Shown in pieces: positions 1 through 64,000 of a stretch of DNA of 64,000 nt. Origin of the DNA: an uncultured Flavobacteriaceae bacterium (GTDB taxonomy: Bacteria; Bacteroidota; Bacteroidia; Flavobacteriales; Flavobacteriaceae). Every line of letters starts with the position of its first letter. The stretch's first letter is position 1. A program made the position numbers and the translations under genes. The stretch covers positions 248,001-312,000 of the forward strand of contig CANMFQ010000003.1 in assembly GCA_947497145.1 (NCBI GenBank), given 5' to 3'. The notes beneath the pieces were generated by a model. It searched no databases. It worked only from the letters and a program-made list of their open reading frames with translations, and was not told the origin of the DNA.

Positions 1-615
1 TTTCTCATCAGAATACCCCAACCAACCTGCTGATGTTGTGTAGGCAGGATAGCCCTTTTCTAAAAGAACATCAATTCTATCTTGCTTGGTGGCCGCCTTA
101 CTTTGTAGCATTGCCAAAGCTTCATCGGGTGTTATAGCATCTGTAATATAGGTGAAATCTACACAAGAAACGAGCTCTTCTGGCGACATATCAGCCAAGA
201 GTTTCCACAAGGGCTTACCCATTGCTTTGGCATACAAATCCCATACGGCATTCACCATTGCTCCTGTTGCCAAATGAATCACGCCTTTCTCTGGCCCCAA
301 CCAGCGTAATTGACTATCGCCCGTAATCATTTTCCAAAAAGCCCCCATATTACTGGTGAAACTTTCAAGGCTTTTATTTAAAACTAATGGCGCTAATGAT
401 TGAATAGCAGCAACACATAATTCATTACCCCTACCAATGGTAAACGTAAGACCATGCCCTTCTAATTGATTGGGCGAATTGGTTTTTAAAATAACATAGG
501 CGGCAGAGTAATCAGGATCAGGATTCATCGCATCAGAACCATCTAAAGAACGACTGGTAGGAAAACGAATATCCTTTACCTGAATATCGGTTATAATAAT
601 ATTTTGTAAAGACAT
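1..615 (-). CDS. fucD: L-fuconate dehydratase, N-terminal part (cut by window start)
   Basis: Enolase-superfamily enzyme that removes water from L-fuconate to give 2-keto-3-deoxy-L-fuconate in oxidative L-fucose catabolism (cytoplasm). I translated the reverse strand from the ATG at 613-615; the frame stays open for 205 codons to the window edge. Family hallmarks are RFPTSRSLDGSDAMNPDPDY near the N-terminus, then GHGLTFTIGRG, RWLGPEKGVIHLATGAMVN, KPLWKLLADMSPEELVSC and GYPAYTTSAGWLGYSD, the same order as bacterial fuconate dehydratases and human ENOSF1. The catalytic barrel residues lie outside the window. A TAnnTTTG promoter element sits at 660-667. The AraC regulator lies just upstream on the same strand, and a sulfatase/SusCD locus begins on the other side. 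Other enolase-superfamily sugar-acid dehydratases are less likely because the N-terminal match is specific. Confidence 0.88.
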   Translation of the reverse strand, partial: MSLQNIIITDIQVKDIRFPTSRSLDGSDAMNPDPDYSAAYVILKTNSPNQLEGHGLTFTIGRGNELCVAAIQSLAPLVLNKSLESFTSNMGAFWKMITGDSQLRWLGPEKGVIHLATGAMVNAVWDLYAKAMGKPLWKLLADMSPEELVSCVDFTYITDAITPDEALAMLQSKAATKQDRIDVLLEKGYPAYTTSAGWLGYSDEK

Positions 616-659
616 ACTTTTTTTTTGTAAAACTAAATTTTGAAACCTTACTAAGCTAC

Positions 660-667
660 CAAAAATA
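660..667 (-). promoter_or_regulatory. -7 promoter element for the fuconate dehydratase gene
   Basis: Read on the minus strand this is TATTTTTG, an exact match to the Bacteroidota -7 consensus TAnnTTTG, 44 bases upstream of the ATG. The nearest TTG that could be the -33 element lies 26 bases further up, slightly too far, so the assignment rests on the -7 box. It suggests the dehydratase can be transcribed separately from the regulator. Confidence 0.4.
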
Positions 668-715
668 ATACAAGATCATATACTATTTTTGCCCAATAAT
701 GAAAATATCCCTTCT

Positions 716-1576
716 TCAAGTATGAATTTGAATATATTCTGATGGCGACAGTTTCATTATCATCCGAAATTGTCGGTTAAAATTAGATAGGTTATTAAAC
801 CCAGATTCATAAGCAATAGCACTAATATTACCAGAATCTTCAAGTAATAGCTTACACGAATAACCGACTCTTACCTCATTCAAATACGTAGTAAAAGTTT
901 TTCTATGAATGCGCTTAAAATACCTACTAAAAGCAGAAGGATTCATACCAATAAACTCGGCAACATCTTTAGAATTTATTGCGCTTTTAAAATTCTTATA
1001 CACAAATTCGTATATCTTATCTAAACGCTTATTGTTTGTTTTAAAAAAGGTATTTAAAAAACCCGCTGTTGACAATACCTTCATCGTCTTATGATGGGCT
1101 AAACGATTTAGAATTTCAATAAAAAGCATCATTCTTTCAAAAGGTTTAAGCTCGGGCAAACGACTCATATCATGAATAGTTTCTTTACTAACTCCTACAA
1201 ACTTTACACCCCTATCAGCTTTATTTAAAAGCTCGTATATTTTTTTATTCTCAGGTGCTTTCAAAAATAACTCTCCCAAAAAATTCTTTTTAAAATGTAC
1301 GCCCACTGCTTCGGCTACATCTTTGCTATCGTCATAAAAATAACGCTCGTCATTTAACCACATATGTGGTAAATTTTCACCTATAAGAATCACATCACCA
1401 ACATTAAAACGTTCAATATTATCACCAATAAAATGTGTACCAGAACTTTTTAAGACAGCAACAAGCTCTAACTCAGGGTGGTAATGCCATATTTTTAAAA
1501 AATGAGGATAGCGATTGTGAGATACATTGAAAGAATGATGGTTTTGAATGGTTCTATCTAGTAAATGAAGTTTCAT
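716..1576 (-). CDS. AraC-family transcriptional regulator with cupin sensor domain
   Basis: A 286-residue cytoplasmic DNA-binding regulator. The N-terminal half resembles the cupin ligand-binding domain of AraC proteins (IWHYHPELELVAVLKSSGTHF, then a turn reading FNVGDVILIGENLPHMW near residues 58-74). The last 95 or so residues form the double helix-turn-helix: NPSAFSRYFKRIHRKTF in the first motif and ISAIAYESGFNNLSNFNRQF, ending LSPSEY, in the second. Length is normal for the family. It precedes the fuconate dehydratase on the same strand, 101 bases away, so an inferred role is sensing a sugar such as fucose or a derivative and controlling the catabolic genes to its left. The inducer cannot be read from the sequence. 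A promoter element lies at 1596-1603. Confidence 0.9.
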   Translation of the reverse strand: MKLHLLDRTIQNHHSFNVSHNRYPHFLKIWHYHPELELVAVLKSSGTHFIGDNIERFNVGDVILIGENLPHMWLNDERYFYDDSKDVAEAVGVHFKKNFLGELFLKAPENKKIYELLNKADRGVKFVGVSKETIHDMSRLPELKPFERMMLFIEILNRLAHHKTMKVLSTAGFLNTFFKTNNKRLDKIYEFVYKNFKSAINSKDVAEFIGMNPSAFSRYFKRIHRKTFTTYLNEVRVGYSCKLLLEDSGNISAIAYESGFNNLSNFNRQFRMIMKLSPSEYIQIHT

Positions 1577-1595
1577 TGGCCTGCTGTTTACAAAT

Positions 1596-1603
1596 CAAAG
1601 CTA
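1596..1603 (-). promoter_or_regulatory. -7 promoter element for the AraC-type regulator gene
   Basis: On the minus strand the bases read TAGCTTTG, matching TAnnTTTG, about 20 bases before the regulator's ATG. A TTG lies 14 bases upstream (1618-1620), shorter than the usual 17-23, so the -33 box is uncertain. Confidence 0.4.
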
Positions 1604-1855
1604 TGGAATAATCTACACAAAAAATATAAAGAATAATACAATTTCGCTCGTATTTATTTTTACATAAAATGACCAAAAGCAACCATTTATTAACCTATCG
1701 TAAAGAATTAGCCACCCCTGAAAAATGAATTAGCATTACGTTAATCAATCTATTTTATTGATGTTTTCAAGGGATTCAAACTAGAAAAACTGCTTAAAAA
1801 GCAGTAATTTATTGTTGCAAACAACAAACAAATATTCAATTAAAAAAAACGGGGG

Positions 1856-3121
1856 ATGGCTAAATACTATAAAATGATGTTTAAAAAGATATTTTACGCC
1901 ATATTAATTTTTTCCGTTTTGTCATGCAACACAAATGAAAAACCGAAGAAACCAACTAAACATAAGATCACCTCAACTGATAAGCCTTTAGTGAAATGGC
2001 AGCAAGGGTATTTAGATATTCATCATATAAATACAGGTAGTGGCAATACCACCTACTTTATATTCCCCGATGGTACCACCATGCTTTTTGATGCTGGTAG
2101 CCTTGACAAGAAAAAATTTGAAGAAAAATATGCACCTCTAAAGAGCACCGCTCCCGTGCCAGATAGCAGCAAATCGGCAGCCGAATGGATCGCTGCCTAT
2201 ATCAAAAAGGTAGCTCCTGAGAATAAAAAGTCCTCTATTGATTACGCATTAATTTCTCATTTTCATGAAGACCATTATGGTAGCTTTACAGCACTAGGCA
2301 AAACTATTCCTTTTGGTAAAATCATAGATCGCAACTCCCCAACCCTAGATTTTCCACTTGATCTTCGCGATTATTTGAAAGAAGATGAAATTTTTAAAGA
2401 TTACCTATCTTTTCTTTCAACCAATAACACTTCAGCAGAAGCCCTTATTGTTGGTAGTGATTCTCAAATCAGCTTACTAAATGCCAAAGATACTTATCCC
2501 AATTTTAGGGTTCGAAATATAAAATCAAATGCCACTATTTGGACGGGTGTAAAAAACGAAACTTTCACCTATTTCACCGCCAAAGAAATGACCAACTTTT
2601 ACAAAGGGGGATACAATGAAAACCCACTTAGTCTGGCCTTAAAAATATCGTATGGCGATTTTGATTATTTTACTGGCGGAGACAATACGGGTTTACAAGG
2701 GTATGGACTACCAAAATGGTTTGATGTAGAAACCCCAATAGCAAAAGCCGTAGGAAAAGTTGAAGTCACCACCCTCAACCACCATGGCAACAGAGACGCG
2801 ACCAACAGTTTCTTTGTGGAGACATTGAATCCTGAGGTGGTAATTCAACAATTATGGTGTTCTGATCACCCCGGGCAAGAAGTATACCAACGCCTTATTT
2901 ACCAAAACGATGATACCGAAGAAAGAGACCTCTTCACTACCAATATGCACCCCGAGACTCTGGTTACTTACGGCCCTTGGTTTAGAGACAACTACAAAAG
3001 CTTACAAGGCCATATCGTTATTCGCGTACAACCTGACGGTACTTATAAGGTTATAATTTTAGATGAAAAAACACTGACGCCAAAACAAGAATTTGGCCCT
3101 TATTTAAGTAAAAATGAATAA
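1856..3121 (+). CDS. Metallo-beta-lactamase-fold lipoprotein
   Basis: A 421-residue predicted lipoprotein: hydrophobic segment FYAILIFSVLSC with Cys24 as lipidation site, so probably anchored in the outer membrane or periplasm. The hydrolase core has the classical HxHxDH zinc motif (SHFHEDHYGS, His135, His137, Asp139, His140), followed by a DFDYFTGGDN segment and the later NHHGNRDATN segment, as in ComEC/Rec2-like and other metallo-beta-lactamase-fold hydrolases. Substrate unknown. The first ATG (1856) follows a GGGGG run; ATGs at 1874 and 1877 would also leave a complete signal peptide. It stands alone between the AraC regulator and the FecI/FecR/SusCD genes, 382 bases from the sigma factor, so membership in that locus is plausible but not shown. 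Confidence 0.8.
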   Translation: MAKYYKMMFKKIFYAILIFSVLSCNTNEKPKKPTKHKITSTDKPLVKWQQGYLDIHHINTGSGNTTYFIFPDGTTMLFDAGSLDKKKFEEKYAPLKSTAPVPDSSKSAAEWIAAYIKKVAPENKKSSIDYALISHFHEDHYGSFTALGKTIPFGKIIDRNSPTLDFPLDLRDYLKEDEIFKDYLSFLSTNNTSAEALIVGSDSQISLLNAKDTYPNFRVRNIKSNATIWTGVKNETFTYFTAKEMTNFYKGGYNENPLSLALKISYGDFDYFTGGDNTGLQGYGLPKWFDVETPIAKAVGKVEVTTLNHHGNRDATNSFFVETLNPEVVIQQLWCSDHPGQEVYQRLIYQNDDTEERDLFTTNMHPETLVTYGPWFRDNYKSLQGHIVIRVQPDGTYKVIILDEKTLTPKQEFGPYLSKNE

Positions 3122-3503
3122 CGGTTGCTGGTATAATCTACATATTAAAATTCAAGGATAACTGAGATTACTTCGCATCTAATCGGAAACTCTCAAATAG
3201 TAAATTTCCTTGTTTTTGTAACTTTTCTATTTATTTATTAGCGTCTAATACTAATACACCTCTTCAAAATAAGACACTGCACGATGTTTTCATTTTAATC
3301 ATAGCCATGTATGTCAAAACCATGAAAGCTTCTTATTACATAAGGCTTTTAAGCCTTGTCATTAAGTCTTAATACACAACCTAGACAATACTAATTTAAA
3401 ATTCTAATTATGATTTTTACAATTTTAGTATTAAATTGGTTTCAAATCAGTCCTATTTCAATTTAAATCAAATTTTCACACTCGATGATTTAGTATCATA
3501 AAA
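3122..3503. other. Intergenic region before the ECF sigma factor gene
   Basis: No credible gene in 382 bases. Two small inverted repeats are visible: AAGGCTT/AAGCCTT at 3342-3357 with a two-base loop, and ATTAAG-T-CTTAAT at 3361-3373. Neither is followed by a T run. I found no clear TAnnTTTG element before the sigma factor gene, so its promoter is not identified. Confidence 0.5.
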
Positions 3504-4064
3504 ATGAATAAAATCAGAAATAATGAATCGCAATTATGGAGTAAACTAAGGCGAGGTCATATCGATGCTTTAAATGAACTCTACAATATTCATGCAGATT
3601 TGTTATATGATTACGGTATTAAATTGACAACCGATTCCGAGTCTGTGATGGATTGCATACATGACCTATTTCTAGATCTTTACAAATACCGAAAAAAATT
3701 GGCAAAAGAAGTACATGTAAGTTCTTATCTTTTAAAATCACTCAAAAGAAAAATTGTAGAACGTTATAAAGACAAAATCATACTCCTCTCTCCAGAAGAT
3801 GATTATTCAGCACGTATTTTTAAAAACGAAGAATGTTCCATTGAGGAGGAAATTATTCGTAACGAAGAGAAATTTGCTTTAAATTTAAATATGAGTAATA
3901 GCTTAAAAAGCCTAACTCGAAAACAACAAGAAGTTATAACTCTACGGTTTACAGAAAATAGATCTTATGAAGAAATAGCCCTAGATATGGGGGTTTCAAT
4001 ACAAACTGCAAGAACAACTCTTTACCGGGCAATTAAAGAATTGAGACGAAAAATATCCTACTAA
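3504..4064 (+). CDS. ECF RNA polymerase sigma factor, FecI type
   Basis: A 186-residue extracytoplasmic-function sigma factor. Region 2 is seen at DCIHDLFLDLYKYRKKL (about residues 51-67) and region 4 at LTRKQQEVITLRFTENRSYEEIALDMGVSIQTARTTLYRAIKELR, a helix-turn-helix that would read the -35 box. It is followed by a FecR-type membrane anti-sigma factor and a SusC transporter carrying an STN domain. In Bacteroidota this trio works as a trans-envelope relay: substrate binding at SusC, contact of STN with FecR, release of the sigma factor, and induction of the locus. Its own target promoter cannot be read here. Assignment is firm from motifs and context. Confidence 0.93.
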   Translation: MNKIRNNESQLWSKLRRGHIDALNELYNIHADLLYDYGIKLTTDSESVMDCIHDLFLDLYKYRKKLAKEVHVSSYLLKSLKRKIVERYKDKIILLSPEDDYSARIFKNEECSIEEEIIRNEEKFALNLNMSNSLKSLTRKQQEVITLRFTENRSYEEIALDMGVSIQTARTTLYRAIKELRRKISY

Positions 4065-4208
4065 ACTTCGCTCCATTTTTAAGACAAAAAATAATTCTTC
4101 TTTTTTTTGTCTATATAACCGTTATTTTACCCTCATATATAGTGCAAGCATAATTTCGGCTTTCAATCGAACTGTATAATAATCGCCTCGGCATTAAACT
4201 AATCCATT

Positions 4209-5234
4209 TTGGATACCAAGCGTAAATCTGAACTAAATAATAGAATCATTGCTTCTGTCCATAAATATAAACTTAAAAAGCAAATTCAGAATATTTACGT
4301 TGCAAGCTCACTTCTATTTTTTATTGGCATTGGAACAATGCTATATATAAAAAATCAAGTTACCACTTCTTTTTCTACCATACAAGAACACGCCAACGCT
4401 TTACACATTGATTTTAGCACAACGGATAATATAAAACTAATATTAAATAATGAACAAGAAGTACCTATTAATAAGAATAACGCTGAAATATCATATTCAA
4501 AATCAGGAGAAACTATCAGTATCAAAGATGATAAAAGCATAAAACAGGTTTCAGAACATAAAACCCAATTATCTTATAATACCATTATCGTTCCTTATGG
4601 TAAACAGTCAAAAATTAGTCTTTCTGATGGTAGTGAAATTTGGCTAAATTCAGGCACAAAACTCACCTATCCCGTTGTTTTTAACACAAAAAAAAGAGAG
4701 GTTTACTTGGAAGGTGAGGCCATTTTTGAAGTTACTCATAACAAACTGAAGCCCTTTCACGTTGTCACCTCAGACTACGAAGTAAAAGTGTTGGGTACTA
4801 TTTTTAACGTTAGCAGTTACCCTGACGATGACAATACAACTACAGCACTAGAAAGTGGAAGTGTCGAAATACAAATCCCCTCCCCTATTAATACAAATAA
4901 CAATCTAACCAAAATTACCCCTGGCACACTAGCGACATTAGTTAAAGACAAAAACCAACTTACAACCAAAAAAGTAAACATCTCAAAATACATGTCATGG
5001 CGTGATGGAGTTTTCACATTTGAAAACGATAATTTAAGTCAAATTCTTAAAAAAGTGTCGCGCCATTATAAAGTGGTTATAAGCATCGAAAATAAAAACT
5101 TAGAAATACGAACCTTTTCAGGAACACTAGATATGAGTGACAAGCTTGAACAAGTACTTGATATTTTAAAGAAAACAGCTGACTTTGATTATCAAATAAA
5201 CTACCAGCAAGTTAACATCCATTTAACCAAATAA
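4209..5234 (+). CDS. FecR-type anti-sigma factor (TTG start)
   Basis: A 341-residue inner-membrane signal transducer. One membrane segment lies near residues 29-46 (VASSLLFFIGIGTMLYIK), followed by the periplasmic FecR domain (YGKQSKISLSDGSEIWLNSGTKLTYPV, FNTKKREVYLEGEAIFEV, KVLGTIFNVSSY) and a C-terminal domain ending near FSGTLDMSDKLEQVLDIL. The cytoplasmic part is only about 28 residues, shorter than in many FecR proteins, so the sigma-binding region is reduced or carried by this short basic stretch. The start is TTG: an in-frame stop lies at 4200-4202 and the next ATG is in the membrane helix, so TTG at 4209 is the best choice. It would receive the signal from the SusC STN domain. Confidence 0.88.
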   Translation: MDTKRKSELNNRIIASVHKYKLKKQIQNIYVASSLLFFIGIGTMLYIKNQVTTSFSTIQEHANALHIDFSTTDNIKLILNNEQEVPINKNNAEISYSKSGETISIKDDKSIKQVSEHKTQLSYNTIIVPYGKQSKISLSDGSEIWLNSGTKLTYPVVFNTKKREVYLEGEAIFEVTHNKLKPFHVVTSDYEVKVLGTIFNVSSYPDDDNTTTALESGSVEIQIPSPINTNNNLTKITPGTLATLVKDKNQLTTKKVNISKYMSWRDGVFTFENDNLSQILKKVSRHYKVVISIENKNLEIRTFSGTLDMSDKLEQVLDILKKTADFDYQINYQQVNIHLTK

Positions 5235-5267
5235 TGCCTATGAAAAAAACTACTTAGCACAAAAAAA

Positions 5268-5293
5268 CCGAAAGATGCGCCAACATCTTTCGG
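5268..5293 (+). other. Stem-loop between fecR and susC
   Basis: A perfect 10-bp inverted repeat (CCGAAAGATG at 5268-5277, CATCTTTCGG at 5284-5293) with a 6-base loop. It lacks a T run, so it is not a standard intrinsic terminator. Its place between the regulator pair and the abundant transporter suggests RNA processing, stabilisation of the downstream message, or partial attenuation. Confidence 0.6.
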
Positions 5294-5341
5294 CGATATC
5301 AATACTACCTCGAACAGTAATATTAACGAAAATTCAAAATT

Positions 5342-8300
5342 ATGAATAAAAAGGATACCTCCTACCCTTTAGACTTTTTTAAACGAATAACTAAACTAAT
5401 GTTGTTAAGCATGAGAATACTCACATTACTTCTGTGTATTGGTTTAACAAGTCTATACGCTAACACTACAATCGCTCAAACAAAGATTGACATTACCATA
5501 GAAAACGCTAGTTATAAAGAGCTTTTTAATCAAATTGAGACCAAAAGCAAGTTTCTTGTTTTTTATCAAGATGATGTTTTAAAAACAACAAAAAAAGTGA
5601 ACCTTAATTTACATAAAACTAGTGTAAATAAGATTCTTGATAAAGCCTTTCAAAACACAGATTTAACTTATTCAATTACAAACAGACAAATTGTAGTTAA
5701 AAGAAACAAAAAAGTTACTGTTAATCATACACCCGTGCGACAACAATCTCAAGTTAGTGGAACAATACTAGATAGCAATGGTAGTCCATTACCTGGAGCT
5801 ACCATCATAGAAAAAGGTACTACCAATGGCACTACTACTGATTTTGATGGGAATTTCAACATAAAAATAGCAGATAAAAATGCTATTTTGGTAGTATCGT
5901 ATATTGGTTTCGCAACTAAAGAAATTAAAGTTAATGAGCAATCAAATATTCAAATTGTATTACAGGAAAATGCAGCAGGTTTAGATGAAGTAGTTGTTGT
6001 TGGATATGGTAGCCAGAAAAAAAGTGATTTAACTGGAGCGGTCACCTCTCTAAATCCAGATGATATGAACCCTGGAGCGAATGCTTCGGTTGATCAATTG
6101 ATGCTAGGTAGAGCTGCAGGTGTACAAATTAATCAGTCAAGTTCTGAACCAGGTGGCGGACTCGCGATACGCATCAGAGGCTCTAATTCATTGAATGCCA
6201 GTAACGAACCACTTTATGTCATAGACGGATTCCCTATTGACAACAGTCCTAATTTGGGTTCAGGAGGTATTGCCGGTGTTAGTAATAACCAAAGTCCTAG
6301 AAACCCTTTAAACGCTCTGAACCCAGGAGACATACAATCCATTGAGATTTTGAAGGATGCCTCTGCCACCGCCATTTATGGCTCAAGAGGGGCTAACGGT
6401 GTTATCTTGATTACCACTAAGAAAGGTAAGCAAGGGCGCATGAATATTACTTATGACGTGTATGGCGGCATTCAAGGAGTTGCTAAGGAAATGGACGTAT
6501 TATCTACTGATCAATATATTTCTGTCATCAACGACCTGTCCAGAGCACAGGGCAACGATATAGTTTTTACAAATGAAGATATTTCAAGGATCGGTAAAGG
6601 AACGTATTGGCAAGATGAAATTTTTCGTTCAGCTCCTCTAAGCAACCACAATTTATCGGTAAGTGGTGCAAATGAAAAAACTTCATACTACGCCTCAATG
6701 AACTATTTTGACCAGCTAGGTGTCGTCGATAATTCAGGAATAAAGCGCTACACAGGTCGTATTAATTTAAATACCAAAATAGGAGAACGTACTCAAATAG
6801 GTATTAATTTCAACACTAGTTTAATAAAAGACAACAATAATGTAGATGGCATACAGACAAATGAAGATGCAGGACCTATTTATGCCTCTTTATTGTATGA
6901 TCCCACGGAACCTATCAGAAATGATGATGGATCATTTGCGCAGTCATCTAACCTCACTGTCAACAATCCAGTTACGCTGACAAATGGGATTACTAGTTTA
7001 AATGAAACAAATCGAACTTTTGGCAGTGCCTTTATAAACTATAATTTTACAAATGATTTATCAGGTAAATTTAATTTTGGTACAGACAGACAAACCTCGC
7101 GCAGGGACATTTACAACAATACGAATACCATTCGGGGAGCGGGAGCAGGAGGTATCGCATCAATAAATACGCTTGAACGCTCCAATTATCTTTTTGAATA
7201 CACAATGACATATAATAAAGAGTTCAACGAAAATAATGTGCTTACAGTCCTAGGAGGTACTACCTATCAAAAGTTTAGCTCAAAGTTTTTTGGCGGAAAT
7301 ATAAGTGGTTTTCCAACAGATAATCTTACAACGAATAATCTTGGCCTGGGTAATACGAATACAGACAATCTCAATAGTTCAAAACAAGAAAACACTTTGC
7401 TTTCTTATTTAGGTCGTATCAATTACAATCTTTACAACAAAATATTGTTGACTGCCTCCATACGAGCTGATGGTTCTTCTCGTTTTGGATCCAATAATAA
7501 GTGGGGGTATTTTCCATCCCTTGCTGTCGGATATAAAATGGAAGAAGAAGAATTCATTCCTGATGTCTTTAACCAGTTCAAATTAAGAATGAGTTGGGGT
7601 CAAACTGGAAATCAAGAAATTGAAAACCTTGCATCACAGCTCACATTTCGTACGGGAAGAGATGTTGTATTCGATAATAGTGTCCAAATAGGTGTCGAAC
7701 CCAGTAGGATTGCTAATCCTAATTTAAAATGGGAAACAACCGAACAATTCAACGTAGGGCTTGATTTAGGAATTTCAGGTGGGCGTTATAGTGCAACCGT
7801 TGATTATTTCACAAAACGTTCAACAGATTTACTATTTAATCTTCCGTTACCCAGAGCCTCGGGTTATTCCTCTATCCTCAGTAATGTCGGTGAGGTAAAA
7901 AACAGTGGTTTTGAATTTTTATTTAATTTAACCAATATTGTAACTGACAATTTCAAGTGGGACACTTCATTAAATTTTTCAACGATTAAAAACAAAGTAG
8001 TCGATTTAGGAAGGATTGAAAGCATCGTTACAGGAAATGTACAAGCAGTAGGTAATACTGCTATCATTCAAAGGGGAGCGCCTCTATCATCTTACTATGG
8101 TTATGTTGTTACGGGACTTTTTCAAGAAGGAGATGATATTGGCAATTCTGCTCAACCCACAGCCGAACCAGGTTTTCCAATTTTTGAAGACCGAAACGGA
8201 GATGGAGTGATAAACCCTGACGACCAAACCATCATTGGTAATCCCTATCCTGATTTCACTTATGGTATTCAAAATTCGATTTCCTATAAAAACCTACAAC

Positions 8301-8743
8301 TTGATTTCTTCTTTCAGGGTCAAGCAGGGGTAGATTTGATTAATATCAACCTTATTGAATCAATATATCCAGCGAATTTTAGGAGAAATAGACTTTCTGA
8401 GCCAATTTTGAATAGATGGACTCCTCAGAATCCAAATACAAAATGGCCGTCTGGCACCAACCCAAATGCCTACGGTCCTAGCAAAGTAAATACGCTTACC
8501 ATACAAGATGCATCTTATTTTAGACTTAAAAATGTACAACTAAGCTATAATTTTTCAGTAGACAAAGTGGATTTCCTAAGTTCTTTGCGGCTTTATGTAA
8601 CAGGTCAAAACTTGTTTACGATAACTGACTATATAGGCTTCGACCCTGAAGCTAATGCATTTGGAAGAAGTAATGTAAGGATAGATTATAGCAGCTATCC
8701 TTTAGCGCGAACTTATCTCATGGGAATTTCAGCAAGCTTTTAA
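5342..8743 (+). CDS. SusC/RagA-type TonB-dependent outer-membrane transporter with STN domain
   Basis: An 1133-residue outer-membrane transporter that imports glycan fragments with its SusD partner, powered by TonB. In order: signal sequence (about residues 18-46, ending near TTIAQ); STN signalling domain (about 48-122, ITIENASYKELFNQIETKSKF); carboxypeptidase-regulatory-like domain (about 137-215, SGTILDSNGSPLPGATIIEKG and VSYIGFATKEI); plug beginning LDEVVVVGYGSQKKSDLTGAV, with the SusC signature DASATAIYGSRGANGVILIT; then a 22-strand-type barrel ending in an aromatic C-terminus (LMGISASF). The STN domain fits signalling to the FecR protein encoded just upstream. SusD follows after 22 bases. 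Substrate is not deducible from sequence alone; the two sulfatases downstream point to a sulfated glycan. Confidence 0.96.
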   Translation: MNKKDTSYPLDFFKRITKLMLLSMRILTLLLCIGLTSLYANTTIAQTKIDITIENASYKELFNQIETKSKFLVFYQDDVLKTTKKVNLNLHKTSVNKILDKAFQNTDLTYSITNRQIVVKRNKKVTVNHTPVRQQSQVSGTILDSNGSPLPGATIIEKGTTNGTTTDFDGNFNIKIADKNAILVVSYIGFATKEIKVNEQSNIQIVLQENAAGLDEVVVVGYGSQKKSDLTGAVTSLNPDDMNPGANASVDQLMLGRAAGVQINQSSSEPGGGLAIRIRGSNSLNASNEPLYVIDGFPIDNSPNLGSGGIAGVSNNQSPRNPLNALNPGDIQSIEILKDASATAIYGSRGANGVILITTKKGKQGRMNITYDVYGGIQGVAKEMDVLSTDQYISVINDLSRAQGNDIVFTNEDISRIGKGTYWQDEIFRSAPLSNHNLSVSGANEKTSYYASMNYFDQLGVVDNSGIKRYTGRINLNTKIGERTQIGINFNTSLIKDNNNVDGIQTNEDAGPIYASLLYDPTEPIRNDDGSFAQSSNLTVNNPVTLTNGITSLNETNRTFGSAFINYNFTNDLSGKFNFGTDRQTSRRDIYNNTNTIRGAGAGGIASINTLERSNYLFEYTMTYNKEFNENNVLTVLGGTTYQKFSSKFFGGNISGFPTDNLTTNNLGLGNTNTDNLNSSKQENTLLSYLGRINYNLYNKILLTASIRADGSSRFGSNNKWGYFPSLAVGYKMEEEEFIPDVFNQFKLRMSWGQTGNQEIENLASQLTFRTGRDVVFDNSVQIGVEPSRIANPNLKWETTEQFNVGLDLGISGGRYSATVDYFTKRSTDLLFNLPLPRASGYSSILSNVGEVKNSGFEFLFNLTNIVTDNFKWDTSLNFSTIKNKVVDLGRIESIVTGNVQAVGNTAIIQRGAPLSSYYGYVVTGLFQEGDDIGNSAQPTAEPGFPIFEDRNGDGVINPDDQTIIGNPYPDFTYGIQNSISYKNLQLDFFFQGQAGVDLININLIESIYPANFRRNRLSEPILNRWTPQNPNTKWPSGTNPNAYGPSKVNTLTIQDASYFRLKNVQLSYNFSVDKVDFLSSLRLYVTGQNLFTITDYIGFDPEANAFGRSNVRIDYSSYPLARTYLMGISASF

Positions 8744-8765
8744 GTTTTAACTAAAAAAATTAACA

Positions 8766-10196
8766 ATGAAAATATATAATCATAAAATAACAGCTCTACT
8801 CTTTTTCCTTGGTATTATAGGATGCTCCGATCAACTAAACGAAGAAGTATTTTCCGAATTATCACCAAACTCACTTTTTACCACTGAACAAGGCATATCA
8901 TCTTTATTAAATTCTGCCTACACCTATTCCCACAGGTCAGGAGCAGTAGAGACATGGGCACCTTATCATATGGGTACTATGACTACAGGAGAAACTTGGG
9001 GTGCAGGAGGTTCAATCGAAGAACTATGGGTTCAGTATATCAATTATACTTGGACTAGTAACCACTCACATTTCGCATCCATGTGGAACACCTATTATAA
9101 TGCAATTCGTGACGCCAACCTTGTTCTAGATAATTTAGAAAACGATGCATTTTCAGAGGAGTTCAAGCAAAGAACAGAAGCCGAAGTTCATTTTTTAAGA
9201 GGATGGTGCTATTCTGAATTGTACAAGCTTTTTGGAAGAGTACCCTTATATAAAACACCCAGCGACGACCTCTTATTGCTTCGAGCTAGCGAAGAAGAAG
9301 TTCGTAGTTTCATAGAACAAGAACTCACAACAGCTGTTACCGCTTTACCAATTGAATCAGTAGCCTTTGGCAGAGCTTCTAAAGGAGTTGCGTTAGCCGT
9401 ACTATCCAAATATTATCTAAATACCAAACAATGGCAACAAGCCGCAAATACAGCTCTTGAAGTAATAAACCTTGGTCAATACAGCTTATTACCAAATTAC
9501 AGCGATGTCTTTGCCACAGACAATGAAGGGAACGCCGAAATGATTTGGACATTGCCAAAAATTGCTACTTCCAATAGTGCCAGCAATTTGCTTAACGCTT
9601 TGATTTTTCCACCAGCCTTCCCAAGACCATTTTCTAATAATGCGGTCTTTGCCGCTCGCACCTATCTTTTTGATGACTTTGTAAATTCTTTTGAACCAGC
9701 TGACACCCGTACAAGTCAAATGATCACACAATACCACTTAGAAGACGGAACATTGATTCAAGGGCTTGGTAATGATCAAACACACCCTTTTAAGCTACCT
9801 TGGGATCCCAATGCTGTTGGGCCAAATGCAGGTAACGATATTCCAGTAATTAGATATGCGGATATACTTTTGATCAGGGCAGAAGCCTTGAATGAGATAA
9901 ACGGACCATCACAAGAAGTAATCAATCTAATCAACCAAGTACGCAATCGTGCAAATGCGACTCCTCTAACTCTAGAATCTTTTACAAAAACTTCACTTCG
10001 AGATGCCATATTACAAGAGCGAGAATGGGAACTTTATTTCGAAGGAAATTCCCGCGAAGACCAAATAAGACATGACGTTATGATTTCAAGGGCTCAAGCA
10101 CGTGGCAAAAATGCGCAGGATTTTCATATATTGTTTCCTATTCCACAAGGAGAATTGGATGCTAACCCTGATTTGGAACAAAATCCTGGATACTAG
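8766..10196 (+). CDS. SusD/RagB-type glycan-binding outer-membrane lipoprotein
   Basis: A 476-residue surface lipoprotein that forms the lid of the SusC transporter and binds the glycan. Signal peptide with lipobox FFLGIIGC (Cys20). The N-terminal part shows the SusD pattern ELSPNSLFTTEQGISSLLNSAYTYS; the TPR-like helical core is seen at TEAEVHFLRGWCYSELYKLFGRVPLY and SKGVALAVLSKYYLNTKQWQQAANTALEVI; the C-terminal hallmark is IRYADILLIRAEALNEI, then LREAILQEREWEL-like spacing (LRDAILQEREWELYFEGNSREDQIRH). Length is at the short end of the usual 450-650 residues. It is 22 bases after SusC and 25 bases before the first sulfatase, so co-transcription is very likely. Confidence 0.95.
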   Translation: MKIYNHKITALLFFLGIIGCSDQLNEEVFSELSPNSLFTTEQGISSLLNSAYTYSHRSGAVETWAPYHMGTMTTGETWGAGGSIEELWVQYINYTWTSNHSHFASMWNTYYNAIRDANLVLDNLENDAFSEEFKQRTEAEVHFLRGWCYSELYKLFGRVPLYKTPSDDLLLLRASEEEVRSFIEQELTTAVTALPIESVAFGRASKGVALAVLSKYYLNTKQWQQAANTALEVINLGQYSLLPNYSDVFATDNEGNAEMIWTLPKIATSNSASNLLNALIFPPAFPRPFSNNAVFAARTYLFDDFVNSFEPADTRTSQMITQYHLEDGTLIQGLGNDQTHPFKLPWDPNAVGPNAGNDIPVIRYADILLIRAEALNEINGPSQEVINLINQVRNRANATPLTLESFTKTSLRDAILQEREWELYFEGNSREDQIRHDVMISRAQARGKNAQDFHILFPIPQGELDANPDLEQNPGY

Positions 10197-10221
10197 GTTA
10201 ATTTTTCATAAAAACTATCAA

Positions 10222-11634
10222 ATGACACCAAAAACAAACAAGAATCTATTAGCTTTTATTTATATTATCCATATACTTTGCTTCACAATTATGTGGGGAC
10301 AAAAATCAACAAAACAACCCAATTTCATCATCATATTTGCTGATGACCTGGGTTATGGTGATTTAAGTACATATGGGCATCCTACAATAAAAACGCCTAA
10401 TTTAGATCAAATGGCTGCAGAAGGCCAAAAATGGACTAATTTTTACGTGGGTGCTAGCGTTTGCACACCCAGTAGAGCTGCCTTACTTACTGGGCGGTTA
10501 CCTGTTCGCAGTGGAATGGCAAGTAACAAGTCGCGGGTGCTTTTTCCTAACTCGGTAAATGGTCTTCCTGCCAATGAAATTACCTTGGCTGAGCAGCTAA
10601 AAAAAGTGGGCTACAGCACCGCCTGTATTGGAAAATGGCACTTAGGGCATAAAGAGCAATATTTACCAACCAATAATGGTTTTGACTACTACTTTGGCAT
10701 TCCGTATTCCAATGACATGGATAATATTGCAGCTGTACCCTATAAAGATTTCTGGAAAGATCCTGCAAATATTAAAATAGCCAATTTTAATGTTCCCTTA
10801 CTTCGAAACACCAAAATCATTGAGCGTCCAGCAAATCAAAACACTATCACCAAACGGTATGCTGAAGAAACTATTTCTTTCATCAAAAAAAATAAGAAGC
10901 AGCCCTTCTTTATCTATTTGGCACATAATTTACCCCACATTCCTCTATTTGCTTCAAAAGAATTTTTAGGCACCAGTAAAAGAGGCTTATATGGTGATGT
11001 TGTACAAGAAATAGATCATGGCATTGGTGAAATCATTAAAACGCTAAAGCAAGAAGGTTTGGCCGATAACACGGTTGTTGTCTTTACGTCTGATAACGGC
11101 CCTTGGCTATCCTTTGGAATTAATGGTGGTAGCGCTGGCCTTCTTCGTGCTGGCAAAGGAATGACTTGGGAAGGTGGTATGCGGGAGCCGTGTATTTTTT
11201 GGTCGCCAAGTAAAATAAAACCCGCAGTAGTTACCGATTTGGGCACCACTATGGATCTTTTCACAACCTTTAGCGCCATGGCTGGCGCTGCCATTCCAAA
11301 TGACAGAATTATTGATGGCGTTAATTTAAGTACTACCCTGCTTCAAAACAAACCTAGCCCTCGTGAAACCGTATTTTATTATAGAGGTACCGATTTATTT
11401 GCGGTTCGCGTAGGGGATTACAAAGCACATTATATTACCCAAGGTGCTTACGGCATGTTTGGCGAAAGAGAAGAACACAATCCGCCATTACTCTATAATT
11501 TAAGTGTAGATCCTTCAGAACAATATAATGTAGCTAAAGACCATGCAGCTATTATCAACCAAATTAATATGACGGTAAAAGCGCATGAAGCCAAAATGGT
11601 TAAAGGAAAAGATCAATTGGCCGATAGAGAATAA
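10222..11634 (+). CDS. Secreted S1-type sulfatase (first of two)
   Basis: A 470-residue sulfatase that hydrolyses a sulfate ester, presumably on the glycan bound by the SusCD pair. The core signature CTPSRAALLTGR has Cys81 as the residue matured to formylglycine; metal ligands lie in FADDLGYGD (Asp41-Asp42 region) and FTSDNGPW, with the GKWHLG motif between them. I place the start at ATG 10222, 25 bases after SusD: a longer open frame begins at 10102 but overlaps SusD, whereas the shorter form starts directly with a signal sequence (LLAFIYIIHILCFTIMWGQ). Overall pattern resembles the arylsulfatase A / N-acetylgalactosamine-6-sulfatase branch. No formylglycine-generating or anSME maturase gene lies in this window. 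Confidence 0.94.
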   Translation: MTPKTNKNLLAFIYIIHILCFTIMWGQKSTKQPNFIIIFADDLGYGDLSTYGHPTIKTPNLDQMAAEGQKWTNFYVGASVCTPSRAALLTGRLPVRSGMASNKSRVLFPNSVNGLPANEITLAEQLKKVGYSTACIGKWHLGHKEQYLPTNNGFDYYFGIPYSNDMDNIAAVPYKDFWKDPANIKIANFNVPLLRNTKIIERPANQNTITKRYAEETISFIKKNKKQPFFIYLAHNLPHIPLFASKEFLGTSKRGLYGDVVQEIDHGIGEIIKTLKQEGLADNTVVVFTSDNGPWLSFGINGGSAGLLRAGKGMTWEGGMREPCIFWSPSKIKPAVVTDLGTTMDLFTTFSAMAGAAIPNDRIIDGVNLSTTLLQNKPSPRETVFYYRGTDLFAVRVGDYKAHYITQGAYGMFGEREEHNPPLLYNLSVDPSEQYNVAKDHAAIINQINMTVKAHEAKMVKGKDQLADRE

Positions 11635-11669
11635 AAAAACACCGCAACCAAAAAAACACGTATAAAAAA

Positions 11670-13037
11670 ATGAAAAATCGACATTTCTTTGTAGTACTCT
11701 TAGGACTAAGCTTTTTGCTTGGTTGCACTACGCTTTTAGTAGCCCAAGAAAAGAAACCCAATATTCTTTTAATTTTGACCGATGACCAAGGCTACCATGA
11801 TGTTTCTTATTACGGCACAAAAGATATTCGCACGCCCAATATTGATAAAATAACAGCATCGGGTATGCGTTTTGATAATTTTTATGCTAACTGCCCTGTG
11901 TGCTCCCCTACCCGTGCCGCCTTACTTTCAGGGCGATACCAAGATTATGTTGGTGTACCCGGTGTTATACGCACCTATCCTGATAATAATTGGGGATACC
12001 TAAACCCACAGGCAACCTTATTACCTGAAGAGCTTAAAATGGCAGGATATTCAACCGCATTGATAGGCAAATGGCATTTGGGACTACAATCTCCCAACAC
12101 CCCTGTAGAAAGAGGTTTTGATTATTTCCATGGCTGGCTTGGTGATATGATGGATGATTATTGGACGCACCGCCGCCATGATATTAATTATATGCGATTT
12201 AACGGCGAAATAATTGACCCCAAAGGACACGCCACCGACCTGTTTACCCAATGGTCTGTTGACTATATCAAAAGTGAAGCTGATGACAATCGCCCTTTCT
12301 TTTTATACCTCGCCTATAATGCACCGCATTTTCCCGTGCAACCCCCAAAAGAATGGCTAGATAAAGTAAAGCGCAGAGAGAAAGGCATTAATGAAAAAAG
12401 GGCCAAATTAGTCGCTTTTATAGAACATATGGATGATGGTATTGGCCAAGTAATTAATGCACTTAAAACAAGTGGCCAGTATGAAAACACCATCATTATT
12501 TTTACCAGTGATAACGGTGGCCACTTACCAAGCAAAGCTAATAATGGTCCTTTACGTGATGGCAAACAAAGCATGTATGAAGGCGGACTTAAAGTACCTA
12601 CCAGTATTAGTTGGCCTGGAAAAATAAAGGCAGGTAGTATTTCGGGTGGTATGCAGCTCACTATGGATCTCTATCCTACCTTACTTGATATAGTAGGTAT
12701 GAAGCCTAAAAACGCCATTGAAGGGAAAAGTTTTTACACAACACTTTTAAACAACAATGTATCAAAAACAAATGATCGGCCATTCTATTTTACCCGCAGA
12801 GAAGGTGGCACACGTTATGGAGGCCAATCTATTTATGCACTACGTAAAGGTGATTGGAAATTGCTACAAAACAGTCCGTATGAAGGGTATGAACTTTATA
12901 ATTTAGCCAAAGATCCTTTGGAAAAAAACAACCTAATAAACGAGGAGCCTGAGAAATATAAGGAGCTAAACAAGTTATTAATGCAACACATTCAACAAGG
13001 TGGGCAAGTACCCTGGCAAAGACCTACAAAGAAATAG
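11670..13037 (+). CDS. Secreted or lipid-anchored S1-type sulfatase (second of two)
   Basis: A 455-residue sulfatase, clearly related to but divergent from its upstream neighbour. The signature CSPTRAALLSGR starts at Cys78 (the formylglycine precursor); an extra cysteine at 75 precedes it. Metal-site segments are LTDDQGYHD and FTSDNGGH, and GKWHLG is present. The signal sequence contains both a lipobox-like LLGC (Cys19) and a possible signal-peptidase I site after VAQ, so it may be either anchored or free. It starts 35 bases after the first sulfatase and ends the locus; a terminator-like hairpin follows at 13107-13143. Two sulfatases of different subtype suggest removal of sulfates at two positions of one glycan (inference). 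Confidence 0.94.
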   Translation: MKNRHFFVVLLGLSFLLGCTTLLVAQEKKPNILLILTDDQGYHDVSYYGTKDIRTPNIDKITASGMRFDNFYANCPVCSPTRAALLSGRYQDYVGVPGVIRTYPDNNWGYLNPQATLLPEELKMAGYSTALIGKWHLGLQSPNTPVERGFDYFHGWLGDMMDDYWTHRRHDINYMRFNGEIIDPKGHATDLFTQWSVDYIKSEADDNRPFFLYLAYNAPHFPVQPPKEWLDKVKRREKGINEKRAKLVAFIEHMDDGIGQVINALKTSGQYENTIIIFTSDNGGHLPSKANNGPLRDGKQSMYEGGLKVPTSISWPGKIKAGSISGGMQLTMDLYPTLLDIVGMKPKNAIEGKSFYTTLLNNNVSKTNDRPFYFTRREGGTRYGGQSIYALRKGDWKLLQNSPYEGYELYNLAKDPLEKNNLINEEPEKYKELNKLLMQHIQQGGQVPWQRPTKK

Positions 13038-13106
13038 CTGTTTTCTGTACAGTGTTAAAACTAAGCTTTGTTTTTTTAAAATGAAGTTGCGTTTGTTGAG
13101 CAATAG

Positions 13107-13143
13107 GAATTAAAAGGCAACTTTTGATTCTTATTTTCATTTA
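13107..13143 (+). terminator. Probable terminator after the SusCD-sulfatase locus
   Basis: Inverted repeat GAATTAAAAG / CTTTTGATTC (10 bp with one G-U pair) around a GCAA tetraloop, followed by a T-rich stretch. It lies between the convergent sulfatase and Fn3 lipoprotein genes. Confidence 0.45.
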
Positions 13144-13156
13144 CAAACCGCACCCA

Positions 13157-13837
13157 TTACTGCACATGAAAATCAAAAAGACCTGAATCAGCGGTATTAC
13201 CTTCGCCATCTTTGGTAACTACGCGCCAATAATAAACGGTATCATTTGAAACGGTCACTTTTGTACTCGTAGTATTTGCTCCCAAAGAAGCTACCATTGT
13301 CTGCGGAGGGTTCTCAGTACCAAAATAAACATCATAACCTGTAATATCATTATCTGCATCAGCACCATTCCAGCGCAGGCTCACTTCATTATTGATATCC
13401 TTAAAAACCGAACTACCTACTAGTGGCGCAATAATTTGTGCCGGAAAAGGAGCATGGGTAGTTTGAACTCCTGAATTATAAAAACGCCAAGTTGCACTAG
13501 CAACTACCTGTGTTACTTCACCATTTTTTGAGTTAACTAACCACGAATAAGGCGCTCCTTTTAGCAAGGATACTCTTGCAGAAGTAGTGGTCGTATTTGT
13601 CCTTTCAATGTCTTCTGTTTCTAAATTAGTAACCACAAGCTCATACATATCAGTATTATTCGCTGCTTGCCATACAAATTCAACACTAGAAGATGTAGCA
13701 TTCACTTCTTCTCCCGTATTACATACCGAGTTTTGATTAGGAAAAACCAACTGTACACTCTCTGGTGGTTTTGGCGACTCCTTCTTCTTACATCCTATTG
13801 CAAGCACTCCTATACAGAACATTAGTAGTATCCTCAT
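13157..13837 (-). CDS. Lipoprotein with two fibronectin type III-like modules
   Basis: A 226-residue predicted lipoprotein (lipobox VLAIGC, Cys16, then KKK). Two beta-sandwich modules of Fn3 character can be seen: about residues 30-115 (FVWQAANNTDMYELVV, YSWLVNSKNGE) and about 130-225 (VSLRWNGADADNDITGYDVYFG, TVYYWRVVTKDGEGN). No enzymatic motif. Its start overlaps the end of the upstream metalloprotease gene by 4 bases (ATGA), so translation is probably coupled. The protease itself carries a similar Fn3-like module, so this may be a surface-held partner, inhibitor or substrate-binding accessory; that is inference. Convergent with the sulfatase gene. Confidence 0.75.
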   Translation of the reverse strand: MRILLMFCIGVLAIGCKKKESPKPPESVQLVFPNQNSVCNTGEEVNATSSSVEFVWQAANNTDMYELVVTNLETEDIERTNTTTTSARVSLLKGAPYSWLVNSKNGEVTQVVASATWRFYNSGVQTTHAPFPAQIIAPLVGSSVFKDINNEVSLRWNGADADNDITGYDVYFGTENPPQTMVASLGANTTSTKVTVSNDTVYYWRVVTKDGEGNTADSGLFDFHVQ

Positions 13838-16800
13838 TCTTTAATCACTTTAGCTGTTCCTTTACTATTTTCTGTTTCAAATTTAATAAAATACAATCCT
13901 ACTGGTAATGCAGAAAGATCAAGTTCCATTTCGCTCCTATTCACTTCGTAAACGGCATTTTTTAGCATTCTTCCGTCAGCTGAAAAAATCGTCACATGCA
14001 CCGATTCAACTATAGACCCGAATGAAATTTTAACTGCATCAGTAAACGGATTTGGTGAAACTACAGGAGTTGTAAGGTAGAAAAATTGTTCTTCATACGT
14101 TCCTTGGCAGCTTAAACCTGTTCGCACCTTTAGTGTATTACTTCCTTCTTTTAAACTAAGGCTTAAATTAGCCTTATCGGTTTGTGTTACAACACCATTG
14201 AGTTCTACAGTATAAAATGAAGCTCCTTCCAACTCAATATCAACAACGCTTCCATCTAAAGACGCACGGGCGGCAACACTTAAAAGATCTGGTTCTGATA
14301 TCACTACATCAAAACATTGTGTTCTATAATTTGACGAACCTTCAGTTGCATTGAAACACATGGTATAGGTACCTGCCATTAAATCTGTTATGCTATACGA
14401 AGATCCAGTAAAAGTATGTGTACTATTAACCCCATTACCTGTAACCGTAACACTGTAATTCAAAGCCTCTTGGGCAGTTACACTAATTGCACCATCATTG
14501 GCATCACGACAAGACTCGCTTTGTGCTTGAACAGTAAAATTGGAAGCAGGAAATAACAAAACAGCACAACCAGACGAATCTACCGCTGTTCCTGCAGGCG
14601 TACCTAGACACAAATCTGGCCCATCATCAAAAACACCATCATTATCAGCATCGGGTCTAAACTCTCCCTCGCTACAAATATCCAAAGAAAACGCTTTAAT
14701 AACACCTCCGTCACTAGTAGCATTATCTGACACGGTAAGTTTCCAAACACCTGTTGCTGATTCTCCTCTAAATGAACTTAATAATCCAATTGGTTTAACC
14801 ATTCCACTTATAGCCGGATCACCATTACAAATAAAAGGCGAAGCATCATCGTCAAAAGTGGCATTTACATTCTCCAATTCACCACAGGTATTTCGAAATA
14901 AAACAACTTCCGTACCCTCTGGCGATGTTAACGTAGCCGTGACATCTGCAAGAAAACCATGATCTAATTCTATATTTACATTAACATCTTCAACAGGTAA
15001 ATCATCAAAAACACTAATTTCAGCCATTACGGTAGGTGTACCAGTACTAGATATAGTTACAGGAACATCTGTACTTGCCATAGTATTACAAGTCAAAACC
15101 ACTGTTGTAAAAGTAAAAGGAGCACTAAAATTTCCTTCACCACAATCGTTTTTTGGTTTTACACGCCAAAAATACTGGGTTTCGGGTACTAAATTTAATG
15201 GGGCATACCTATTAAGTATGGTATTTCCTGTTTCAATTATGTTGGTGAAATTTATATCAGTTGCTATTTGAATCTCATAAGCGGAATCATCAACATCTTC
15301 TTGCCAACGAAGTATCAAATGCTCTGAGGCATCAAGAAAACCATCTACAGGAGTGGTTAAAACAATGTCTTCAAAATTATCATCATATACATTAACAAAA
15401 ACAGTAACTTCTTTTGATACTGTTGCTGTATTTGCTCGTACTTTTATAGGATACCTACCAATTGCTAAACTTTCAGTGTTGGCTAATGTGATTGTAATAT
15501 CGGTATCATTACTTGTTGCTGTTCCTTGTGAAAATGTAACACCAAGTCCGGCAGGCTCGTCTTGTACGCTAAAAGTTGCCTCCTCATTAAATCCGTCGAA
15601 TGTGTTATAAACAAAAGGTACCGTTAACATGTCCCCTTTACAGACTTCATATTCCAATTGCTCAAAAACAAGGGCATTCTGAGACCCATTAATAGTAAAA
15701 TCTGCCGTATTCACAGCAAAAAATATATTTCCGTTGGCCCTAACCATTATCCGCGCTTGCGTAGTTTCAATTCCAGGAATGAGTACATCATGACTTCCAT
15801 CATTCAACACATTTTCTGCTAACATTACAGGAAAAGTTCCTCCTCCATCTGTAGATAATAAAATATCAACTGTTTGGGTATTAACTGCAGATATATCGGT
15901 ATTGGCAACATTCCACGTAATAGTCTCAGAACTACCTGAAACAAGCACAACATTACTACTTTGTGAAGTTACCTCAAAAGGCCCCGCAGTATGTTCAACG
16001 AAAATAGATACCAAGTCTGACACTACTTGCCCTCCACCAGCAGCATTATCACGAACAGTAAGCGCAAAATTCATTTCTCGTTCTATATCAGAAACGGTTT
16101 CCCATGCAGAATTTCTGGTTGGTGCTGTTTGCGTCAATTGACCATCGATTACACGAGATAGGCTTGGAAAATAACGTTCAGGATTTGTTGATGGTTTTTG
16201 CGATCTAAAATTTGCTCCAATAGGATTATTAGGACCAAAAACAGATTTCGGCACTATACCATCATCAATTTGCTCCCATGCAAAAGTTAAAATATCAGCT
16301 GCATCTACATCGGTAGCTTGACCCTTCAAAACAAATGCTGTTGATTTTGGAATAACGAAATTTCCTGTAGGCGTAATTACAGGAGGGGAGTTTGCCAAAC
16401 TTGTTGTTTGTGCACACCCTACAGTTTTTATATACCTTAATATCTGATCAATACTTACATAATGAAAATAATCATCACCATTTGAAGCTACATCATTTTC
16501 ACCAGTAATACCTGCATACCCCATAATTGTAGTTCCACTTGCCGGTTCTACTTGCACCTGAGTTCCTTCGGCTTCATGTGACCAAGTATGGTTAGCACCA
16601 AACTGATGCCCCATTTCATGAGCCACAAAATCTAAATCAAAAATATCACCTTCGGGGGCTGGGTACGAAGCATACGCACTACCTTTTCTTCCATCAATAC
16701 AAACAATACCGATATACCCGGCATTACCGTCACCTTGACTTGCTTGATTAAACAAAATGCCTACATCGTAATTTGCACCTCCTATAGTACTATCTAGGGT

Positions 16801-17607
16801 AGCTTGTACTTTTGAACTTAAGCTACCACTATAAGGATCTGTACTTGCATCGGTATAAATTACCAAATCAGTATTGGCAACCAATTCAAGCGTAATGGCA
16901 AGGTCGGTCTCAAAAACCTCATTGATACGTGTTACGGTTGCATTAATTGCCGCAAGTGCATCGGCAACCGAACCGCCATGATAGGTTGTATATTCACCTG
17001 ATGCTGACACTGCCAACCTAAATTTGCGAAATGTTTGATCATCAACCTTACGTGTTGAAGAACTCAATTTTTCTTCTACAATTGATTTTGTAGAACACAA
17101 AAAACCCGCATTCTTTTTCGCATTCGGGTCTCTCGTATACAATACATAAGAGTCATCAGATTTTTTTTGCATAAAAGTAGAACCTCCTCGAGTAGCATTT
17201 ACCATCATACTCTGTATACCTTTATGAGAAAGGCTAAATCGAATTTTACTTTTTCTGTCCTTCACTGCATAGCCCGTATATGACTTAATACCAGGGTATT
17301 TTTTTGAAAGTTCAGGGGATAATACAGGAGATTCAAAAACATTAAATGCTATTAATTTTCCTTTTTCATCAGGAAAATATAAAACTTTAGTGTTCTTTTT
17401 TGCCATAGAAATTTCTTGCAATTCTTTCTTAAAAAGGGGCTCATTGAGCGCGAAATTCATGCCTTTTTTAACATCAAAAGACGCACTAAATTTTGCCTCT
17501 AATTGTTTAGAAGTTTCCTTTTGTTGCCAGTAGTCTTTTTGAGCAAAACTGTAAAAGGATAGAAATAATATGGTAGTTGTAAAAACAAGACGTAATTTTG
17601 TTACCAT
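13834..17607 (-). CDS. Secreted reprolysin-like zinc metalloprotease with P-domain and T9SS sorting tail
   Basis: A 1257-residue exported endopeptidase. Signal peptide residues 1-22 (LFLSFYSFAQ); propeptide to about 190; catalytic domain about 195-400 with HEMGHQFGANH (zinc ligands His330, His334, His340; Glu331 the base) and a Met-turn IMGY at Met362, the metzincin pattern of peptidase family M12B. Then two or three Ig/Fn3-like modules, a proprotein-convertase P-domain (LDHGFLADVTATLTSPEGTEV ... ATGVWKLTVSDNA), a calcium-repeat-like DADNDGVFDDGPD, and a final type A T9SS sorting domain (VSPNPFTDAVKI ... GLYFIKF). The T9SS core genes are encoded 17 kb away. Promoter element at 17632-17639. 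Substrate unknown. Confidence 0.92.
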   Translation of the reverse strand: MVTKLRLVFTTTILFLSFYSFAQKDYWQQKETSKQLEAKFSASFDVKKGMNFALNEPLFKKELQEISMAKKNTKVLYFPDEKGKLIAFNVFESPVLSPELSKKYPGIKSYTGYAVKDRKSKIRFSLSHKGIQSMMVNATRGGSTFMQKKSDDSYVLYTRDPNAKKNAGFLCSTKSIVEEKLSSSTRKVDDQTFRKFRLAVSASGEYTTYHGGSVADALAAINATVTRINEVFETDLAITLELVANTDLVIYTDASTDPYSGSLSSKVQATLDSTIGGANYDVGILFNQASQGDGNAGYIGIVCIDGRKGSAYASYPAPEGDIFDLDFVAHEMGHQFGANHTWSHEAEGTQVQVEPASGTTIMGYAGITGENDVASNGDDYFHYVSIDQILRYIKTVGCAQTTSLANSPPVITPTGNFVIPKSTAFVLKGQATDVDAADILTFAWEQIDDGIVPKSVFGPNNPIGANFRSQKPSTNPERYFPSLSRVIDGQLTQTAPTRNSAWETVSDIEREMNFALTVRDNAAGGGQVVSDLVSIFVEHTAGPFEVTSQSSNVVLVSGSSETITWNVANTDISAVNTQTVDILLSTDGGGTFPVMLAENVLNDGSHDVLIPGIETTQARIMVRANGNIFFAVNTADFTINGSQNALVFEQLEYEVCKGDMLTVPFVYNTFDGFNEEATFSVQDEPAGLGVTFSQGTATSNDTDITITLANTESLAIGRYPIKVRANTATVSKEVTVFVNVYDDNFEDIVLTTPVDGFLDASEHLILRWQEDVDDSAYEIQIATDINFTNIIETGNTILNRYAPLNLVPETQYFWRVKPKNDCGEGNFSAPFTFTTVVLTCNTMASTDVPVTISSTGTPTVMAEISVFDDLPVEDVNVNIELDHGFLADVTATLTSPEGTEVVLFRNTCGELENVNATFDDDASPFICNGDPAISGMVKPIGLLSSFRGESATGVWKLTVSDNATSDGGVIKAFSLDICSEGEFRPDADNDGVFDDGPDLCLGTPAGTAVDSSGCAVLLFPASNFTVQAQSESCRDANDGAISVTAQEALNYSVTVTGNGVNSTHTFTGSSYSITDLMAGTYTMCFNATEGSSNYRTQCFDVVISEPDLLSVAARASLDGSVVDIELEGASFYTVELNGVVTQTDKANLSLSLKEGSNTLKVRTGLSCQGTYEEQFFYLTTPVVSPNPFTDAVKISFGSIVESVHVTIFSADGRMLKNAVYEVNRSEMELDLSALPVGLYFIKFETENSKGTAKVIKE

Positions 17608-17631
17608 TAAGATAGGTTAAATTGTAAGAAT

Positions 17632-17639
17632 CAAATATA
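17632..17639 (-). promoter_or_regulatory. -7 promoter element for the metalloprotease gene
   Basis: Minus-strand TATATTTG matches TAnnTTTG, 24 bases before the protease ATG, in the 55-base gap shared with the divergent ribF gene. No clear -33 TTG at the right distance. Confidence 0.4.
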
Positions 17640-17662
17640 AGTATTTTTATCTTTTTTTGTAG

Positions 17663-18592
17663 GTGATAACAGTCCATAATATTTTTAAATTCGATGAAAC
17701 ACACGATACGGCCATAACTATTGGCACTTTTGACGGTGTTCACATAGGTCATCAAAAAATACTTGAGCGACTTATAAGAGATGCGAAAGACTTAAATTTA
17801 AAGGCAACAGTACTTACTTTTTTCCCACATCCTAGAATGGTATTGCAAAAAGATGCCGATATTAAATTACTCAACACCATTGATGAAAAAATCAAAATTT
17901 TAAGCGACCTAGGCTTAGATTATTTGATTATTCATCCGTTTACACAAGAATTTAGTCGTCTTTCTGCAACTGAATTCGTAAGAGACATATTGGTAAATAC
18001 CTTAAAAACAAAAAAAGTTATTATTGGCTACGACCATAGATTTGGCAGAAATAGAAATGCCAATATCAATGACCTGATAGCTTTTGGAAATACATTAGAT
18101 TTTGAAGTTGCTGAAATTTCAGCTCAAGAAATTGATGAAGTATCAGTAAGCTCTACAAAAATAAGAAATGCTTTAGCGGCTGGCGATATAGAAACAGCCA
18201 ATAGTTATTTAGGATACTCCTACATGCTAACAGGCATTATAAAAAAAGGAAAAGGAATAGGAAGACAGTTAGACTTTCCTACGGCAAATATCCATATTGA
18301 AGAAACCTACAAGTTAATTCCAAAAATGGGTGCTTATGTAGTGCAGAGCCAAATAAACAACACCCTTGTTTACGGCATGATGAATATTGGGTACAACCCT
18401 ACCTTAGCTGGTACAGAAAAATCTATTGAAGTTCATTTTTTTGATTTCAATGATGATTTGTATGGTCAAAAGTTACAAATCAATATTTTAAGCCGTCTAC
18501 GTGACGAGCATAAATTTGAATCTGTGAGCGCACTAAAAGCGCAATTATCAAAAGACAAAGAGACTGCTCTCGCCATAATAGCCAAGTTATGA
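17663..18592 (+). CDS. ribF: Bifunctional riboflavin kinase / FMN adenylyltransferase
   Basis: A 309-residue cytoplasmic enzyme that makes FMN from riboflavin and FAD from FMN. The N-terminal nucleotidyltransferase domain shows GTFDGVHIGHQ (residues 22-32, HxGH-type motif) and SSTKIRNAL; the C-terminal riboflavin kinase domain shows GKGIGRQLDFPTANI and YGMMNIGYNPT. Length is normal. The start is GTG: a stop codon (TAG, 17660-17662) immediately precedes it, and no ATG is available before the conserved region. The HTTM gene overlaps its end by 4 bases. It runs divergently from the metalloprotease. Confidence 0.96.
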   Translation: MITVHNIFKFDETHDTAITIGTFDGVHIGHQKILERLIRDAKDLNLKATVLTFFPHPRMVLQKDADIKLLNTIDEKIKILSDLGLDYLIIHPFTQEFSRLSATEFVRDILVNTLKTKKVIIGYDHRFGRNRNANINDLIAFGNTLDFEVAEISAQEIDEVSVSSTKIRNALAAGDIETANSYLGYSYMLTGIIKKGKGIGRQLDFPTANIHIEETYKLIPKMGAYVVQSQINNTLVYGMMNIGYNPTLAGTEKSIEVHFFDFNDDLYGQKLQINILSRLRDEHKFESVSALKAQLSKDKETALAIIAKL

Positions 18593-19914
18593 ATGCTATA
18601 AATCGTTTTCTTTTTACTAAAATCGATAACAGCGCATTACTTATTTTTCGTATTTTTTTTGGAACACTAGTAGCCTTAGAATGCTACGGTGCTATCTTAA
18701 CAGGATGGGTTAAAAGAACTTTAATAGAACCCAAATTCACCTTCAACTTCATAGGTTTTGATTGGCTACAACCCTTTGATGGCTACGGAATGTACGCTTA
18801 TTTTATCGCTATGGGAACCTTAGGGGTTTGTATTGCTATTGGATACAAGTACCGTTTCAGTATCATTGCATTCACGTTATTATGGACAGGCGTATACCTG
18901 ATGCAAAAAACAGCCTACAATAACCATTATTATTTACTGATACTCATTTCAACGATGCTATGTTTTTTTCCAGCGCATCGCGGTTATTCCATTGATGCGA
19001 AGCAAAACCCTGCTTTACAACGCAACTACATGTTTTCATATGTGAAATGGATGATTGTTTTTCAGCTTTTTATTGTTTACACTTACGCATCTATTGCCAA
19101 ACTATATGGAGACTGGCTAAATTTTGGCATTATAAAAATTCTAATGCTTGACAAGGCTGGGTATTATGTGATTGGCGAATTACTACAACAAACATGGGTA
19201 CATAAAATACTAGGTATTTCAGGAATAGTTTTTGATTTGTTGATTGTACCTGCTTTAATTTACAAACCCACCCGAAAAATCGCATTTTCACTATCAATTT
19301 TCTTTCATCTGTTCAATTCCATAGTATTTCAAATTGGCATTTTCCCCTATTTATCGCTTGCCTTTAGCGTCTTCTTTTTTGAACCAGAAACGATTAGAAA
19401 TATTTTTTTCAAAAGAAAAACACTGTATACCGAAAACCAAATAGCGCCACCCTCATTCAAAAACATAGTATATATCCTTGGAAGTGTCTATTTTCTGCTG
19501 CAGTTACTCTTACCTATTCGTCATCATTTTATTAAAGATGATGTTTTATGGACAGAAGAGGGCCATCGTATGAGTTGGCGTATGATGCTAAGAAGCCGTT
19601 ACGGCACACTTACTTTTGAAATTAAAAACAACGAAACACAAGAACGAACAAGAATAAACCCAAAGGATTATCTTACCGAAAAACAAGCCCGACGCATTGG
19701 TGCTTACCCCGATTTTATATGGCAGTTTGCCCAACACCTAAAGCGAGAATATGCTAAAAAAGGACAAGACATATCAGTATACGCCTTAAAATCAAAAGTG
19801 AGCATAAACGGCAAACCATACCAACCTTTTATTGACCCTAAAGTAGATTTAGCCAATGAACCATGGTTGCATTTTCAGCATCATGAATGGATTTTACCTT
19901 TAAAAAAAGATTGA
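18589..19914 (+). CDS. HTTM-domain membrane protein (vitamin K-dependent gamma-carboxylase-like)
   Basis: A 441-residue multi-pass membrane protein. The first two-thirds contain several hydrophobic helices (for example about 17-35, 62-85, 88-105, 115-130, 151-170, 205-225, 232-265) in the HTTM (horizontally transferred transmembrane) arrangement, beginning with LLIFRIFFGTLVALECYG. The C-terminal third, after LPIRHHFIKDDVLWTEEGHRMSWRMMLRSR, is soluble, a layout shared with bacterial homologues of gamma-glutamyl carboxylase. Activity is not established for bacterial relatives. ATG overlaps the ribF stop (ATGA), so translation is likely coupled, though no functional link to flavin synthesis is obvious. 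Confidence 0.85.
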   Translation: MNAINRFLFTKIDNSALLIFRIFFGTLVALECYGAILTGWVKRTLIEPKFTFNFIGFDWLQPFDGYGMYAYFIAMGTLGVCIAIGYKYRFSIIAFTLLWTGVYLMQKTAYNNHYYLLILISTMLCFFPAHRGYSIDAKQNPALQRNYMFSYVKWMIVFQLFIVYTYASIAKLYGDWLNFGIIKILMLDKAGYYVIGELLQQTWVHKILGISGIVFDLLIVPALIYKPTRKIAFSLSIFFHLFNSIVFQIGIFPYLSLAFSVFFFEPETIRNIFFKRKTLYTENQIAPPSFKNIVYILGSVYFLLQLLLPIRHHFIKDDVLWTEEGHRMSWRMMLRSRYGTLTFEIKNNETQERTRINPKDYLTEKQARRIGAYPDFIWQFAQHLKREYAKKGQDISVYALKSKVSINGKPYQPFIDPKVDLANEPWLHFQHHEWILPLKKD

Positions 19915-20077
19915 TAACAATTGTTACTACAGCCATCCACCTAAAGTTGAATATTAGGCAGTATTTTTCAACACGGCAAGCAACAACCTCTACACAATAG
20001 CATGAGACATGCTTTTAAAAACTGTTTTTCATTGCAAGGCAAACCAGAAAATTAAACTCTTCGCTAACGCCCAGCGA

Positions 20078-20458
20078 TTAAAATTTCACCGTCCTTTGGC
20101 ACAATTGCAAAGGCATTCCCCAAGGATCGCGAAGCATCACCAAATGACTACCATCTTCTTTTTTAACCTCTTCAAAAAAAGATGCCCCCACTTTTTCCAA
20201 CCTTTCTCTATCTAATTGTGCATTTTCAGAAACAAAAGCCACATGAAACGTAAGTGGGTGTTGGTTTACAAAATTTGTGCTGTGCTCATCGGGTCTGTAG
20301 TAAAGCTCCATAACCACCCTACCGGTAGTATCTGCCAAAAAAGTCATAAAAGGGGCTTCTTTTTGTGCACTCACTACCGTAAGATGTAAATTAGAAACAT
20401 ACCAGTCAACTACTGCGTTTACTTCCTTAATATTTAGGGCAAAATGTTCAAAAACCAT
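20078..20458 (-). CDS. VOC-family (glyoxalase-like) protein
   Basis: A 126-residue cytoplasmic protein of the vicinal oxygen chelate fold: FEHFALNIKEVNAVVDWYVSNL at the start, PLTFHVAFVSENAQLDRERLEKVGA in the middle and LVMLRDPWGMPLQLCQR at the end. His5 and the later metal-ligand positions typical of VOC proteins (His in TFHVAF, Gln/Glu near the end) can be seen. Substrate is unknown; relatives include dioxygenases and glyoxalases. Single gene, convergent with the HTTM gene and divergent from serS. Confidence 0.85.
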   Translation of the reverse strand: MVFEHFALNIKEVNAVVDWYVSNLHLTVVSAQKEAPFMTFLADTTGRVVMELYYRPDEHSTNFVNQHPLTFHVAFVSENAQLDRERLEKVGASFFEEVKKEDGSHLVMLRDPWGMPLQLCQRTVKF

Positions 20459-20521
20459 AAGATCTTTTTAATTCATTAAAAGGAACTGTAAATGTATTTA
20501 TTTTTTATCAAAGGATTAGCT

Positions 20522-20529
20522 TAAATTTG
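20522..20529 (+). promoter_or_regulatory. -7 promoter element for serS
   Basis: TAAATTTG matches TAnnTTTG and lies 19 bases before the serS ATG. No good -33 TTG at standard distance. Confidence 0.45.
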
Positions 20530-20548
20530 CAACTCAAACAAAAGAACA

Positions 20549-21820
20549 ATGCTACAGTTACAGGCTATTCGAGATAGAAAAGAAGAAATAAGTAATGCGC
20601 TAAAAAAGCGCAATATTGATGCTGACACCTTATTAGATACTATTCTTCAATTGGATGAGAAACGAAGAACAACCCAAACCCAATTAGATGCTACCTTAGC
20701 AGAATCGAACAAGCTATCAAAAGAAATAGGCATGCTTTTTAAAAGTGGAAAAGCACAAGAAGCCAATGTTCTCAAAGCAAAAACTGTTGCTTTAAAGGAA
20801 GCATCAAAAGCGATGGGTGATTTGCTAAATACCACAGCCGAAGAACTGCAAACCTTACTTTATCAGCTACCAAATGTACCGCATGAATCGGTGCCCGCAG
20901 GAAGCACAGACGAGGATAATGAAGAAATATTTAGTGAAGGAGAAATACCTACCTTAACCAATAATGCCTTACCACATTGGGAGTTGGCAAAAAAATATGA
21001 TATTATCGATTTTGAATTGGGTGTTAAAATTGCTGGTGCTGGTTTTCCTGTTTACAAAGGAAAAGGTGCCCGATTACAACGTGCGTTAATCACTTACTTT
21101 TTAGATAAAAATGCGGCAGCTGGGTACACAGAAATGCAAGTACCTCATTTGGTCAATGAAGCATCAGGGTTAGGAACAGGGCAATTACCTGATAAAGAAG
21201 GGCAAATGTACCATGTTGGAGAAGATGATTTATATTTAATTCCCACTGCTGAAGTACCTGTAACCAATTTGTTTCGTGATGAAATCATAAACGAAAAAGA
21301 TTTCCCTATCTGCTACACTTCATATACACCCTGTTTTAGGAGAGAAGCAGGTAGTTATGGCGCGCATGTACGTGGATTAAATCGCTTACATCAGTTTGAC
21401 AAGGTTGAAATTGTGCGTATTGAACATCCAAATGCCTCGTACCAAGCACTTGATGGTATGGTTGAGCATGTTAAATCTATTCTTAGAGAATTAAAATTAC
21501 CGTATCGTATTTTAAGACTTTGCGGTGGCGATTTGGGTTTTACAGCTGCATTAACCTATGATTTTGAAGTTTTTTCTACCGCACAAAATCGTTGGTTAGA
21601 AATTAGCTCTGTATCAAATTTTGAAACCTATCAAGCAAATCGTTTAAAATTACGTTATAAAGACGAACATGGTAAAAGCCAATTGGCACACACATTAAAC
21701 GGAAGTTCTTTGGCGTTACCACGGGTATTGGCTGGTATTTTAGAAAATTATCAAACTGAAGACGGAATTCAAATTCCAGAAGTTCTGGTTCCCTACTGTG
21801 GTTTTGACAGTATCAACTAA
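20549..21820 (+). CDS. serS: Seryl-tRNA synthetase
   Basis: A 423-residue class II aminoacyl-tRNA synthetase that charges tRNA-Ser (and tRNA-Sec where present). The N-terminal coiled-coil arm for the tRNA long variable loop spans about residues 30-105. Class II motif 2 is seen at CFRREAGSYGAHVRGLNR and motif 3 at HTLNGSSLALPRVL; the serine-binding TAEVP segment is present (LIPTAEVPVTN). Length is typical. Transcribed alone from a nearby -7 element; the next gene lies 223 bases on. Confidence 0.98.
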   Translation: MLQLQAIRDRKEEISNALKKRNIDADTLLDTILQLDEKRRTTQTQLDATLAESNKLSKEIGMLFKSGKAQEANVLKAKTVALKEASKAMGDLLNTTAEELQTLLYQLPNVPHESVPAGSTDEDNEEIFSEGEIPTLTNNALPHWELAKKYDIIDFELGVKIAGAGFPVYKGKGARLQRALITYFLDKNAAAGYTEMQVPHLVNEASGLGTGQLPDKEGQMYHVGEDDLYLIPTAEVPVTNLFRDEIINEKDFPICYTSYTPCFRREAGSYGAHVRGLNRLHQFDKVEIVRIEHPNASYQALDGMVEHVKSILRELKLPYRILRLCGGDLGFTAALTYDFEVFSTAQNRWLEISSVSNFETYQANRLKLRYKDEHGKSQLAHTLNGSSLALPRVLAGILENYQTEDGIQIPEVLVPYCGFDSIN

Positions 21821-21883
21821 GTTAATTGATGGCAAATAGCATTAATTAGCGACCTCTTAACAGGTTCTTTTTTGAGACTGGAG

Positions 21884-21891
21884 TATATTTG
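21884..21891 (+). promoter_or_regulatory. Possible -7 promoter element upstream of the TPR protein gene
   Basis: TATATTTG matches TAnnTTTG. A start about 7 bases on would give a leader near 146 bases for the TPR gene at 22044. A 37-codon open frame (ATG 21905, stop 22016-22018) lies in that leader; it has no recognisable similarity. Confidence 0.35.
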
Positions 21892-22043
21892 TTACATTTC
21901 TTACATGAAATCACAGAGAAGTGAAGTAAGAGAATGCATGCTGGGTATCAAGGAAACAAGTTACGAAACAGCATACCACAGGGCAACAAAATTAATCCCG
22001 CCATATGGGACTAGATAGCAATCAGTTGGCTTAATCTTAATAT

Positions 22044-23828
22044 ATGAGAATCTTTATCCTTTTTGGGGTCTTTTTTATTTCAATTGCAGCTTTTGCTCAA
22101 GATGATTTCTTGGCAAAGCGTTATTTTGAAGATGGTGATTTTGAAAAATCGGTAGTTTTTTATGAAAAACTGGTCAAAAAAAATCCTCGAAGAACAGATT
22201 ATTCCGAAGGACTCATTGCCTGCTACCAGCAACTCGAGCGATATACAGAAGCAGAAACATTTCTTCTCAACCAAATAAACTCAACAAGAACAAGTCCTGT
22301 TTTTTATATAGAGCTGGGGTATAATTACACCCTTCAAAATCAAAGTGAAAAAGCAAAACAATATTACGAAAAAGCAATTGCTGCCATTGACAAAAACCCC
22401 AACCACGGCTACAGCCTTGCATTACGATTTCAAAAATATGCCTTATTAGACTACAGCATAAAAGCTTATTCTAAAGCAATGGAATTGAATCCAAAATTGA
22501 ATTTCAACTATCAATTGGCTCGTATTTATGGAGAACAAGGAGCTATTGACCGTATGTTTGAAGCCTACCTAAGTCTTCTTATTGACAAGCGTACCTCGTT
22601 ATCAAAAGTAGTGCGTAGTATTGATGACTTCATCACTGATGAACCTGATAATGCAAACAACATAAAACTAAAAACCGCCTTACTTAAGAATGCTCAAAAC
22701 AACCCTAATGTTATTTGGAATGAGCTATTAAGTTGGCTTTTTGTTCAACAAAAACAATACAGCAGTGCTTTTAGGCAAGAAAAGGCAATTTACAAACGAA
22801 TGGACGGTGCTACAACGCAACGCCTTGAAAACTTGGGAGACATTGCTTTTGAAAACAGCGCCAATGAAACCGCCGAAGACATTTACACCTATATTATTGA
22901 AAACACCAATGACGAGGTCACCAAACTAAATGCCCACCTTAAAATTTTAGACATTAAATTACTTGATACTGACCCAAAAAAACTTACTGGGATAGAAAAA
23001 CAATATCGAGCGCTGATTGACCAATATGGCTACAAGAGTCAAACCCTACAACTACAAATTGCGTTTGCTAATTTTCTAACTTTTAAAAAAAATACACCAG
23101 AGCCCGCAATTGAAATTTTAAAAAATAGCTTAAACCTCCCTTTAAACGTTCGCGGTACTGCCTATGTAAAAATGGCACTGGGTGATATCTTAGTTTTTAA
23201 TAAAAAGTTTAATGAAGCACTCATTTATTTTTCTCAAATACAAAAAAAGTTAAAAAATGATATTTTAGGACAAAACGCGCGTTATAAAGTTGCCCAAACC
23301 AGTTTTTATAAAGGCGATTTTGACTGGGCACTAACACAATTAAAAGTACTTCGCAGCTCTACATCGCAGCTTATTGCCAATGATGCTATGCAATTGAGTT
23401 TGTTAATATCAGACAATTCACTTGAAGACTCAACCCAAACGGCTCTTAAAAAATATGCGCGGGCAGATTTATTAGCCTACCAAAACAAAACTAAAGAAGC
23501 GCTTACTGCTCTAGAAGATATTTTACAAAATCACAAAGGTGAAAAAATTGAAGATGAAGCACTTTTAAAGCAAGGCGAACTTTTAGAAAGCGTACAAGAC
23601 TATGAAGCCGCAAAATTTGACTATCAAAAAATAATCGAATTCTTCCCCGATGGCATTTTGGCTGACGACGCCCATTTTGCCCTTGCCGAGCTATATCGCA
23701 CTGTTTTAAACGAGCCCGAAAAGGCAAAAGCGCATTACGAAAAAATTATTTACAATTACCAAGACAGTTATTATTTTCCGCAAGCGCGAAAATATTTTAG
23801 AAAACTTAGAGGTGATTCTATCAACTAA
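22044..23828 (+). CDS. Exported tetratricopeptide-repeat protein
   Basis: A 594-residue protein with a signal peptide (residues 1-18, FFISIAAFAQ) and TPR-type helical pairs throughout, such as AKRYFEDGDFEKSVVFYEKLVKKNP, PVFYIELGYNYTLQNQSEKAKQYYEKAI and LADDAHFALAELYRTVLNEPEKAKAHYEKII. The last repeats resemble the YbgF/BamD-type TPRs of envelope proteins. No catalytic motif, so a scaffold role in the periplasm or on the outer membrane is likely. Only 15 bases separate it from the DUF4286 gene, and rsmA and mgtE follow, so it probably heads an operon. Confidence 0.85.
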   Translation: MRIFILFGVFFISIAAFAQDDFLAKRYFEDGDFEKSVVFYEKLVKKNPRRTDYSEGLIACYQQLERYTEAETFLLNQINSTRTSPVFYIELGYNYTLQNQSEKAKQYYEKAIAAIDKNPNHGYSLALRFQKYALLDYSIKAYSKAMELNPKLNFNYQLARIYGEQGAIDRMFEAYLSLLIDKRTSLSKVVRSIDDFITDEPDNANNIKLKTALLKNAQNNPNVIWNELLSWLFVQQKQYSSAFRQEKAIYKRMDGATTQRLENLGDIAFENSANETAEDIYTYIIENTNDEVTKLNAHLKILDIKLLDTDPKKLTGIEKQYRALIDQYGYKSQTLQLQIAFANFLTFKKNTPEPAIEILKNSLNLPLNVRGTAYVKMALGDILVFNKKFNEALIYFSQIQKKLKNDILGQNARYKVAQTSFYKGDFDWALTQLKVLRSSTSQLIANDAMQLSLLISDNSLEDSTQTALKKYARADLLAYQNKTKEALTALEDILQNHKGEKIEDEALLKQGELLESVQDYEAAKFDYQKIIEFFPDGILADDAHFALAELYRTVLNEPEKAKAHYEKIIYNYQDSYYFPQARKYFRKLRGDSIN

Positions 23829-23843
23829 ACAACATACATTACC

Positions 23844-24155
23844 ATGTACATCTACAACGTAACCACAAATATTGACGAAGCTGCACATGATGAGTGGCTC
23901 ACTTGGATGAATGAAACCCATATCCCCGATGTTTTAGCCACTGGTAAATTTTTAAATGCCAAAATGTGTAAAGTTTTGGTCGATGAAGAAATGGGTGGTG
24001 TCACCTACTCGGTACAATTTACTACTATAGACAAAAAAACCCTAGAGAAGTATTACAAAGAAGACGCTCCTCGATTACGAGAAGATGCTTCAAAATTATT
24101 TGCAGGTAAATTCGTGTCTTTTAGAACCGAATTAGAAATCATTAGCGACCACTAA
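23844..24155 (+). CDS. DUF4286-family protein
   Basis: A 103-residue soluble protein matching the Bacteroidota DUF4286 family: MYIYNVTTNID at the start, EWLTWMNETHIPDVLATGKF in the middle, and APRLREDASKLFAGKFVSFRT near the end. The fold is probably a ferredoxin-like alpha-beta barrel; no catalytic residues are known. It sits 3 bases before rsmA and 15 after the TPR gene. Function not established. Confidence 0.8.
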   Translation: MYIYNVTTNIDEAAHDEWLTWMNETHIPDVLATGKFLNAKMCKVLVDEEMGGVTYSVQFTTIDKKTLEKYYKEDAPRLREDASKLFAGKFVSFRTELEIISDH

Positions 24156-24158
24156 GTA

Positions 24159-25025
24159 ATGAATAAAAAGAAAAAAAAGTCTTTTCATACTTGGAAGGGT
24201 GATAAGAAAAAAGGCAACGATAGTCCTGTAAAAGCAAAAAAGCACTTGGGGCAACACTTTTTAAAAGACGAGGAAATTGCAAAAAAAATTGCCAATACCC
24301 TATCTTTTAAAGGTTACAAAAATGTTGTTGAAATAGGCCCGGGTACTGGTGTGCTTACCAAATACCTACTATTACATGACATTGATTTGGTTGCTATGGA
24401 CTTAGACACTGAGTCCATTATTTTTTTAAATAATAATTTCCCCCTAGAACATCCTGAAGCAATGCGGGGTGAAAGCAGCTTAAAAGTTATTGAAGCCGAT
24501 TTTTTAAAATATAATCTTCAACAAGAATTTGGCGAAATGCAATTCGCAATAACCGGTAATTTTCCGTACAACATTTCTACGCAAATCGTTTTTAAGATGC
24601 TAGAAATGAAAGCCTATATCCCCGAATTTTCAGGTATGTTTCAAAAAGAAGTAGCTGAGCGTATTTGTGAGAAAGAAGGCAATAAAACCTATGGTATTCT
24701 TTCAGTTTTGGTACAAGCCTTTTATGATGCAGCATATCTGTTTACAGTATCACCAAACGTATTTAATCCCCCTCCAAAAGTACAATCAGGTGTTTTACGG
24801 CTTACGAGAAAAGAAAATTATGAGTTAGACTGTGATGAGAAACTATTTTTTAGAGTAGTAAAAGCTGCCTTTAACCACCGAAGAAAAACGTTACGAAACA
24901 GTTTAAAAACCTTTGAGCTTTCTGATATTGTCAAAGAAGATGCTATATTTGACCAGCGTCCTGAACAATTGACCGTGGACGATTTTATAGCACTGACGAA
25001 GAAGATAGCAAATGACACCCTTTAA
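24159..25025 (+). CDS. rsmA: 16S rRNA dimethyladenosine transferase (RsmA/KsgA)
   Basis: A 288-residue methyltransferase that dimethylates two adjacent adenines near the 3' end of 16S rRNA during 30S maturation. SAM motif [16 protein letters not shown] (about residues 53-68) and catalytic NFPY motif (GNFPYNIST) are present, with the C-terminal [12 protein letters not shown] segment. The usual family start ([15 protein letters not shown]) is preceded here by about 24 residues rich in lysine; no internal start codon near it exists, so the extension appears genuine and could add rRNA affinity. Its last 14 bases overlap mgtE. Confidence 0.96.
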
Positions 25026-26364
25026 ACTCACCGAGGAGCTTATAGCTGAAATAGAACAGCTCATTGAAAGCAAAAATAACACCGCATTACAGTCGCTTTT
25101 GCATGAGGTACATTATGCTGACGTTGCAGAAATCATTGATGAGCTCAATGAAGATGAGGCTACCTATCTTATAAAATTACTAGATAGTGACAAGACTTCT
25201 GACGTACTTACCGAATTAGATGAAGATGTACGAGAGGCAATACTAAACAACCTTTCGGCCAAAGAAATTGCTGAAGAACTTGACGAATTAGATACTGATG
25301 ACGCTGCTGATATCGTTGCCGAGCTGCCCAAAGAAATTGTACAAGAGGTAATTTCTGAAATTGAAGACAAAGAACACGCCAAAGATATTGTTGACTTACT
25401 GCGCTATAATGAGAATTCAGCTGGTGGTCTTATGGCTAAAGAATTGGTAAAAGTTAATGCCAATTGGAATGTACTTACCTGTGTGAAAGAAATGCGAGCA
25501 CAGGCAGAAAATGTTACGCGTGTACATTCTATCTATGTAGTTGATGATGATGACAAACTTATTGGCCGCTTATCACTCAAAGATTTGTTGACCACCTCTA
25601 CAACATCACCTATTAGAAATATCTATATTCCTAAGGTAGATTCGGTACACGTGAATGAAAACCCCGAAGAGGTTGCCAAAATCATGTCAAAATATGATTT
25701 AGAAGCCATTCCTGTTGTTGATGAAATAGGTCGTTTGGTTGGGCGTATTACTATTGATGATATTGTTGATGTTATAAAAGAAGAAGCTGAGAAAGATTAC
25801 CAATTGGCGGCAGGTATATCACAAGATGTAGAAGCAGATGATAGCATTTGGGAGTTAACTCGTGCACGCCTGCCTTGGTTAATTTTAGGGCTTTTTGGCG
25901 GTGCTGGAGCAGCGGTCATAATGAGCAGATTTGAAGACTTATTTAGCCAGCATGCTGTACTATTTTTATTTACGCCTTTAATAGCTGCGATGGCTGGTAA
26001 CGTTGGGGTGCAATCGAGCGCTATTATTGTACAAGGTTTAGCAAATAATGACTTGAAAGGTAGTATAAGTAACAGGCTCATTAAAGAAATTCTGTTAGCC
26101 TTACTCAATGGTGTTATCTTGGCAGCAATTTTACTACTATTCACTTGGGCATGGAAAGGAGATTTCACCACATCACTCGCTATTTCCGTTTCTTTAATTA
26201 GTGTAATTGTAGTAGCCGGATTCATAGGCACATTTACACCCTTGTTTTTAGACAAAAGAGGCATTGACCCTGCTATTGCCACAGGTCCTTTTATCACCAC
26301 TAGTAATGACATTTTTGGTATTCTTATTTACTTTTATATAGCCAAACTCATTTTAGGCATTTAA
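25012..26364 (+). CDS. mgtE: MgtE-type magnesium transporter
   Basis: A 450-residue homodimeric Mg2+ channel of the inner membrane. The acidic N-domain (about 1-130, with repeats such as [16 protein letters not shown]) and two CBS domains (about 135-255, [28 protein letters not shown] and [27 protein letters not shown]) sense cytoplasmic Mg2+. The plug helix leads into five membrane helices from about residue 285, containing [14 protein letters not shown] and the final [19 protein letters not shown]. Length is normal. It overlaps rsmA by 14 bases and is therefore co-transcribed. Confidence 0.97.
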
Positions 26365-26416
26365 GAATACGCTTTTATACATTATAATAAAAACCTACAG
26401 GATATACTTAGCGCAC

Positions 26417-26782
26417 ATGAAACCTATAAATCTCAAACAGAAACACACACTTTTCTCCAAACAATGGCATCCGCACCAAATTGCCATTGTTGATGATATG
26501 CAGGTACTTTTAGCAAAACTTAAAGGCGAATTTGTGTGGCACACTCATGACAATGAAGACGAACTTTTTCAGGTACTAAAAGGCACTTTGTACATGCAAT
26601 TTAGAGACCGTACCGAAGTAGTTAACCCTGGCGAAATTATCGTTGTACCAAAAGGAGTAGAGCACTGCCCTGCTACAAAAAATGACGAAGAGGTACATGT
26701 GTTGCTTTTTGAGAAACTAAATACAGCCCATACCGGAAAAGTGCAGCATGAACTGACTCAAACCGAGTATGTAAAAATATAA
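26417..26782 (+). CDS. Small cupin-domain protein
   Basis: A 121-residue single-domain cupin. Motif 1 reads VWHTHDNEDELFQVLKG (two histidines and a glutamate as probable metal ligands) and motif 2 reads PGEIIVVPKGVEHCPA. Such proteins bind a metal ion and act as small isomerases, dioxygenases or ligand sensors; the substrate cannot be inferred. It lies 52 bases after mgtE and may be the last gene of that operon. Confidence 0.85.
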   Translation: MKPINLKQKHTLFSKQWHPHQIAIVDDMQVLLAKLKGEFVWHTHDNEDELFQVLKGTLYMQFRDRTEVVNPGEIIVVPKGVEHCPATKNDEEVHVLLFEKLNTAHTGKVQHELTQTEYVKI

Positions 26783-26862
26783 AAGCCAACATTAAGCTTG
26801 AAATCAATTATATTGTACCTCAGTTAATTTATAATAGCTGCCTAAAACCTAAAAATAAAGCC

Positions 26863-27804
26863 ATGAAAGTTTTACACCTCGACATAAATCACCCATTAAT
26901 CATAGAGCAGCTTACAGCTTTAGGCTTTGAAAACCATGAAGACTACACCTCACCTAAAGAAGTTATTGCTCAAAAAATAGCTACCTATGATGGCATTATC
27001 ATACGCAGTCGTTTTTCATTAGATAAGGAATTTCTTGAAAAAGCAACCAATTTAAAGTTTATTGGCAGGTTGGGTGCCGGTTTAGAAAATATTGACACGA
27101 AATATGCCTACTCAAAAGATATTTTCTTAGCAGCTGCACCCGAAGGTAATCGTAATGCAGTAGGTGAGCATGCCTTGGGTATGTTACTTTCGCTCTTCAA
27201 TAAATTACATACTGCAGACAAGCAAGTTCGTTCAGGAAAATGGGATAGAGAAGGTAATCGAGGGGTTGAATTAGAAGGTAAAATTGTAGGTATTATTGGT
27301 TACGGCAACATGGGAAAGGCATTTGCTAAAAAACTAAAAGGTTTTGATGTTGCTGATGTAATTTGCTATGACATTACTGGTGGCGTAGAAGACGAGAACG
27401 CCCGACAAGTAGGCATCATGGAGCTACAACAACGTACAGAGGTTTTAAGTTTACACGTACCACAAACCGAGGCAACTATTGGTATGATAAACTCCGAATT
27501 TATAAACGCCTTTCATCATCCTTTTTGGCTTCTTAATACTGCCAGAGGTAAATGTGTAGTTACTGAAGATTTAGTTGAAGCCTTAAAAGCGAAAAAAATT
27601 CTTGGTGCAGGACTCGATGTAATGGAATACGAAAAAGCTTCTTTTGAAGACATGTTTACCGAGCAACAACTACCCGAAGCTTTCCAATATTTAATAGCGG
27701 CTGAAAATGTACTTCTTAGTCCGCATGTTGCGGGGTGGACGGTTGAGAGTAAAATCAAACTCGCACAAACGGTAGTAGATAAAATAAAAGCTAAATTTTG
27801 CTAA
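26863..27804 (+). CDS. NAD-dependent D-2-hydroxyacid dehydrogenase (phosphoglycerate dehydrogenase-like)
   Basis: A 313-residue oxidoreductase of the D-isomer-specific 2-hydroxyacid dehydrogenase family. The Rossmann motif is VGIIGYGNMGKAFAKKL; the catalytic residues are Arg in LNTARGK, Glu in LDVMEYEKAS and His in LSPHVAGWT. The closest pattern is 3-phosphoglycerate dehydrogenase (first step of serine synthesis), but the protein lacks the ACT regulatory domain and no serine-pathway gene is adjacent, so the substrate may differ. Transcribed alone, 80 bases after the cupin gene. Confidence 0.85.
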   Translation: MKVLHLDINHPLIIEQLTALGFENHEDYTSPKEVIAQKIATYDGIIIRSRFSLDKEFLEKATNLKFIGRLGAGLENIDTKYAYSKDIFLAAAPEGNRNAVGEHALGMLLSLFNKLHTADKQVRSGKWDREGNRGVELEGKIVGIIGYGNMGKAFAKKLKGFDVADVICYDITGGVEDENARQVGIMELQQRTEVLSLHVPQTEATIGMINSEFINAFHHPFWLLNTARGKCVVTEDLVEALKAKKILGAGLDVMEYEKASFEDMFTEQQLPEAFQYLIAAENVLLSPHVAGWTVESKIKLAQTVVDKIKAKFC

Positions 27805-28079
27805 ACCTATTTAACACTTAAAACACTCTTCACGAAGCTTTAAAGTGTGAAAAAAACTAATTATAGCTTAGTTAGTACTGATGGTTATAATCGACAAGTA
27901 CAGTGCAAAAGCATGAGCTGACCTTTCAAAAAAAAATATTTCGTATTAGAGGATGTCGCTCAGAAAAAAATCCTTGGCTATTATGTTATATAATTTTCAG
28001 TGATTTATAAGGCAAAAAAAATAGATTTCGCAATGTAGAAATGGGTTTGATTATCTTTATATTTTTATAAAACAACACC

Positions 28080-28538
28080 ATGAAATATCAAGCAACTTCA
28101 CCCGAAACCTATATAGAGCAGTTACCCGCAGAAAGAAAGGCGGTTATTTCAAAATTACGCACGCTTATTTTAGGTAATCTTCCAGAGGGTTTTGAAGAAC
28201 AAATAAGTTATGGCATGTTGGGTTTTGTTGTACCTCATACTATCTACCCTAATGGATACCATTGTAATCCTCAGCTCCCACTGCCTTTTATAAATTTGGC
28301 TTCTCAAAAAAATTTTATCGCCCTGTATCATAGCGGTATTTACGCAAGTGAAACACTATACAACTGGTTTGTTGACGAATACCCAAAACATGTAAAAACC
28401 AAGCTAGACATGGGAAAAAGCTGTATCCGTTTTAAAAAAATGGATGCCATTCCGTATGAGCTTATTGCTGAATTATGTACTAAAATGACGGTTGAAGAAT
28501 GGATTACCCTTTATGAAAAAAGTTATAAAAAAAAGTAG
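28080..28538 (+). CDS. DUF1801-family protein
   Basis: A 152-residue soluble protein of the DUF1801 (YdhG-like) family, recognised from YIEQLPAERKAVISKLRTLIL, EEQISYGMLGF, FINLASQKNFIALYHSGIY and MGKSCIRFKKMDAIPYELIAEL. The fold is CyaY/YjbR-like; no biochemical role is established. Single gene; its stop lies inside a hairpin that seems to serve as terminator for the opposing LRR genes. Confidence 0.82.
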   Translation: MKYQATSPETYIEQLPAERKAVISKLRTLILGNLPEGFEEQISYGMLGFVVPHTIYPNGYHCNPQLPLPFINLASQKNFIALYHSGIYASETLYNWFVDEYPKHVKTKLDMGKSCIRFKKMDAIPYELIAELCTKMTVEEWITLYEKSYKKK

Positions 28539-28555
28539 CGATTGTACTTCGCTAC
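28525..28555 (-). terminator. Second minus-strand hairpin after the LRR genes
   Basis: GTAGCGA (28535-28541) pairs with TCGCTAC (28549-28555). On the minus strand the stem is followed by a run of eight T. It overlaps the stop codon of the DUF1801 gene and backs up the stronger terminator at 28585-28621. Confidence 0.4.
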
Positions 28556-28584
28556 CTAACAAAAGTATTGCAACAGTTATTGTT

Positions 28585-28621
28585 ATAAAAAATTAGGGGA
28601 TGCTTAATACGCATCCCCTAA
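28585..28621 (-). terminator. Intrinsic terminator of the LRR gene pair
   Basis: Perfect 11-bp inverted repeat (TTAGGGGATGC at 28593-28603, GCATCCCCTAA at 28611-28621), loop 7 bases, followed on the minus strand by TTTTTTA. It separates the convergent DUF1801 and LRR genes and may work in both directions. Confidence 0.78.
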
Positions 28622-28653
28622 CAATAATAATATACATTGCCTAAGACAATTAG

Positions 28654-29562
28654 TTATTCATCCTCATCCTCATCTTCAAACTTGTTTTTAGCCATTCTAC
28701 TTCTGTCTTTCTTAACATTTTCAAGGCTAAACTCAAATTTATCACCATCATGATCAAAAGCTAACATTTCTTTACTGCTTATTTTATCCAAATTCTGTAA
28801 AGATTCAAATTTATTATTTTGTATTTGCAGTATTTGTAAGTTTGATAATTGTGCGAACTCTTCCGGTATAGCTCCTCCAAATTGATTATTTGCCAACACC
28901 AATTCTTTTAGCTTCGACAAGCCACCAATCTCAGAAGGAATATCTCCTTCCAGCGCATTGTCATAAAGACCAAGACTTTCAAGACGACCAAGGCTTCCTA
29001 AAGAATTTGGAATCTTTCCTTTGAAATTATTACTTGACAAATTCAAAACCCGCAACTGCTTTAACTCACCCATACTATCAGGAAGGTTTCCATCTAAAAA
29101 GTTATTAAATGCGGTGAATTCAACCAAGTCTTTTAAGTTTCCAATATTACTAGGAAGGCTACCTTTAATTCTGTTCATTTCAAGTTTCAAAACCTTCAAT
29201 TTTGTAAGGTTAGCTATACCTTGTGGTAGCACCCCTGTGAGGTTATTAAAAACCAAATTTAAATGTGTTAAATGCTTTAATTCAGCAATTTCGTTGGGTA
29301 TAATTCCACTTAAATTGTTCTTAAAAAGATTGAGTTCTACTACATGACCATTTGCTATTTTAACTCCAGACCAAGTAGACGGGCTGGCGCTCAAGTCCCA
29401 AGAACGCTCCCAATTATCTCCATTGGTTGTATTATATAAAGCTACTAGAGCATCTTTCTCAGCTTTTGAAATTTGAGCGTTTACTGCACCTATACTTACA
29501 AAGAACATACATAAGGCTGTAAGCATAATAGGCCATTTACTGTTTTGTTTTTTTAAATTCAT
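28654..29562 (-). CDS. Secreted plant-type leucine-rich-repeat protein (second of pair)
   Basis: A 302-residue exported protein: signal sequence ending near residue 29 (VSIGAVNAQ), then an N-cap with ALVALYNTTNGDNWERSWDL and WSGVKI, then about eight repeats of the 24-residue plant-type pattern LxxLxxLNLxxNxLxGxIPxxIGxL (for example LKHLTHLNLVFNNLTGVLPQGI). The C-terminus is charged and acidic (EDEDEDE). No membrane anchor, catalytic motif or T9SS sorting domain. LRR solenoids bind proteins or glycans. It follows a similar gene after 27 bases; the two are paralogues from an old duplication. Confidence 0.88.
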   Translation of the reverse strand: MNLKKQNSKWPIMLTALCMFFVSIGAVNAQISKAEKDALVALYNTTNGDNWERSWDLSASPSTWSGVKIANGHVVELNLFKNNLSGIIPNEIAELKHLTHLNLVFNNLTGVLPQGIANLTKLKVLKLEMNRIKGSLPSNIGNLKDLVEFTAFNNFLDGNLPDSMGELKQLRVLNLSSNNFKGKIPNSLGSLGRLESLGLYDNALEGDIPSEIGGLSKLKELVLANNQFGGAIPEEFAQLSNLQILQIQNNKFESLQNLDKISSKEMLAFDHDGDKFEFSLENVKKDRSRMAKNKFEDEDEDE

Positions 29563-29589
29563 AGTGTTTGTATTTTATTGTTTATAGTT

Positions 29590-30486
29590 TTAGTCCTGAA
29601 AAATAATATCTGCCAATCGCGTATCTTTACGCTTCTTTTTGTCTTGAAAATTCATCCTAGTTTTTTGGCTATTTTCATCTAGCTCATCAACATCAATCAA
29701 GGCTATATTGGTTTGAACTGGAATACTATTTTGCAAGTGCCCTTGATCAAAGTTATTTTCTTGCAACTGTAAAACCTTTAATTTTGGTAATGAAAAAACG
29801 GTAGCGGGAAATTTACCGCTAAACCTATTTTCAGCAAGAACCAATGTTTGCAAATTTGACAGCTTATTAATTGAAGAAGGAACATCGCCCTGTATGTTAT
29901 TATCGGCAAGTTCTAAACGCTCCAAATCTTCAAGCAGACCAATTTCTTCAGGTATACGACCACCTATATTATTATCAGAAAAAGAAATAACCTTGAGTTT
30001 CTTAGCATCAGCGATACTCTTGGGAATTGTACCAGATATTTTGTTTGAAAAGAGATCAAAAATAACCAACCTTTTAAGGGCTCCTACTCCCTCAGGAATA
30101 GTACCTGACAATTTATTTTTACCAAGGCGAAGTACCAAGAGCTCTGATAATAATGAAATATTCTGTGGAATTTCGCCAGTAATGTGATTAAAGGCAAAGT
30201 TCAATACTTTTACTTTTTTTAAATCCCCTATCGATTCCGGAATTGTTCCGCGCAAATTATTGTTCATTAAACTTAACCCAACAACATGCTTATTTTTTAT
30301 TTCAACTCCTTGCCATGTAGTAACGTCAGCATCCAAGTTCCATGAATGATTCCATCCTAATCCATTAGTGCTATTATACAAATCAACAAGAGCTTGCTTT
30401 TCACTCTTAGGAATAGCAGCAAAAGCAAAATGATATGAAATCATCAATAATGTAAAGCAAAGTAACTTTTTCATTAGCTGGAGCAT
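29590..30486 (-). CDS. Secreted plant-type leucine-rich-repeat protein (first of pair)
   Basis: A 298-residue exported protein with a signal sequence (LLCFTLLMISYHFAFA) and the same layout as its downstream paralogue: N-cap ALVDLYNSTNGLGWNHSWNL and WQGVEI, then about eight plant-type repeats (LKKVKVLNFAFNHITGEIPQNI, LKRLVIFDLFSNKISGTIPKSI). The tail is basic rather than acidic (KKRKDTRLADIIFQD), the main difference from the other copy. Role unknown; protein or carbohydrate binding outside the cell is the usual inference. No cysteine caps are visible. The pair ends in a strong terminator. Confidence 0.88.
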   Translation of the reverse strand: MLQLMKKLLCFTLLMISYHFAFAAIPKSEKQALVDLYNSTNGLGWNHSWNLDADVTTWQGVEIKNKHVVGLSLMNNNLRGTIPESIGDLKKVKVLNFAFNHITGEIPQNISLLSELLVLRLGKNKLSGTIPEGVGALKRLVIFDLFSNKISGTIPKSIADAKKLKVISFSDNNIGGRIPEEIGLLEDLERLELADNNIQGDVPSSINKLSNLQTLVLAENRFSGKFPATVFSLPKLKVLQLQENNFDQGHLQNSIPVQTNIALIDVDELDENSQKTRMNFQDKKKRKDTRLADIIFQD

Positions 30487-30634
30487 ATTTTACGTAATAG
30501 AGAATTACCTTACAAAGTAACGTCTTTATTGCGATATACTACCAAAAAATTCGACAAACAGCACCCATCTAGCTGATTTTGTTGTGAAATACCTCTAAAC
30601 TGTTGTGTAAATACTACACTCAAATAATTTACAC

Positions 30635-32551
30635 CTACAAATTGACATTTTCTAATTCTGTAGTAAGCATTTCCCATTTTTTCATCAACTCTTCTAAGTC
30701 GGCTTTCTTTTGTTGATAGGTATCAAAAAAATTAGGTTTTGCAATAGTAGCATCATAATTGACCAATAAATCATGATCAATTACTTTTATTTCTTTTTCT
30801 AGTGAGGCAATGCTACTCTCAACAGTACTCAATTTATTTTTTAAGGATTTAATTTTTTTTTGATCTTTAAAACTTGGTTGGTCTTGTTTTATTTTTACTT
30901 TTTTTACGGCACTATTTTGTTTCTTTTCAATAGCCCTAAAATCTTCAACCTTTCTTTGCTCTAAATAAAAGTCAATATCTCCTAAATATTCTTTTATCTT
31001 ACGATCTTTAAACTCGTATACCTTATTGGTTAACCCTTGAAGAAAATCACGATCGTGAGACACTAAAATAAGCGTGCCTTCAAAGTTTTGTAGCGCCTGT
31101 TTTAGTACATTTTTAGATTTGATATCTAGGTGATTTGTAGGCTCATCCATTACCAACACGTTAAACGGTTGTAACAGCATCTTTGCCAAAGCTAATCTAT
31201 TTCGTTCACCTCCTGAAAGTACCTTTACGTATTTTTCAACCTCATCACCTCTAAAAAGAAAAGACCCTAAAATATCACGTACTTTGCTTCTATTCTTTTC
31301 ATTTGCAGCATCAATCATAGTATCTAAAATAGTCTTATTACCATCTAAATACTCGGCTTGATTTTGGGCAAAATATCCAATTTGTACATTGTGCCCCAAC
31401 TTCATATGCCCTTCACAAGCCAAATCGCCTACGATAATTTTTGCCAAAGTTGATTTTCCTTGCCCATTTTGACCTACGAAGGCCGTTTTACTATCACGCT
31501 CTATCAACAAATTGATGTTTTGCAATACATGATGATCACCATAACTTTTTGAAAGTTCTTCAATCTCCACAACTACTTTACCCGGAGTAATTGAAATAGG
31601 AAAGCGTAAATTCATGACACTGTTATCATCTTCGTCAACCTCAATACGCTCAATTTTATCAAGCTTTTTAATAAGCGATTGTGCCATTGATGCTTTGGTA
31701 GATTTTGCTCTAAATTTTTCAATCAATCGCTCTGCCTGTTGAATTTCTTTTTCCTGATTTTTTTGCGCATTCAACTGTTGTTGTTTCATCTCATTACGCA
31801 ACACCAAGTACTTGGAATAAGGCTTGTTATAATCATAAATACGACCCAATGAAATTTCAATGGTTCTATTGGTCACATTATCTAAAAACATTTTATCATG
31901 CGACACAATAACTACTGCCCCAGTATACCCTTTTAAAAAATTTTCTAACCAAATTATAGATTCTATATCTAAGTGGTTGGTAGGCTCATCTAATAGCAGT
32001 ACATCATTGCTTTGAAGTAATAATTTAGCTAATTCAATACGCATACGCCAGCCACCAGAAAAGGTATCTGTTTTCTTATCAAAATCTTCACGTCTAAAAC
32101 CAAGACCTTGTAATATTTTTTCAGTTTCTCCTTGGTAATTATAACCTCCTAAAATCTCATAATGATGCGTAACATCATTTAAATCAATAATGAGCTGATT
32201 ATACCCTTCGCTTTCATAATCGGTTCGCTCAACCAATTGATGATTAATTTCATCTAAGCGAAGCTCTAAACTCTTAATTTCTTCAAAGGCCTGATAGGCT
32301 TCTTCTAAAACGGTACGCCCTTGCTCAAAATCTATATCTTGGCGCAAAAAGCCAATTTTCACATCCTTCTCCATGGCGATAGTACCAGAATCATACGCCA
32401 TATCTTTGGTAAGCAGTTTCAACAAAGTTGATTTTCCTGCTCCGTTTTTTCCAATAAGCCCTACGCGATCGCCCCCATTTAATCGAAACGATATTTCTTC
32501 AAAAAGATACTCGCCTCCAAAAGAAACGGAAAGGTTGTGAATGTTTAGCAT
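30635..32551 (-). CDS. ABC-F family ATP-binding protein
   Basis: A 638-residue cytoplasmic twin-ATPase without membrane domain. Walker A motifs: GLIGKNGAGKSTLL (about residue 33) and AFVGQNGQGKSTLA; signature motifs SGGWRMRIELA and SGGERNRLALA; Walker B DEPTNHLD twice. The linker carries charged helices with KSTKASMAQS, and the C-terminal 80 residues form a coiled coil (IKSLKNKLSTVESSIASLEKEIK), as in Uup/YheS/YfmR-type proteins. ABC-F proteins act on ribosomes stalled in translation; specific resistance types cannot be separated by eye, and this looks like a housekeeping member. Divergent from the DUF983 gene. Confidence 0.93.
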   Translation of the reverse strand: MLNIHNLSVSFGGEYLFEEISFRLNGGDRVGLIGKNGAGKSTLLKLLTKDMAYDSGTIAMEKDVKIGFLRQDIDFEQGRTVLEEAYQAFEEIKSLELRLDEINHQLVERTDYESEGYNQLIIDLNDVTHHYEILGGYNYQGETEKILQGLGFRREDFDKKTDTFSGGWRMRIELAKLLLQSNDVLLLDEPTNHLDIESIIWLENFLKGYTGAVVIVSHDKMFLDNVTNRTIEISLGRIYDYNKPYSKYLVLRNEMKQQQLNAQKNQEKEIQQAERLIEKFRAKSTKASMAQSLIKKLDKIERIEVDEDDNSVMNLRFPISITPGKVVVEIEELSKSYGDHHVLQNINLLIERDSKTAFVGQNGQGKSTLAKIIVGDLACEGHMKLGHNVQIGYFAQNQAEYLDGNKTILDTMIDAANEKNRSKVRDILGSFLFRGDEVEKYVKVLSGGERNRLALAKMLLQPFNVLVMDEPTNHLDIKSKNVLKQALQNFEGTLILVSHDRDFLQGLTNKVYEFKDRKIKEYLGDIDFYLEQRKVEDFRAIEKKQNSAVKKVKIKQDQPSFKDQKKIKSLKNKLSTVESSIASLEKEIKVIDHDLLVNYDATIAKPNFFDTYQQKKADLEELMKKWEMLTTELENVNL

Positions 32552-32681
32552 AATATGATTTAAAAATTTACAATTAAAAGGTAAAAAAAAGTCTCGAAAA
32601 TCAGCTTTAGAATTTCAATTTATGACTTTTATTACCCATAAAATTAAGGGCATTGTTTACTTTTACACAAAGATTTTGCAA

Positions 32682-33071
32682 ATGTTAAAAAAAGGAAACA
32701 AACTATACAGTATTTTAACAGGAAGTTGCCCAAAATGTCATGAAGAAAGCATGTATATTGCAAAAAACCCCTACAAATATGGCCATCTTTTTAAAATGCA
32801 CGAACGTTGTTCCCATTGCAATACAAAATATAAGATTGAACCTTCTTTCTTTTATGGCGCAATGTATGTTAGTTATGGCGTAGGCATTGCATTTGCTGTT
32901 GCTGCTTTTGTCATTGCTAAAGTATTTTTAGGCGCCGGACTCATCACCTCCTTTATCGCTATTGTTGCTACCATGATTGGTTTTATGCCCGTTATCATTC
33001 GCCTATCACGAAATATTTGGATAAATTTCTTTTTTAAATACGACCCAAACGCGGCTGAAGTCAACTCTTAA
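32682..33071 (+). CDS. DUF983-family membrane protein with zinc-ribbon-like cysteines
   Basis: A 129-residue protein starting MLKKGNKLYSILTGSCPKCHEESMY, the usual start of Bacteroidota DUF983 proteins. The frame is open from ATG 32622, but the extra 20 residues are not typical and contain a TACTTTTA promoter-like box, so I use ATG 32682. Two CxxC pairs (CPKC and CSHC) suggest a zinc ribbon, followed by two membrane helices (GVGIAFAVAAFVIAKVFLG and LITSFIAIVATMIGFMPVII). Function unknown; it may be a membrane-tethered metal or redox protein. Its end overlaps the convergent oxidoreductase gene by 11 bases. Confidence 0.8.
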   Translation: MLKKGNKLYSILTGSCPKCHEESMYIAKNPYKYGHLFKMHERCSHCNTKYKIEPSFFYGAMYVSYGVGIAFAVAAFVIAKVFLGAGLITSFIAIVATMIGFMPVIIRLSRNIWINFFFKYDPNAAEVNS

Positions 33072-34116
33072 AATACTTTTTTTCAAAACGAGCAATATCA
33101 ATTGCTGAATCAGGCTTTTGATTATTTTCTATTAAACGAAACAATTGCTCAGCAGCATAAGGAGCAATCATAACACCACGCGAGCCAAAGCCATTTAAAA
33201 TATAAAGCTTATCATGCACAGGATGCTGACCCAGCAAAGGTCTTCTATCAGTAACCGTAGGACGTACGCCTGCCAATTGATCAATAACTTGGTACTTGCA
33301 TTTTATAATGGCATCTAATTTTTGCTGTAATTCTTCTCTTGAAGCCTCCGTAGGAAGGTTGGTCGTATCTTTCCACTTATAGGTTGCCCCTACCCGATAC
33401 ACATCGTTTTCCCATGGAATTATAAATACAGATGATTTTATGGCGTTCGTTTCTTTTAAATCTGGTGCCTTTATAACCAAATATTCGCCCTTGGTACTGG
33501 TTAAGGGTAAGTAGCTAAAAAAAGGATTGCTCTTAGCCCCAAAACCTTCTGCAAAAATAATTCGTTTGGCTTTTAATGTTTTATACCTTACACAATCAGC
33601 AGTGATTTGTAGTGCATCAAAATCAAAAGTTTCTTGCCAAAATATATTTTTGGAAAGCAGCAATTTTTGATACGCAGCTATTAGTAGCGCAGTATCAACT
33701 TTACCCGTACCCAATACTTCGCCATACCCCAAAGGAGCATCAACGCAAGGGTTTACATTCTTGATAAGGGTTGGCGATAAAAACCCTCCAACTCCTTTTT
33801 TATCAATTGCCTCAAACCACAAGTTTTGCTCCTCTACAGAAGCAAATCGTCTTAAAACCGGAAACTGATAAATCAATTTAACGTTTAACCTATGTTCTAA
33901 AGACGTGTAAAAAGGTAGTAATTGTTCAAATTGCTCTTTGGCCTTCCAAGCTAAGGTAAAACGTTTTAAAATAACCGGGTTATAAAGCCCTCCAGCTACA
34001 ATAGAAGACGTTTGTGATGTATCACTTATAACGGCATAGGTTTTACCGCTTTTTTCTAATTGCTCGCAAAAAGAAACTCCTGCAAGCCCTAAGCCTACTA
34101 CTAAATAATCTAACAT
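33061..34116 (-). CDS. FAD-dependent amino-acid-oxidase-type oxidoreductase
   Basis: A 351-residue flavoprotein of the DAO (glycine/D-amino acid oxidase) family. N-terminal dinucleotide-binding motif VVGLGLAGVSFCEQL, substrate-side segment GGLYNPVILKRFTLAW, middle IFAEGFGAKSNPFF and C-terminal FAD-contact motif LYILNGFGSRGVMIAPYAAEQL. Substrate unknown; MnmC-like or D-amino-acid oxidation are possible relatives. Located after the gld terminator on the same strand. A TAACTTTG box ends only four bases before the ATG (34121-34128), hinting at a leaderless transcript. Confidence 0.88.
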   Translation of the reverse strand: MLDYLVVGLGLAGVSFCEQLEKSGKTYAVISDTSQTSSIVAGGLYNPVILKRFTLAWKAKEQFEQLLPFYTSLEHRLNVKLIYQFPVLRRFASVEEQNLWFEAIDKKGVGGFLSPTLIKNVNPCVDAPLGYGEVLGTGKVDTALLIAAYQKLLLSKNIFWQETFDFDALQITADCVRYKTLKAKRIIFAEGFGAKSNPFFSYLPLTSTKGEYLVIKAPDLKETNAIKSSVFIIPWENDVYRVGATYKWKDTTNLPTEASREELQQKLDAIIKCKYQVIDQLAGVRPTVTDRRPLLGQHPVHDKLYILNGFGSRGVMIAPYAAEQLFRLIENNQKPDSAIDIARFEKKYFKS

Positions 34117-34120
34117 AAGA

Positions 34121-34128
34121 CAAAGTTA
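34121..34128 (-). promoter_or_regulatory. -7 promoter element immediately before the FAD oxidoreductase start
   Basis: Minus-strand TAACTTTG matches TAnnTTTG and ends four bases before the ATG. A less perfect alternative, TACCCTTTG, lies at 34129-34137. If the first is used, the transcript would start at or next to the A of the ATG. Confidence 0.35.
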
Positions 34129-34252
34129 CAAAGGGTACTGCAATAAATAACACCAATTAAGAACTCACTTTTAGTTGTATCACTCTTTCGTATGAAGCAA
34201 ATGAGGAAAACAAACCTCAACAACCTCAATCCAAGCGTATAGAAGAATACAT

Positions 34253-34288
34253 CAAAAAAAAATCTCCAACGTTTCCGTTGAAGATTTT
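34253..34288 (-). terminator. Intrinsic terminator of the gldKLMN cluster
   Basis: Stem AAAATCTCCAACG / CGTTGAAGATTTT (13 positions, one mismatch) with TTTC loop; on the minus strand it is followed by nine T. It lies 28 bases after the gldN stop codon. Confidence 0.82.
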
Positions 34289-34315
34289 CACTATTAGATT
34301 AGGTATGAAAAAGTC

Positions 34316-35230
34316 TTAATAACTCCACATATCTTGTTCTCTATCTCTAATAACTTCTTTAATTCTTTTAGACTCTAAGAGTTGAAACAAGGCATTATCT
34401 GCAATGTAGGCGTTAATCTTTCGATCACCTTGAACATTGTCTTCTCTGTAAATAACACCATTAAATCTTCTTGAATTCAACAACATATCAAATGAAATTG
34501 GTTGTGCTGAATTACGTTGATTAAACACTTTAGCGTTATGAAGAATTTGACGTGCATCAGGATACCAAACCCAAAAAAGCTCAACTTTAGCATCTTGAAG
34601 ATCCATTGACTCATCATCAATAAAGTTAACATCAGGAGCAACTGGAGCAATACCCAATAAACGGTATTTCAATTCTCCTTGACGCTTATCAAAATACCAG
34701 ATACCTTTAATACGATATTCTTCAATATCAGCAGCTGAGAGCTCACGCTCATTGATATATTCATCAGAAATTTGTTCTCCCGCATTAAGTTGCTCAAAAC
34801 CGTAATCAGTTGTATCTCTTTTCTTTAAAGTAGCTTCTAGATCGCTAAAAACACGTTTTTCAGTAAAATATGAATCTACATAAACTTCCTTTAAGTTACC
34901 GTTTTTAATGTTTTTAATTAGCACATCATATAGCGACCTTCTATCTGGACCTATATCAATAGTATCTGTAGGATAGTACAAAGGGAAATTTACACGTTCA
35001 TCTAAATCGATAGTTTCCCATAGCGTCTTAGACCAAAGAATATCTCTATCATCAACATAACCATAATCTAAGGGTTTGTCATTCTCTATCGCTTTCTGAG
35101 CATCGGTTTTTATGCCAATCTCTTGGGGCTTTTTAGCGTTTAAGATGTTTGCCTGTGCCATGATAGAAACTGGCATTATGGTCAAAGCACCGATAAATAA
35201 AACGTTCTTCCAATTCATATTTGAATTCAT
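34316..35230 (-). CDS. gldN: Gliding motility / type IX secretion protein GldN
   Basis: A 304-residue periplasmic component of the T9SS trans-envelope core, which forms a ring with the lipoprotein GldK (PorN-PorK in Porphyromonas). Signal peptide residues 1-26 (LFIGALTIMPVSIMAQ). Family features include YVDDRDILWSKTLWETIDLDERVNFPLYYP, RSLYDVLIKNIKNGN and VELFWVWYPDARQILHNAKVFN. Length is normal. It is last in the gldK-L-M-N order and is followed by a strong terminator. A stable 10-bp hairpin sits between gldM and this gene. Confidence 0.97.
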   Translation of the reverse strand: MNSNMNWKNVLFIGALTIMPVSIMAQANILNAKKPQEIGIKTDAQKAIENDKPLDYGYVDDRDILWSKTLWETIDLDERVNFPLYYPTDTIDIGPDRRSLYDVLIKNIKNGNLKEVYVDSYFTEKRVFSDLEATLKKRDTTDYGFEQLNAGEQISDEYINERELSAADIEEYRIKGIWYFDKRQGELKYRLLGIAPVAPDVNFIDDESMDLQDAKVELFWVWYPDARQILHNAKVFNQRNSAQPISFDMLLNSRRFNGVIYREDNVQGDRKINAYIADNALFQLLESKRIKEVIRDREQDMWSY

Positions 35231-35238
35231 TTAAAATT

Positions 35239-35261
35239 ACCGAGCGACGATGTCGCTCGGT
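35239..35261 (-). other. Stem-loop between gldM and gldN
   Basis: Perfect 10-bp GC-rich stem (ACCGAGCGAC at 35239-35248 with GTCGCTCGGT at 35252-35261), three-base loop, in a 43-base gap of an AT-rich operon. On the minus strand it is followed by AATTTT, too weak for a full terminator, so partial attenuation or message stabilisation is likely. Confidence 0.65.
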
Positions 35262-35273
35262 TTCATTTATTAT

Positions 35274-36842
35274 TTAGTTTGTAATCTCCACAACTACCGG
35301 AGATACTTTTTTCAATTTATAACTCTTGTTATTACTAATGAAAGCATTAATATCAAAGATTTGAACAGCGTCGCCACGTTTTGCTCTTTTTAAAGCAGAC
35401 TTTGCTCTGGCATCTAATTTACCACCTTTTACAACAACTGTTGGCTGCCCTGGCACTTTAAATTTAAAGCCACTAACTCGTAGGTTTAAGTCAAAATCAA
35501 AATCTTCTAAAACGGCACCAACTGTAGATTTTTCTAAGTTCGCTCTTGGCATTTTTGTACTACCTGTTTCACCTCTAATAGAACCAGAAGGTCTTGGAAT
35601 ATCTTTAATTCTAAATTCAGAATTAGAAGAAACTCGTTGCCCATCAGGTAAGGTACCAGAAGCAGTAATCTTAACTGTTCTACCTTTACCGGGGTTCATA
35701 ACATATTTGCTACCTGAGCTTTTTGTAAGTCCAGGCGCTGAAGCCGAAACCTTATTGTTTGGAATACCAGGAATAGAGATAGACATTGGGTTGGCAACCC
35801 CACGATATACCACATTCATTTTATCCGCTGCTATTAAAGCTGCATTTGGCTTAGAAATAGTTGCAAAACCATTATTTACTTTTACAGGAATTTCATTACC
35901 ATCTTGCATGAAGAAAATTTCGCCTGCAACAGTGTGATCACCAGGAGCACCAGCACCTATTAGTAATTTCACACCACCAGCTTCTAGTTTATAGTCTTTA
36001 CCTTCTGATAATTTTCTACCATCAAGCGTTAACTCTGCTCTAATTGGTGTAGAAGAATTATCTGTTTTACTAATGATAATTTTACCATCATACTTTTCTC
36101 CACTGTAAAAAGCAGATTTAGAAGCATTAAGCGAGGTAGCGAAATTTTTCAATGAAACTTGCTCAGTTAACTCACCAGCTAACATTGATTTTAAAGCATC
36201 TTCTTCAGTAGCCTTAATATCAGCTTGTAAAGCCGTTAATTTTGTTAATGAAGCAACTAATGGAAAACGCTCATAATGATAGTTTATCCAGTCTACTTTT
36301 TCACCACTTCTATTGGTTACTTTGCCATTCTCATCACCTGTTTGAAAGCGCGCTAAAACATTATCTTTAACATCTTTCATTTGTGGTGGAAGAATTTTAA
36401 TAACACCATCGCGGTAGTTTTCAAGCCTCTTCAAGAAATCTTCTCCTTCAGGTGTCAAATTATCCCCTTGAAAGAACTTTCCATCTAAAAAGTCTGACTT
36501 ATCCATTACCTGATAATCCGTTGGATCTTCAACATCTTTTAACATACCGTCTTTCAGAGATTGTAGGTAATCAAAATACTCCTGAGACATTTGTTTTATT
36601 TGACCTGCTTTAGCATATAAATCGCCATATTTTGCAGCATCTTCATTTGCCTTGGTACTTAAACCGTCTAAGAAAGCTAGGTTACTTTCTGTAGTTTTCG
36701 CGTTAGAAGCTTCCATTTTTACATTCATTAATCCGAATGCAGCTAGAACTTCTTTACTCATATTTAGGGCCAACATCGCGATGAAGATCAAATACATAAG
36801 ATTGATCATCTTCTGACGTGGTGTAGCTTTTCCTCCTGCCAT
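35274..36842 (-). CDS. gldM: Gliding motility / type IX secretion motor protein GldM
   Basis: A 522-residue inner-membrane protein whose single N-terminal helix (about residues 13-38, LMYLIFIAMLALNMSKEVL) packs in the GldL motor and whose long periplasmic part (four beta-rich domains in known structures) reaches the GldK/GldN ring. The start MAGGKATPRQKMINLMYL is the family hallmark. Domain D1 covers the helical region to about 220 and the rest is beta-rich, including GVANPMSISIPGIPNNKVSAS and TKMPRANLEKSTVGAVLEDF. GldLM converts proton motive force into rotation for gliding and secretion. Gap to gldL is 56 bases. Confidence 0.97.
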   Translation of the reverse strand: MAGGKATPRQKMINLMYLIFIAMLALNMSKEVLAAFGLMNVKMEASNAKTTESNLAFLDGLSTKANEDAAKYGDLYAKAGQIKQMSQEYFDYLQSLKDGMLKDVEDPTDYQVMDKSDFLDGKFFQGDNLTPEGEDFLKRLENYRDGVIKILPPQMKDVKDNVLARFQTGDENGKVTNRSGEKVDWINYHYERFPLVASLTKLTALQADIKATEEDALKSMLAGELTEQVSLKNFATSLNASKSAFYSGEKYDGKIIISKTDNSSTPIRAELTLDGRKLSEGKDYKLEAGGVKLLIGAGAPGDHTVAGEIFFMQDGNEIPVKVNNGFATISKPNAALIAADKMNVVYRGVANPMSISIPGIPNNKVSASAPGLTKSSGSKYVMNPGKGRTVKITASGTLPDGQRVSSNSEFRIKDIPRPSGSIRGETGSTKMPRANLEKSTVGAVLEDFDFDLNLRVSGFKFKVPGQPTVVVKGGKLDARAKSALKRAKRGDAVQIFDINAFISNNKSYKLKKVSPVVVEITN

Positions 36843-36898
36843 TTTTTTCTAATTAGTTTTAATTATTATTCGATTTGGGGTGTTATCACTAAAACTGA

Positions 36899-37552
36899 TT
36901 AGTTTCTTGTCATTGCGGTTAACATTCCTCCGTAAACACCGTTCAATGAAGAAAGGTTGGTAGCTAAAGATTGCATTTGCTCTTTTAAAGCAGCTGCATT
37001 TTGCAATTGCTCTTCATTAACAGATGCCTGTTTGCTAGCACTTTCTAATTGTACTTTATACAAGCTGTTTAACGATTCCATCTGAGCGGCAGCTTGTACC
37101 ATTTCATCAGAATACTTACGTGTAGATTCCATTGCATCTACCGTAGGAGCGATGCCTTTTGCTGCACCTTCAAAATTTCTAATACTAGAACCTAAACTTT
37201 CCATAAGCTGTGCATCAACACCAGCTTCTGCCAAAAGGTTGTCTAATTTTGCTGATAATGAAGCTTCTGCTTCTTTAACCTCAGCCATTTCGTTTTTCTT
37301 TGCTCCTGTTGAAGCTCCACCCGCTAATTCAGGGTATACCAATGACCAATCATATTCGTCATCGACAGGTTCAAATGCACTAATAGCAAAAATAAGTGCT
37401 TCGGTAATAAGACCTATTGCTAGAAGAAGACCCCCAGTAAGTGGACCAAATTCCCAGTGTAAAATTTTGAATAACGCACCAATAATTACTACTGACGCCC
37501 CAAGGCCATAGGCCATATTAAATAATTTTTTTGTTGATTTTGACTGTGCCAT
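36899..37552 (-). CDS. gldL: Gliding motility / type IX secretion motor protein GldL
   Basis: A 217-residue inner-membrane proton-channel subunit. Two membrane helices: about residues 14-31 (AYGLGASVVIIGALFKIL) and 36-59 (GPLTGGLLLAIGLITEALIF). Glu51 in GLITEALIF aligns with the glutamate (Glu49 in Flavobacterium johnsoniae) needed for proton-driven rotation. The cytoplasmic C-terminal domain is helical and coiled-coil-like. Five copies pair with two GldM in known complexes. It is separated from gldK by 214 bases, unusually wide for this cluster, so it may also have its own promoter, which I could not identify. Confidence 0.97.
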   Translation of the reverse strand: MAQSKSTKKLFNMAYGLGASVVIIGALFKILHWEFGPLTGGLLLAIGLITEALIFAISAFEPVDDEYDWSLVYPELAGGASTGAKKNEMAEVKEAEASLSAKLDNLLAEAGVDAQLMESLGSSIRNFEGAAKGIAPTVDAMESTRKYSDEMVQAAAQMESLNSLYKVQLESASKQASVNEEQLQNAAALKEQMQSLATNLSSLNGVYGGMLTAMTRN

Positions 37553-37766
37553 AATTAAATTTTAAAATTGAAATTAATATAAAGATTTGGTTAAGGTTTT
37601 TTCCGAACTATTCGAAAAATTTATTTTACTATTTTATGTTTTTATGTTTTGCTCAATGTATCATAATTCATTTCATTAAAAACTAACGATTTAAATTTCA
37701 ACACTTGACTGTAGGTTTATATACAAAACATACATCTATTATATGCCGGTTTTAATTCTGTACTTC

Positions 37767-39122
37767 TTACTGGGTAGAATCTTCTTCTCCTAAATAATCT
37801 TGTACAGTTCTAAAGCCAATGTAACTACGTGCTGAATCAGCATATTCGTAATCTCTTGTACTTACCTGTAAAAAGTAAGCCACATCTTTCCACGAGCCAC
37901 CACGTATAACTTTTCGTGCGTTATCAGGATCACCCGCATTTGGGTTCATCGTTGACACATACTCATAAGCACTTGGATCGTAGCTTGAATTCGTCCACTC
38001 AGAAACGTTACCTGCCATATTGTACAGGTTAAAGTCATTGGGTTCGTATGATTTTGCTTCTACAGTATACAAAGCTTGATCGGCAGCATAATCACCACGT
38101 TGCGGTTTAAAGTTTGCCATAAAGCAACCTGTATCACTTATCACATATGGCCCACCCCATGGATACGTACCACCTTCAATACCTCCTCGGGCTGCATACT
38201 CCCACTCTGCTTCAGTTGGCAACCTAAATTTGTTCACAAATTGCTTGTTTCTTGCCTTTTGATCGTCATTCTTAAATTTGGTTCTCCAATGACAGAATGC
38301 TTGCGCTTGCTTCCATGAGACACCTACTACTGGATAATCTCCATACGCATCATGCCAGAAATAATCGTTGTGCATTGGTTCATTGTATGAATACTCAAAA
38401 TCACGAATCCATACCGTTGTATCAGGATAAATATTGAGTTCTTCATGGCGAATAAAATCTTTTCTTCTACCCGTTTTTGAACGAGCAGCAGCTTCAATAT
38501 CCATCCAGCTATATTTGTACTTCAATTTGGTAACATCAATAGTGCGCTGACCATTATACGATTCCTCTTCAGGAATATACAACGAGTCCATTACCTCGGT
38601 ATAGTACTCATCAGGATATTCTGAAGTATCCCAAATTAAATCTTCATCTTTATTTAAGGCTCTTCCTTCGAAGCCGGTTTCTCCCATACCAGCATAGTTA
38701 TCTAACATATACTTGTCATATACCGATGCCTTTGTGGTGTCTGCATCTTTAAATGCAAACTCGCCAATTCCTCCATCATCAGGTCCTAAACCTAACTCAT
38801 CGGCAAGCCTCGCCAATTCAAATCTAGTTATAGAATCTTTTACCCACTCTACGAATTGACGGTATTCGCTGTTCGTGATTTCCGTATCATCCATATAAAA
38901 TGAACGTACGGTTACAGTCTTTGTAGGGGCGTTGAGTACTTTGGCCTGATCTTCTTCTGCCTTACCCATGATAAATGAACCTCTTGGAATGAGTTCCATT
39001 CCATAAGGTTTTTCGGGGTACCATTTTTTGCCTTGCACGCCGACAAGTTCTCCTTTTGATTTTGATCCACAACTTGTGAGAAAAAAAACAAATGCTATAG
39101 ATAACAACAATAGCTTCTTCAT
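37767..39122 (-). CDS. gldK: Gliding motility lipoprotein GldK
   Basis: A 451-residue outer-membrane lipoprotein of the T9SS (PorK homologue). Lipobox FFLTSC with Cys18. The rest is a formylglycine-generating-enzyme-like (SUMF1) fold: MELIPRGSFIMGKAEED, MDDTEITNSEYRQFVEW, VSWKQAQAFCHWR, RLPTEAEWEYAARGG, NVSEWTNSSYDPS and RKVIRGGSWKDVAYFLQVSTRDY. In this family the fold is structural: it forms the periplasmic ring with GldN. It heads the gldK-L-M-N order. A possible promoter element lies at 39214-39221. Confidence 0.97.
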   Translation of the reverse strand: MKKLLLLSIAFVFFLTSCGSKSKGELVGVQGKKWYPEKPYGMELIPRGSFIMGKAEEDQAKVLNAPTKTVTVRSFYMDDTEITNSEYRQFVEWVKDSITRFELARLADELGLGPDDGGIGEFAFKDADTTKASVYDKYMLDNYAGMGETGFEGRALNKDEDLIWDTSEYPDEYYTEVMDSLYIPEEESYNGQRTIDVTKLKYKYSWMDIEAAARSKTGRRKDFIRHEELNIYPDTTVWIRDFEYSYNEPMHNDYFWHDAYGDYPVVGVSWKQAQAFCHWRTKFKNDDQKARNKQFVNKFRLPTEAEWEYAARGGIEGGTYPWGGPYVISDTGCFMANFKPQRGDYAADQALYTVEAKSYEPNDFNLYNMAGNVSEWTNSSYDPSAYEYVSTMNPNAGDPDNARKVIRGGSWKDVAYFLQVSTRDYEYADSARSYIGFRTVQDYLGEEDSTQ

Positions 39123-39213
39123 ACTTTGGGTTAGATTTTCGATTATGGTTATAAACTCTAAATCACATATTTATTCTACACTCTAAAACTACGATTTAAT
39201 CAAATTATTGTAT

Positions 39214-39221
39214 CAAACGTA
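39214..39221 (-). promoter_or_regulatory. Possible -7 promoter element upstream of gldK
   Basis: Minus-strand TACGTTTG matches TAnnTTTG in the 121-base gap between the arginase-like gene and gldK, giving a leader of about 85 bases. No -33 TTG is evident. Confidence 0.35.
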
Positions 39222-39243
39222 TTTATACTGTAAAAAAAAAACA

Positions 39244-40401
39244 TTAATTAAAGCCTTTTTTGTGAGCCTTAAACCACCTTTCAGGAATGTTCTGATCGCA
39301 AGCTTCCAAATAGTCCTTTTCAGTGCAAGGTAATAACGATGCTAAACTCTGTTTAGTATTAGAATCGAACACCGATGGTACCTCAACCCACCATCTTTCG
39401 CTCAAATGACTCTTAAAATAGACCAACTGTCCAATTTCGGTCGGGACAATGTACTTCGTAAAAGCATCAGACTCCTCATACGGCGATTCTTTTATTCTAA
39501 AATTATAGCCTTCTATAAAATACCAAATAATTTGCGCTAACAATTGGTTTGACTGGTTAGCATTTTCCATTTCATACAAGCCAAATACGCTCACATTGTC
39601 ACTCAAACCCGCATAGCGAGCTATGGCGCAAATTTCCCTTCCTGTAAAACCGTTTGGTGAAAAATTATCAGAATACCCCATTTCACTTGCTTTTATGGAG
39701 CGAACATCTAAACTTACCATATGTGCATTTCGCAAAATAGGTTCTGCTATCTTTATATCTGAAATTAAATCTCCTAAGCGATACGAGTCAAAAAACAAGC
39801 GCTCCATCAAATCAATTTCTTCCTGCGCATTGAAATAACTCTGGTATCCGATATTTGAAAAGTTAAATAAATTATTAGGCTTATCGGTGATGATTTTACT
39901 CATATATGAATTTGACGATATCAATTCCTCGTCCATTCCAAAGTCAAACCGACTATCAATAGCCACAAGATTTAACATATTTTTTATTCCATCAAAAGCC
40001 CGATATGCGGGATAGGTAATATCTTGAGTAGCCCCTATTATGATTGGAATGATATTCTTTTTTAGCAGATTTGCAACGGTATCCTTTACCAAAAAATAGG
40101 TGTCGTTCACGGTTTCACCTTCTTCAATATCACCAATATCGGCAATAGGAGAATTCCAATTACCTAGAAGCAATTTGTACAATTCAACACGTATTCCTGA
40201 CACGTCAAGCTTTTCAAATTTCTTCTCAAAAGCATTACGTGATTCTTTCACCCCCAATACAGCAATTGAAACTCCATCCAAATCAGGAAAACCAGCACGT
40301 TGTGTATGTTTTCGTATGTTTTTTCCTAAGGCTTGGGGCGTTAGTAATTCGGTATGTGCCAAAACCCTGTCTTCAACAGGGCTTAAAAAATCGAATGCCA
40401 T
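39244..40401 (-). CDS. Arginase/formimidoylglutamase-fold protein with altered metal site
   Basis: A 385-residue protein of the ureohydrolase fold, the type annotated as formimidoylglutamase beside gldK in many Flavobacteriia. The three manganese motifs are degenerate: the GGxHS motif reads GATQD, DAHxD reads DSRFD, and SxDxDxxDP reads SLDVRSIKA. Both histidine ligands and one aspartate ligand are therefore replaced, so hydrolysis of an amidine or guanidine group is doubtful. The C-terminal part (VPTEIGQLVYFKSHLSERWWVEVPS) is specific to this subfamily. It lies between topA and gldK on the same strand; a structural or regulatory role linked to gliding/T9SS is inference. Confidence 0.8.
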   Translation of the reverse strand: MAFDFLSPVEDRVLAHTELLTPQALGKNIRKHTQRAGFPDLDGVSIAVLGVKESRNAFEKKFEKLDVSGIRVELYKLLLGNWNSPIADIGDIEEGETVNDTYFLVKDTVANLLKKNIIPIIIGATQDITYPAYRAFDGIKNMLNLVAIDSRFDFGMDEELISSNSYMSKIITDKPNNLFNFSNIGYQSYFNAQEEIDLMERLFFDSYRLGDLISDIKIAEPILRNAHMVSLDVRSIKASEMGYSDNFSPNGFTGREICAIARYAGLSDNVSVFGLYEMENANQSNQLLAQIIWYFIEGYNFRIKESPYEESDAFTKYIVPTEIGQLVYFKSHLSERWWVEVPSVFDSNTKQSLASLLPCTEKDYLEACDQNIPERWFKAHKKGFN

Positions 40402-40556
40402 TTATAATATGGTTACTTAAAATATTGATTCAATAGTAAACAGGATAAAAATACATGTTAAACTGGAACTTTGTATTTCTATATTATATTTTTTTTAACT
40501 GTAATATAGGTACCTTTCATTTCTTATCAACTGCCTTACTCACAGTATATAAAAAA

Positions 40557-43073
40557 CTATTTCTTTTTTGCCTTGGGCTTCGCTTTAGGTTTTGCTGCTG
40601 CCTTTTTACGGGTAGCTTTCTTAGGCGTTTTCTTCTCTATCAAGGTTTTAGCCTCCTCTAGCGATATTTTTGTAGCATCAACAGTTTTGGCTACCTCAAC
40701 CTTTATTTTACCTTTAATGATATTGTGCCTACCCCATCTAGCCTTTTCAATACGAATACCTTCTTCTGGCCATTCTTGAATTAACTTATCTATTTCCTTT
40801 TGCTTTTTCACCTCAATAAGCTCCTCTATATCAGCCTGAGATAAATTATCAAAATCGTATTTTTTGTTTACGTTAATAAACATACCATCCCATTTGATAA
40901 AAGGACCAAAACGACCTGTTCCTTTCACCACATCTTTTCCTTCATAGTTGGCAATAGGAGCATCCGCTTTTTGCTTAGCAACTATTAACTCAATAGCCCG
41001 ATCTAATTCAATTTCCATGGCGCTTTCACCTTTATCCATAGAGATAAATTTATCACCAAACTTTACATAAGGCCCAAAACGTCCCACATTAGCCAATACC
41101 TCTTCTCCTTCGTAAACCCCCAATTTTCTTGGCAGTTTAAATAGCTCCATCGCCTCTTCAAAGGTAATAGTACTCAAAGATTGATCAGGCAATAGGCTTG
41201 CAAAAGTGGGTTTTTCTTCATCATCTGCACTACCAATTTGCACCATAGGCCCAAACCTACCTAAACGCACCAAAACAGGCTTTCCTGTTTTTGGATCTTT
41301 ACCTAAGATTCGTTCGCCACTTGCACGGTCTGCATTTGCTTCAACATCGAGTACATTTGGGTGAAAATCTTTATAAAATGCGTTCATTACCTTTTGCCAG
41401 TCCTTTTGACCCTCGGCAATTTCATCAAAATCTTCTTCTACTTTTGCAGTAAAATTATAATCAAGAATAGTTGCAAAATTGCTCACCAAAAAATCATTGA
41501 CTATCATCCCTATATCAGTAGGCACCATTTTACCTTTATCAGAGCCTACGGTTTCAGTAAGATTCTTTTCTTTTAAAACATCGGCCTCCAAAACCAATTG
41601 CACATATTTACGCTCTGTACCTTCAACAGTGCCTTTTTCCACATAACCTCTGTTAAGAATGGTAGAAATTGTTGGCGCATATGTAGACGGTCTACCAATA
41701 CCTAATTCTTCTAATTTTTTCACCAAAGACGCCTCTGTAAAACGATAAGGCGGTCTGGTAAAACGCTCTGTAGCCGTTATAAAAATATTATGCAAGGTAT
41801 CGCGAACATTCATAGCAGGCAACATACCTTCTTGTTCTTCATTAGCATCTTCATCATCTGTACCTTCCATATACACCTTTAAAAAACCATCAAACTTGAT
41901 AACTTCTCCATTAGCTGTAAATGCCTCGGCATGTGTATTGGCTTTTATCTTTACATTGGTGCGTTCTAATTGCGCATCACTCATTTGCGAGGCAATCGTA
42001 CGCTTCCAAATTAACTCATACAATTTAGACTGATCACGTTCTAGTGACGGTGATTGCCGCATCATATCAGTTGGGCGAATAGCTTCGTGCGCTTCTTGAG
42101 CTCCTTTTGATTTTCCTTTAAAATTCCGAACATTACTGTACGCCTCACCATAGTTGGTAATAATAGCATCTTTAGCTGCATTTATTGCCTCGCTTGATAA
42201 GTTTACACTATCAGTTCTCATGTAGGTTATCAAACCTGCCTCATACAAACGCTGAGCTACTTGCATGGTTCTACCTACAGAAAAATATAATTTTCTCGAA
42301 GCTTCTTGCTGTAAGGTAGATGTTGTAAAGGGCGCTGATGGCGATTTTTTTGCTGGTTTTTTATCAAGGCTGCCTACAGTAAAATTCGCTCCTACATTTT
42401 GCTTTAAAAAAGCCTCTGCTTTTTCCTTTGACGAAAAAGTCTTGTTCAATTTAGCAGTAAAAACATTACCATCTACCGTTTTAAATTGTGCCGACACCCT
42501 ATACGAAGCTTCTGGGGTAAAGGCATCAATATCTCTTTCTCGTTCAACAATCAATCGAACAGCTACCGATTGCACACGACCTGCAGAAAGCCCCGGCTTT
42601 ATTTTTTTCCAAAGTACTGGCGATAGTTGGTACCCCACCAATCGATCTAAAACCCTTCTTGCCTGTTGAGCATTAACCAAATTATAGTTTATCTCTCTGG
42701 GGTTTTCTATTGCTTTTTGTATAGCCGATTTGGTAATAGAGTTAAAAACAATACGTTTTGTTTTATTTTTTTCAAGACCCAAAGTTTCAGACAAATGCCA
42801 TGAAATAGCTTCTCCCTCACGGTCTTCATCACTTGCTAACCATATAACATCTGATTTTTTTGCAAGGTCTTTAAGTTTTTTTACTAATGCTTTCTTATCG
42901 GTATCAACAATATATTTGGGTTTGAAATCATTTTCAACATCAACACCCAGTTCTTTTGAGGGTAAATCGGCAATATGCCCAAAACTGGACTCTACCTTAA
43001 AATCTTTCCCTAAAAACTTCTCTATTGTTTTTGCCTTTGCAGGTGACTCTACTATTACTAAATTCTTAGCCAT
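40557..43073 (-). CDS. topA: DNA topoisomerase I
   Basis: An 838-residue type IA topoisomerase that relaxes negative supercoils. TOPRIM domain at the N-terminus with Glu9 in IVESPAKA and the acidic DEDREGE at 82-88; catalytic Tyr284 in LITYMRTDS. The segment after residue 590 carries repeated beta-strand modules reading DPKTGKPVLVRLGRFGPMVQIG, VGRFGPYVKFGDKF and TGRFGPFIKWDGMF, which replace the usual cysteine zinc fingers. It ends in a lysine-rich basic tail. Preceded by a complete promoter (43093-43124). Confidence 0.98.
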   Translation of the reverse strand: MAKNLVIVESPAKAKTIEKFLGKDFKVESSFGHIADLPSKELGVDVENDFKPKYIVDTDKKALVKKLKDLAKKSDVIWLASDEDREGEAISWHLSETLGLEKNKTKRIVFNSITKSAIQKAIENPREINYNLVNAQQARRVLDRLVGYQLSPVLWKKIKPGLSAGRVQSVAVRLIVERERDIDAFTPEASYRVSAQFKTVDGNVFTAKLNKTFSSKEKAEAFLKQNVGANFTVGSLDKKPAKKSPSAPFTTSTLQQEASRKLYFSVGRTMQVAQRLYEAGLITYMRTDSVNLSSEAINAAKDAIITNYGEAYSNVRNFKGKSKGAQEAHEAIRPTDMMRQSPSLERDQSKLYELIWKRTIASQMSDAQLERTNVKIKANTHAEAFTANGEVIKFDGFLKVYMEGTDDEDANEEQEGMLPAMNVRDTLHNIFITATERFTRPPYRFTEASLVKKLEELGIGRPSTYAPTISTILNRGYVEKGTVEGTERKYVQLVLEADVLKEKNLTETVGSDKGKMVPTDIGMIVNDFLVSNFATILDYNFTAKVEEDFDEIAEGQKDWQKVMNAFYKDFHPNVLDVEANADRASGERILGKDPKTGKPVLVRLGRFGPMVQIGSADDEEKPTFASLLPDQSLSTITFEEAMELFKLPRKLGVYEGEEVLANVGRFGPYVKFGDKFISMDKGESAMEIELDRAIELIVAKQKADAPIANYEGKDVVKGTGRFGPFIKWDGMFINVNKKYDFDNLSQADIEELIEVKKQKEIDKLIQEWPEEGIRIEKARWGRHNIIKGKIKVEVAKTVDATKISLEEAKTLIEKKTPKKATRKKAAAKPKAKPKAKKK

Positions 43074-43092
43074 TCATTGATTTTTGGAGACA

Positions 43093-43124
43093 CAAAAGTA
43101 GTTGAATTTTTTAATTTGTAGCAA
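43093..43124 (-). promoter_or_regulatory. topA promoter (complete Bacteroidota type)
   Basis: Minus-strand TTG (43122-43124), exactly 21 bases, then TACTTTTG (43093-43100), matching TTG-N17-23-TAnnTTTG. Transcription would start about 13 bases before the topA ATG. Confidence 0.72.
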
Positions 43125-43142
43125 TACCTTATATGATTACAC

Positions 43143-43170
43143 AAAAAAACACTCCAAAAAAATGAAGTGT
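43143..43170 (-). terminator. Probable terminator of the LVIVD-repeat lipoprotein gene
   Basis: ACACTCC (43149-43155) and GAAGTGT (43164-43170) pair over seven positions with one mismatch; on the minus strand a run of seven T follows. It lies 22 bases after the stop codon and before the topA promoter. Confidence 0.5.
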
Positions 43171-43192
43171 CTTACATCTGTTTGTGAGTTAT

Positions 43193-44491
43193 TTAATTCA
43201 AATCAAATGTACTCAACAAGCGTATTTCGTCATCAAGATACGCATACTGATACAGTACTTTATCTCCAATCATAAGCAACGAATGCGCCAAGGGAATAAC
43301 GTCATAGGTATTAATATCTGTAAAATGATTTAATAATACGAGGTCTTCAACATTAGTCTTATCATACACCTTCAGTCCTGCAGAACCATCACAAATAAAT
43401 AGCTTCTCTTCTTTAACTCCCAAACCAAATGGCTCAGCCATGGGATATGTTTTTGTTAAGCTAGGATTACTTAAGTCAGAAACATCAACAATATACAAGC
43501 CATTTTCTGTTCCTCCACAACCATTGCCGCTACGCAGGGTAACAAAGGCATAATCACCACTAACAACAACAGGATCGCAAGCCTTGCCGTGCCTAAACTC
43601 AGAAACAAAAGTTGGCTTTGCAGGATCAGAAATATCATAAATATACATGCCCTGAGTACCGCCTAAAAATAAAATATCACCTTGATTAAAAATAGTCTCA
43701 ATATTACCATTAGGGTACACTTCATCTAAAACCTCCGGATCATCTAAATTAGAAATATCAAAAATATTAATACTCCAAGGCTCAACAGCGTATAAATAAT
43801 TTTCTACAATTTTAAAGCGCGCAAACGAACCGCCTTGACCCGTAACAGAATTATCAGGTACCGATTCAGCACTATTTGCAAAAGCAATATCATCTGTTTC
43901 ATAAATACCCCCGTATGTTTCATTAAACTCTGATTGCATCATGCGTACTTCTTGCACATCCCAACCAACAATAGCTTCTTCACTTGCATTAAAATTGCTG
44001 TAATCCCAAGCATCAATTTCTTGGTCTATCGCTGGCACATCAAACGCCACAGTACACCAAAACTCTTGATAAATAGCATTTGCTAATCGACTAACTAGGG
44101 TGATGTTATTAATATCTGAGATATCCATAACCACCAAGTCTCCGTAGCTATCAGCAAATAACCGATCATTTTTTATTGAAATATCATGATTACCTTCTAA
44201 TTTAATAAAACCAATATTTCTGGGTGACGCTGGTTGACTGTTATCCAAAATATGAAATCCACGACCAACATCATTTACAAAAATATAATCTTTGTAAGCA
44301 TATATTTTTCCTGATTCAACTATGGGTCTAGCGTCAAAAACTCCAAAAGCTTCTCTTTTAAAATTAACAAGATCGGTTTTTAAAGGCACCGCCACATGAT
44401 AGGTTTGCATAATATCAGGCGCCACTTGCTCATCAAAATCGCAGGACAAACAAGCTATAAACATTGCTAAAAGTATTGCTGTTTTTCTCAT
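43193..44491 (-). CDS. LVIVD-repeat beta-propeller lipoprotein
   Basis: A 432-residue predicted surface or periplasmic lipoprotein (signal with Cys17 in ACLSC). The body consists of repeated beta-propeller blades of the LVIVD type: GRGFHILDNSQPASPRNIG, GDLVVMDISDINNITLVS, WSINIFDISNLDDPEVLD, GMYIYDISDPAKPTFVS, GLYIVDVSDLSNPSLTK and AGLKVYDKTNVEDLVLL. Such proteins are thought to bind ligands or partners; no enzymatic motif is visible. Single gene, between topA and the divergent miaB. Role unknown. Confidence 0.85.
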   Translation of the reverse strand: MRKTAILLAMFIACLSCDFDEQVAPDIMQTYHVAVPLKTDLVNFKREAFGVFDARPIVESGKIYAYKDYIFVNDVGRGFHILDNSQPASPRNIGFIKLEGNHDISIKNDRLFADSYGDLVVMDISDINNITLVSRLANAIYQEFWCTVAFDVPAIDQEIDAWDYSNFNASEEAIVGWDVQEVRMMQSEFNETYGGIYETDDIAFANSAESVPDNSVTGQGGSFARFKIVENYLYAVEPWSINIFDISNLDDPEVLDEVYPNGNIETIFNQGDILFLGGTQGMYIYDISDPAKPTFVSEFRHGKACDPVVVSGDYAFVTLRSGNGCGGTENGLYIVDVSDLSNPSLTKTYPMAEPFGLGVKEEKLFICDGSAGLKVYDKTNVEDLVLLNHFTDINTYDVIPLAHSLLMIGDKVLYQYAYLDDEIRLLSTFDLN

Positions 44492-44686
44492 AAGCCTTGT
44501 AAAATTAACTGTTATACAATGAACAACTTTTAACGCAATAACCCTACTTCTAGTGATTTACATTCAGCTTCAAAATAAACACTCAATTAAACCACGATTA
44601 AAGCAACATATACGTCATCTGTTATAGTACAGATGTGATTAAATCAAATACGTTGCGTCATTTTAGGATAAAATTATACCTGTCAA

Positions 44687-44719
44687 TTTGTCATAAAACT
44701 GCATTTAGCCCTATCTTTG
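44687..44719 (+). promoter_or_regulatory. miaB promoter (complete Bacteroidota type)
   Basis: TTTG at 44687-44690, 21 bases, then TATCTTTG at 44712-44719, a full match to the -33/-7 consensus. The start would fall near 44726, about 25 bases before the miaB ATG. Confidence 0.75.
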
Positions 44720-44750
44720 CTTCCCTTTTTACAGCATATATTGCCTTTAC

Positions 44751-46193
44751 ATGGAAAAAACAATTGACGAATCGATTCAGGGAACACCTTTATCCCAAAC
44801 AACAAAAACAACAAACTCTCGAAAGCTATATCTTGAAAGTTATGGCTGTGCGATGAATTTCTCTGATAGCGAAATTGTTGCCTCTATTTTAGCAAATGAG
44901 GGTTTTAACACCACCCAAAATTTAGAGGATGCAGATTTGGTTTTGGTAAACACCTGCTCCATTCGAGAAAAAGCAGAATTAACGGTTCGCAAGCGTTTAG
45001 AGAAATTTAATGCCATAAAAAAGCATAGACCTCATTTAAAAGTTGGTGTTCTTGGCTGCATGGCCGAGCGCCTGAAAAGCAAACTACTAGAGGAAGAAAA
45101 AATTGTAGATATGGTTGTTGGCCCCGATGCCTACAAAGACCTACCTAACCTTATTCAAGAAGTTGATGCTGGTAGAGATGCGGTAAACGTAGTACTCTCA
45201 AAAGAAGAAACCTATGCAGATATAGCTCCTATCAGACTGCAAACCAATGGAGTGAGCGCTTTGGTTTCTATTACCAGAGGCTGTGACAACATGTGTACCT
45301 TTTGCGTAGTACCTTTTACTCGTGGTCGAGAGCGGAGTCGTAATCCGCAATCTATTTTAGAAGAAGTTGCCAATTTATGGGAGCAAGGATATAAAGAAAT
45401 CACCCTCTTAGGGCAGAATGTAGACAGTTATCTTTGGTATGGCGGTGGATTGAAAAAAGACTTCATAAAAGCCACTGATATGCAAAAAGCAACAGCTGTA
45501 GATTTTTCAAGCCTTTTAGAAATGGTTGCCAAAGCACAGCCTGAAATGCGTATTCGTTTTTCAACCTCGAATCCGCAAGATATGACGCTAGACGTCATTA
45601 AAACCATGGCAAAATATGACAATATCTGTAACCATATACACCTGCCAGTACAGAGTGGAAGCAATCGTATTTTAAAAGAAATGAATCGCTTACACACCAT
45701 AGAAGAGTATTTTGAATTGATTGATAATATTCGCAAAATACTTCCTAATTGTGCCATTTCACAAGATATGATTTCGGGTTTCCCTACAGAAACAGAAGAA
45801 GATCACCAAGCCACATTGGCCGCTTTAGCATACGTGAAGTATGATTTTGGTTATATGTATTTGTATTCTGAACGCCCCGGCACCATGGCAGCAAGGAAGT
45901 TAAAAGACGATGTTCCTATGGCAGTAAAACAGCGGCGTCTTGCAGAAATCATTGCCTTACAACGAGAACACTGCAAGTACAGAACATCGGCACATGTAGG
46001 AAATACCGAAGAAGTACTCATTGAAGGAACATCAAAAAAATCTGATGCGCATTGGATGGGAAGAAATTCACAAAATACCGTTGTAGTTTTTCCTAAAGAG
46101 CAGTATAATGTCGGTGATTTTGTAATGGTAAAAATAAACGAATGTACCTCAGCAACCCTTATTGGCACCGCTGTAGGGTATCGTAAGAAATAA
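44751..46193 (+). CDS. miaB: tRNA-2-methylthio-N6-dimethylallyladenosine synthase MiaB
   Basis: A 480-residue radical-SAM methylthiotransferase that adds the 2-methylthio group to i6A37 of tRNAs. The N-terminal UPF0004 domain holds cluster cysteines Cys33, Cys69 and Cys103; the radical-SAM motif [11 protein letters not shown] gives Cys178, Cys182 and Cys185; a C-terminal TRAM domain begins around residue 410 ([20 protein letters not shown]). Length is slightly above average owing to a 24-residue N-terminal lead. It heads a plus-strand run with the sigma-54 activator 6 bases downstream. Confidence 0.97.
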
Positions 46194-46199
46194 AAAGAT

Positions 46200-47468
46200 A
46201 TGGAAAGTATTCAATCAACAAAACAGCGTTTTGAAATTATTGGCAACGATCCAAAATTGAATCGTGCTATTGAAAAAGCCATACAGGTAGCCCCCACAGA
46301 CATCTCGGTTTTAGTAACTGGTGAAAGTGGCGTTGGAAAAGAGTCTATTCCCAAAATCATTCATTCTCTTTCACACAGAAAGCACGCCAAATATATTGCC
46401 GTCAACTGTGGCGCCATACCCGAAGGCACTATTGACAGTGAGCTTTTTGGGCATGAAAAAGGCGCCTTTACAGGAGCGACCGCTACCAGAAGCGGTTATT
46501 TTGAAGTTGCCGATGGTGGCACCATTTTCTTGGATGAAGTAGGTGAATTACCCCTAACCACACAAGTAAGGTTATTGCGCGTTTTAGAAAATGGTGAATT
46601 TCTAAAAGTAGGTTCCTCTCAGGTGCAAAAAACCGACGTACGTATTGTTGCCGCCACCAACGTTAATATGTTTGAAGCCATAAAAAAGGAAAAATTTCGT
46701 GAAGATCTCTATTATCGTTTAAGCACGGTCGAAATACAAATTCCACCCTTACGAGAGCGAAAAGATGACATTCACTTACTATTCCGCAAATTCGCTTCAG
46801 ATTTTGGTCAGAAATACAAAATGCCCACTATTCGCCTTGAAGATGATGCGGTTCACCTTTTATTAAAATACCGCTGGCCAGGAAACATTAGACAACTCAG
46901 AAACATTGCTGAGCAAATATCTGTACTTGAAGAAAAAAGAAATATTTCTGCTTTCACCTTAAATGGTTATTTACCTAATGCCCATACCTCCAATTTACCT
47001 GCTGTAGTAGAAGGTGATAAAAAAGAAGGTGATTTCAGTAATGAAAGAGAGATACTATACAAGGTTCTTTTTGACATGAAGGGAGATTTAAACGATTTAA
47101 AAAAACTTACCTTAGAGCTACTTAAAAATAATGACACTGAAAAAGTACAAGAAGAAAATGAAAATTTGATTCGAAAAATATACGGCTCTAACGGTGAGCA
47201 AATTGAAGAGGAAGAAACAAGCTCAACAGAAGTACTACAACTACCAGAAACTCATATTGAGCCTATAGTTCGTCCTCCTATTCAGGAAGACAAATATCAT
47301 TTTGCCGAAGAAATTGAAGAAGAAGAAACTTTATCTTTACAAGACAAAGAAATAGAACTCATAAAAAAATCATTAGAAAGAAACCATGGCAAAAGAAAAG
47401 CCGCAGCATCAGAACTAGGTATTTCTGAGCGCACTTTATACCGAAAAATTAAACAATACGATTTGTAA
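46200..47468 (+). CDS. Sigma-54-dependent transcriptional activator without receiver domain
   Basis: A 422-residue bacterial enhancer-binding protein. AAA+ domain about residues 11-240: Walker A GESGVGKE, sigma-54 contact loop ELFGHEKGAFTGA, Walker B GGTIFLDEVGEL, arginine-finger region FREDLYYRLSTVEIQIPPLRERKDDI. The C-terminus is a Fis-type helix-turn-helix (NHGKRKAAASELGISERTLYRKIKQY). There is no N-terminal receiver or sensor domain, only about 10 residues; instead an acidic, low-complexity linker of about 120 residues (EEEETSSTEV, EEIEEEETLSLQ) separates AAA+ and DNA-binding parts. It lies 6 bases after miaB and before lptE and secG. Confidence 0.93.
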   Translation: MESIQSTKQRFEIIGNDPKLNRAIEKAIQVAPTDISVLVTGESGVGKESIPKIIHSLSHRKHAKYIAVNCGAIPEGTIDSELFGHEKGAFTGATATRSGYFEVADGGTIFLDEVGELPLTTQVRLLRVLENGEFLKVGSSQVQKTDVRIVAATNVNMFEAIKKEKFREDLYYRLSTVEIQIPPLRERKDDIHLLFRKFASDFGQKYKMPTIRLEDDAVHLLLKYRWPGNIRQLRNIAEQISVLEEKRNISAFTLNGYLPNAHTSNLPAVVEGDKKEGDFSNEREILYKVLFDMKGDLNDLKKLTLELLKNNDTEKVQEENENLIRKIYGSNGEQIEEEETSSTEVLQLPETHIEPIVRPPIQEDKYHFAEEIEEEETLSLQDKEIELIKKSLERNHGKRKAAASELGISERTLYRKIKQYDL

Positions 47469-47698
47469 AGACCCTAAGAAACAGTTAGCATTGTTTTTTT
47501 TTACTAAACTATTGTTAAGCGTAGCCAAATACTTGTTCTTTTCGCATTATTGACTTTACTTTAAACCCGTTTTATGCATTACAACTCCGTTATCAAACTT
47601 AAACGCCAAATAAAATAAAGCGTTTTATTTTGATGTGATTTTAAGTCGTAATAGATTTACTAGCGCATAAACGGGGTAAAACCTAAAATACTATTCTC

Positions 47699-48220
47699 GT
47701 GAATTCGATAAAAAATAAAATTTACATTCTCTTAGTATGTGTTTCACTCAGTTCATGTGGTATTTATAATTTCACAGGAGGTAATGTGGGTGATGCCAAA
47801 ACCTTTCAAGTAAATTATTTTCAAAACTATGCCTCACAAAGTCCGGGTTCTACCTTTGAACCTGGCATGGATAGAGACTTTACGCTTGCCCTGCAAGATA
47901 GAATTCAAAACCAAACCAGCTTAGACTTGGTAAACAACGGTAAGTATGATTTACTTTACGAGGGCGAAATTGTTGAATACCGCGTAACGCCTATGAGCGC
48001 AACAGCGCAGCAAACAGCTGCTCAAAACAGACTATCTGTAGCCGTACAAGTACGTTTTACCAACAATACCAAAGAAGATGCAGATTTTGAACAACGTTTT
48101 TCTTTTTTCTATGATTTTCCTGCTGCCTCGCAGTTATCGGCAGTAAAATCTGAAGCCCATGAAATTATTTTTGAGCGTATTACCCAAGACATTTTTAACG
48201 CCTCACTTGCAGATTGGTAA
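47699..48220 (+). CDS. lptE: LptE-family outer-membrane assembly lipoprotein (copy 1, GTG start)
   Basis: A 173-residue lipoprotein (Cys20 in SLSSC) of the LptE family, which with LptD inserts lipopolysaccharide in the outer membrane. The Bacteroidota pattern is clear: GIYNFTGGNVGDAKTFQVNYF, YDLLYEGEIVEYRVTP, QQTAAQNRLSVAVQVRFTN and DADFEQRFSFFYDFPA. Start codon is GTG; no ATG is available before the signal sequence. The next gene is a tandem paralogue whose TTG start overlaps this stop. The 230 bases upstream hold no evident promoter box. Confidence 0.88.
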   Translation: MNSIKNKIYILLVCVSLSSCGIYNFTGGNVGDAKTFQVNYFQNYASQSPGSTFEPGMDRDFTLALQDRIQNQTSLDLVNNGKYDLLYEGEIVEYRVTPMSATAQQTAAQNRLSVAVQVRFTNNTKEDADFEQRFSFFYDFPAASQLSAVKSEAHEIIFERITQDIFNASLADW

Positions 48221-48771
48221 GCTTCAAAAACACAAAAAAGTTAAGCCTATTCTCTAGCGGTGTCTTTGTTATACTGCTATTTTTTCTCTTCCAAGCATGC
48301 GGCACTAAAGGAACATACAATTTTACAGGCGCCACTCCTAACACAGCAAAAACTGTAAAAATAAATCGGTTTAAAAACTACGCCGAAAAAAAGTCAAATA
48401 GCACATTTGAACCTAAAGCGGCTTCTCTTTTTACCCAAAGCCTTCAAGATGAAATTTTAAGCCTCCCAAGCTTAAACTTAGCAAATGACACTAATTACGA
48501 CCTATATTATGAAGGTGAAATTATTGAATACAGCATTAATCCCGTAAGCCCAACTGCAACGCAAACAGCAGCTCAAAACAGACTAACCATAGCCGTTCAA
48601 GTACGTTTTACCAACAACACCAAAGCAGATGCAGATTTTGAGCAACGTTTCTCCTTTTTCTATGATTTTCCGGCCACCACTCAGCTATCAGCTGTAAAAT
48701 CAGAAGCTCATGAGGTAATTTTTGAACGTATTACCCAAGATATTTTTAACGCCTCACTTGCTACTTGGTAG
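48214..48771 (+). CDS. LptE-family lipoprotein (copy 2, tandem paralogue, TTG start)
   Basis: A 185-residue lipoprotein (Cys29 in LFQAC) with the same layout as copy 1. The C-terminal 75 or so residues are nearly the same (AAQNRL.IAVQVRFTNNTK, DADFEQRFSFFYDFPA, QLSAVKSEAHEVIFERIT), while the N-terminal half has diverged much more. The best start is TTG at 48214, which overlaps the copy 1 stop by 7 bases; there is no ATG in this frame before the signal sequence. One copy may serve LptD and the other something else, or they may form mixed complexes; this is inference. Confidence 0.83.
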   Translation: MVSFKNTKKLSLFSSGVFVILLFFLFQACGTKGTYNFTGATPNTAKTVKINRFKNYAEKKSNSTFEPKAASLFTQSLQDEILSLPSLNLANDTNYDLYYEGEIIEYSINPVSPTATQTAAQNRLTIAVQVRFTNNTKADADFEQRFSFFYDFPATTQLSAVKSEAHEVIFERITQDIFNASLATW

Positions 48772-48867
48772 CACAGGAAAAGAAAAAAAGAAAAAAATAA
48801 TTATTACTTTGCAGCTAATACGCATTACTTTGCACCAAACACCAAGTACGTAGCACTTTTTTATACC

Positions 48868-49812
48868 ATGAACGTAACAGACTTTACATATCTTCTGCAA
48901 AACCCCAACGAAACAACCACCTTGGAGCAAACCACGCAACTAGAAGATATACTTACTGAATTTCCATATTTTCAGGCTGCAAGAGCTGTGCATTTAAAAG
49001 GCCTAAAAAACCTAAATAGCTTTAAATACAATAATGCGCTAAAAATTACAGCAGCGTATACCACTGATAGAGATATTTTATTTGATTTCATCACTTCAGA
49101 AGATTTTTTACAAAATAAAATAGCGAATTCCATCTCAGGAAAAACAACAACTTTAGAGGAAACAGTAATTAACAATCTTGAAGAAATAGTACCTCCACAA
49201 AAAGAAGAAATCACTATTGTACAAGAATCAGCAGACAAACCCTTACCTCAAAATAGTATTGATGCAGCACATATTTTAGACCCCAATTTATTTAAAGCAT
49301 CTAATTTAAAAGAAAACTCAGCTGCAAAACAAGGGTCGCAAAAAACAGAGAAAACAACTAGCGAAAGTGAAAAGCAACTCGAAATAGGAAAGCCACTACC
49401 GTTTACAAAACAAGAAAAGCACTCCTTTACAGAATGGCTTCAGCATGCCACCAAAAAAACCATTCAACGCGACACTGACAACAAAACCGTTGATAACCCA
49501 AAGGCCGATTTTAAGCTAGAAAAGCAAGTGCTAAAACAGAAAAAATTTGACCTTATCGACAAATTTATTGCTGAAAGCCCCAAAATAATTCCTAAAGAAA
49601 ACCCAGCAACAAAAATAGAAACTAAACAAGCATCAAAGTTTGACGCTAAAGAGTTGATGACCGAGACTTTGGCAAAGGTATACCTAGAACAAAAAAAGTA
49701 TAAAAAAGCCATACAAGCCTATCGGATTTTAAGTTTGAAATATCCAGAAAAAAGTGGTTTCTTTGCAGACCGAATAAAATCGGTAGAAAAAATACAACAA
49801 GAAAACACCTAG
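48868..49812 (+). CDS. TPR-like protein between lptE and secG
   Basis: A 314-residue soluble protein. The N-terminus (YLLQNPNETTTLEQTTQLEDILTEFPYFQAARAVHLKGL) resembles Bacteroidota hypothetical proteins found next to secG; the middle (about residues 90-250) is low-complexity and rich in Lys, Glu, Thr and Gln; the C-terminus has one TPR-like unit (TETLAKVYLEQKKYKKAIQAYRILSLKYP). No signal peptide or membrane segment is evident. Five bases before secG, so co-transcribed. Exact role unknown. The sequence ATTACTTTGCA is repeated twice just upstream (48803-48813, 48824-48834). Confidence 0.8.
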   Translation: MNVTDFTYLLQNPNETTTLEQTTQLEDILTEFPYFQAARAVHLKGLKNLNSFKYNNALKITAAYTTDRDILFDFITSEDFLQNKIANSISGKTTTLEETVINNLEEIVPPQKEEITIVQESADKPLPQNSIDAAHILDPNLFKASNLKENSAAKQGSQKTEKTTSESEKQLEIGKPLPFTKQEKHSFTEWLQHATKKTIQRDTDNKTVDNPKADFKLEKQVLKQKKFDLIDKFIAESPKIIPKENPATKIETKQASKFDAKELMTETLAKVYLEQKKYKKAIQAYRILSLKYPEKSGFFADRIKSVEKIQQENT

Positions 49813-49817
49813 TAACG

Positions 49818-50180
49818 ATGAATACATTTTCAATATTTTTAATTCTTATCATCATTGTATGCTTACTATTAATGTTGGTGGTAATGGTTCAAAACCCAAA
49901 AGGCGGAGGATTATCTTCTTCATTTGGCGGTGGCGGCAATCAAGTGATTGGAGGCGTTAAAAAAACAGGAGACTTTTTAGACAAAAGCACATGGACATTA
50001 GCAGCAGTGTTGGTGGTACTAATTTTGGCTTCAAACATTGCACTTAAAGGAAGTTTTGGCAATGGAGATTCAAAGCTGTTAAACGGCGATGAAATAGAAA
50101 ACACTTTACCGGGTGACCCTGTTGAAGCTGATTTACCAGCACCTGCCACAGACAGCACTACTCCTCCAGATACCGAGTAG
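49818..50180 (+). CDS. secG: Preprotein translocase subunit SecG
   Basis: A 120-residue inner-membrane subunit of the Sec translocon. Two membrane helices: about residues 3-23 (IFLILIIIVCLLLMLVVMVQNPKGGGLS, the SecG hallmark) and about 55-72 (WTLAAVLVVLILASNIAL), with the glycine-rich loop FGGGGNQVIGGVKK between them. The acidic, proline-rich tail (PGDPVEADLPAPATDSTTP) is common in Bacteroidota. It is followed directly by a strong terminator. Confidence 0.95.
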   Translation: MNTFSIFLILIIIVCLLLMLVVMVQNPKGGGLSSSFGGGGNQVIGGVKKTGDFLDKSTWTLAAVLVVLILASNIALKGSFGNGDSKLLNGDEIENTLPGDPVEADLPAPATDSTTPPDTE

Positions 50181-50202
50181 AACTACATAAAAAAAATAGC
50201 AT

Positions 50203-50240
50203 AAAATGCCAGCTTAATGACAAGCTGGCATTTTTGTTTT
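50203..50240 (+). terminator. Intrinsic terminator after secG
   Basis: Stem AAAATGCCAGCTT / AAGCTGGCATTTT (13 bp, perfect), loop 6 bases, then a T-rich tail. It lies 22 bases after the secG stop and separates it from groES. Confidence 0.87.
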
Positions 50241-50259
50241 ACAAAATGTCAGTTTCTAC

Positions 50260-50285
50260 CTAATGGCACAATTTCTGCCCATTAG
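50260..50285 (+). promoter_or_regulatory. Inverted repeat upstream of groES, possible operator
   Basis: CTAATGG (50260-50266) and CCATTAG (50279-50285) form a 7-bp inverted repeat with 12-base spacing. A promoter-like TATATTTA lies at 50294-50301, so the repeat would cover the -33 region. It is not a CIRCE element (TTAGCACTC-N9-GAGTGCTAA), which is absent here. Confidence 0.3.
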
Positions 50286-50326
50286 AAGGAAGTTATATTT
50301 AAATCAATTTTAAAAACTGAAATACT

Positions 50327-50605
50327 ATGAGTAAAGTTAGCATTAAACCATTGGCAGATAGAGTTCTTATCGAGCCTATGGCAGCTGAAACAAAAACTGC
50401 ATCTGGCATATACATTCCAGACACCGCAAAAGAAAAACCTCAAAAAGGTAAAGTAGTAGCCGTAGGTCCTGGCACCAAAGATGAAAAAGTAACTGTAAAT
50501 GTAGGTGACACCGTTCTTTACGGAAAATATGCTGGTACAGAGCTAAAATTAGAAGGTACTGATTACTTAATGATGCGCGAAAGTGACATCTTAGCAATTA
50601 TCTAA
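50327..50605 (+). CDS. groES: Co-chaperonin GroES
   Basis: A 92-residue heptameric lid for GroEL. Typical start [34 protein letters not shown] containing the mobile loop, then [10 protein letters not shown] and [11 protein letters not shown], ending [13 protein letters not shown]. Length is normal. It pairs with groEL 97 bases downstream. No CIRCE repeat is visible upstream; a different inverted repeat lies at 50260-50285. Confidence 0.98.
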
Positions 50606-50654
50606 TACCTTTTTTCTGCTACGGCAGATATTTACACACAAAAACGCTTATTAA

Positions 50655-52334
<1,680 letters not shown>

Positions 52335-52356
52335 TAGCGCATTAGCGATACAAACT

Positions 52357-52396
52357 AAAAAGCCATTTGTGAATTTTCGCAAATGGCTTTTTTTAT
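52357..52396 (+). terminator. Intrinsic terminator after groEL
   Basis: Stem AAAAAGCCATTTG / CAAATGGCTTTTT (13 bp, extendable by a G-U and a G-C pair), loop AATTTT, then further T. Confidence 0.87.
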
Positions 52397-52621
52397 ACTG
52401 TAGTATATTGATATTACAATGCACAATGCAAATCTCCCCTATCTGCATGGTTTTTGACTATAAAAAAGTGAAACTACCATATACAATACACAGGAGAAGC
52501 ATCGTGATTTTTATCCAAAGAATAGAACACTTCCTTTTGAAGGATGAAAATTTTAAGCAGGTTAATGCTGTATTATTGGCATCAACATATGCCCTAAACG
52601 AAAAACACCAGTAATTCGCAT

Positions 52622-52661
52622 AAAAAAGTGCGCTTTGGACAACTACCCAAAGCGCACTTTT
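52622..52661 (-). terminator. Intrinsic terminator after hppA
   Basis: Perfect 15-bp stem (AAAAGTGCGCTTTGG at 52624-52638, CCAAAGCGCACTTTT at 52647-52661), loop 8 bases; on the minus strand a T run follows. It lies 23 bases after the hppA stop and may also act on transcripts from the plus strand. Confidence 0.8.
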
Positions 52662-52684
52662 ACATGCAATTATTTATACGAAAA

Positions 52685-55078
52685 CTATTTCATTACAACC
52701 GATGCATTTTTATAAGCCTCTACCATAGCCTCTACTGCCATTTTGGTAGCACCTACAAACTCTTTTACTTCTTCTTTTTTACTTCCGTTTTCAACAAAAA
52801 CAGCCGTAACAAGTGCTTTAAAAGAACCATCAGCGGTATTACTCATTTCAACACGAAATTCTTTCTCTACTTCACGCACTTCTTTCATACCGTCTTCCGT
52901 AATAGCAATAGTAGTACCATCTTCTTTTATAATACTCACGCTATCACTTGGTGAAATACTCACCAAACTTGGCGCAATTACCAAAGCAACCACAGACATC
53001 AATTTCAACAAGATGTTTAATGATGGCCCAGAAGTGTCTTTAAATGGATCACCTACCGTATCACCCACAACAGCAGCCTTGTGCGCATCAGAACCTTTAC
53101 GACCATCTGATTCTATCATTTTCTTAGCATTATCCCAAGCACCACCAGCGTTTGATTGAAAAATGGCCATAAGAACACCACAGGTAGTAACCCCTGCCAA
53201 AAGTCCACCTAACATTTCAGCCCCTCCAAGGAAACCAACAGCTACAGGAACTACGATAGCCAAAAGACCTGGCAATACCATTTCTTTAATAGAAGCTTTG
53301 GTAGAAATATCTACACACTTATCATATTCAGCATACCCATCGGCAGCATCAAAAATAGCGCGTTGTTCTTTAGTCGCTTTAGACATATCAGAATCAACAG
53401 CTCTCATTACCTCTAATGCCGCTTTTAATTGCGGAATATCTCTAAACTGACGTCTTACCTCTTCAATCATTGCCATTGCAGCACGTCCTACCGCATTCAT
53501 TGACAAGGCAGAGAATACAAAAGGAAGCATCCCTCCTACTAAAAGACCTGCCATAATTTTAGGCTGAGACACATCAATAGAATCTACTTTGGCTACCTTC
53601 ATAAAAGCAGAAAACAACGCCAACGCCGTTAAAGCCGCTGAAGCAATAGCAAAACCTTTACCAATAGCAGCAGTTGTATTACCAACAGCATCCAATTTAT
53701 CAGTACGTTCACGAACTTCACTTGGCAATTCTGCCATTTCAGCAATACCACCAGCGTTATCAGAAATAGGCCCGTAAGCATCAACAGCCAACTGAATACC
53801 TGTATTTGCCAACATACCTACGGCAGCAATTGCAATACCATAAAGACCAGCAAAATGATGCGATACTAAAATGGCAGCAGCAATTAATAAGATAGGAATC
53901 ATGGTAGACATCATACCCACACCCAAACCAGCAATAATATTAGTTGCAGCACCAGTTTCTGATTGCTTTACAATAGAATTTACCGGTTTTGTACCTGTAC
54001 CTGTATAATATTCTGTAATCTTACCAACACCTAAACCAGCTACAAGACCCGCTAACGTTGCCCAGAAAATACCCATAGCACCACTTGGCAAACCTGCTAC
54101 AGTTTCAGGAATTAAAGCATTAATAATAAAGTAAGAAGCCACTACCATAAGACCAGCAGAACCAAACTCACCAATATTCAATGCTGTTTGTGGGTTTCCA
54201 CCATCTTTTACTTTTACAAAGAAAGTACCTATAATAGACATTATAATACCTACCGCAGCCAATACCAACGGAAGATACACTGCTCCTAAACCAGCAAAAT
54301 CAGGTGTAATAATAAAAGCCCCCAACACCATAGTACCAATAATAGAACCTACATAAGACTCAAACAAATCGGCACCCATACCAGCAACATCACCTACATT
54401 ATCACCAACATTATCGGCAATAGTAGCCGGGTTTAAAGGGTGGTCTTCTGGAATACCAGCTTCAACCTTACCTACTAAATCTGCACCAACATCGGCAGCT
54501 TTGGTATAAATACCACCACCAACTCTAGCAAAAAGCGCAATTGAAGACGCTCCTAACGAAAAGCCAGACAACACATTAAGCACCAAACCTAAGTTATCGG
54601 CACCAGGCCATATGGCTTGGTAGATAATAAAAAGACCACTAAGCCCCAAAACACCCAAACCAACAACACCCAAGCCCATTACTGCACCACCTGCAAAGGC
54701 AACTTCTAGTGCCTTACCTAAAGATGTTCTTGCTGCTTGCGTTGTTCTAACGTTTGCTTTTGTAGCTACTTTCATTCCAATAAAGCCCGCCAAAGCAGAA
54801 CATATGGCACCTACGATGAAAGACACCGCTACCATACCATTTGACCCTACTTCATTACTCCCTTTAAAGAAAAGAAGAATAGCAACGGCTATTACAAAAA
54901 TTGAAAGAATTTTGTACTCGGCCTTTAAAAAAGACATCGCACCATCAGAAATGTTTTTGGCTATTCTTGCCATTTTGGCATCGCCCACCTCCTGTTTTGA
55001 AACCCACATGTTTTTCACAAACACAAAAAGTAGTGCTAAGACTCCAAATACAGGTAAAAATTGAATTACTAATTCCAT
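52685..55078 (-). CDS. hppA: Membrane-bound, K+-dependent pyrophosphatase (Na+ and/or H+ pump)
   Basis: A 797-residue integral membrane enzyme that couples pyrophosphate hydrolysis to cation export. About 16 membrane helices; substrate motif [19 protein letters not shown] followed by [19 protein letters not shown]. The [12 protein letters not shown] segment carries alanine where K+-independent enzymes have lysine, so it is of the K+-dependent class, many of which pump Na+. After the last helix ([13 protein letters not shown]) comes a soluble 91-residue tail (about 707-797) not usual in the family; in known structures this end faces the periplasm. The soluble pyrophosphatase gene lies upstream on the same strand. 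Confidence 0.95.
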
Positions 55079-55140
55079 TTTGTTCAGTTGTTTTTAGTTA
55101 TTTTTTTAACGAAAGCTAATGTACTAAAATCAAACAGAAT

Positions 55141-55176
55141 AAAAAAAGCTGTTTTTGCGAACAAAAACAGCTTTTT
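55141..55176 (-). terminator. Intrinsic terminator after the soluble pyrophosphatase gene
   Basis: Perfect 15-bp stem (AAAAAGCTGTTTTTG at 55143-55157, CAAAAACAGCTTTTT at 55162-55176), loop CGAA, then T on the minus strand. It uncouples ppa from hppA. Confidence 0.83.
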
Positions 55177-55203
55177 AAAATATTAATTTCTCTTAAAAAT
55201 CCT

Positions 55204-55731
55204 TTAAATAGTAAAAGTGCGCTTCTTTTTATGATCACTATCGTCATAACGCTTAACACATTCGTGATATATTTTTCGCGCTTCCTCTGCATTACCCCAG
55301 CCTCCTACGTCTACTTTTTTCTTTTCTAAGTCTTTATAAACCTGAAAGAAATGCTCAATCTCTTTTTGCCTGTGCGGGTTTAAATCGCTAATATCATTAT
55401 AGTTATTCCAAATAGGATCACTAACTGGTACACAAATAATTTTTTCATCAGGCCCCTTTTCATCAGCCATATGAAAAACACCTATTGGTTTTACTTCCAT
55501 TACTACCATTGGATAGGTGGGTTCAGCTCCCATCACCAAAACATCTAAAGGATCTTTATCTAGAGCTAAAGTTTCAGGAATAAAACCATAATCACCTGGG
55601 TACATCATTGAAGAAAACAACATACGATCAAACCGAATCTTATGCAATGTAAAATCATATTCGTATTTATTCCTACTTCCCTTAGGAATTTCAATTAACA
55701 CGTCGAAAGTTATATTTTTCTGTTTACTCAT
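55204..55731 (-). CDS. ppa: Inorganic pyrophosphatase (soluble, family I)
   Basis: A 175-residue cytoplasmic Mg2+-dependent enzyme that hydrolyses pyrophosphate and pulls biosynthetic reactions forward. Motifs: DVLIEIPKGSRNKYEYD, MMYPGDYGFIPETLALDKDPLDVLV (the three-Asp metal site in DKDPLD) and KIICVPVSDP, ending in a lysine-rich segment. A frame beginning at TTG 55752 is longer, but that TTG lies inside a TACCTTTG promoter box (55750-55757), so ATG 55731 is the start. Terminator downstream at 55141-55176. Confidence 0.97.
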   Translation of the reverse strand: MSKQKNITFDVLIEIPKGSRNKYEYDFTLHKIRFDRMLFSSMMYPGDYGFIPETLALDKDPLDVLVMGAEPTYPMVVMEVKPIGVFHMADEKGPDEKIICVPVSDPIWNNYNDISDLNPHRQKEIEHFFQVYKDLEKKKVDVGGWGNAEEARKIYHECVKRYDDSDHKKKRTFTI

Positions 55732-55749
55732 TATATTTTTTTTGAACTG

Positions 55750-55757
55750 CAAAGGTA
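55750..55757 (-). promoter_or_regulatory. -7 promoter element for ppa
   Basis: Minus-strand TACCTTTG matches TAnnTTTG and gives a start about 12 bases before the ATG at 55731. No TTG at the right distance upstream. Confidence 0.5.
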
Positions 55758-55975
55758 CTTGAAATATATAATTTGAAGAATTGTTAACTGTAAAAAACTA
55801 CATTTTAAACATATAGCTATAAAAGCTACAAACAGTCCTATTTTTCATAAATGATACTGACGTATATCTCATTTTTTACAAGAAGAACATATTTTCCTGT
55901 GGCTTAAGTTCCTACGCCATATACTTAGACAGCTCATTAGGTTTTGATATACCATCAAATACACGAACCATAAAC

Positions 55976-58477
55976 CTAAAAATTAAACCCAAAAGTACCC
56001 GTAATACTAAAGGGTCTGGCATTAGGTCTATCGAGATAATTGCCTCTAAAATTGAAATCGATACGTAGTATTTTAAATATATTTCCAATACCGAATGAAT
56101 ATTCGTAGTATATCTTATCTGAAGGGGCTTGCAATGGCGTATTTACAGTTGCAGGAGCACTCAATGCAATATTCTCATCTGAAAGCTGTCCCCACACACC
56201 ACGCAAGGCTATTAATTCTCTCAAATTCCATTTACGAATCACAGGAATACGCGAAAAAAGTCGTCCATTAAAATTATGCTGCAAGTGCAACGACGCATAG
56301 GTATCGGTTACAAATTCATAAAAATCTAGATTTGGAAATGTCCCATAATTAGAGAAAAAAGTTTGATTACCAGGTACTACGCTAAGTAATCCTAGCGGTA
56401 TCTCACCAAAGGTTTTTCCAATCTCTAAGGTACTAAACAGCCTTCCAAAACCTCCTATTTGCCATGGCTGCCCATATGAAAATTGAATTCTACGGTAATC
56501 AAAATCACTATTCAGCGGTCCTTTTAAGCCTTGTGTATACTTCAATAACAACGTACTATAATTATCATTGATATCTCTACGCTCTACACCATATCCAATA
56601 GTTCTTTTACCTGGCGTGTAAATCAATAAGGCATTCACATCAAACTGACGTATTTCTGATGCTATTCCGGTAGGTGAATCAGCATCTACATAATCTAAAC
56701 TAAAATCATTAGGCAAAGCAGAACTCAAGGTACGAAAAGTGCTACCGACCCCAATTCTAAAATTAGTCACAGGCTCTATTTCAACATTTAATGCGCTCAA
56801 ATTAATTTTCGTAAGCCTATTATTAGCCCCTACGGTTACTAAAGATGATGATGCAATACTACGCCCCAAAACATCATTTGTAGCGGTAAGGCTCACACCC
56901 AACTGTTCAATATCCCTCCGATTTCCACCTGAAACAATCAGCCTATTTCTTTTATCCAATAAGAACTTTCCTGAGATACCAGTTTTCACCACCTGATCGG
57001 CAAAACCGTATGCAAGATACCCCTCTAAACGCCATGGGTCATTTTCACCAAAATAAGTTCTTGCCCCCATACGTATACGGGCTCCTTCTGCTTCATTATA
57101 TCCAAAAAAATCATAAACAGACCCAATATCAATATTCCATTTATCAATTTCAACATAACCAGAACCTAAAATACTTACCAAGTTATAGTATGATTTAAAT
57201 TTAGGAACGGTCTTTAAGGTGTCTAATAATTTGTAGACCCCAGACTCATCTTTATTAAGGCCTTCAAGTCTGTTGGCCACCCAAAACTCGTCATCCTTAA
57301 CAACTGCCTTAGGATCAAACGGATTCTTATCTGCCTTGTAAAAGTTTTTAGGCTTGACTTCGTTAAACTTATAGTGATCAAATACCGTTGTTCGCTTTCC
57401 ATACAACCCTCGTGATTTCTCTTTTTTGTTGAAACTAAAATCACTGAGCATATAATCACGCTTTAACAAAAAAACCGAATCATTAACAACTTCAAAATCT
57501 TGTTCAATATAAATTTCCTTAACCCAATTTATATTTGCGCTTTTGGTAACTTCTAAATTGATATTTTTAATGGCATAGGTAGAGTCATTTACCCAAAAAT
57601 CACCCTTAAAGGTTAATTCATTTTTACGCCTAGGATAATACACAATGTTATAGCACCACTTATTATCAATAAAAGCACTATCACGTAAAGCATAATTATA
57701 GGTATCTATTCCTGTCCTTGAAAGCGGACTCGTAAAACTCTTGTCAAAGAATTTTAAATAATTATCATAAATATCATACTCTTGGTACAAATCTGCTATA
57801 AAGGCAATAATAGCCTGGTTATTATCGAAACCAGAATTTTTATTCCCTAAAATTTTCTCTTTTTCTTCGTTTAATAAATTATCTCCATAAACATTTGAAA
57901 AAGTCTCATTTAAAAATATAGGCAAATAGGTTTTTCCTGTAATACGAGACGTATCTAAATCTTGAAAAACAAACTCAAGTCCCTTAAAAATTTTACTTTT
58001 TATAAGCGTACTGTCAATAGTATTTAAATCAAACTCTACCTTTTCATATTTATCAAAAGCATATTGATCAAATTTACGTAAGCCATTCACACGTTTTTTA
58101 GCCCAAATCTTTCGTAAAATATCAACTGCAGGGTTATTTTTTTTTGATTGTTTTCCTGAAATAAGCACTACCTCATCAAGTTGCTCAGTGCTCTCAGTCA
58201 TAACAATTTTCATCTTATAGGTTACTTTTGAAGTCAAGACTATTTCTTTACTCTCGTAACCAATAAAAGAAACCACCAAAGTATCATGCGTAGTGTCTGA
58301 TTCTAAATAAAAAACGCCATTATCGTTAGAAATTGTACCTTCAATAGAGTTTTTAAAAAGCACATTAGCAAAAGCCACAGGATCGCCTTGTTCATCAACA
58401 ACAACACCACCAACTTTGGTTTGCCCAACAACAACAGACGTTAAAAGAAAAAGAAAACAAAAAAGAAAGTTTTTCAT
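55976..58477 (-). CDS. DUF5686 / carboxypeptidase-regulatory-like outer-membrane-type protein
   Basis: An 833-residue exported protein. Signal peptide residues 1-18 (LFLLTSVVVGQ); a carboxypeptidase-regulatory-like beta-sandwich at about 22-110 (GGVVVDEQGDPVAFANVLFKNS and VVSFIGYESKEIVL); then a long region of DUF5686 type ending in a beta-rich, aromatic C-terminus (ITGTFGFNF), as expected for an outer-membrane barrel. No TonB plug is visible, so it is not a SusC. Widespread in Bacteroidota; function not known. It lies downstream of pdhB on the same strand, with a terminator between them. Confidence 0.85.
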   Translation of the reverse strand: MKNFLFCFLFLLTSVVVGQTKVGGVVVDEQGDPVAFANVLFKNSIEGTISNDNGVFYLESDTTHDTLVVSFIGYESKEIVLTSKVTYKMKIVMTESTEQLDEVVLISGKQSKKNNPAVDILRKIWAKKRVNGLRKFDQYAFDKYEKVEFDLNTIDSTLIKSKIFKGLEFVFQDLDTSRITGKTYLPIFLNETFSNVYGDNLLNEEKEKILGNKNSGFDNNQAIIAFIADLYQEYDIYDNYLKFFDKSFTSPLSRTGIDTYNYALRDSAFIDNKWCYNIVYYPRRKNELTFKGDFWVNDSTYAIKNINLEVTKSANINWVKEIYIEQDFEVVNDSVFLLKRDYMLSDFSFNKKEKSRGLYGKRTTVFDHYKFNEVKPKNFYKADKNPFDPKAVVKDDEFWVANRLEGLNKDESGVYKLLDTLKTVPKFKSYYNLVSILGSGYVEIDKWNIDIGSVYDFFGYNEAEGARIRMGARTYFGENDPWRLEGYLAYGFADQVVKTGISGKFLLDKRNRLIVSGGNRRDIEQLGVSLTATNDVLGRSIASSSLVTVGANNRLTKINLSALNVEIEPVTNFRIGVGSTFRTLSSALPNDFSLDYVDADSPTGIASEIRQFDVNALLIYTPGKRTIGYGVERRDINDNYSTLLLKYTQGLKGPLNSDFDYRRIQFSYGQPWQIGGFGRLFSTLEIGKTFGEIPLGLLSVVPGNQTFFSNYGTFPNLDFYEFVTDTYASLHLQHNFNGRLFSRIPVIRKWNLRELIALRGVWGQLSDENIALSAPATVNTPLQAPSDKIYYEYSFGIGNIFKILRIDFNFRGNYLDRPNARPFSITGTFGFNF

Positions 58478-58524
58478 ATAATAAGTTCAATTATTTCAGT
58501 GATTTTATCAAAAAACGTACCAAC

Positions 58525-58561
58525 AAAAAAAATGCTTCGTCGTAGTAACTACAACGAAGCA
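58525..58561 (-). terminator. Intrinsic terminator after pdhB
   Basis: TGCTTCGT / ACGAAGCA plus GTAG / CTAC (12 pairs, one internal mismatch), loop TAA; eight T follow on the minus strand. It lies 27 bases after the pdhB stop. Confidence 0.85.
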
Positions 58562-58587
58562 AATGCGAATTTACTATAATTGATCGC

Positions 58588-59565
58588 TTATTTATACAGT
58601 ACCTTTTTTACTGCCGCAACCACATCTTCATGATTTGGTAACCACTCTGCTAATAAAACAGGTGAATACGGAGCAGGCGTATCTGCAGTATTTATTTTTT
58701 GAATTGGCGCATCTAAATAATCAAAAGCATGTGCCTGTACGTGAAAGGTAATTTCTGTAGCCACATTACCAAAAGGCCAAGCTTCTTCTAAAATCACCAA
58801 TCTATTTGTCTTTTTTACAGAGGTTAAAATTGCTTCATAATCCATAGGTTTTACGGTACGCAAATCAATTATCTCACAGCTAATACCTTCTTTTGCCAAT
58901 TGATCGGCAGCTTTATCAGCCTCCTTTATTATTTTTCCAAAAGAAACAATAGTAACATCAGTACCTGCTCTACGAACATCTGCCACCCCTAGAGGCACAA
59001 TATAATCGCCTTCAGGAACTTCACCCTTATCGCCATACATTTGTTCAGACTCCATAAAAATCACAGGGTCATTATCGCGAATTGCTGATTTCAACAACCC
59101 TTTTGCATCAGCAGGGTTTGAAGGCACAACAACTTTTAAACCCGGACAATTCGCATACCAACTTTCAAAAGCTTGAGAGTGTGTAGCTGCTAATTGACCT
59201 GCTGAACCTGTAGGTCCCCTAAAAACAATAGGACATGGAAACTGACCACCAGACATTTGGCGGATTTTTGCTGCATTATTGATAATTTGATCAATACCTA
59301 CTAGTGCAAAATTAAAAGTCATAAATTCAATAATAGGTCGGTTACCTGTCATTGTTGACCCCACACCAATACCAGCAAAACCTAACTCAGAAATTGGCGT
59401 ATCAATAACCCTTTTAGGGCCAAACTCATCAAGCATACCTTTTGAAGCTTTGTAGGCACCGTTATATTCGGCAACCTCCTCACCCATCAAGTAGATTGAC
59501 TCATCCTTTCTCATTTCTTCTGACATCGCCTCACATATGGCTTCCCTGAATTGTAATGTTTTCAT
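58588..59565 (-). CDS. pdhB: Pyruvate dehydrogenase E1 component, beta subunit
   Basis: A 325-residue subunit of the thiamine-diphosphate E1 enzyme that decarboxylates pyruvate in the pyruvate dehydrogenase complex. Features: REAICEAMSEEMRKDESIYLMGEEVAEYNGAYK, RVIDTPISELGFAGIGVG, GQLAATHSQAFESWYANCPGLKVV, and VILEEAWPFGNVATEI near the C-terminus. Length is normal. The alpha subunit and E2 genes are not in the window, so it stands apart from them. The related branched-chain E1 beta is a less likely alternative. Possible promoter box at 59596-59603. Confidence 0.94.
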   Translation of the reverse strand: MKTLQFREAICEAMSEEMRKDESIYLMGEEVAEYNGAYKASKGMLDEFGPKRVIDTPISELGFAGIGVGSTMTGNRPIIEFMTFNFALVGIDQIINNAAKIRQMSGGQFPCPIVFRGPTGSAGQLAATHSQAFESWYANCPGLKVVVPSNPADAKGLLKSAIRDNDPVIFMESEQMYGDKGEVPEGDYIVPLGVADVRRAGTDVTIVSFGKIIKEADKAADQLAKEGISCEIIDLRTVKPMDYEAILTSVKKTNRLVILEEAWPFGNVATEITFHVQAHAFDYLDAPIQKINTADTPAPYSPVLLAEWLPNHEDVVAAVKKVLYK

Positions 59566-59595
59566 ATATATAGTTTGTTACGCTAAAAATGCAAG

Positions 59596-59603
59596 CAAAA
59601 ATA
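59596..59603 (-). promoter_or_regulatory. Possible -7 promoter element for pdhB
   Basis: Minus-strand TATTTTTG matches TAnnTTTG, 30 bases before the pdhB ATG. The nearest TTG upstream is only 13 bases away, so the -33 box is uncertain. Confidence 0.4.
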
Positions 59604-60101
59604 TGAAAATATATCCCAAAAAACCCTTGCCATAAATCAAAAAAATTGTGAATTTCCCTCACTTTCATCAGAATAACACAAATCATTTCTAATAAACACA
59701 AAATTTAAAAAGCCATTTATACCGCTATCACTTTAAAAACGGAGTTTTCGTTCCTTCTTTTTTCCGTTATCAGTGAAGTCTTAAAAATTTAGTAAATCGA
59801 GAAACTTAAACAGGTATTCTTCAGCTTTCGCAAAACAAACCACACTATACACCCCTTACCGTTTCACATGGATGGTGTATGGTCAAAAACACTCAAGCAG
59901 CATATGTAGCCGTTTCAAAGCGGGCGCCCAGCACCTCTGTAAAAACAATCCCATACCACAAAAAACGCCTTTAAATGCATAATAAAACTTGATTACGGTA
60001 CTAAAAAAATAAAATTAACCCCGCTATCACCATATATTCCCAGCAAATTTGATCTGTTAGGTTTGCAAAGAATAGAAAAGACACTTCTTAAAATTTGCAA
60101 A

Positions 60102-60127
60102 AATTTACTATGCATGCATAGTAAATT
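60102..60127. promoter_or_regulatory. Perfect 26-bp palindrome upstream of etfBA, probable operator
   Basis: Half-site AATTTACTATGCA (60102-60114) followed directly by its exact reverse complement TGCATAGTAAATT (60115-60127). A promoter-like TATCTTAG lies at 60142-60149, so the palindrome covers the -33 region, as for a repressor site. Length and symmetry fit a dimeric TetR- or GntR-type regulator of lipid or electron-transfer genes; the regulator is not encoded here. Confidence 0.65.
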
Positions 60128-60141
60128 AGGAAATTAATATG

Positions 60142-60149
60142 TATCTTAG
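60142..60149 (+). promoter_or_regulatory. Possible -7 promoter element for etfBA
   Basis: TATCTTAG matches TAnnTTTG with one mismatch. It lies 26 bases before the etfB ATG and 14 bases after the palindrome. Confidence 0.4.
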
Positions 60150-60175
60150 CCCTGTCATTTTAAAGACTTTTATCT

Positions 60176-60916
60176 ATGAAAATATTAGTTTGCATAAGCA
60201 ACGTACCCGACACTACATCGAAAATAAACTTCACCGATGGTGACACCAAGTTTGACACCAATGGGGTTCAATTTGTAATAAACCCAAATGATGAATTTGG
60301 CTTAACCCGCGCAATGTGGTTTAAAGAGAAACAAGGAGCAACTGTACACGTAGCCACCGTTGGCGACGCCACAACAGAACCTACCATACGAAAAGCCCTT
60401 GCAATTGGCGCCGATGAAGCCATTAGAGTTAACGCAACCCCTACAGATGGCTTTTTTGTTGCACAGCAATTGGCTGAAGTGGTTAAAAATGGAAGCTACG
60501 ACCTCGTTATAGCAGGAAGAGAGTCTATCGACTACAATGGCGGCATGGTACCTGGCATTTTAGCAGCATTAGTAGACATGAATTTTGTAAACACCTGCAT
60601 CAATCTTGAGGTTGAAGGCACTACTGCCACTGCTTTACGTGAAATTGATGGCGGTAAAGAAAAAATAACAACAAGTTTACCTCTAATTATTGGTGGACAA
60701 AAAGGACTTGTTGAAGAAAGCGACCTACGAATACCCAATATGAGAGGTATTATGATGGCTCGAAAAAAGACACTCACCGTAGTTGAGCCTACTACCGCCC
60801 CTGCTGCAACACAAGAAGTGAAATTTGAAAAACCCGCAGCAAAAGGCGCCGTAAAACTGGTTGATAATGTAGATGATTTGGTTAATCTACTTCACAACGA
60901 AGCTAAAGTCATCTAA
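60176..60916 (+). CDS. etfB: Electron transfer flavoprotein, beta subunit
   Basis: A 246-residue cytoplasmic subunit that, with EtfA, carries electrons from acyl-CoA and other dehydrogenases. Recognised by the start MKILVCISNVPDTTSKINF, the NPNDEFGLTRAMWFKE segment, AGRESIDYNGGMVPGILAALVDMNFV and the IPNMRGIMMARKK segment used for docking with the partner dehydrogenase. AMP is bound by this subunit in known structures. etfA follows after 65 bases. A 26-bp palindrome lies upstream, so repression is probable. Confidence 0.97.
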   Translation: MKILVCISNVPDTTSKINFTDGDTKFDTNGVQFVINPNDEFGLTRAMWFKEKQGATVHVATVGDATTEPTIRKALAIGADEAIRVNATPTDGFFVAQQLAEVVKNGSYDLVIAGRESIDYNGGMVPGILAALVDMNFVNTCINLEVEGTTATALREIDGGKEKITTSLPLIIGGQKGLVEESDLRIPNMRGIMMARKKTLTVVEPTTAPAATQEVKFEKPAAKGAVKLVDNVDDLVNLLHNEAKVI

Positions 60917-60981
60917 ATTTAGAAACTATTCCTTAGCAGCTGTTTCGCAGAAGCATTTAGGAGATTTAAAAACAAAAAACA

Positions 60982-61950
60982 ATGTCAATATTAGTATATA
61001 CCGAATCAGAAAACGGAAAATTCAAAAAAAACGCCTTTGAAGTAGCCTCTTACGCCTATGCGGTGGCACAACAACTAGGCACCACAGTAACTGCAATTTC
61101 ATTTAATGCCACTGAAAACGAAAGTTTAGCCAACTACGGTGTTTCAAAAGTATTAAATGTAAACAACGAAAGTTTAACAACATTCAATGCAAAGGCATAC
61201 GCCAACAGCATTTGCCAAGCAGTGGCACAGGAAAATGCTACGGTAGTTATTGTTAGTTCAAGTACCGACACTAAATTTCTTACACCTTTAGTTGCAGGGA
61301 AATTACAAGCTGGTTATGTGCCCAATGTTGTAGCTGAACCCCAAAGCGCAAGTCCTTTTACCGTAAAACGTACTGCCTTTAGTAATAAAGGGTTTGCCAT
61401 AACCCAAATTGATACCGATATTAAAATAGTTGGTGTTTCAAACAATGCCTTTGGTGTGCACGAAAATACCGCTACGGCAACTGTTGAAGATTTCAGTCCC
61501 TCGTTAAGTGATGACGATTTTTCTACAAAATCAGTAGAAATAGATAAGGTTGTTGGCAAAGCAACGATAGCAGATGCCGATATTGTTGTTTCTGGAGGAA
61601 GAGGATTAAAAGGACCAGAAAACTGGGGAATGATTGAAGAATTAGCCGATGTTTTAGGCGCAGCTACAGCCTGTTCTAAACCTGTTTCTGACTTAGGATG
61701 GCGTCCTCACGGGGAACACGTAGGCCAAACAGGTAAACCTGTAGCTAGTAACTTGTATATAGCCATCGGAATTTCGGGAGCTATACAACATTTAGCTGGT
61801 GTAAGTTCTTCAAAGGTAAAAGTGGTCATCAACACCGACCCTGAAGCCCCTTTCTTTAAAGCCGCTGATTACGGAATTGTTGGTGATGCATTTGAAGTTG
61901 TTCCGCAGCTTATTGAAAAATTAAAGAAATTTAAAGCACAAAACGCATAA
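60982..61950 (+). CDS. etfA: Electron transfer flavoprotein, alpha subunit
   Basis: A 322-residue FAD-binding subunit of the electron transfer flavoprotein. N-terminal MSILVYTESENGKFKKNAFE; C-terminal FAD domain with VVSGGRGLKGPENWGMIEELADVLGA, the signature SDLGWRPHGEHVGQTGKPV and the conserved IAIGISGAIQHLAGVSSSKV and INTDPEAPFFKAADYGIVGD. Length is typical. Together with etfB it forms a two-gene operon that ends at a hairpin (61977-62023). Confidence 0.97.
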   Translation: MSILVYTESENGKFKKNAFEVASYAYAVAQQLGTTVTAISFNATENESLANYGVSKVLNVNNESLTTFNAKAYANSICQAVAQENATVVIVSSSTDTKFLTPLVAGKLQAGYVPNVVAEPQSASPFTVKRTAFSNKGFAITQIDTDIKIVGVSNNAFGVHENTATATVEDFSPSLSDDDFSTKSVEIDKVVGKATIADADIVVSGGRGLKGPENWGMIEELADVLGAATACSKPVSDLGWRPHGEHVGQTGKPVASNLYIAIGISGAIQHLAGVSSSKVKVVINTDPEAPFFKAADYGIVGDAFEVVPQLIEKLKKFKAQNA

Positions 61951-61976
61951 TTTTTGTTAATTTGCCCCATATAAAT

Positions 61977-62023
61977 GGCTGTTCAACCCATTGGTTTCGT
62001 CCTTTCGTTTGAACAGCCTTTCT
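61977..62023 (+). terminator. Probable terminator after etfA
   Basis: GGCTGTTCAA (61977-61986) pairs with TTGAACAGCC (62009-62018), perfect 10 bp with a 22-base loop, followed by TTTCTT. The long loop makes it less certain. Confidence 0.5.
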
Positions 62024-62039
62024 TAGCTTAAAAATAGTT

Positions 62040-62666
62040 ATGAGTTTAGTACGCTTAAAAATAAAGGGCATATCCTACAGCCAAACACAGAATGGAGCCT
62101 ATGCTCTCATTCTCAATGAAGTTGAAGGAGACCGAAAACTACCAATAGTTATTGGTGCTTTTGAGGCGCAATCTATTGCTATTGCATTAGAAAAAGAAAT
62201 AAAACCGCCTCGTCCTTTGACTCATGATTTATTTAAAAACTTTTCAGATCGCTTTGATATTATCATCAAACAAGTCATTATTCACAAATTAGTGGATGGT
62301 GTTTTTTATTCAAGCATAATTTGCGAACGAGATAAAATTGAAGAAATTATTGATGCTCGTACTAGCGATGCTATAGCCTTGGCATTGCGTTTTAATGCAC
62401 CTATTTTCACCTACAAAACTATTCTTGATAAAGCTGGTATTTTCTTGAAATTTTCTTCAAAAGAGAAAGATGACAAAGATGATAGTAGCATTATGGTTGA
62501 TGAAATTCTACAAGAAGGTGAAACAGTAGAAATACAACAAGGTGGCAATGACGGGTATACAAAACTTACTATTGAAGAACTAAACCAAGAACTCAACAGA
62601 GCTGTTGCTGAAGAAAACTATGAAAAAGCCGCTAAGCTAAGAGACGAAATATCTAAAAGAAACTAA
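62040..62666 (+). CDS. Bifunctional nuclease-family protein (DUF151) with UvrB/UvrC motif
   Basis: A 208-residue soluble protein. Residues 1-130 form the DUF151 (bifunctional nuclease, BFN) domain: LKIKGISYSQTQNGAYALILNE, LPIVIGAFEAQSIAIALE and DARTSDAIALALRFNAPIFTY. After a charged linker rich in Asp and Glu comes a UVR motif (LNQELNRAVAEENYEKAAKLRDEISKR), as in UvrB/UvrC and some stress regulators. Bacterial DUF151 homologues have no settled role; nuclease activity is described for plant relatives. It is 23 bases before the nucleoside transporter gene. Confidence 0.9.
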   Translation: MSLVRLKIKGISYSQTQNGAYALILNEVEGDRKLPIVIGAFEAQSIAIALEKEIKPPRPLTHDLFKNFSDRFDIIIKQVIIHKLVDGVFYSSIICERDKIEEIIDARTSDAIALALRFNAPIFTYKTILDKAGIFLKFSSKEKDDKDDSSIMVDEILQEGETVEIQQGGNDGYTKLTIEELNQELNRAVAEENYEKAAKLRDEISKRN

Positions 62667-62689
62667 AGACACTTAAAAGCAAGTATACT

Positions 62690-64000
62690 ATGAAAATTAA
62701 ACTCAGTATTTTTCTACTTGCTTTGTTTATAATTTCTCCCGCTATTGCGCAAGAGCTAACGCCGCCCGTAGTAAACGCTGCTATTGACACAACTACCATC
62801 AACGATGTTGCCCAGTTGGTACCCAATCAAAACTTTTCATTAAACAGCCTATGGCGTGGCATTTTAGGCATGTTAGTTTTATTAGGCATTGCAGTGGTTT
62901 TTAGTTCAAACAGAAAAGCCATTAATTGGAAAACAGCCGCCATAGGCCTAGGCATACAGTTGTTACTCGCTATAGGCATACTAAAAGTGCCATTTATACG
63001 TGATATTTTTTCCCTTCTAGGTAAAATTTTCAATGAGATATTAAATTATACCGTTGCCGGAAGCCAATTCCTTCTCGGTAATTTACTCAATTTAGACAAT
63101 CCTAATATTGGTTATATTTTTGCATTTCAAATACTACCAACCATAATCTTTTTCTCTGCCCTTACTTCAGTACTTTTTTACCTAGGTATCATACAAAAAG
63201 TAGTCAAAGGATTAGCCTGGTTGCTTACAAAATCACTAGGCATTTCGGGAGCAGAAAGTCTTTCGGTAGCAGGTAATATTTTTCTTGGTCAAACCGAAGC
63301 CCCTTTAATGATTAAAGCCTATTTACAAACCATGAATAGGTCTGAAATTCTCTTGGTGATGATTGGCGGCATGGCCACTGTAGCAGGAGGCGTTTTGGCT
63401 GCCTATGTTGGTTTTTTAGGTGGTAATGACGAGCAGCTGCGCCTAGAATTTGCACGGCACCTCATAGCCGCATCGGTAATGGCAGCACCTGGCGCTATAG
63501 TAATATCAAAAATACTATGCCCGCAAACCGAAGCCATTAATACAAACGTACATGTTTCAAGTGAAAAAATAGGCACTAACATTTTAGATGCTATCTCAAA
63601 CGGTACCACTGAAGGCTTGAAACTAGCTGTAAACGTTGGCGCAATGCTGTTGGTTTTTGTTGCTTTCATAGCCATGCTTAATGGCATATTTGGTTGGATT
63701 GGCGACATCACATCAATCAACACATGGGTTGCCAATAACTCTACCTATGATCAATTATCATTAGAAGCCATACTAGGAACCGTTTTTGCTCCCCTCATGT
63801 GGCTTGTAGGCGTTGCCCAAGAAGACATTACCCTAATGGGGCAATTACTGGGCATCAAATTAGCTTCAAGTGAATTTGTTGGCTACACCCAACTAGCCGA
63901 TTTAAAAGACATGAGCAATAGCCCTCATTTCACCTACAGCAAGTCGGTTATAATGGCCACCTATATGCTTTGTGGGTTTGCCAACTTTGCCTCTATTGGC
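62690..64000 (+). CDS. Concentrative nucleoside transporter (CNT/NupC family), N-terminal part (cut by window end)
   Basis: The open frame runs 437 codons from ATG 62690 to the window edge. It begins with an unusual segment: a signal-peptide-like stretch (LSIFLLALFIISPAIAQ) and about 30 polar residues, before the CNT core (SLWRGILGMLVLLGIAVVFS). Family hallmarks are GIQLLLAIGILKVPFIRDIF, IFFSALTSVLFYLGIIQKVVKGLAWLL, ESLSVAGNIFLGQTEAPLMIKAYL, MIGGMATVAGGVLAAYVGF and GTVFAPLMWLVGVA, with the last ending near ATYMLCGFANFASIG. It imports nucleosides with Na+ or H+. The N-terminal extension is common in Bacteroidota CNTs. Probably co-transcribed with the DUF151 gene. Confidence 0.94.
   Translation, partial: MKIKLSIFLLALFIISPAIAQELTPPVVNAAIDTTTINDVAQLVPNQNFSLNSLWRGILGMLVLLGIAVVFSSNRKAINWKTAAIGLGIQLLLAIGILKVPFIRDIFSLLGKIFNEILNYTVAGSQFLLGNLLNLDNPNIGYIFAFQILPTIIFFSALTSVLFYLGIIQKVVKGLAWLLTKSLGISGAESLSVAGNIFLGQTEAPLMIKAYLQTMNRSEILLVMIGGMATVAGGVLAAYVGFLGGNDEQLRLEFARHLIAASVMAAPGAIVISKILCPQTEAINTNVHVSSEKIGTNILDAISNGTTEGLKLAVNVGAMLLVFVAFIAMLNGIFGWIGDITSINTWVANNSTYDQLSLEAILGTVFAPLMWLVGVAQEDITLMGQLLGIKLASSEFVGYTQLADLKDMSNSPHFTYSKSVIMATYMLCGFANFASIG

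Follow-up and report, generated by a model that had tools for sequence, protein, structure and literature searches.

Regulators of fatty-acid breakdown in bacteria include those of FadR type, such as the GntR FadR of gamma-proteobacteria and TetR FadR, PsrA and FadP. Marine Bacteroidota consume much organic matter, and no regulator of fatty-acid breakdown is described for them in the literature searched. Another related system is FabT of Streptococcus, Lactococcus and Enterococcus, which, in the accessible parts of the sources, binds DNA better with acyl-ACP (PMC9083066, PMC5487221). The locus described here resembles FabT, as portrayed in those parts, in that a MarR dimer would be paired with palindromic operators at the promoters of fatty-acid genes, including its own; it differs in that FabT controls synthesis genes, whereas the neighbours of marR here are breakdown genes (PMC9083066, PMC5487221). 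We consider it likely that a palindrome upstream of etfBA serves as operator for a MarR-family dimer that regulates its own gene and would control fatty-acid beta-oxidation in the Flavobacteriaceae and in some related Bacteroidia.

The window, by which we mean the whole 64-kb stretch of DNA that was analysed, contains the following features at this locus.

60102..60127, no strand: 26-bp perfect palindrome, predicted MarR operator of etfBA (sequence inspection and genus conservation, 14/14)
60142..60149, + strand: -7-like box TATCTTAG of etfBA, 27 bp after the palindrome centre
60176..60916, + strand: etfB, electron transfer flavoprotein beta subunit (open reading frame; PF01012)
60982..61950, + strand: etfA, electron transfer flavoprotein alpha subunit (open reading frame; PF00766 and PF01012)

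The sequence-only reading had described an exact 26-bp palindrome without a spacer, the symmetry of which stops at both ends. Both points were confirmed: AATTTACTATGCATGCATAGTAAATT lies at 60102-60127, flanked by non-pairing A residues at 60101 and 60128, with 48 bp between its end and the etfB start. No other uninterrupted perfect palindrome in the window has arms of at least 8 bp, and at up to 3 mismatches the sequence matches nowhere else there, 100 shuffles having returned none. Arms of at least 13 bp are expected by chance 0.0023 times per window, and 30 first-order Markov windows gave a longest arm of 11. The etfBA palindrome is real and beyond chance. Between pdhB and etfB, the window has about 440 bp more than most relatives. 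This extra stretch, from 59646 to about 60085, matched nothing in the 13 other genus genomes and nothing in Rfam, which points to a recent change in the region alongside the palindrome and could speak for a chance palindrome, or for an RNA hairpin or terminator. Such an origin is hardly credible. Chance was rejected on the expectation given above, on the empty shuffles and on a reversed control in the genus that returned nothing, and relatives that lack the extra stretch still keep the palindrome. A hairpin or terminator was rejected because the site lies upstream of the -7 box wherever a box can be placed, and so outside that transcript, and because Rfam gave no match to it.

At up to 3 mismatches, the 20-bp core of the palindrome occurs at three places in the 5.1-Mb genome, and the reversed pattern at none. 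These sites precede etfBA, a nitronate-monooxygenase-like (NMO) gene (PF03060, with the FabK model under its cut-off) and a gene for a 149-aa MarR-family protein. The last of them lies 44 bp ahead of marR, on another contig than the window, in which the sequence-only reading had noted no candidate regulator. Downstream of marR, in the same orientation, come genes for an 801-aa 3-hydroxyacyl-CoA dehydrogenase/enoyl-CoA hydratase, for a thiolase and for an acyl-CoA dehydrogenase. The marR and NMO sites both read TTATTATGCATGCATAATAA, and their symmetric changes relative to the etf site keep the palindrome. A relaxed pattern matched 13 genome places; the nine with 2 mismatches were discounted as near background (4 in the reversed control), and the place with 1 mismatch, at C17:83368 ahead of a TonB receptor and a GDSL lipoprotein gene, is judging by sequence a probable further site.

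The regulator had been suggested to be of TetR or GntR type. This proposition has to be abandoned, as the regulator gene encodes a MarR-family protein (PF01047, 44.3 bits with the cut-off at 24.6), for which Pfam at E ≤0.001 returns MarR, MarR_2, HTH_27 and Staph_reg_Sar_Rot and no TetR or GntR domain. The monomer model has a confident MarR fold (mean pLDDT 90.3), the closest PDB matches of which are MepR, MexR, MarR and SlyA, with DNA-bound MepR, SlyA and MarR among them; the protein scores below the cut-off of every NCBIfam equivalog. By sequence, the best PDB matches include the thiol-sensing MarR proteins AbfR, SarZ and OhrR. A regulator of this type was rejected, since the protein of the window organism has no cysteine among its 149 residues, the reactive one included, and thiol sensing is thus impossible for it. 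The entry 6jbx ('fatty acid biosynthesis transcriptional regulator'), which we take to be FabT, is a weak PDB match, at 36.4 bits versus 59.9 for the best.

Across the genus, the site is present at up to 2 mismatches in 14/14 genomes, with 55 sites in total and 2-8 per genome, and the reversed control gave 0. The regulatory site anticipated by the sequence-only reading held up here: it is kept upstream of etfB in these close relatives (14/14), and all 55 sites precede genes rather than falling at random positions. By homology, 15 of them lie ahead of etfB (two in G009), 13 ahead of marR and 13 ahead of the NMO-like gene, the latter two each in 13/14 genomes; the genome without a marR site is 57% complete (G002) and that without an NMO site 85% complete (G003). 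The remaining 14, which were assigned by the beginning of the reading frame that follows, precede KAS III-like (5), GDSL lipoprotein (4), FadH/old-yellow-enzyme-like (2) and TonB receptor (3) genes, and Pfam, run on 2, 1, 2 and 2 of them in that order, agreed. The distance from site centre to gene start is 59-63 bp for etfB (one at 155), 43-45 bp for marR and 15-33 bp for NMO, the last being measured to the longest frame; the start of that frame is close to the -7 box, and the true NMO start is therefore probably a later ATG. The etfB promoters of G008 (L050) and G009 (L053) are identical in the stretch compared, and the second etfB site of G009 (L055) is different; a contig from one of these draft genomes may have ended up in the other. 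Control of the divergent pdhB gene was also considered and rejected: its spacing from the site varies (94-108 bp in 13 relatives' loci, 252 bp in L027 and 549 bp in the window organism), so that the link to pdhB is not kept.

Beyond the genus, the site at up to 1 mismatch was found in 152/199 family genomes (control 0/199), and a MarR homologue (E 1e-10 or better) in 189/199. The site is present in 151 of the 189 genomes with MarR versus 1 of the 10 without (Fisher 1e-5, shared ancestry uncorrected), and a FadB homologue is still found in 6 of these 10. The single exception, G150, carries sites, MarR and FadB both not being found in its genome, which is perhaps an assembly gap. In the order, 49/246 genomes have the site, with no control hit among the matches listed. 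In the phylum sample, MarR (E 1e-12 or better) occurs in 46/247 genomes and the site in 19/247, all within the 46 (19/46 versus 0/201 without MarR; Fisher 3.6e-16, shared ancestry uncorrected), and the reversed control in 1/247. No site at up to 1 mismatch was found in 38/189 family and 27/46 phylum-sample genomes with MarR, some of which carry more diverged sites.

The question of whether one regulator gene always carries the site was addressed at the level of loci, in family, named and phylum sets that overlap in part. The gene is marR: in the best 30 family loci the site lies 42-49 bp ahead of it in 30/30, with 0-2 mismatches, the next box being TAnnTTTG in 29 and TATCTTAG in one. In the best 80 named loci listed (Maribacter, Zobellia, Arenibacter, Cellulophaga, Robiginitalea and others), it lies 33-50 bp ahead of marR in 80/80, with 0 (57), 1 (11) or 2 (12) mismatches. 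A palindrome in its own promoter, which is a trait of the MarR family, is therefore found in all of these loci. TATGC..GCATA is invariant in the 80, so symmetric covariation is limited to pairs 10, 12 and 13, as the core hardly varies. Among 23 phylum-search loci (L164-L186), TATGCNNGCATA is present in 23/23, the site deviating from the full pattern at 0-5 positions and lying 30-46 bp ahead of marR, in one case 133 bp. Among 19 distant loci (L190-L208, 36-51% identity), it stands upstream in 12 and in a more diverged form in three, and four (L201, L202, L203 and L205) have no site ahead of marR; FadB and thiolase homologues adjoin marR in 16/19. Three of the distant loci, from another family (L196, L198 and L200), show two palindromes ahead of marR exactly 83 bp apart, about 8 helix turns; these pairs perhaps serve looping or two promoters.

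On this sequence evidence, the operator, its conservation, its targets and its co-occurrence with the regulator gene are established, and we infer that this MarR protein binds the operator. It is improbable that the sites bind another regulator which also controls marR, with the MarR protein binding elsewhere. MarR binding is a prediction, and at L203 and L205 (genomes G531 and G632) marR has no adjoining site, with sites present elsewhere in the genome, which would fit such a regulator; against it, the sites of the phylum sample are confined to genomes with this MarR gene (19/19), and MarR genes usually bear their own operator, according to the accessible part of PMC5487221.

The promoter architecture bears on the direction of control. 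The -7 consensus is TAnnTTTG, its T being counted as -12 in the available part of PMC6847099, and TATCTTAG of etfBA is one base off this consensus. With TATCTTAG counted from -12, the palindrome extends from about -52 to about -27, so that the '-33' label given to it by the sequence-only reading was about right; at marR, the operator spans about -43 to -16. In the genus, TAnnTTTG follows the centre by 17-18 bp in 13/13 marR promoters, and a -7-like box follows it by 22-25 bp in 12/13 NMO promoters and by 27 bp in 9/15 etfB promoters, the other six having a more degenerate box that was seen by eye at a similar position. The best 80 named marR promoters have TAnnTTTG 17 (68) or 18 (12) bp after the centre. 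The centre-to--7 spacing thus forms three classes (17-18, 22-25 and 27), which lie on different helix faces and would suit a steric block better than contact activation. The position of the operator, the autoregulated first gene and these three spacings would fit repression. As regards the earlier proposal, a dimeric regulator site tied to acyl-CoA metabolism is supported, and the repressor role attached to it is putative, being read from position.

The same MarR protein and sites could also operate the other way, with the dimer as a ligand-bound activator that aids RNA polymerase at promoters without a -33 element. This is unlikely in our view. No -33 TTG was found 17-23 bp from the -7 box in 80/80 of the best named marR promoters or in the scorable genus promoters (14 etf, 13 NMO and 13 marR), and some MarR proteins do activate, according to the accessible part of PMC5487221. 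The missing -33 TTG was nevertheless set aside as a sign of activation because it says little: the element is weak in Flavobacterium johnsoniae promoters overall, as far as the available part of PMC6847099 goes, and in the window background such a TTG accompanies just 9/108 TAnnTTTG strings. Moreover, the operator centres lie at three differing distances from the -7 box, and the majority of characterised MarR proteins are repressors, in the same accessible part of PMC5487221.

Beyond etf and fad, the targets are, judging by the genes next to the sites, largely lipid genes. One site per genome was classified, which makes the sample a biased one: 30 family loci comprised 13 MarR (one with KAS III), 12 EtfB and 5 other; 27 order loci 12 MarR, 6 EtfB, 1 FadH-like, 1 NMO and 7 other; and 5 phylum loci 1 MarR, 1 thiolase and 3 other. 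Among the 'other' loci, Pfam recognised thioesterases (L089, L098), a short-chain dehydrogenase (L153), an NMO (L099), an acyl-CoA dehydrogenase (L327), a 4Fe-4S protein (L326) and an esterase (L140); L141-L144 begin like L140, the one of these five on which Pfam was run, and L157 resembles NMO at its start, whereas no assignment was obtained for L090, L093 and L325. G150 has a 2-mismatch site ahead of a gene for a PETase-like secreted hydrolase (L240), and a beta-ketoacyl-ACP synthase III gene (L238) follows another of its sites; L239 of this genome gave no assignment either. The prediction would tie several poorly assigned genes to lipid use, namely the NMO-like flavoenzyme, the divergent KAS III and the GDSL lipoprotein with its TonB receptor.

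We propose the following mechanism. The marR gene heads the run marR - 3-hydroxyacyl-CoA dehydrogenase/enoyl-CoA hydratase - thiolase - acyl-CoA dehydrogenase, with its own operator in front. Without substrate, the dimer would occupy the palindrome, covering the upstream portion of each promoter and blocking RNA polymerase. When lipids are available, acyl-CoA (or fatty acid) would be formed, bind the dimer and release it, and the beta-oxidation operon would be switched on together with the electron-transfer flavoprotein that accepts its electrons. The releasing ligand is probably an acyl-CoA, as guessed from the targets and by analogy with FadR-type regulators and FabT. More tentatively, it can be hypothesised that one MarR protein acts as a lineage-wide switch for the route that leads from environmental lipid to acetyl-CoA in the Flavobacteriaceae and neighbouring Bacteroidia. 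Such a switch would cover secreted esterases, among them the PETase-like hydrolase of one genome, together with GDSL lipoproteins and their TonB-dependent receptors, beta-oxidation and the electron carrier ETF, with the core TATGC-NN-GCATA kept since the common ancestor and acyl-CoA as the direct signal.

No description of the motif or of the regulon was found in the literature, subscription journals lying mostly outside the scope of the search, and the sole match to TATGCATGCATA, in the part of the source available, was an unrelated nematode genome-editing paper. The prediction specifies a gene, the exact operator sequence and the expected targets, which are testable in culturable Maribacter, Zobellia or Cellulophaga. 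As predicted from genome comparison, regulator and operator form a pair that is new but belongs to a familiar kind, with a predicted regulon. The neighbourhood of fab genes that is a trait of FabT is replaced here by beta-oxidation neighbours, a FadB homologue adjoining marR in 80/80 of the best named loci. The likeness to FadR-type regulators, as these are generally understood, lies in a single regulator that would serve beta-oxidation and etf genes at scattered places, with a presumed response to acyl-CoA; the difference is that FadR-type regulators belong to other protein families, this MarR protein having no TetR or GntR domain. The lineage-wide switch, if true, would be the Bacteroidota counterpart of FadR.
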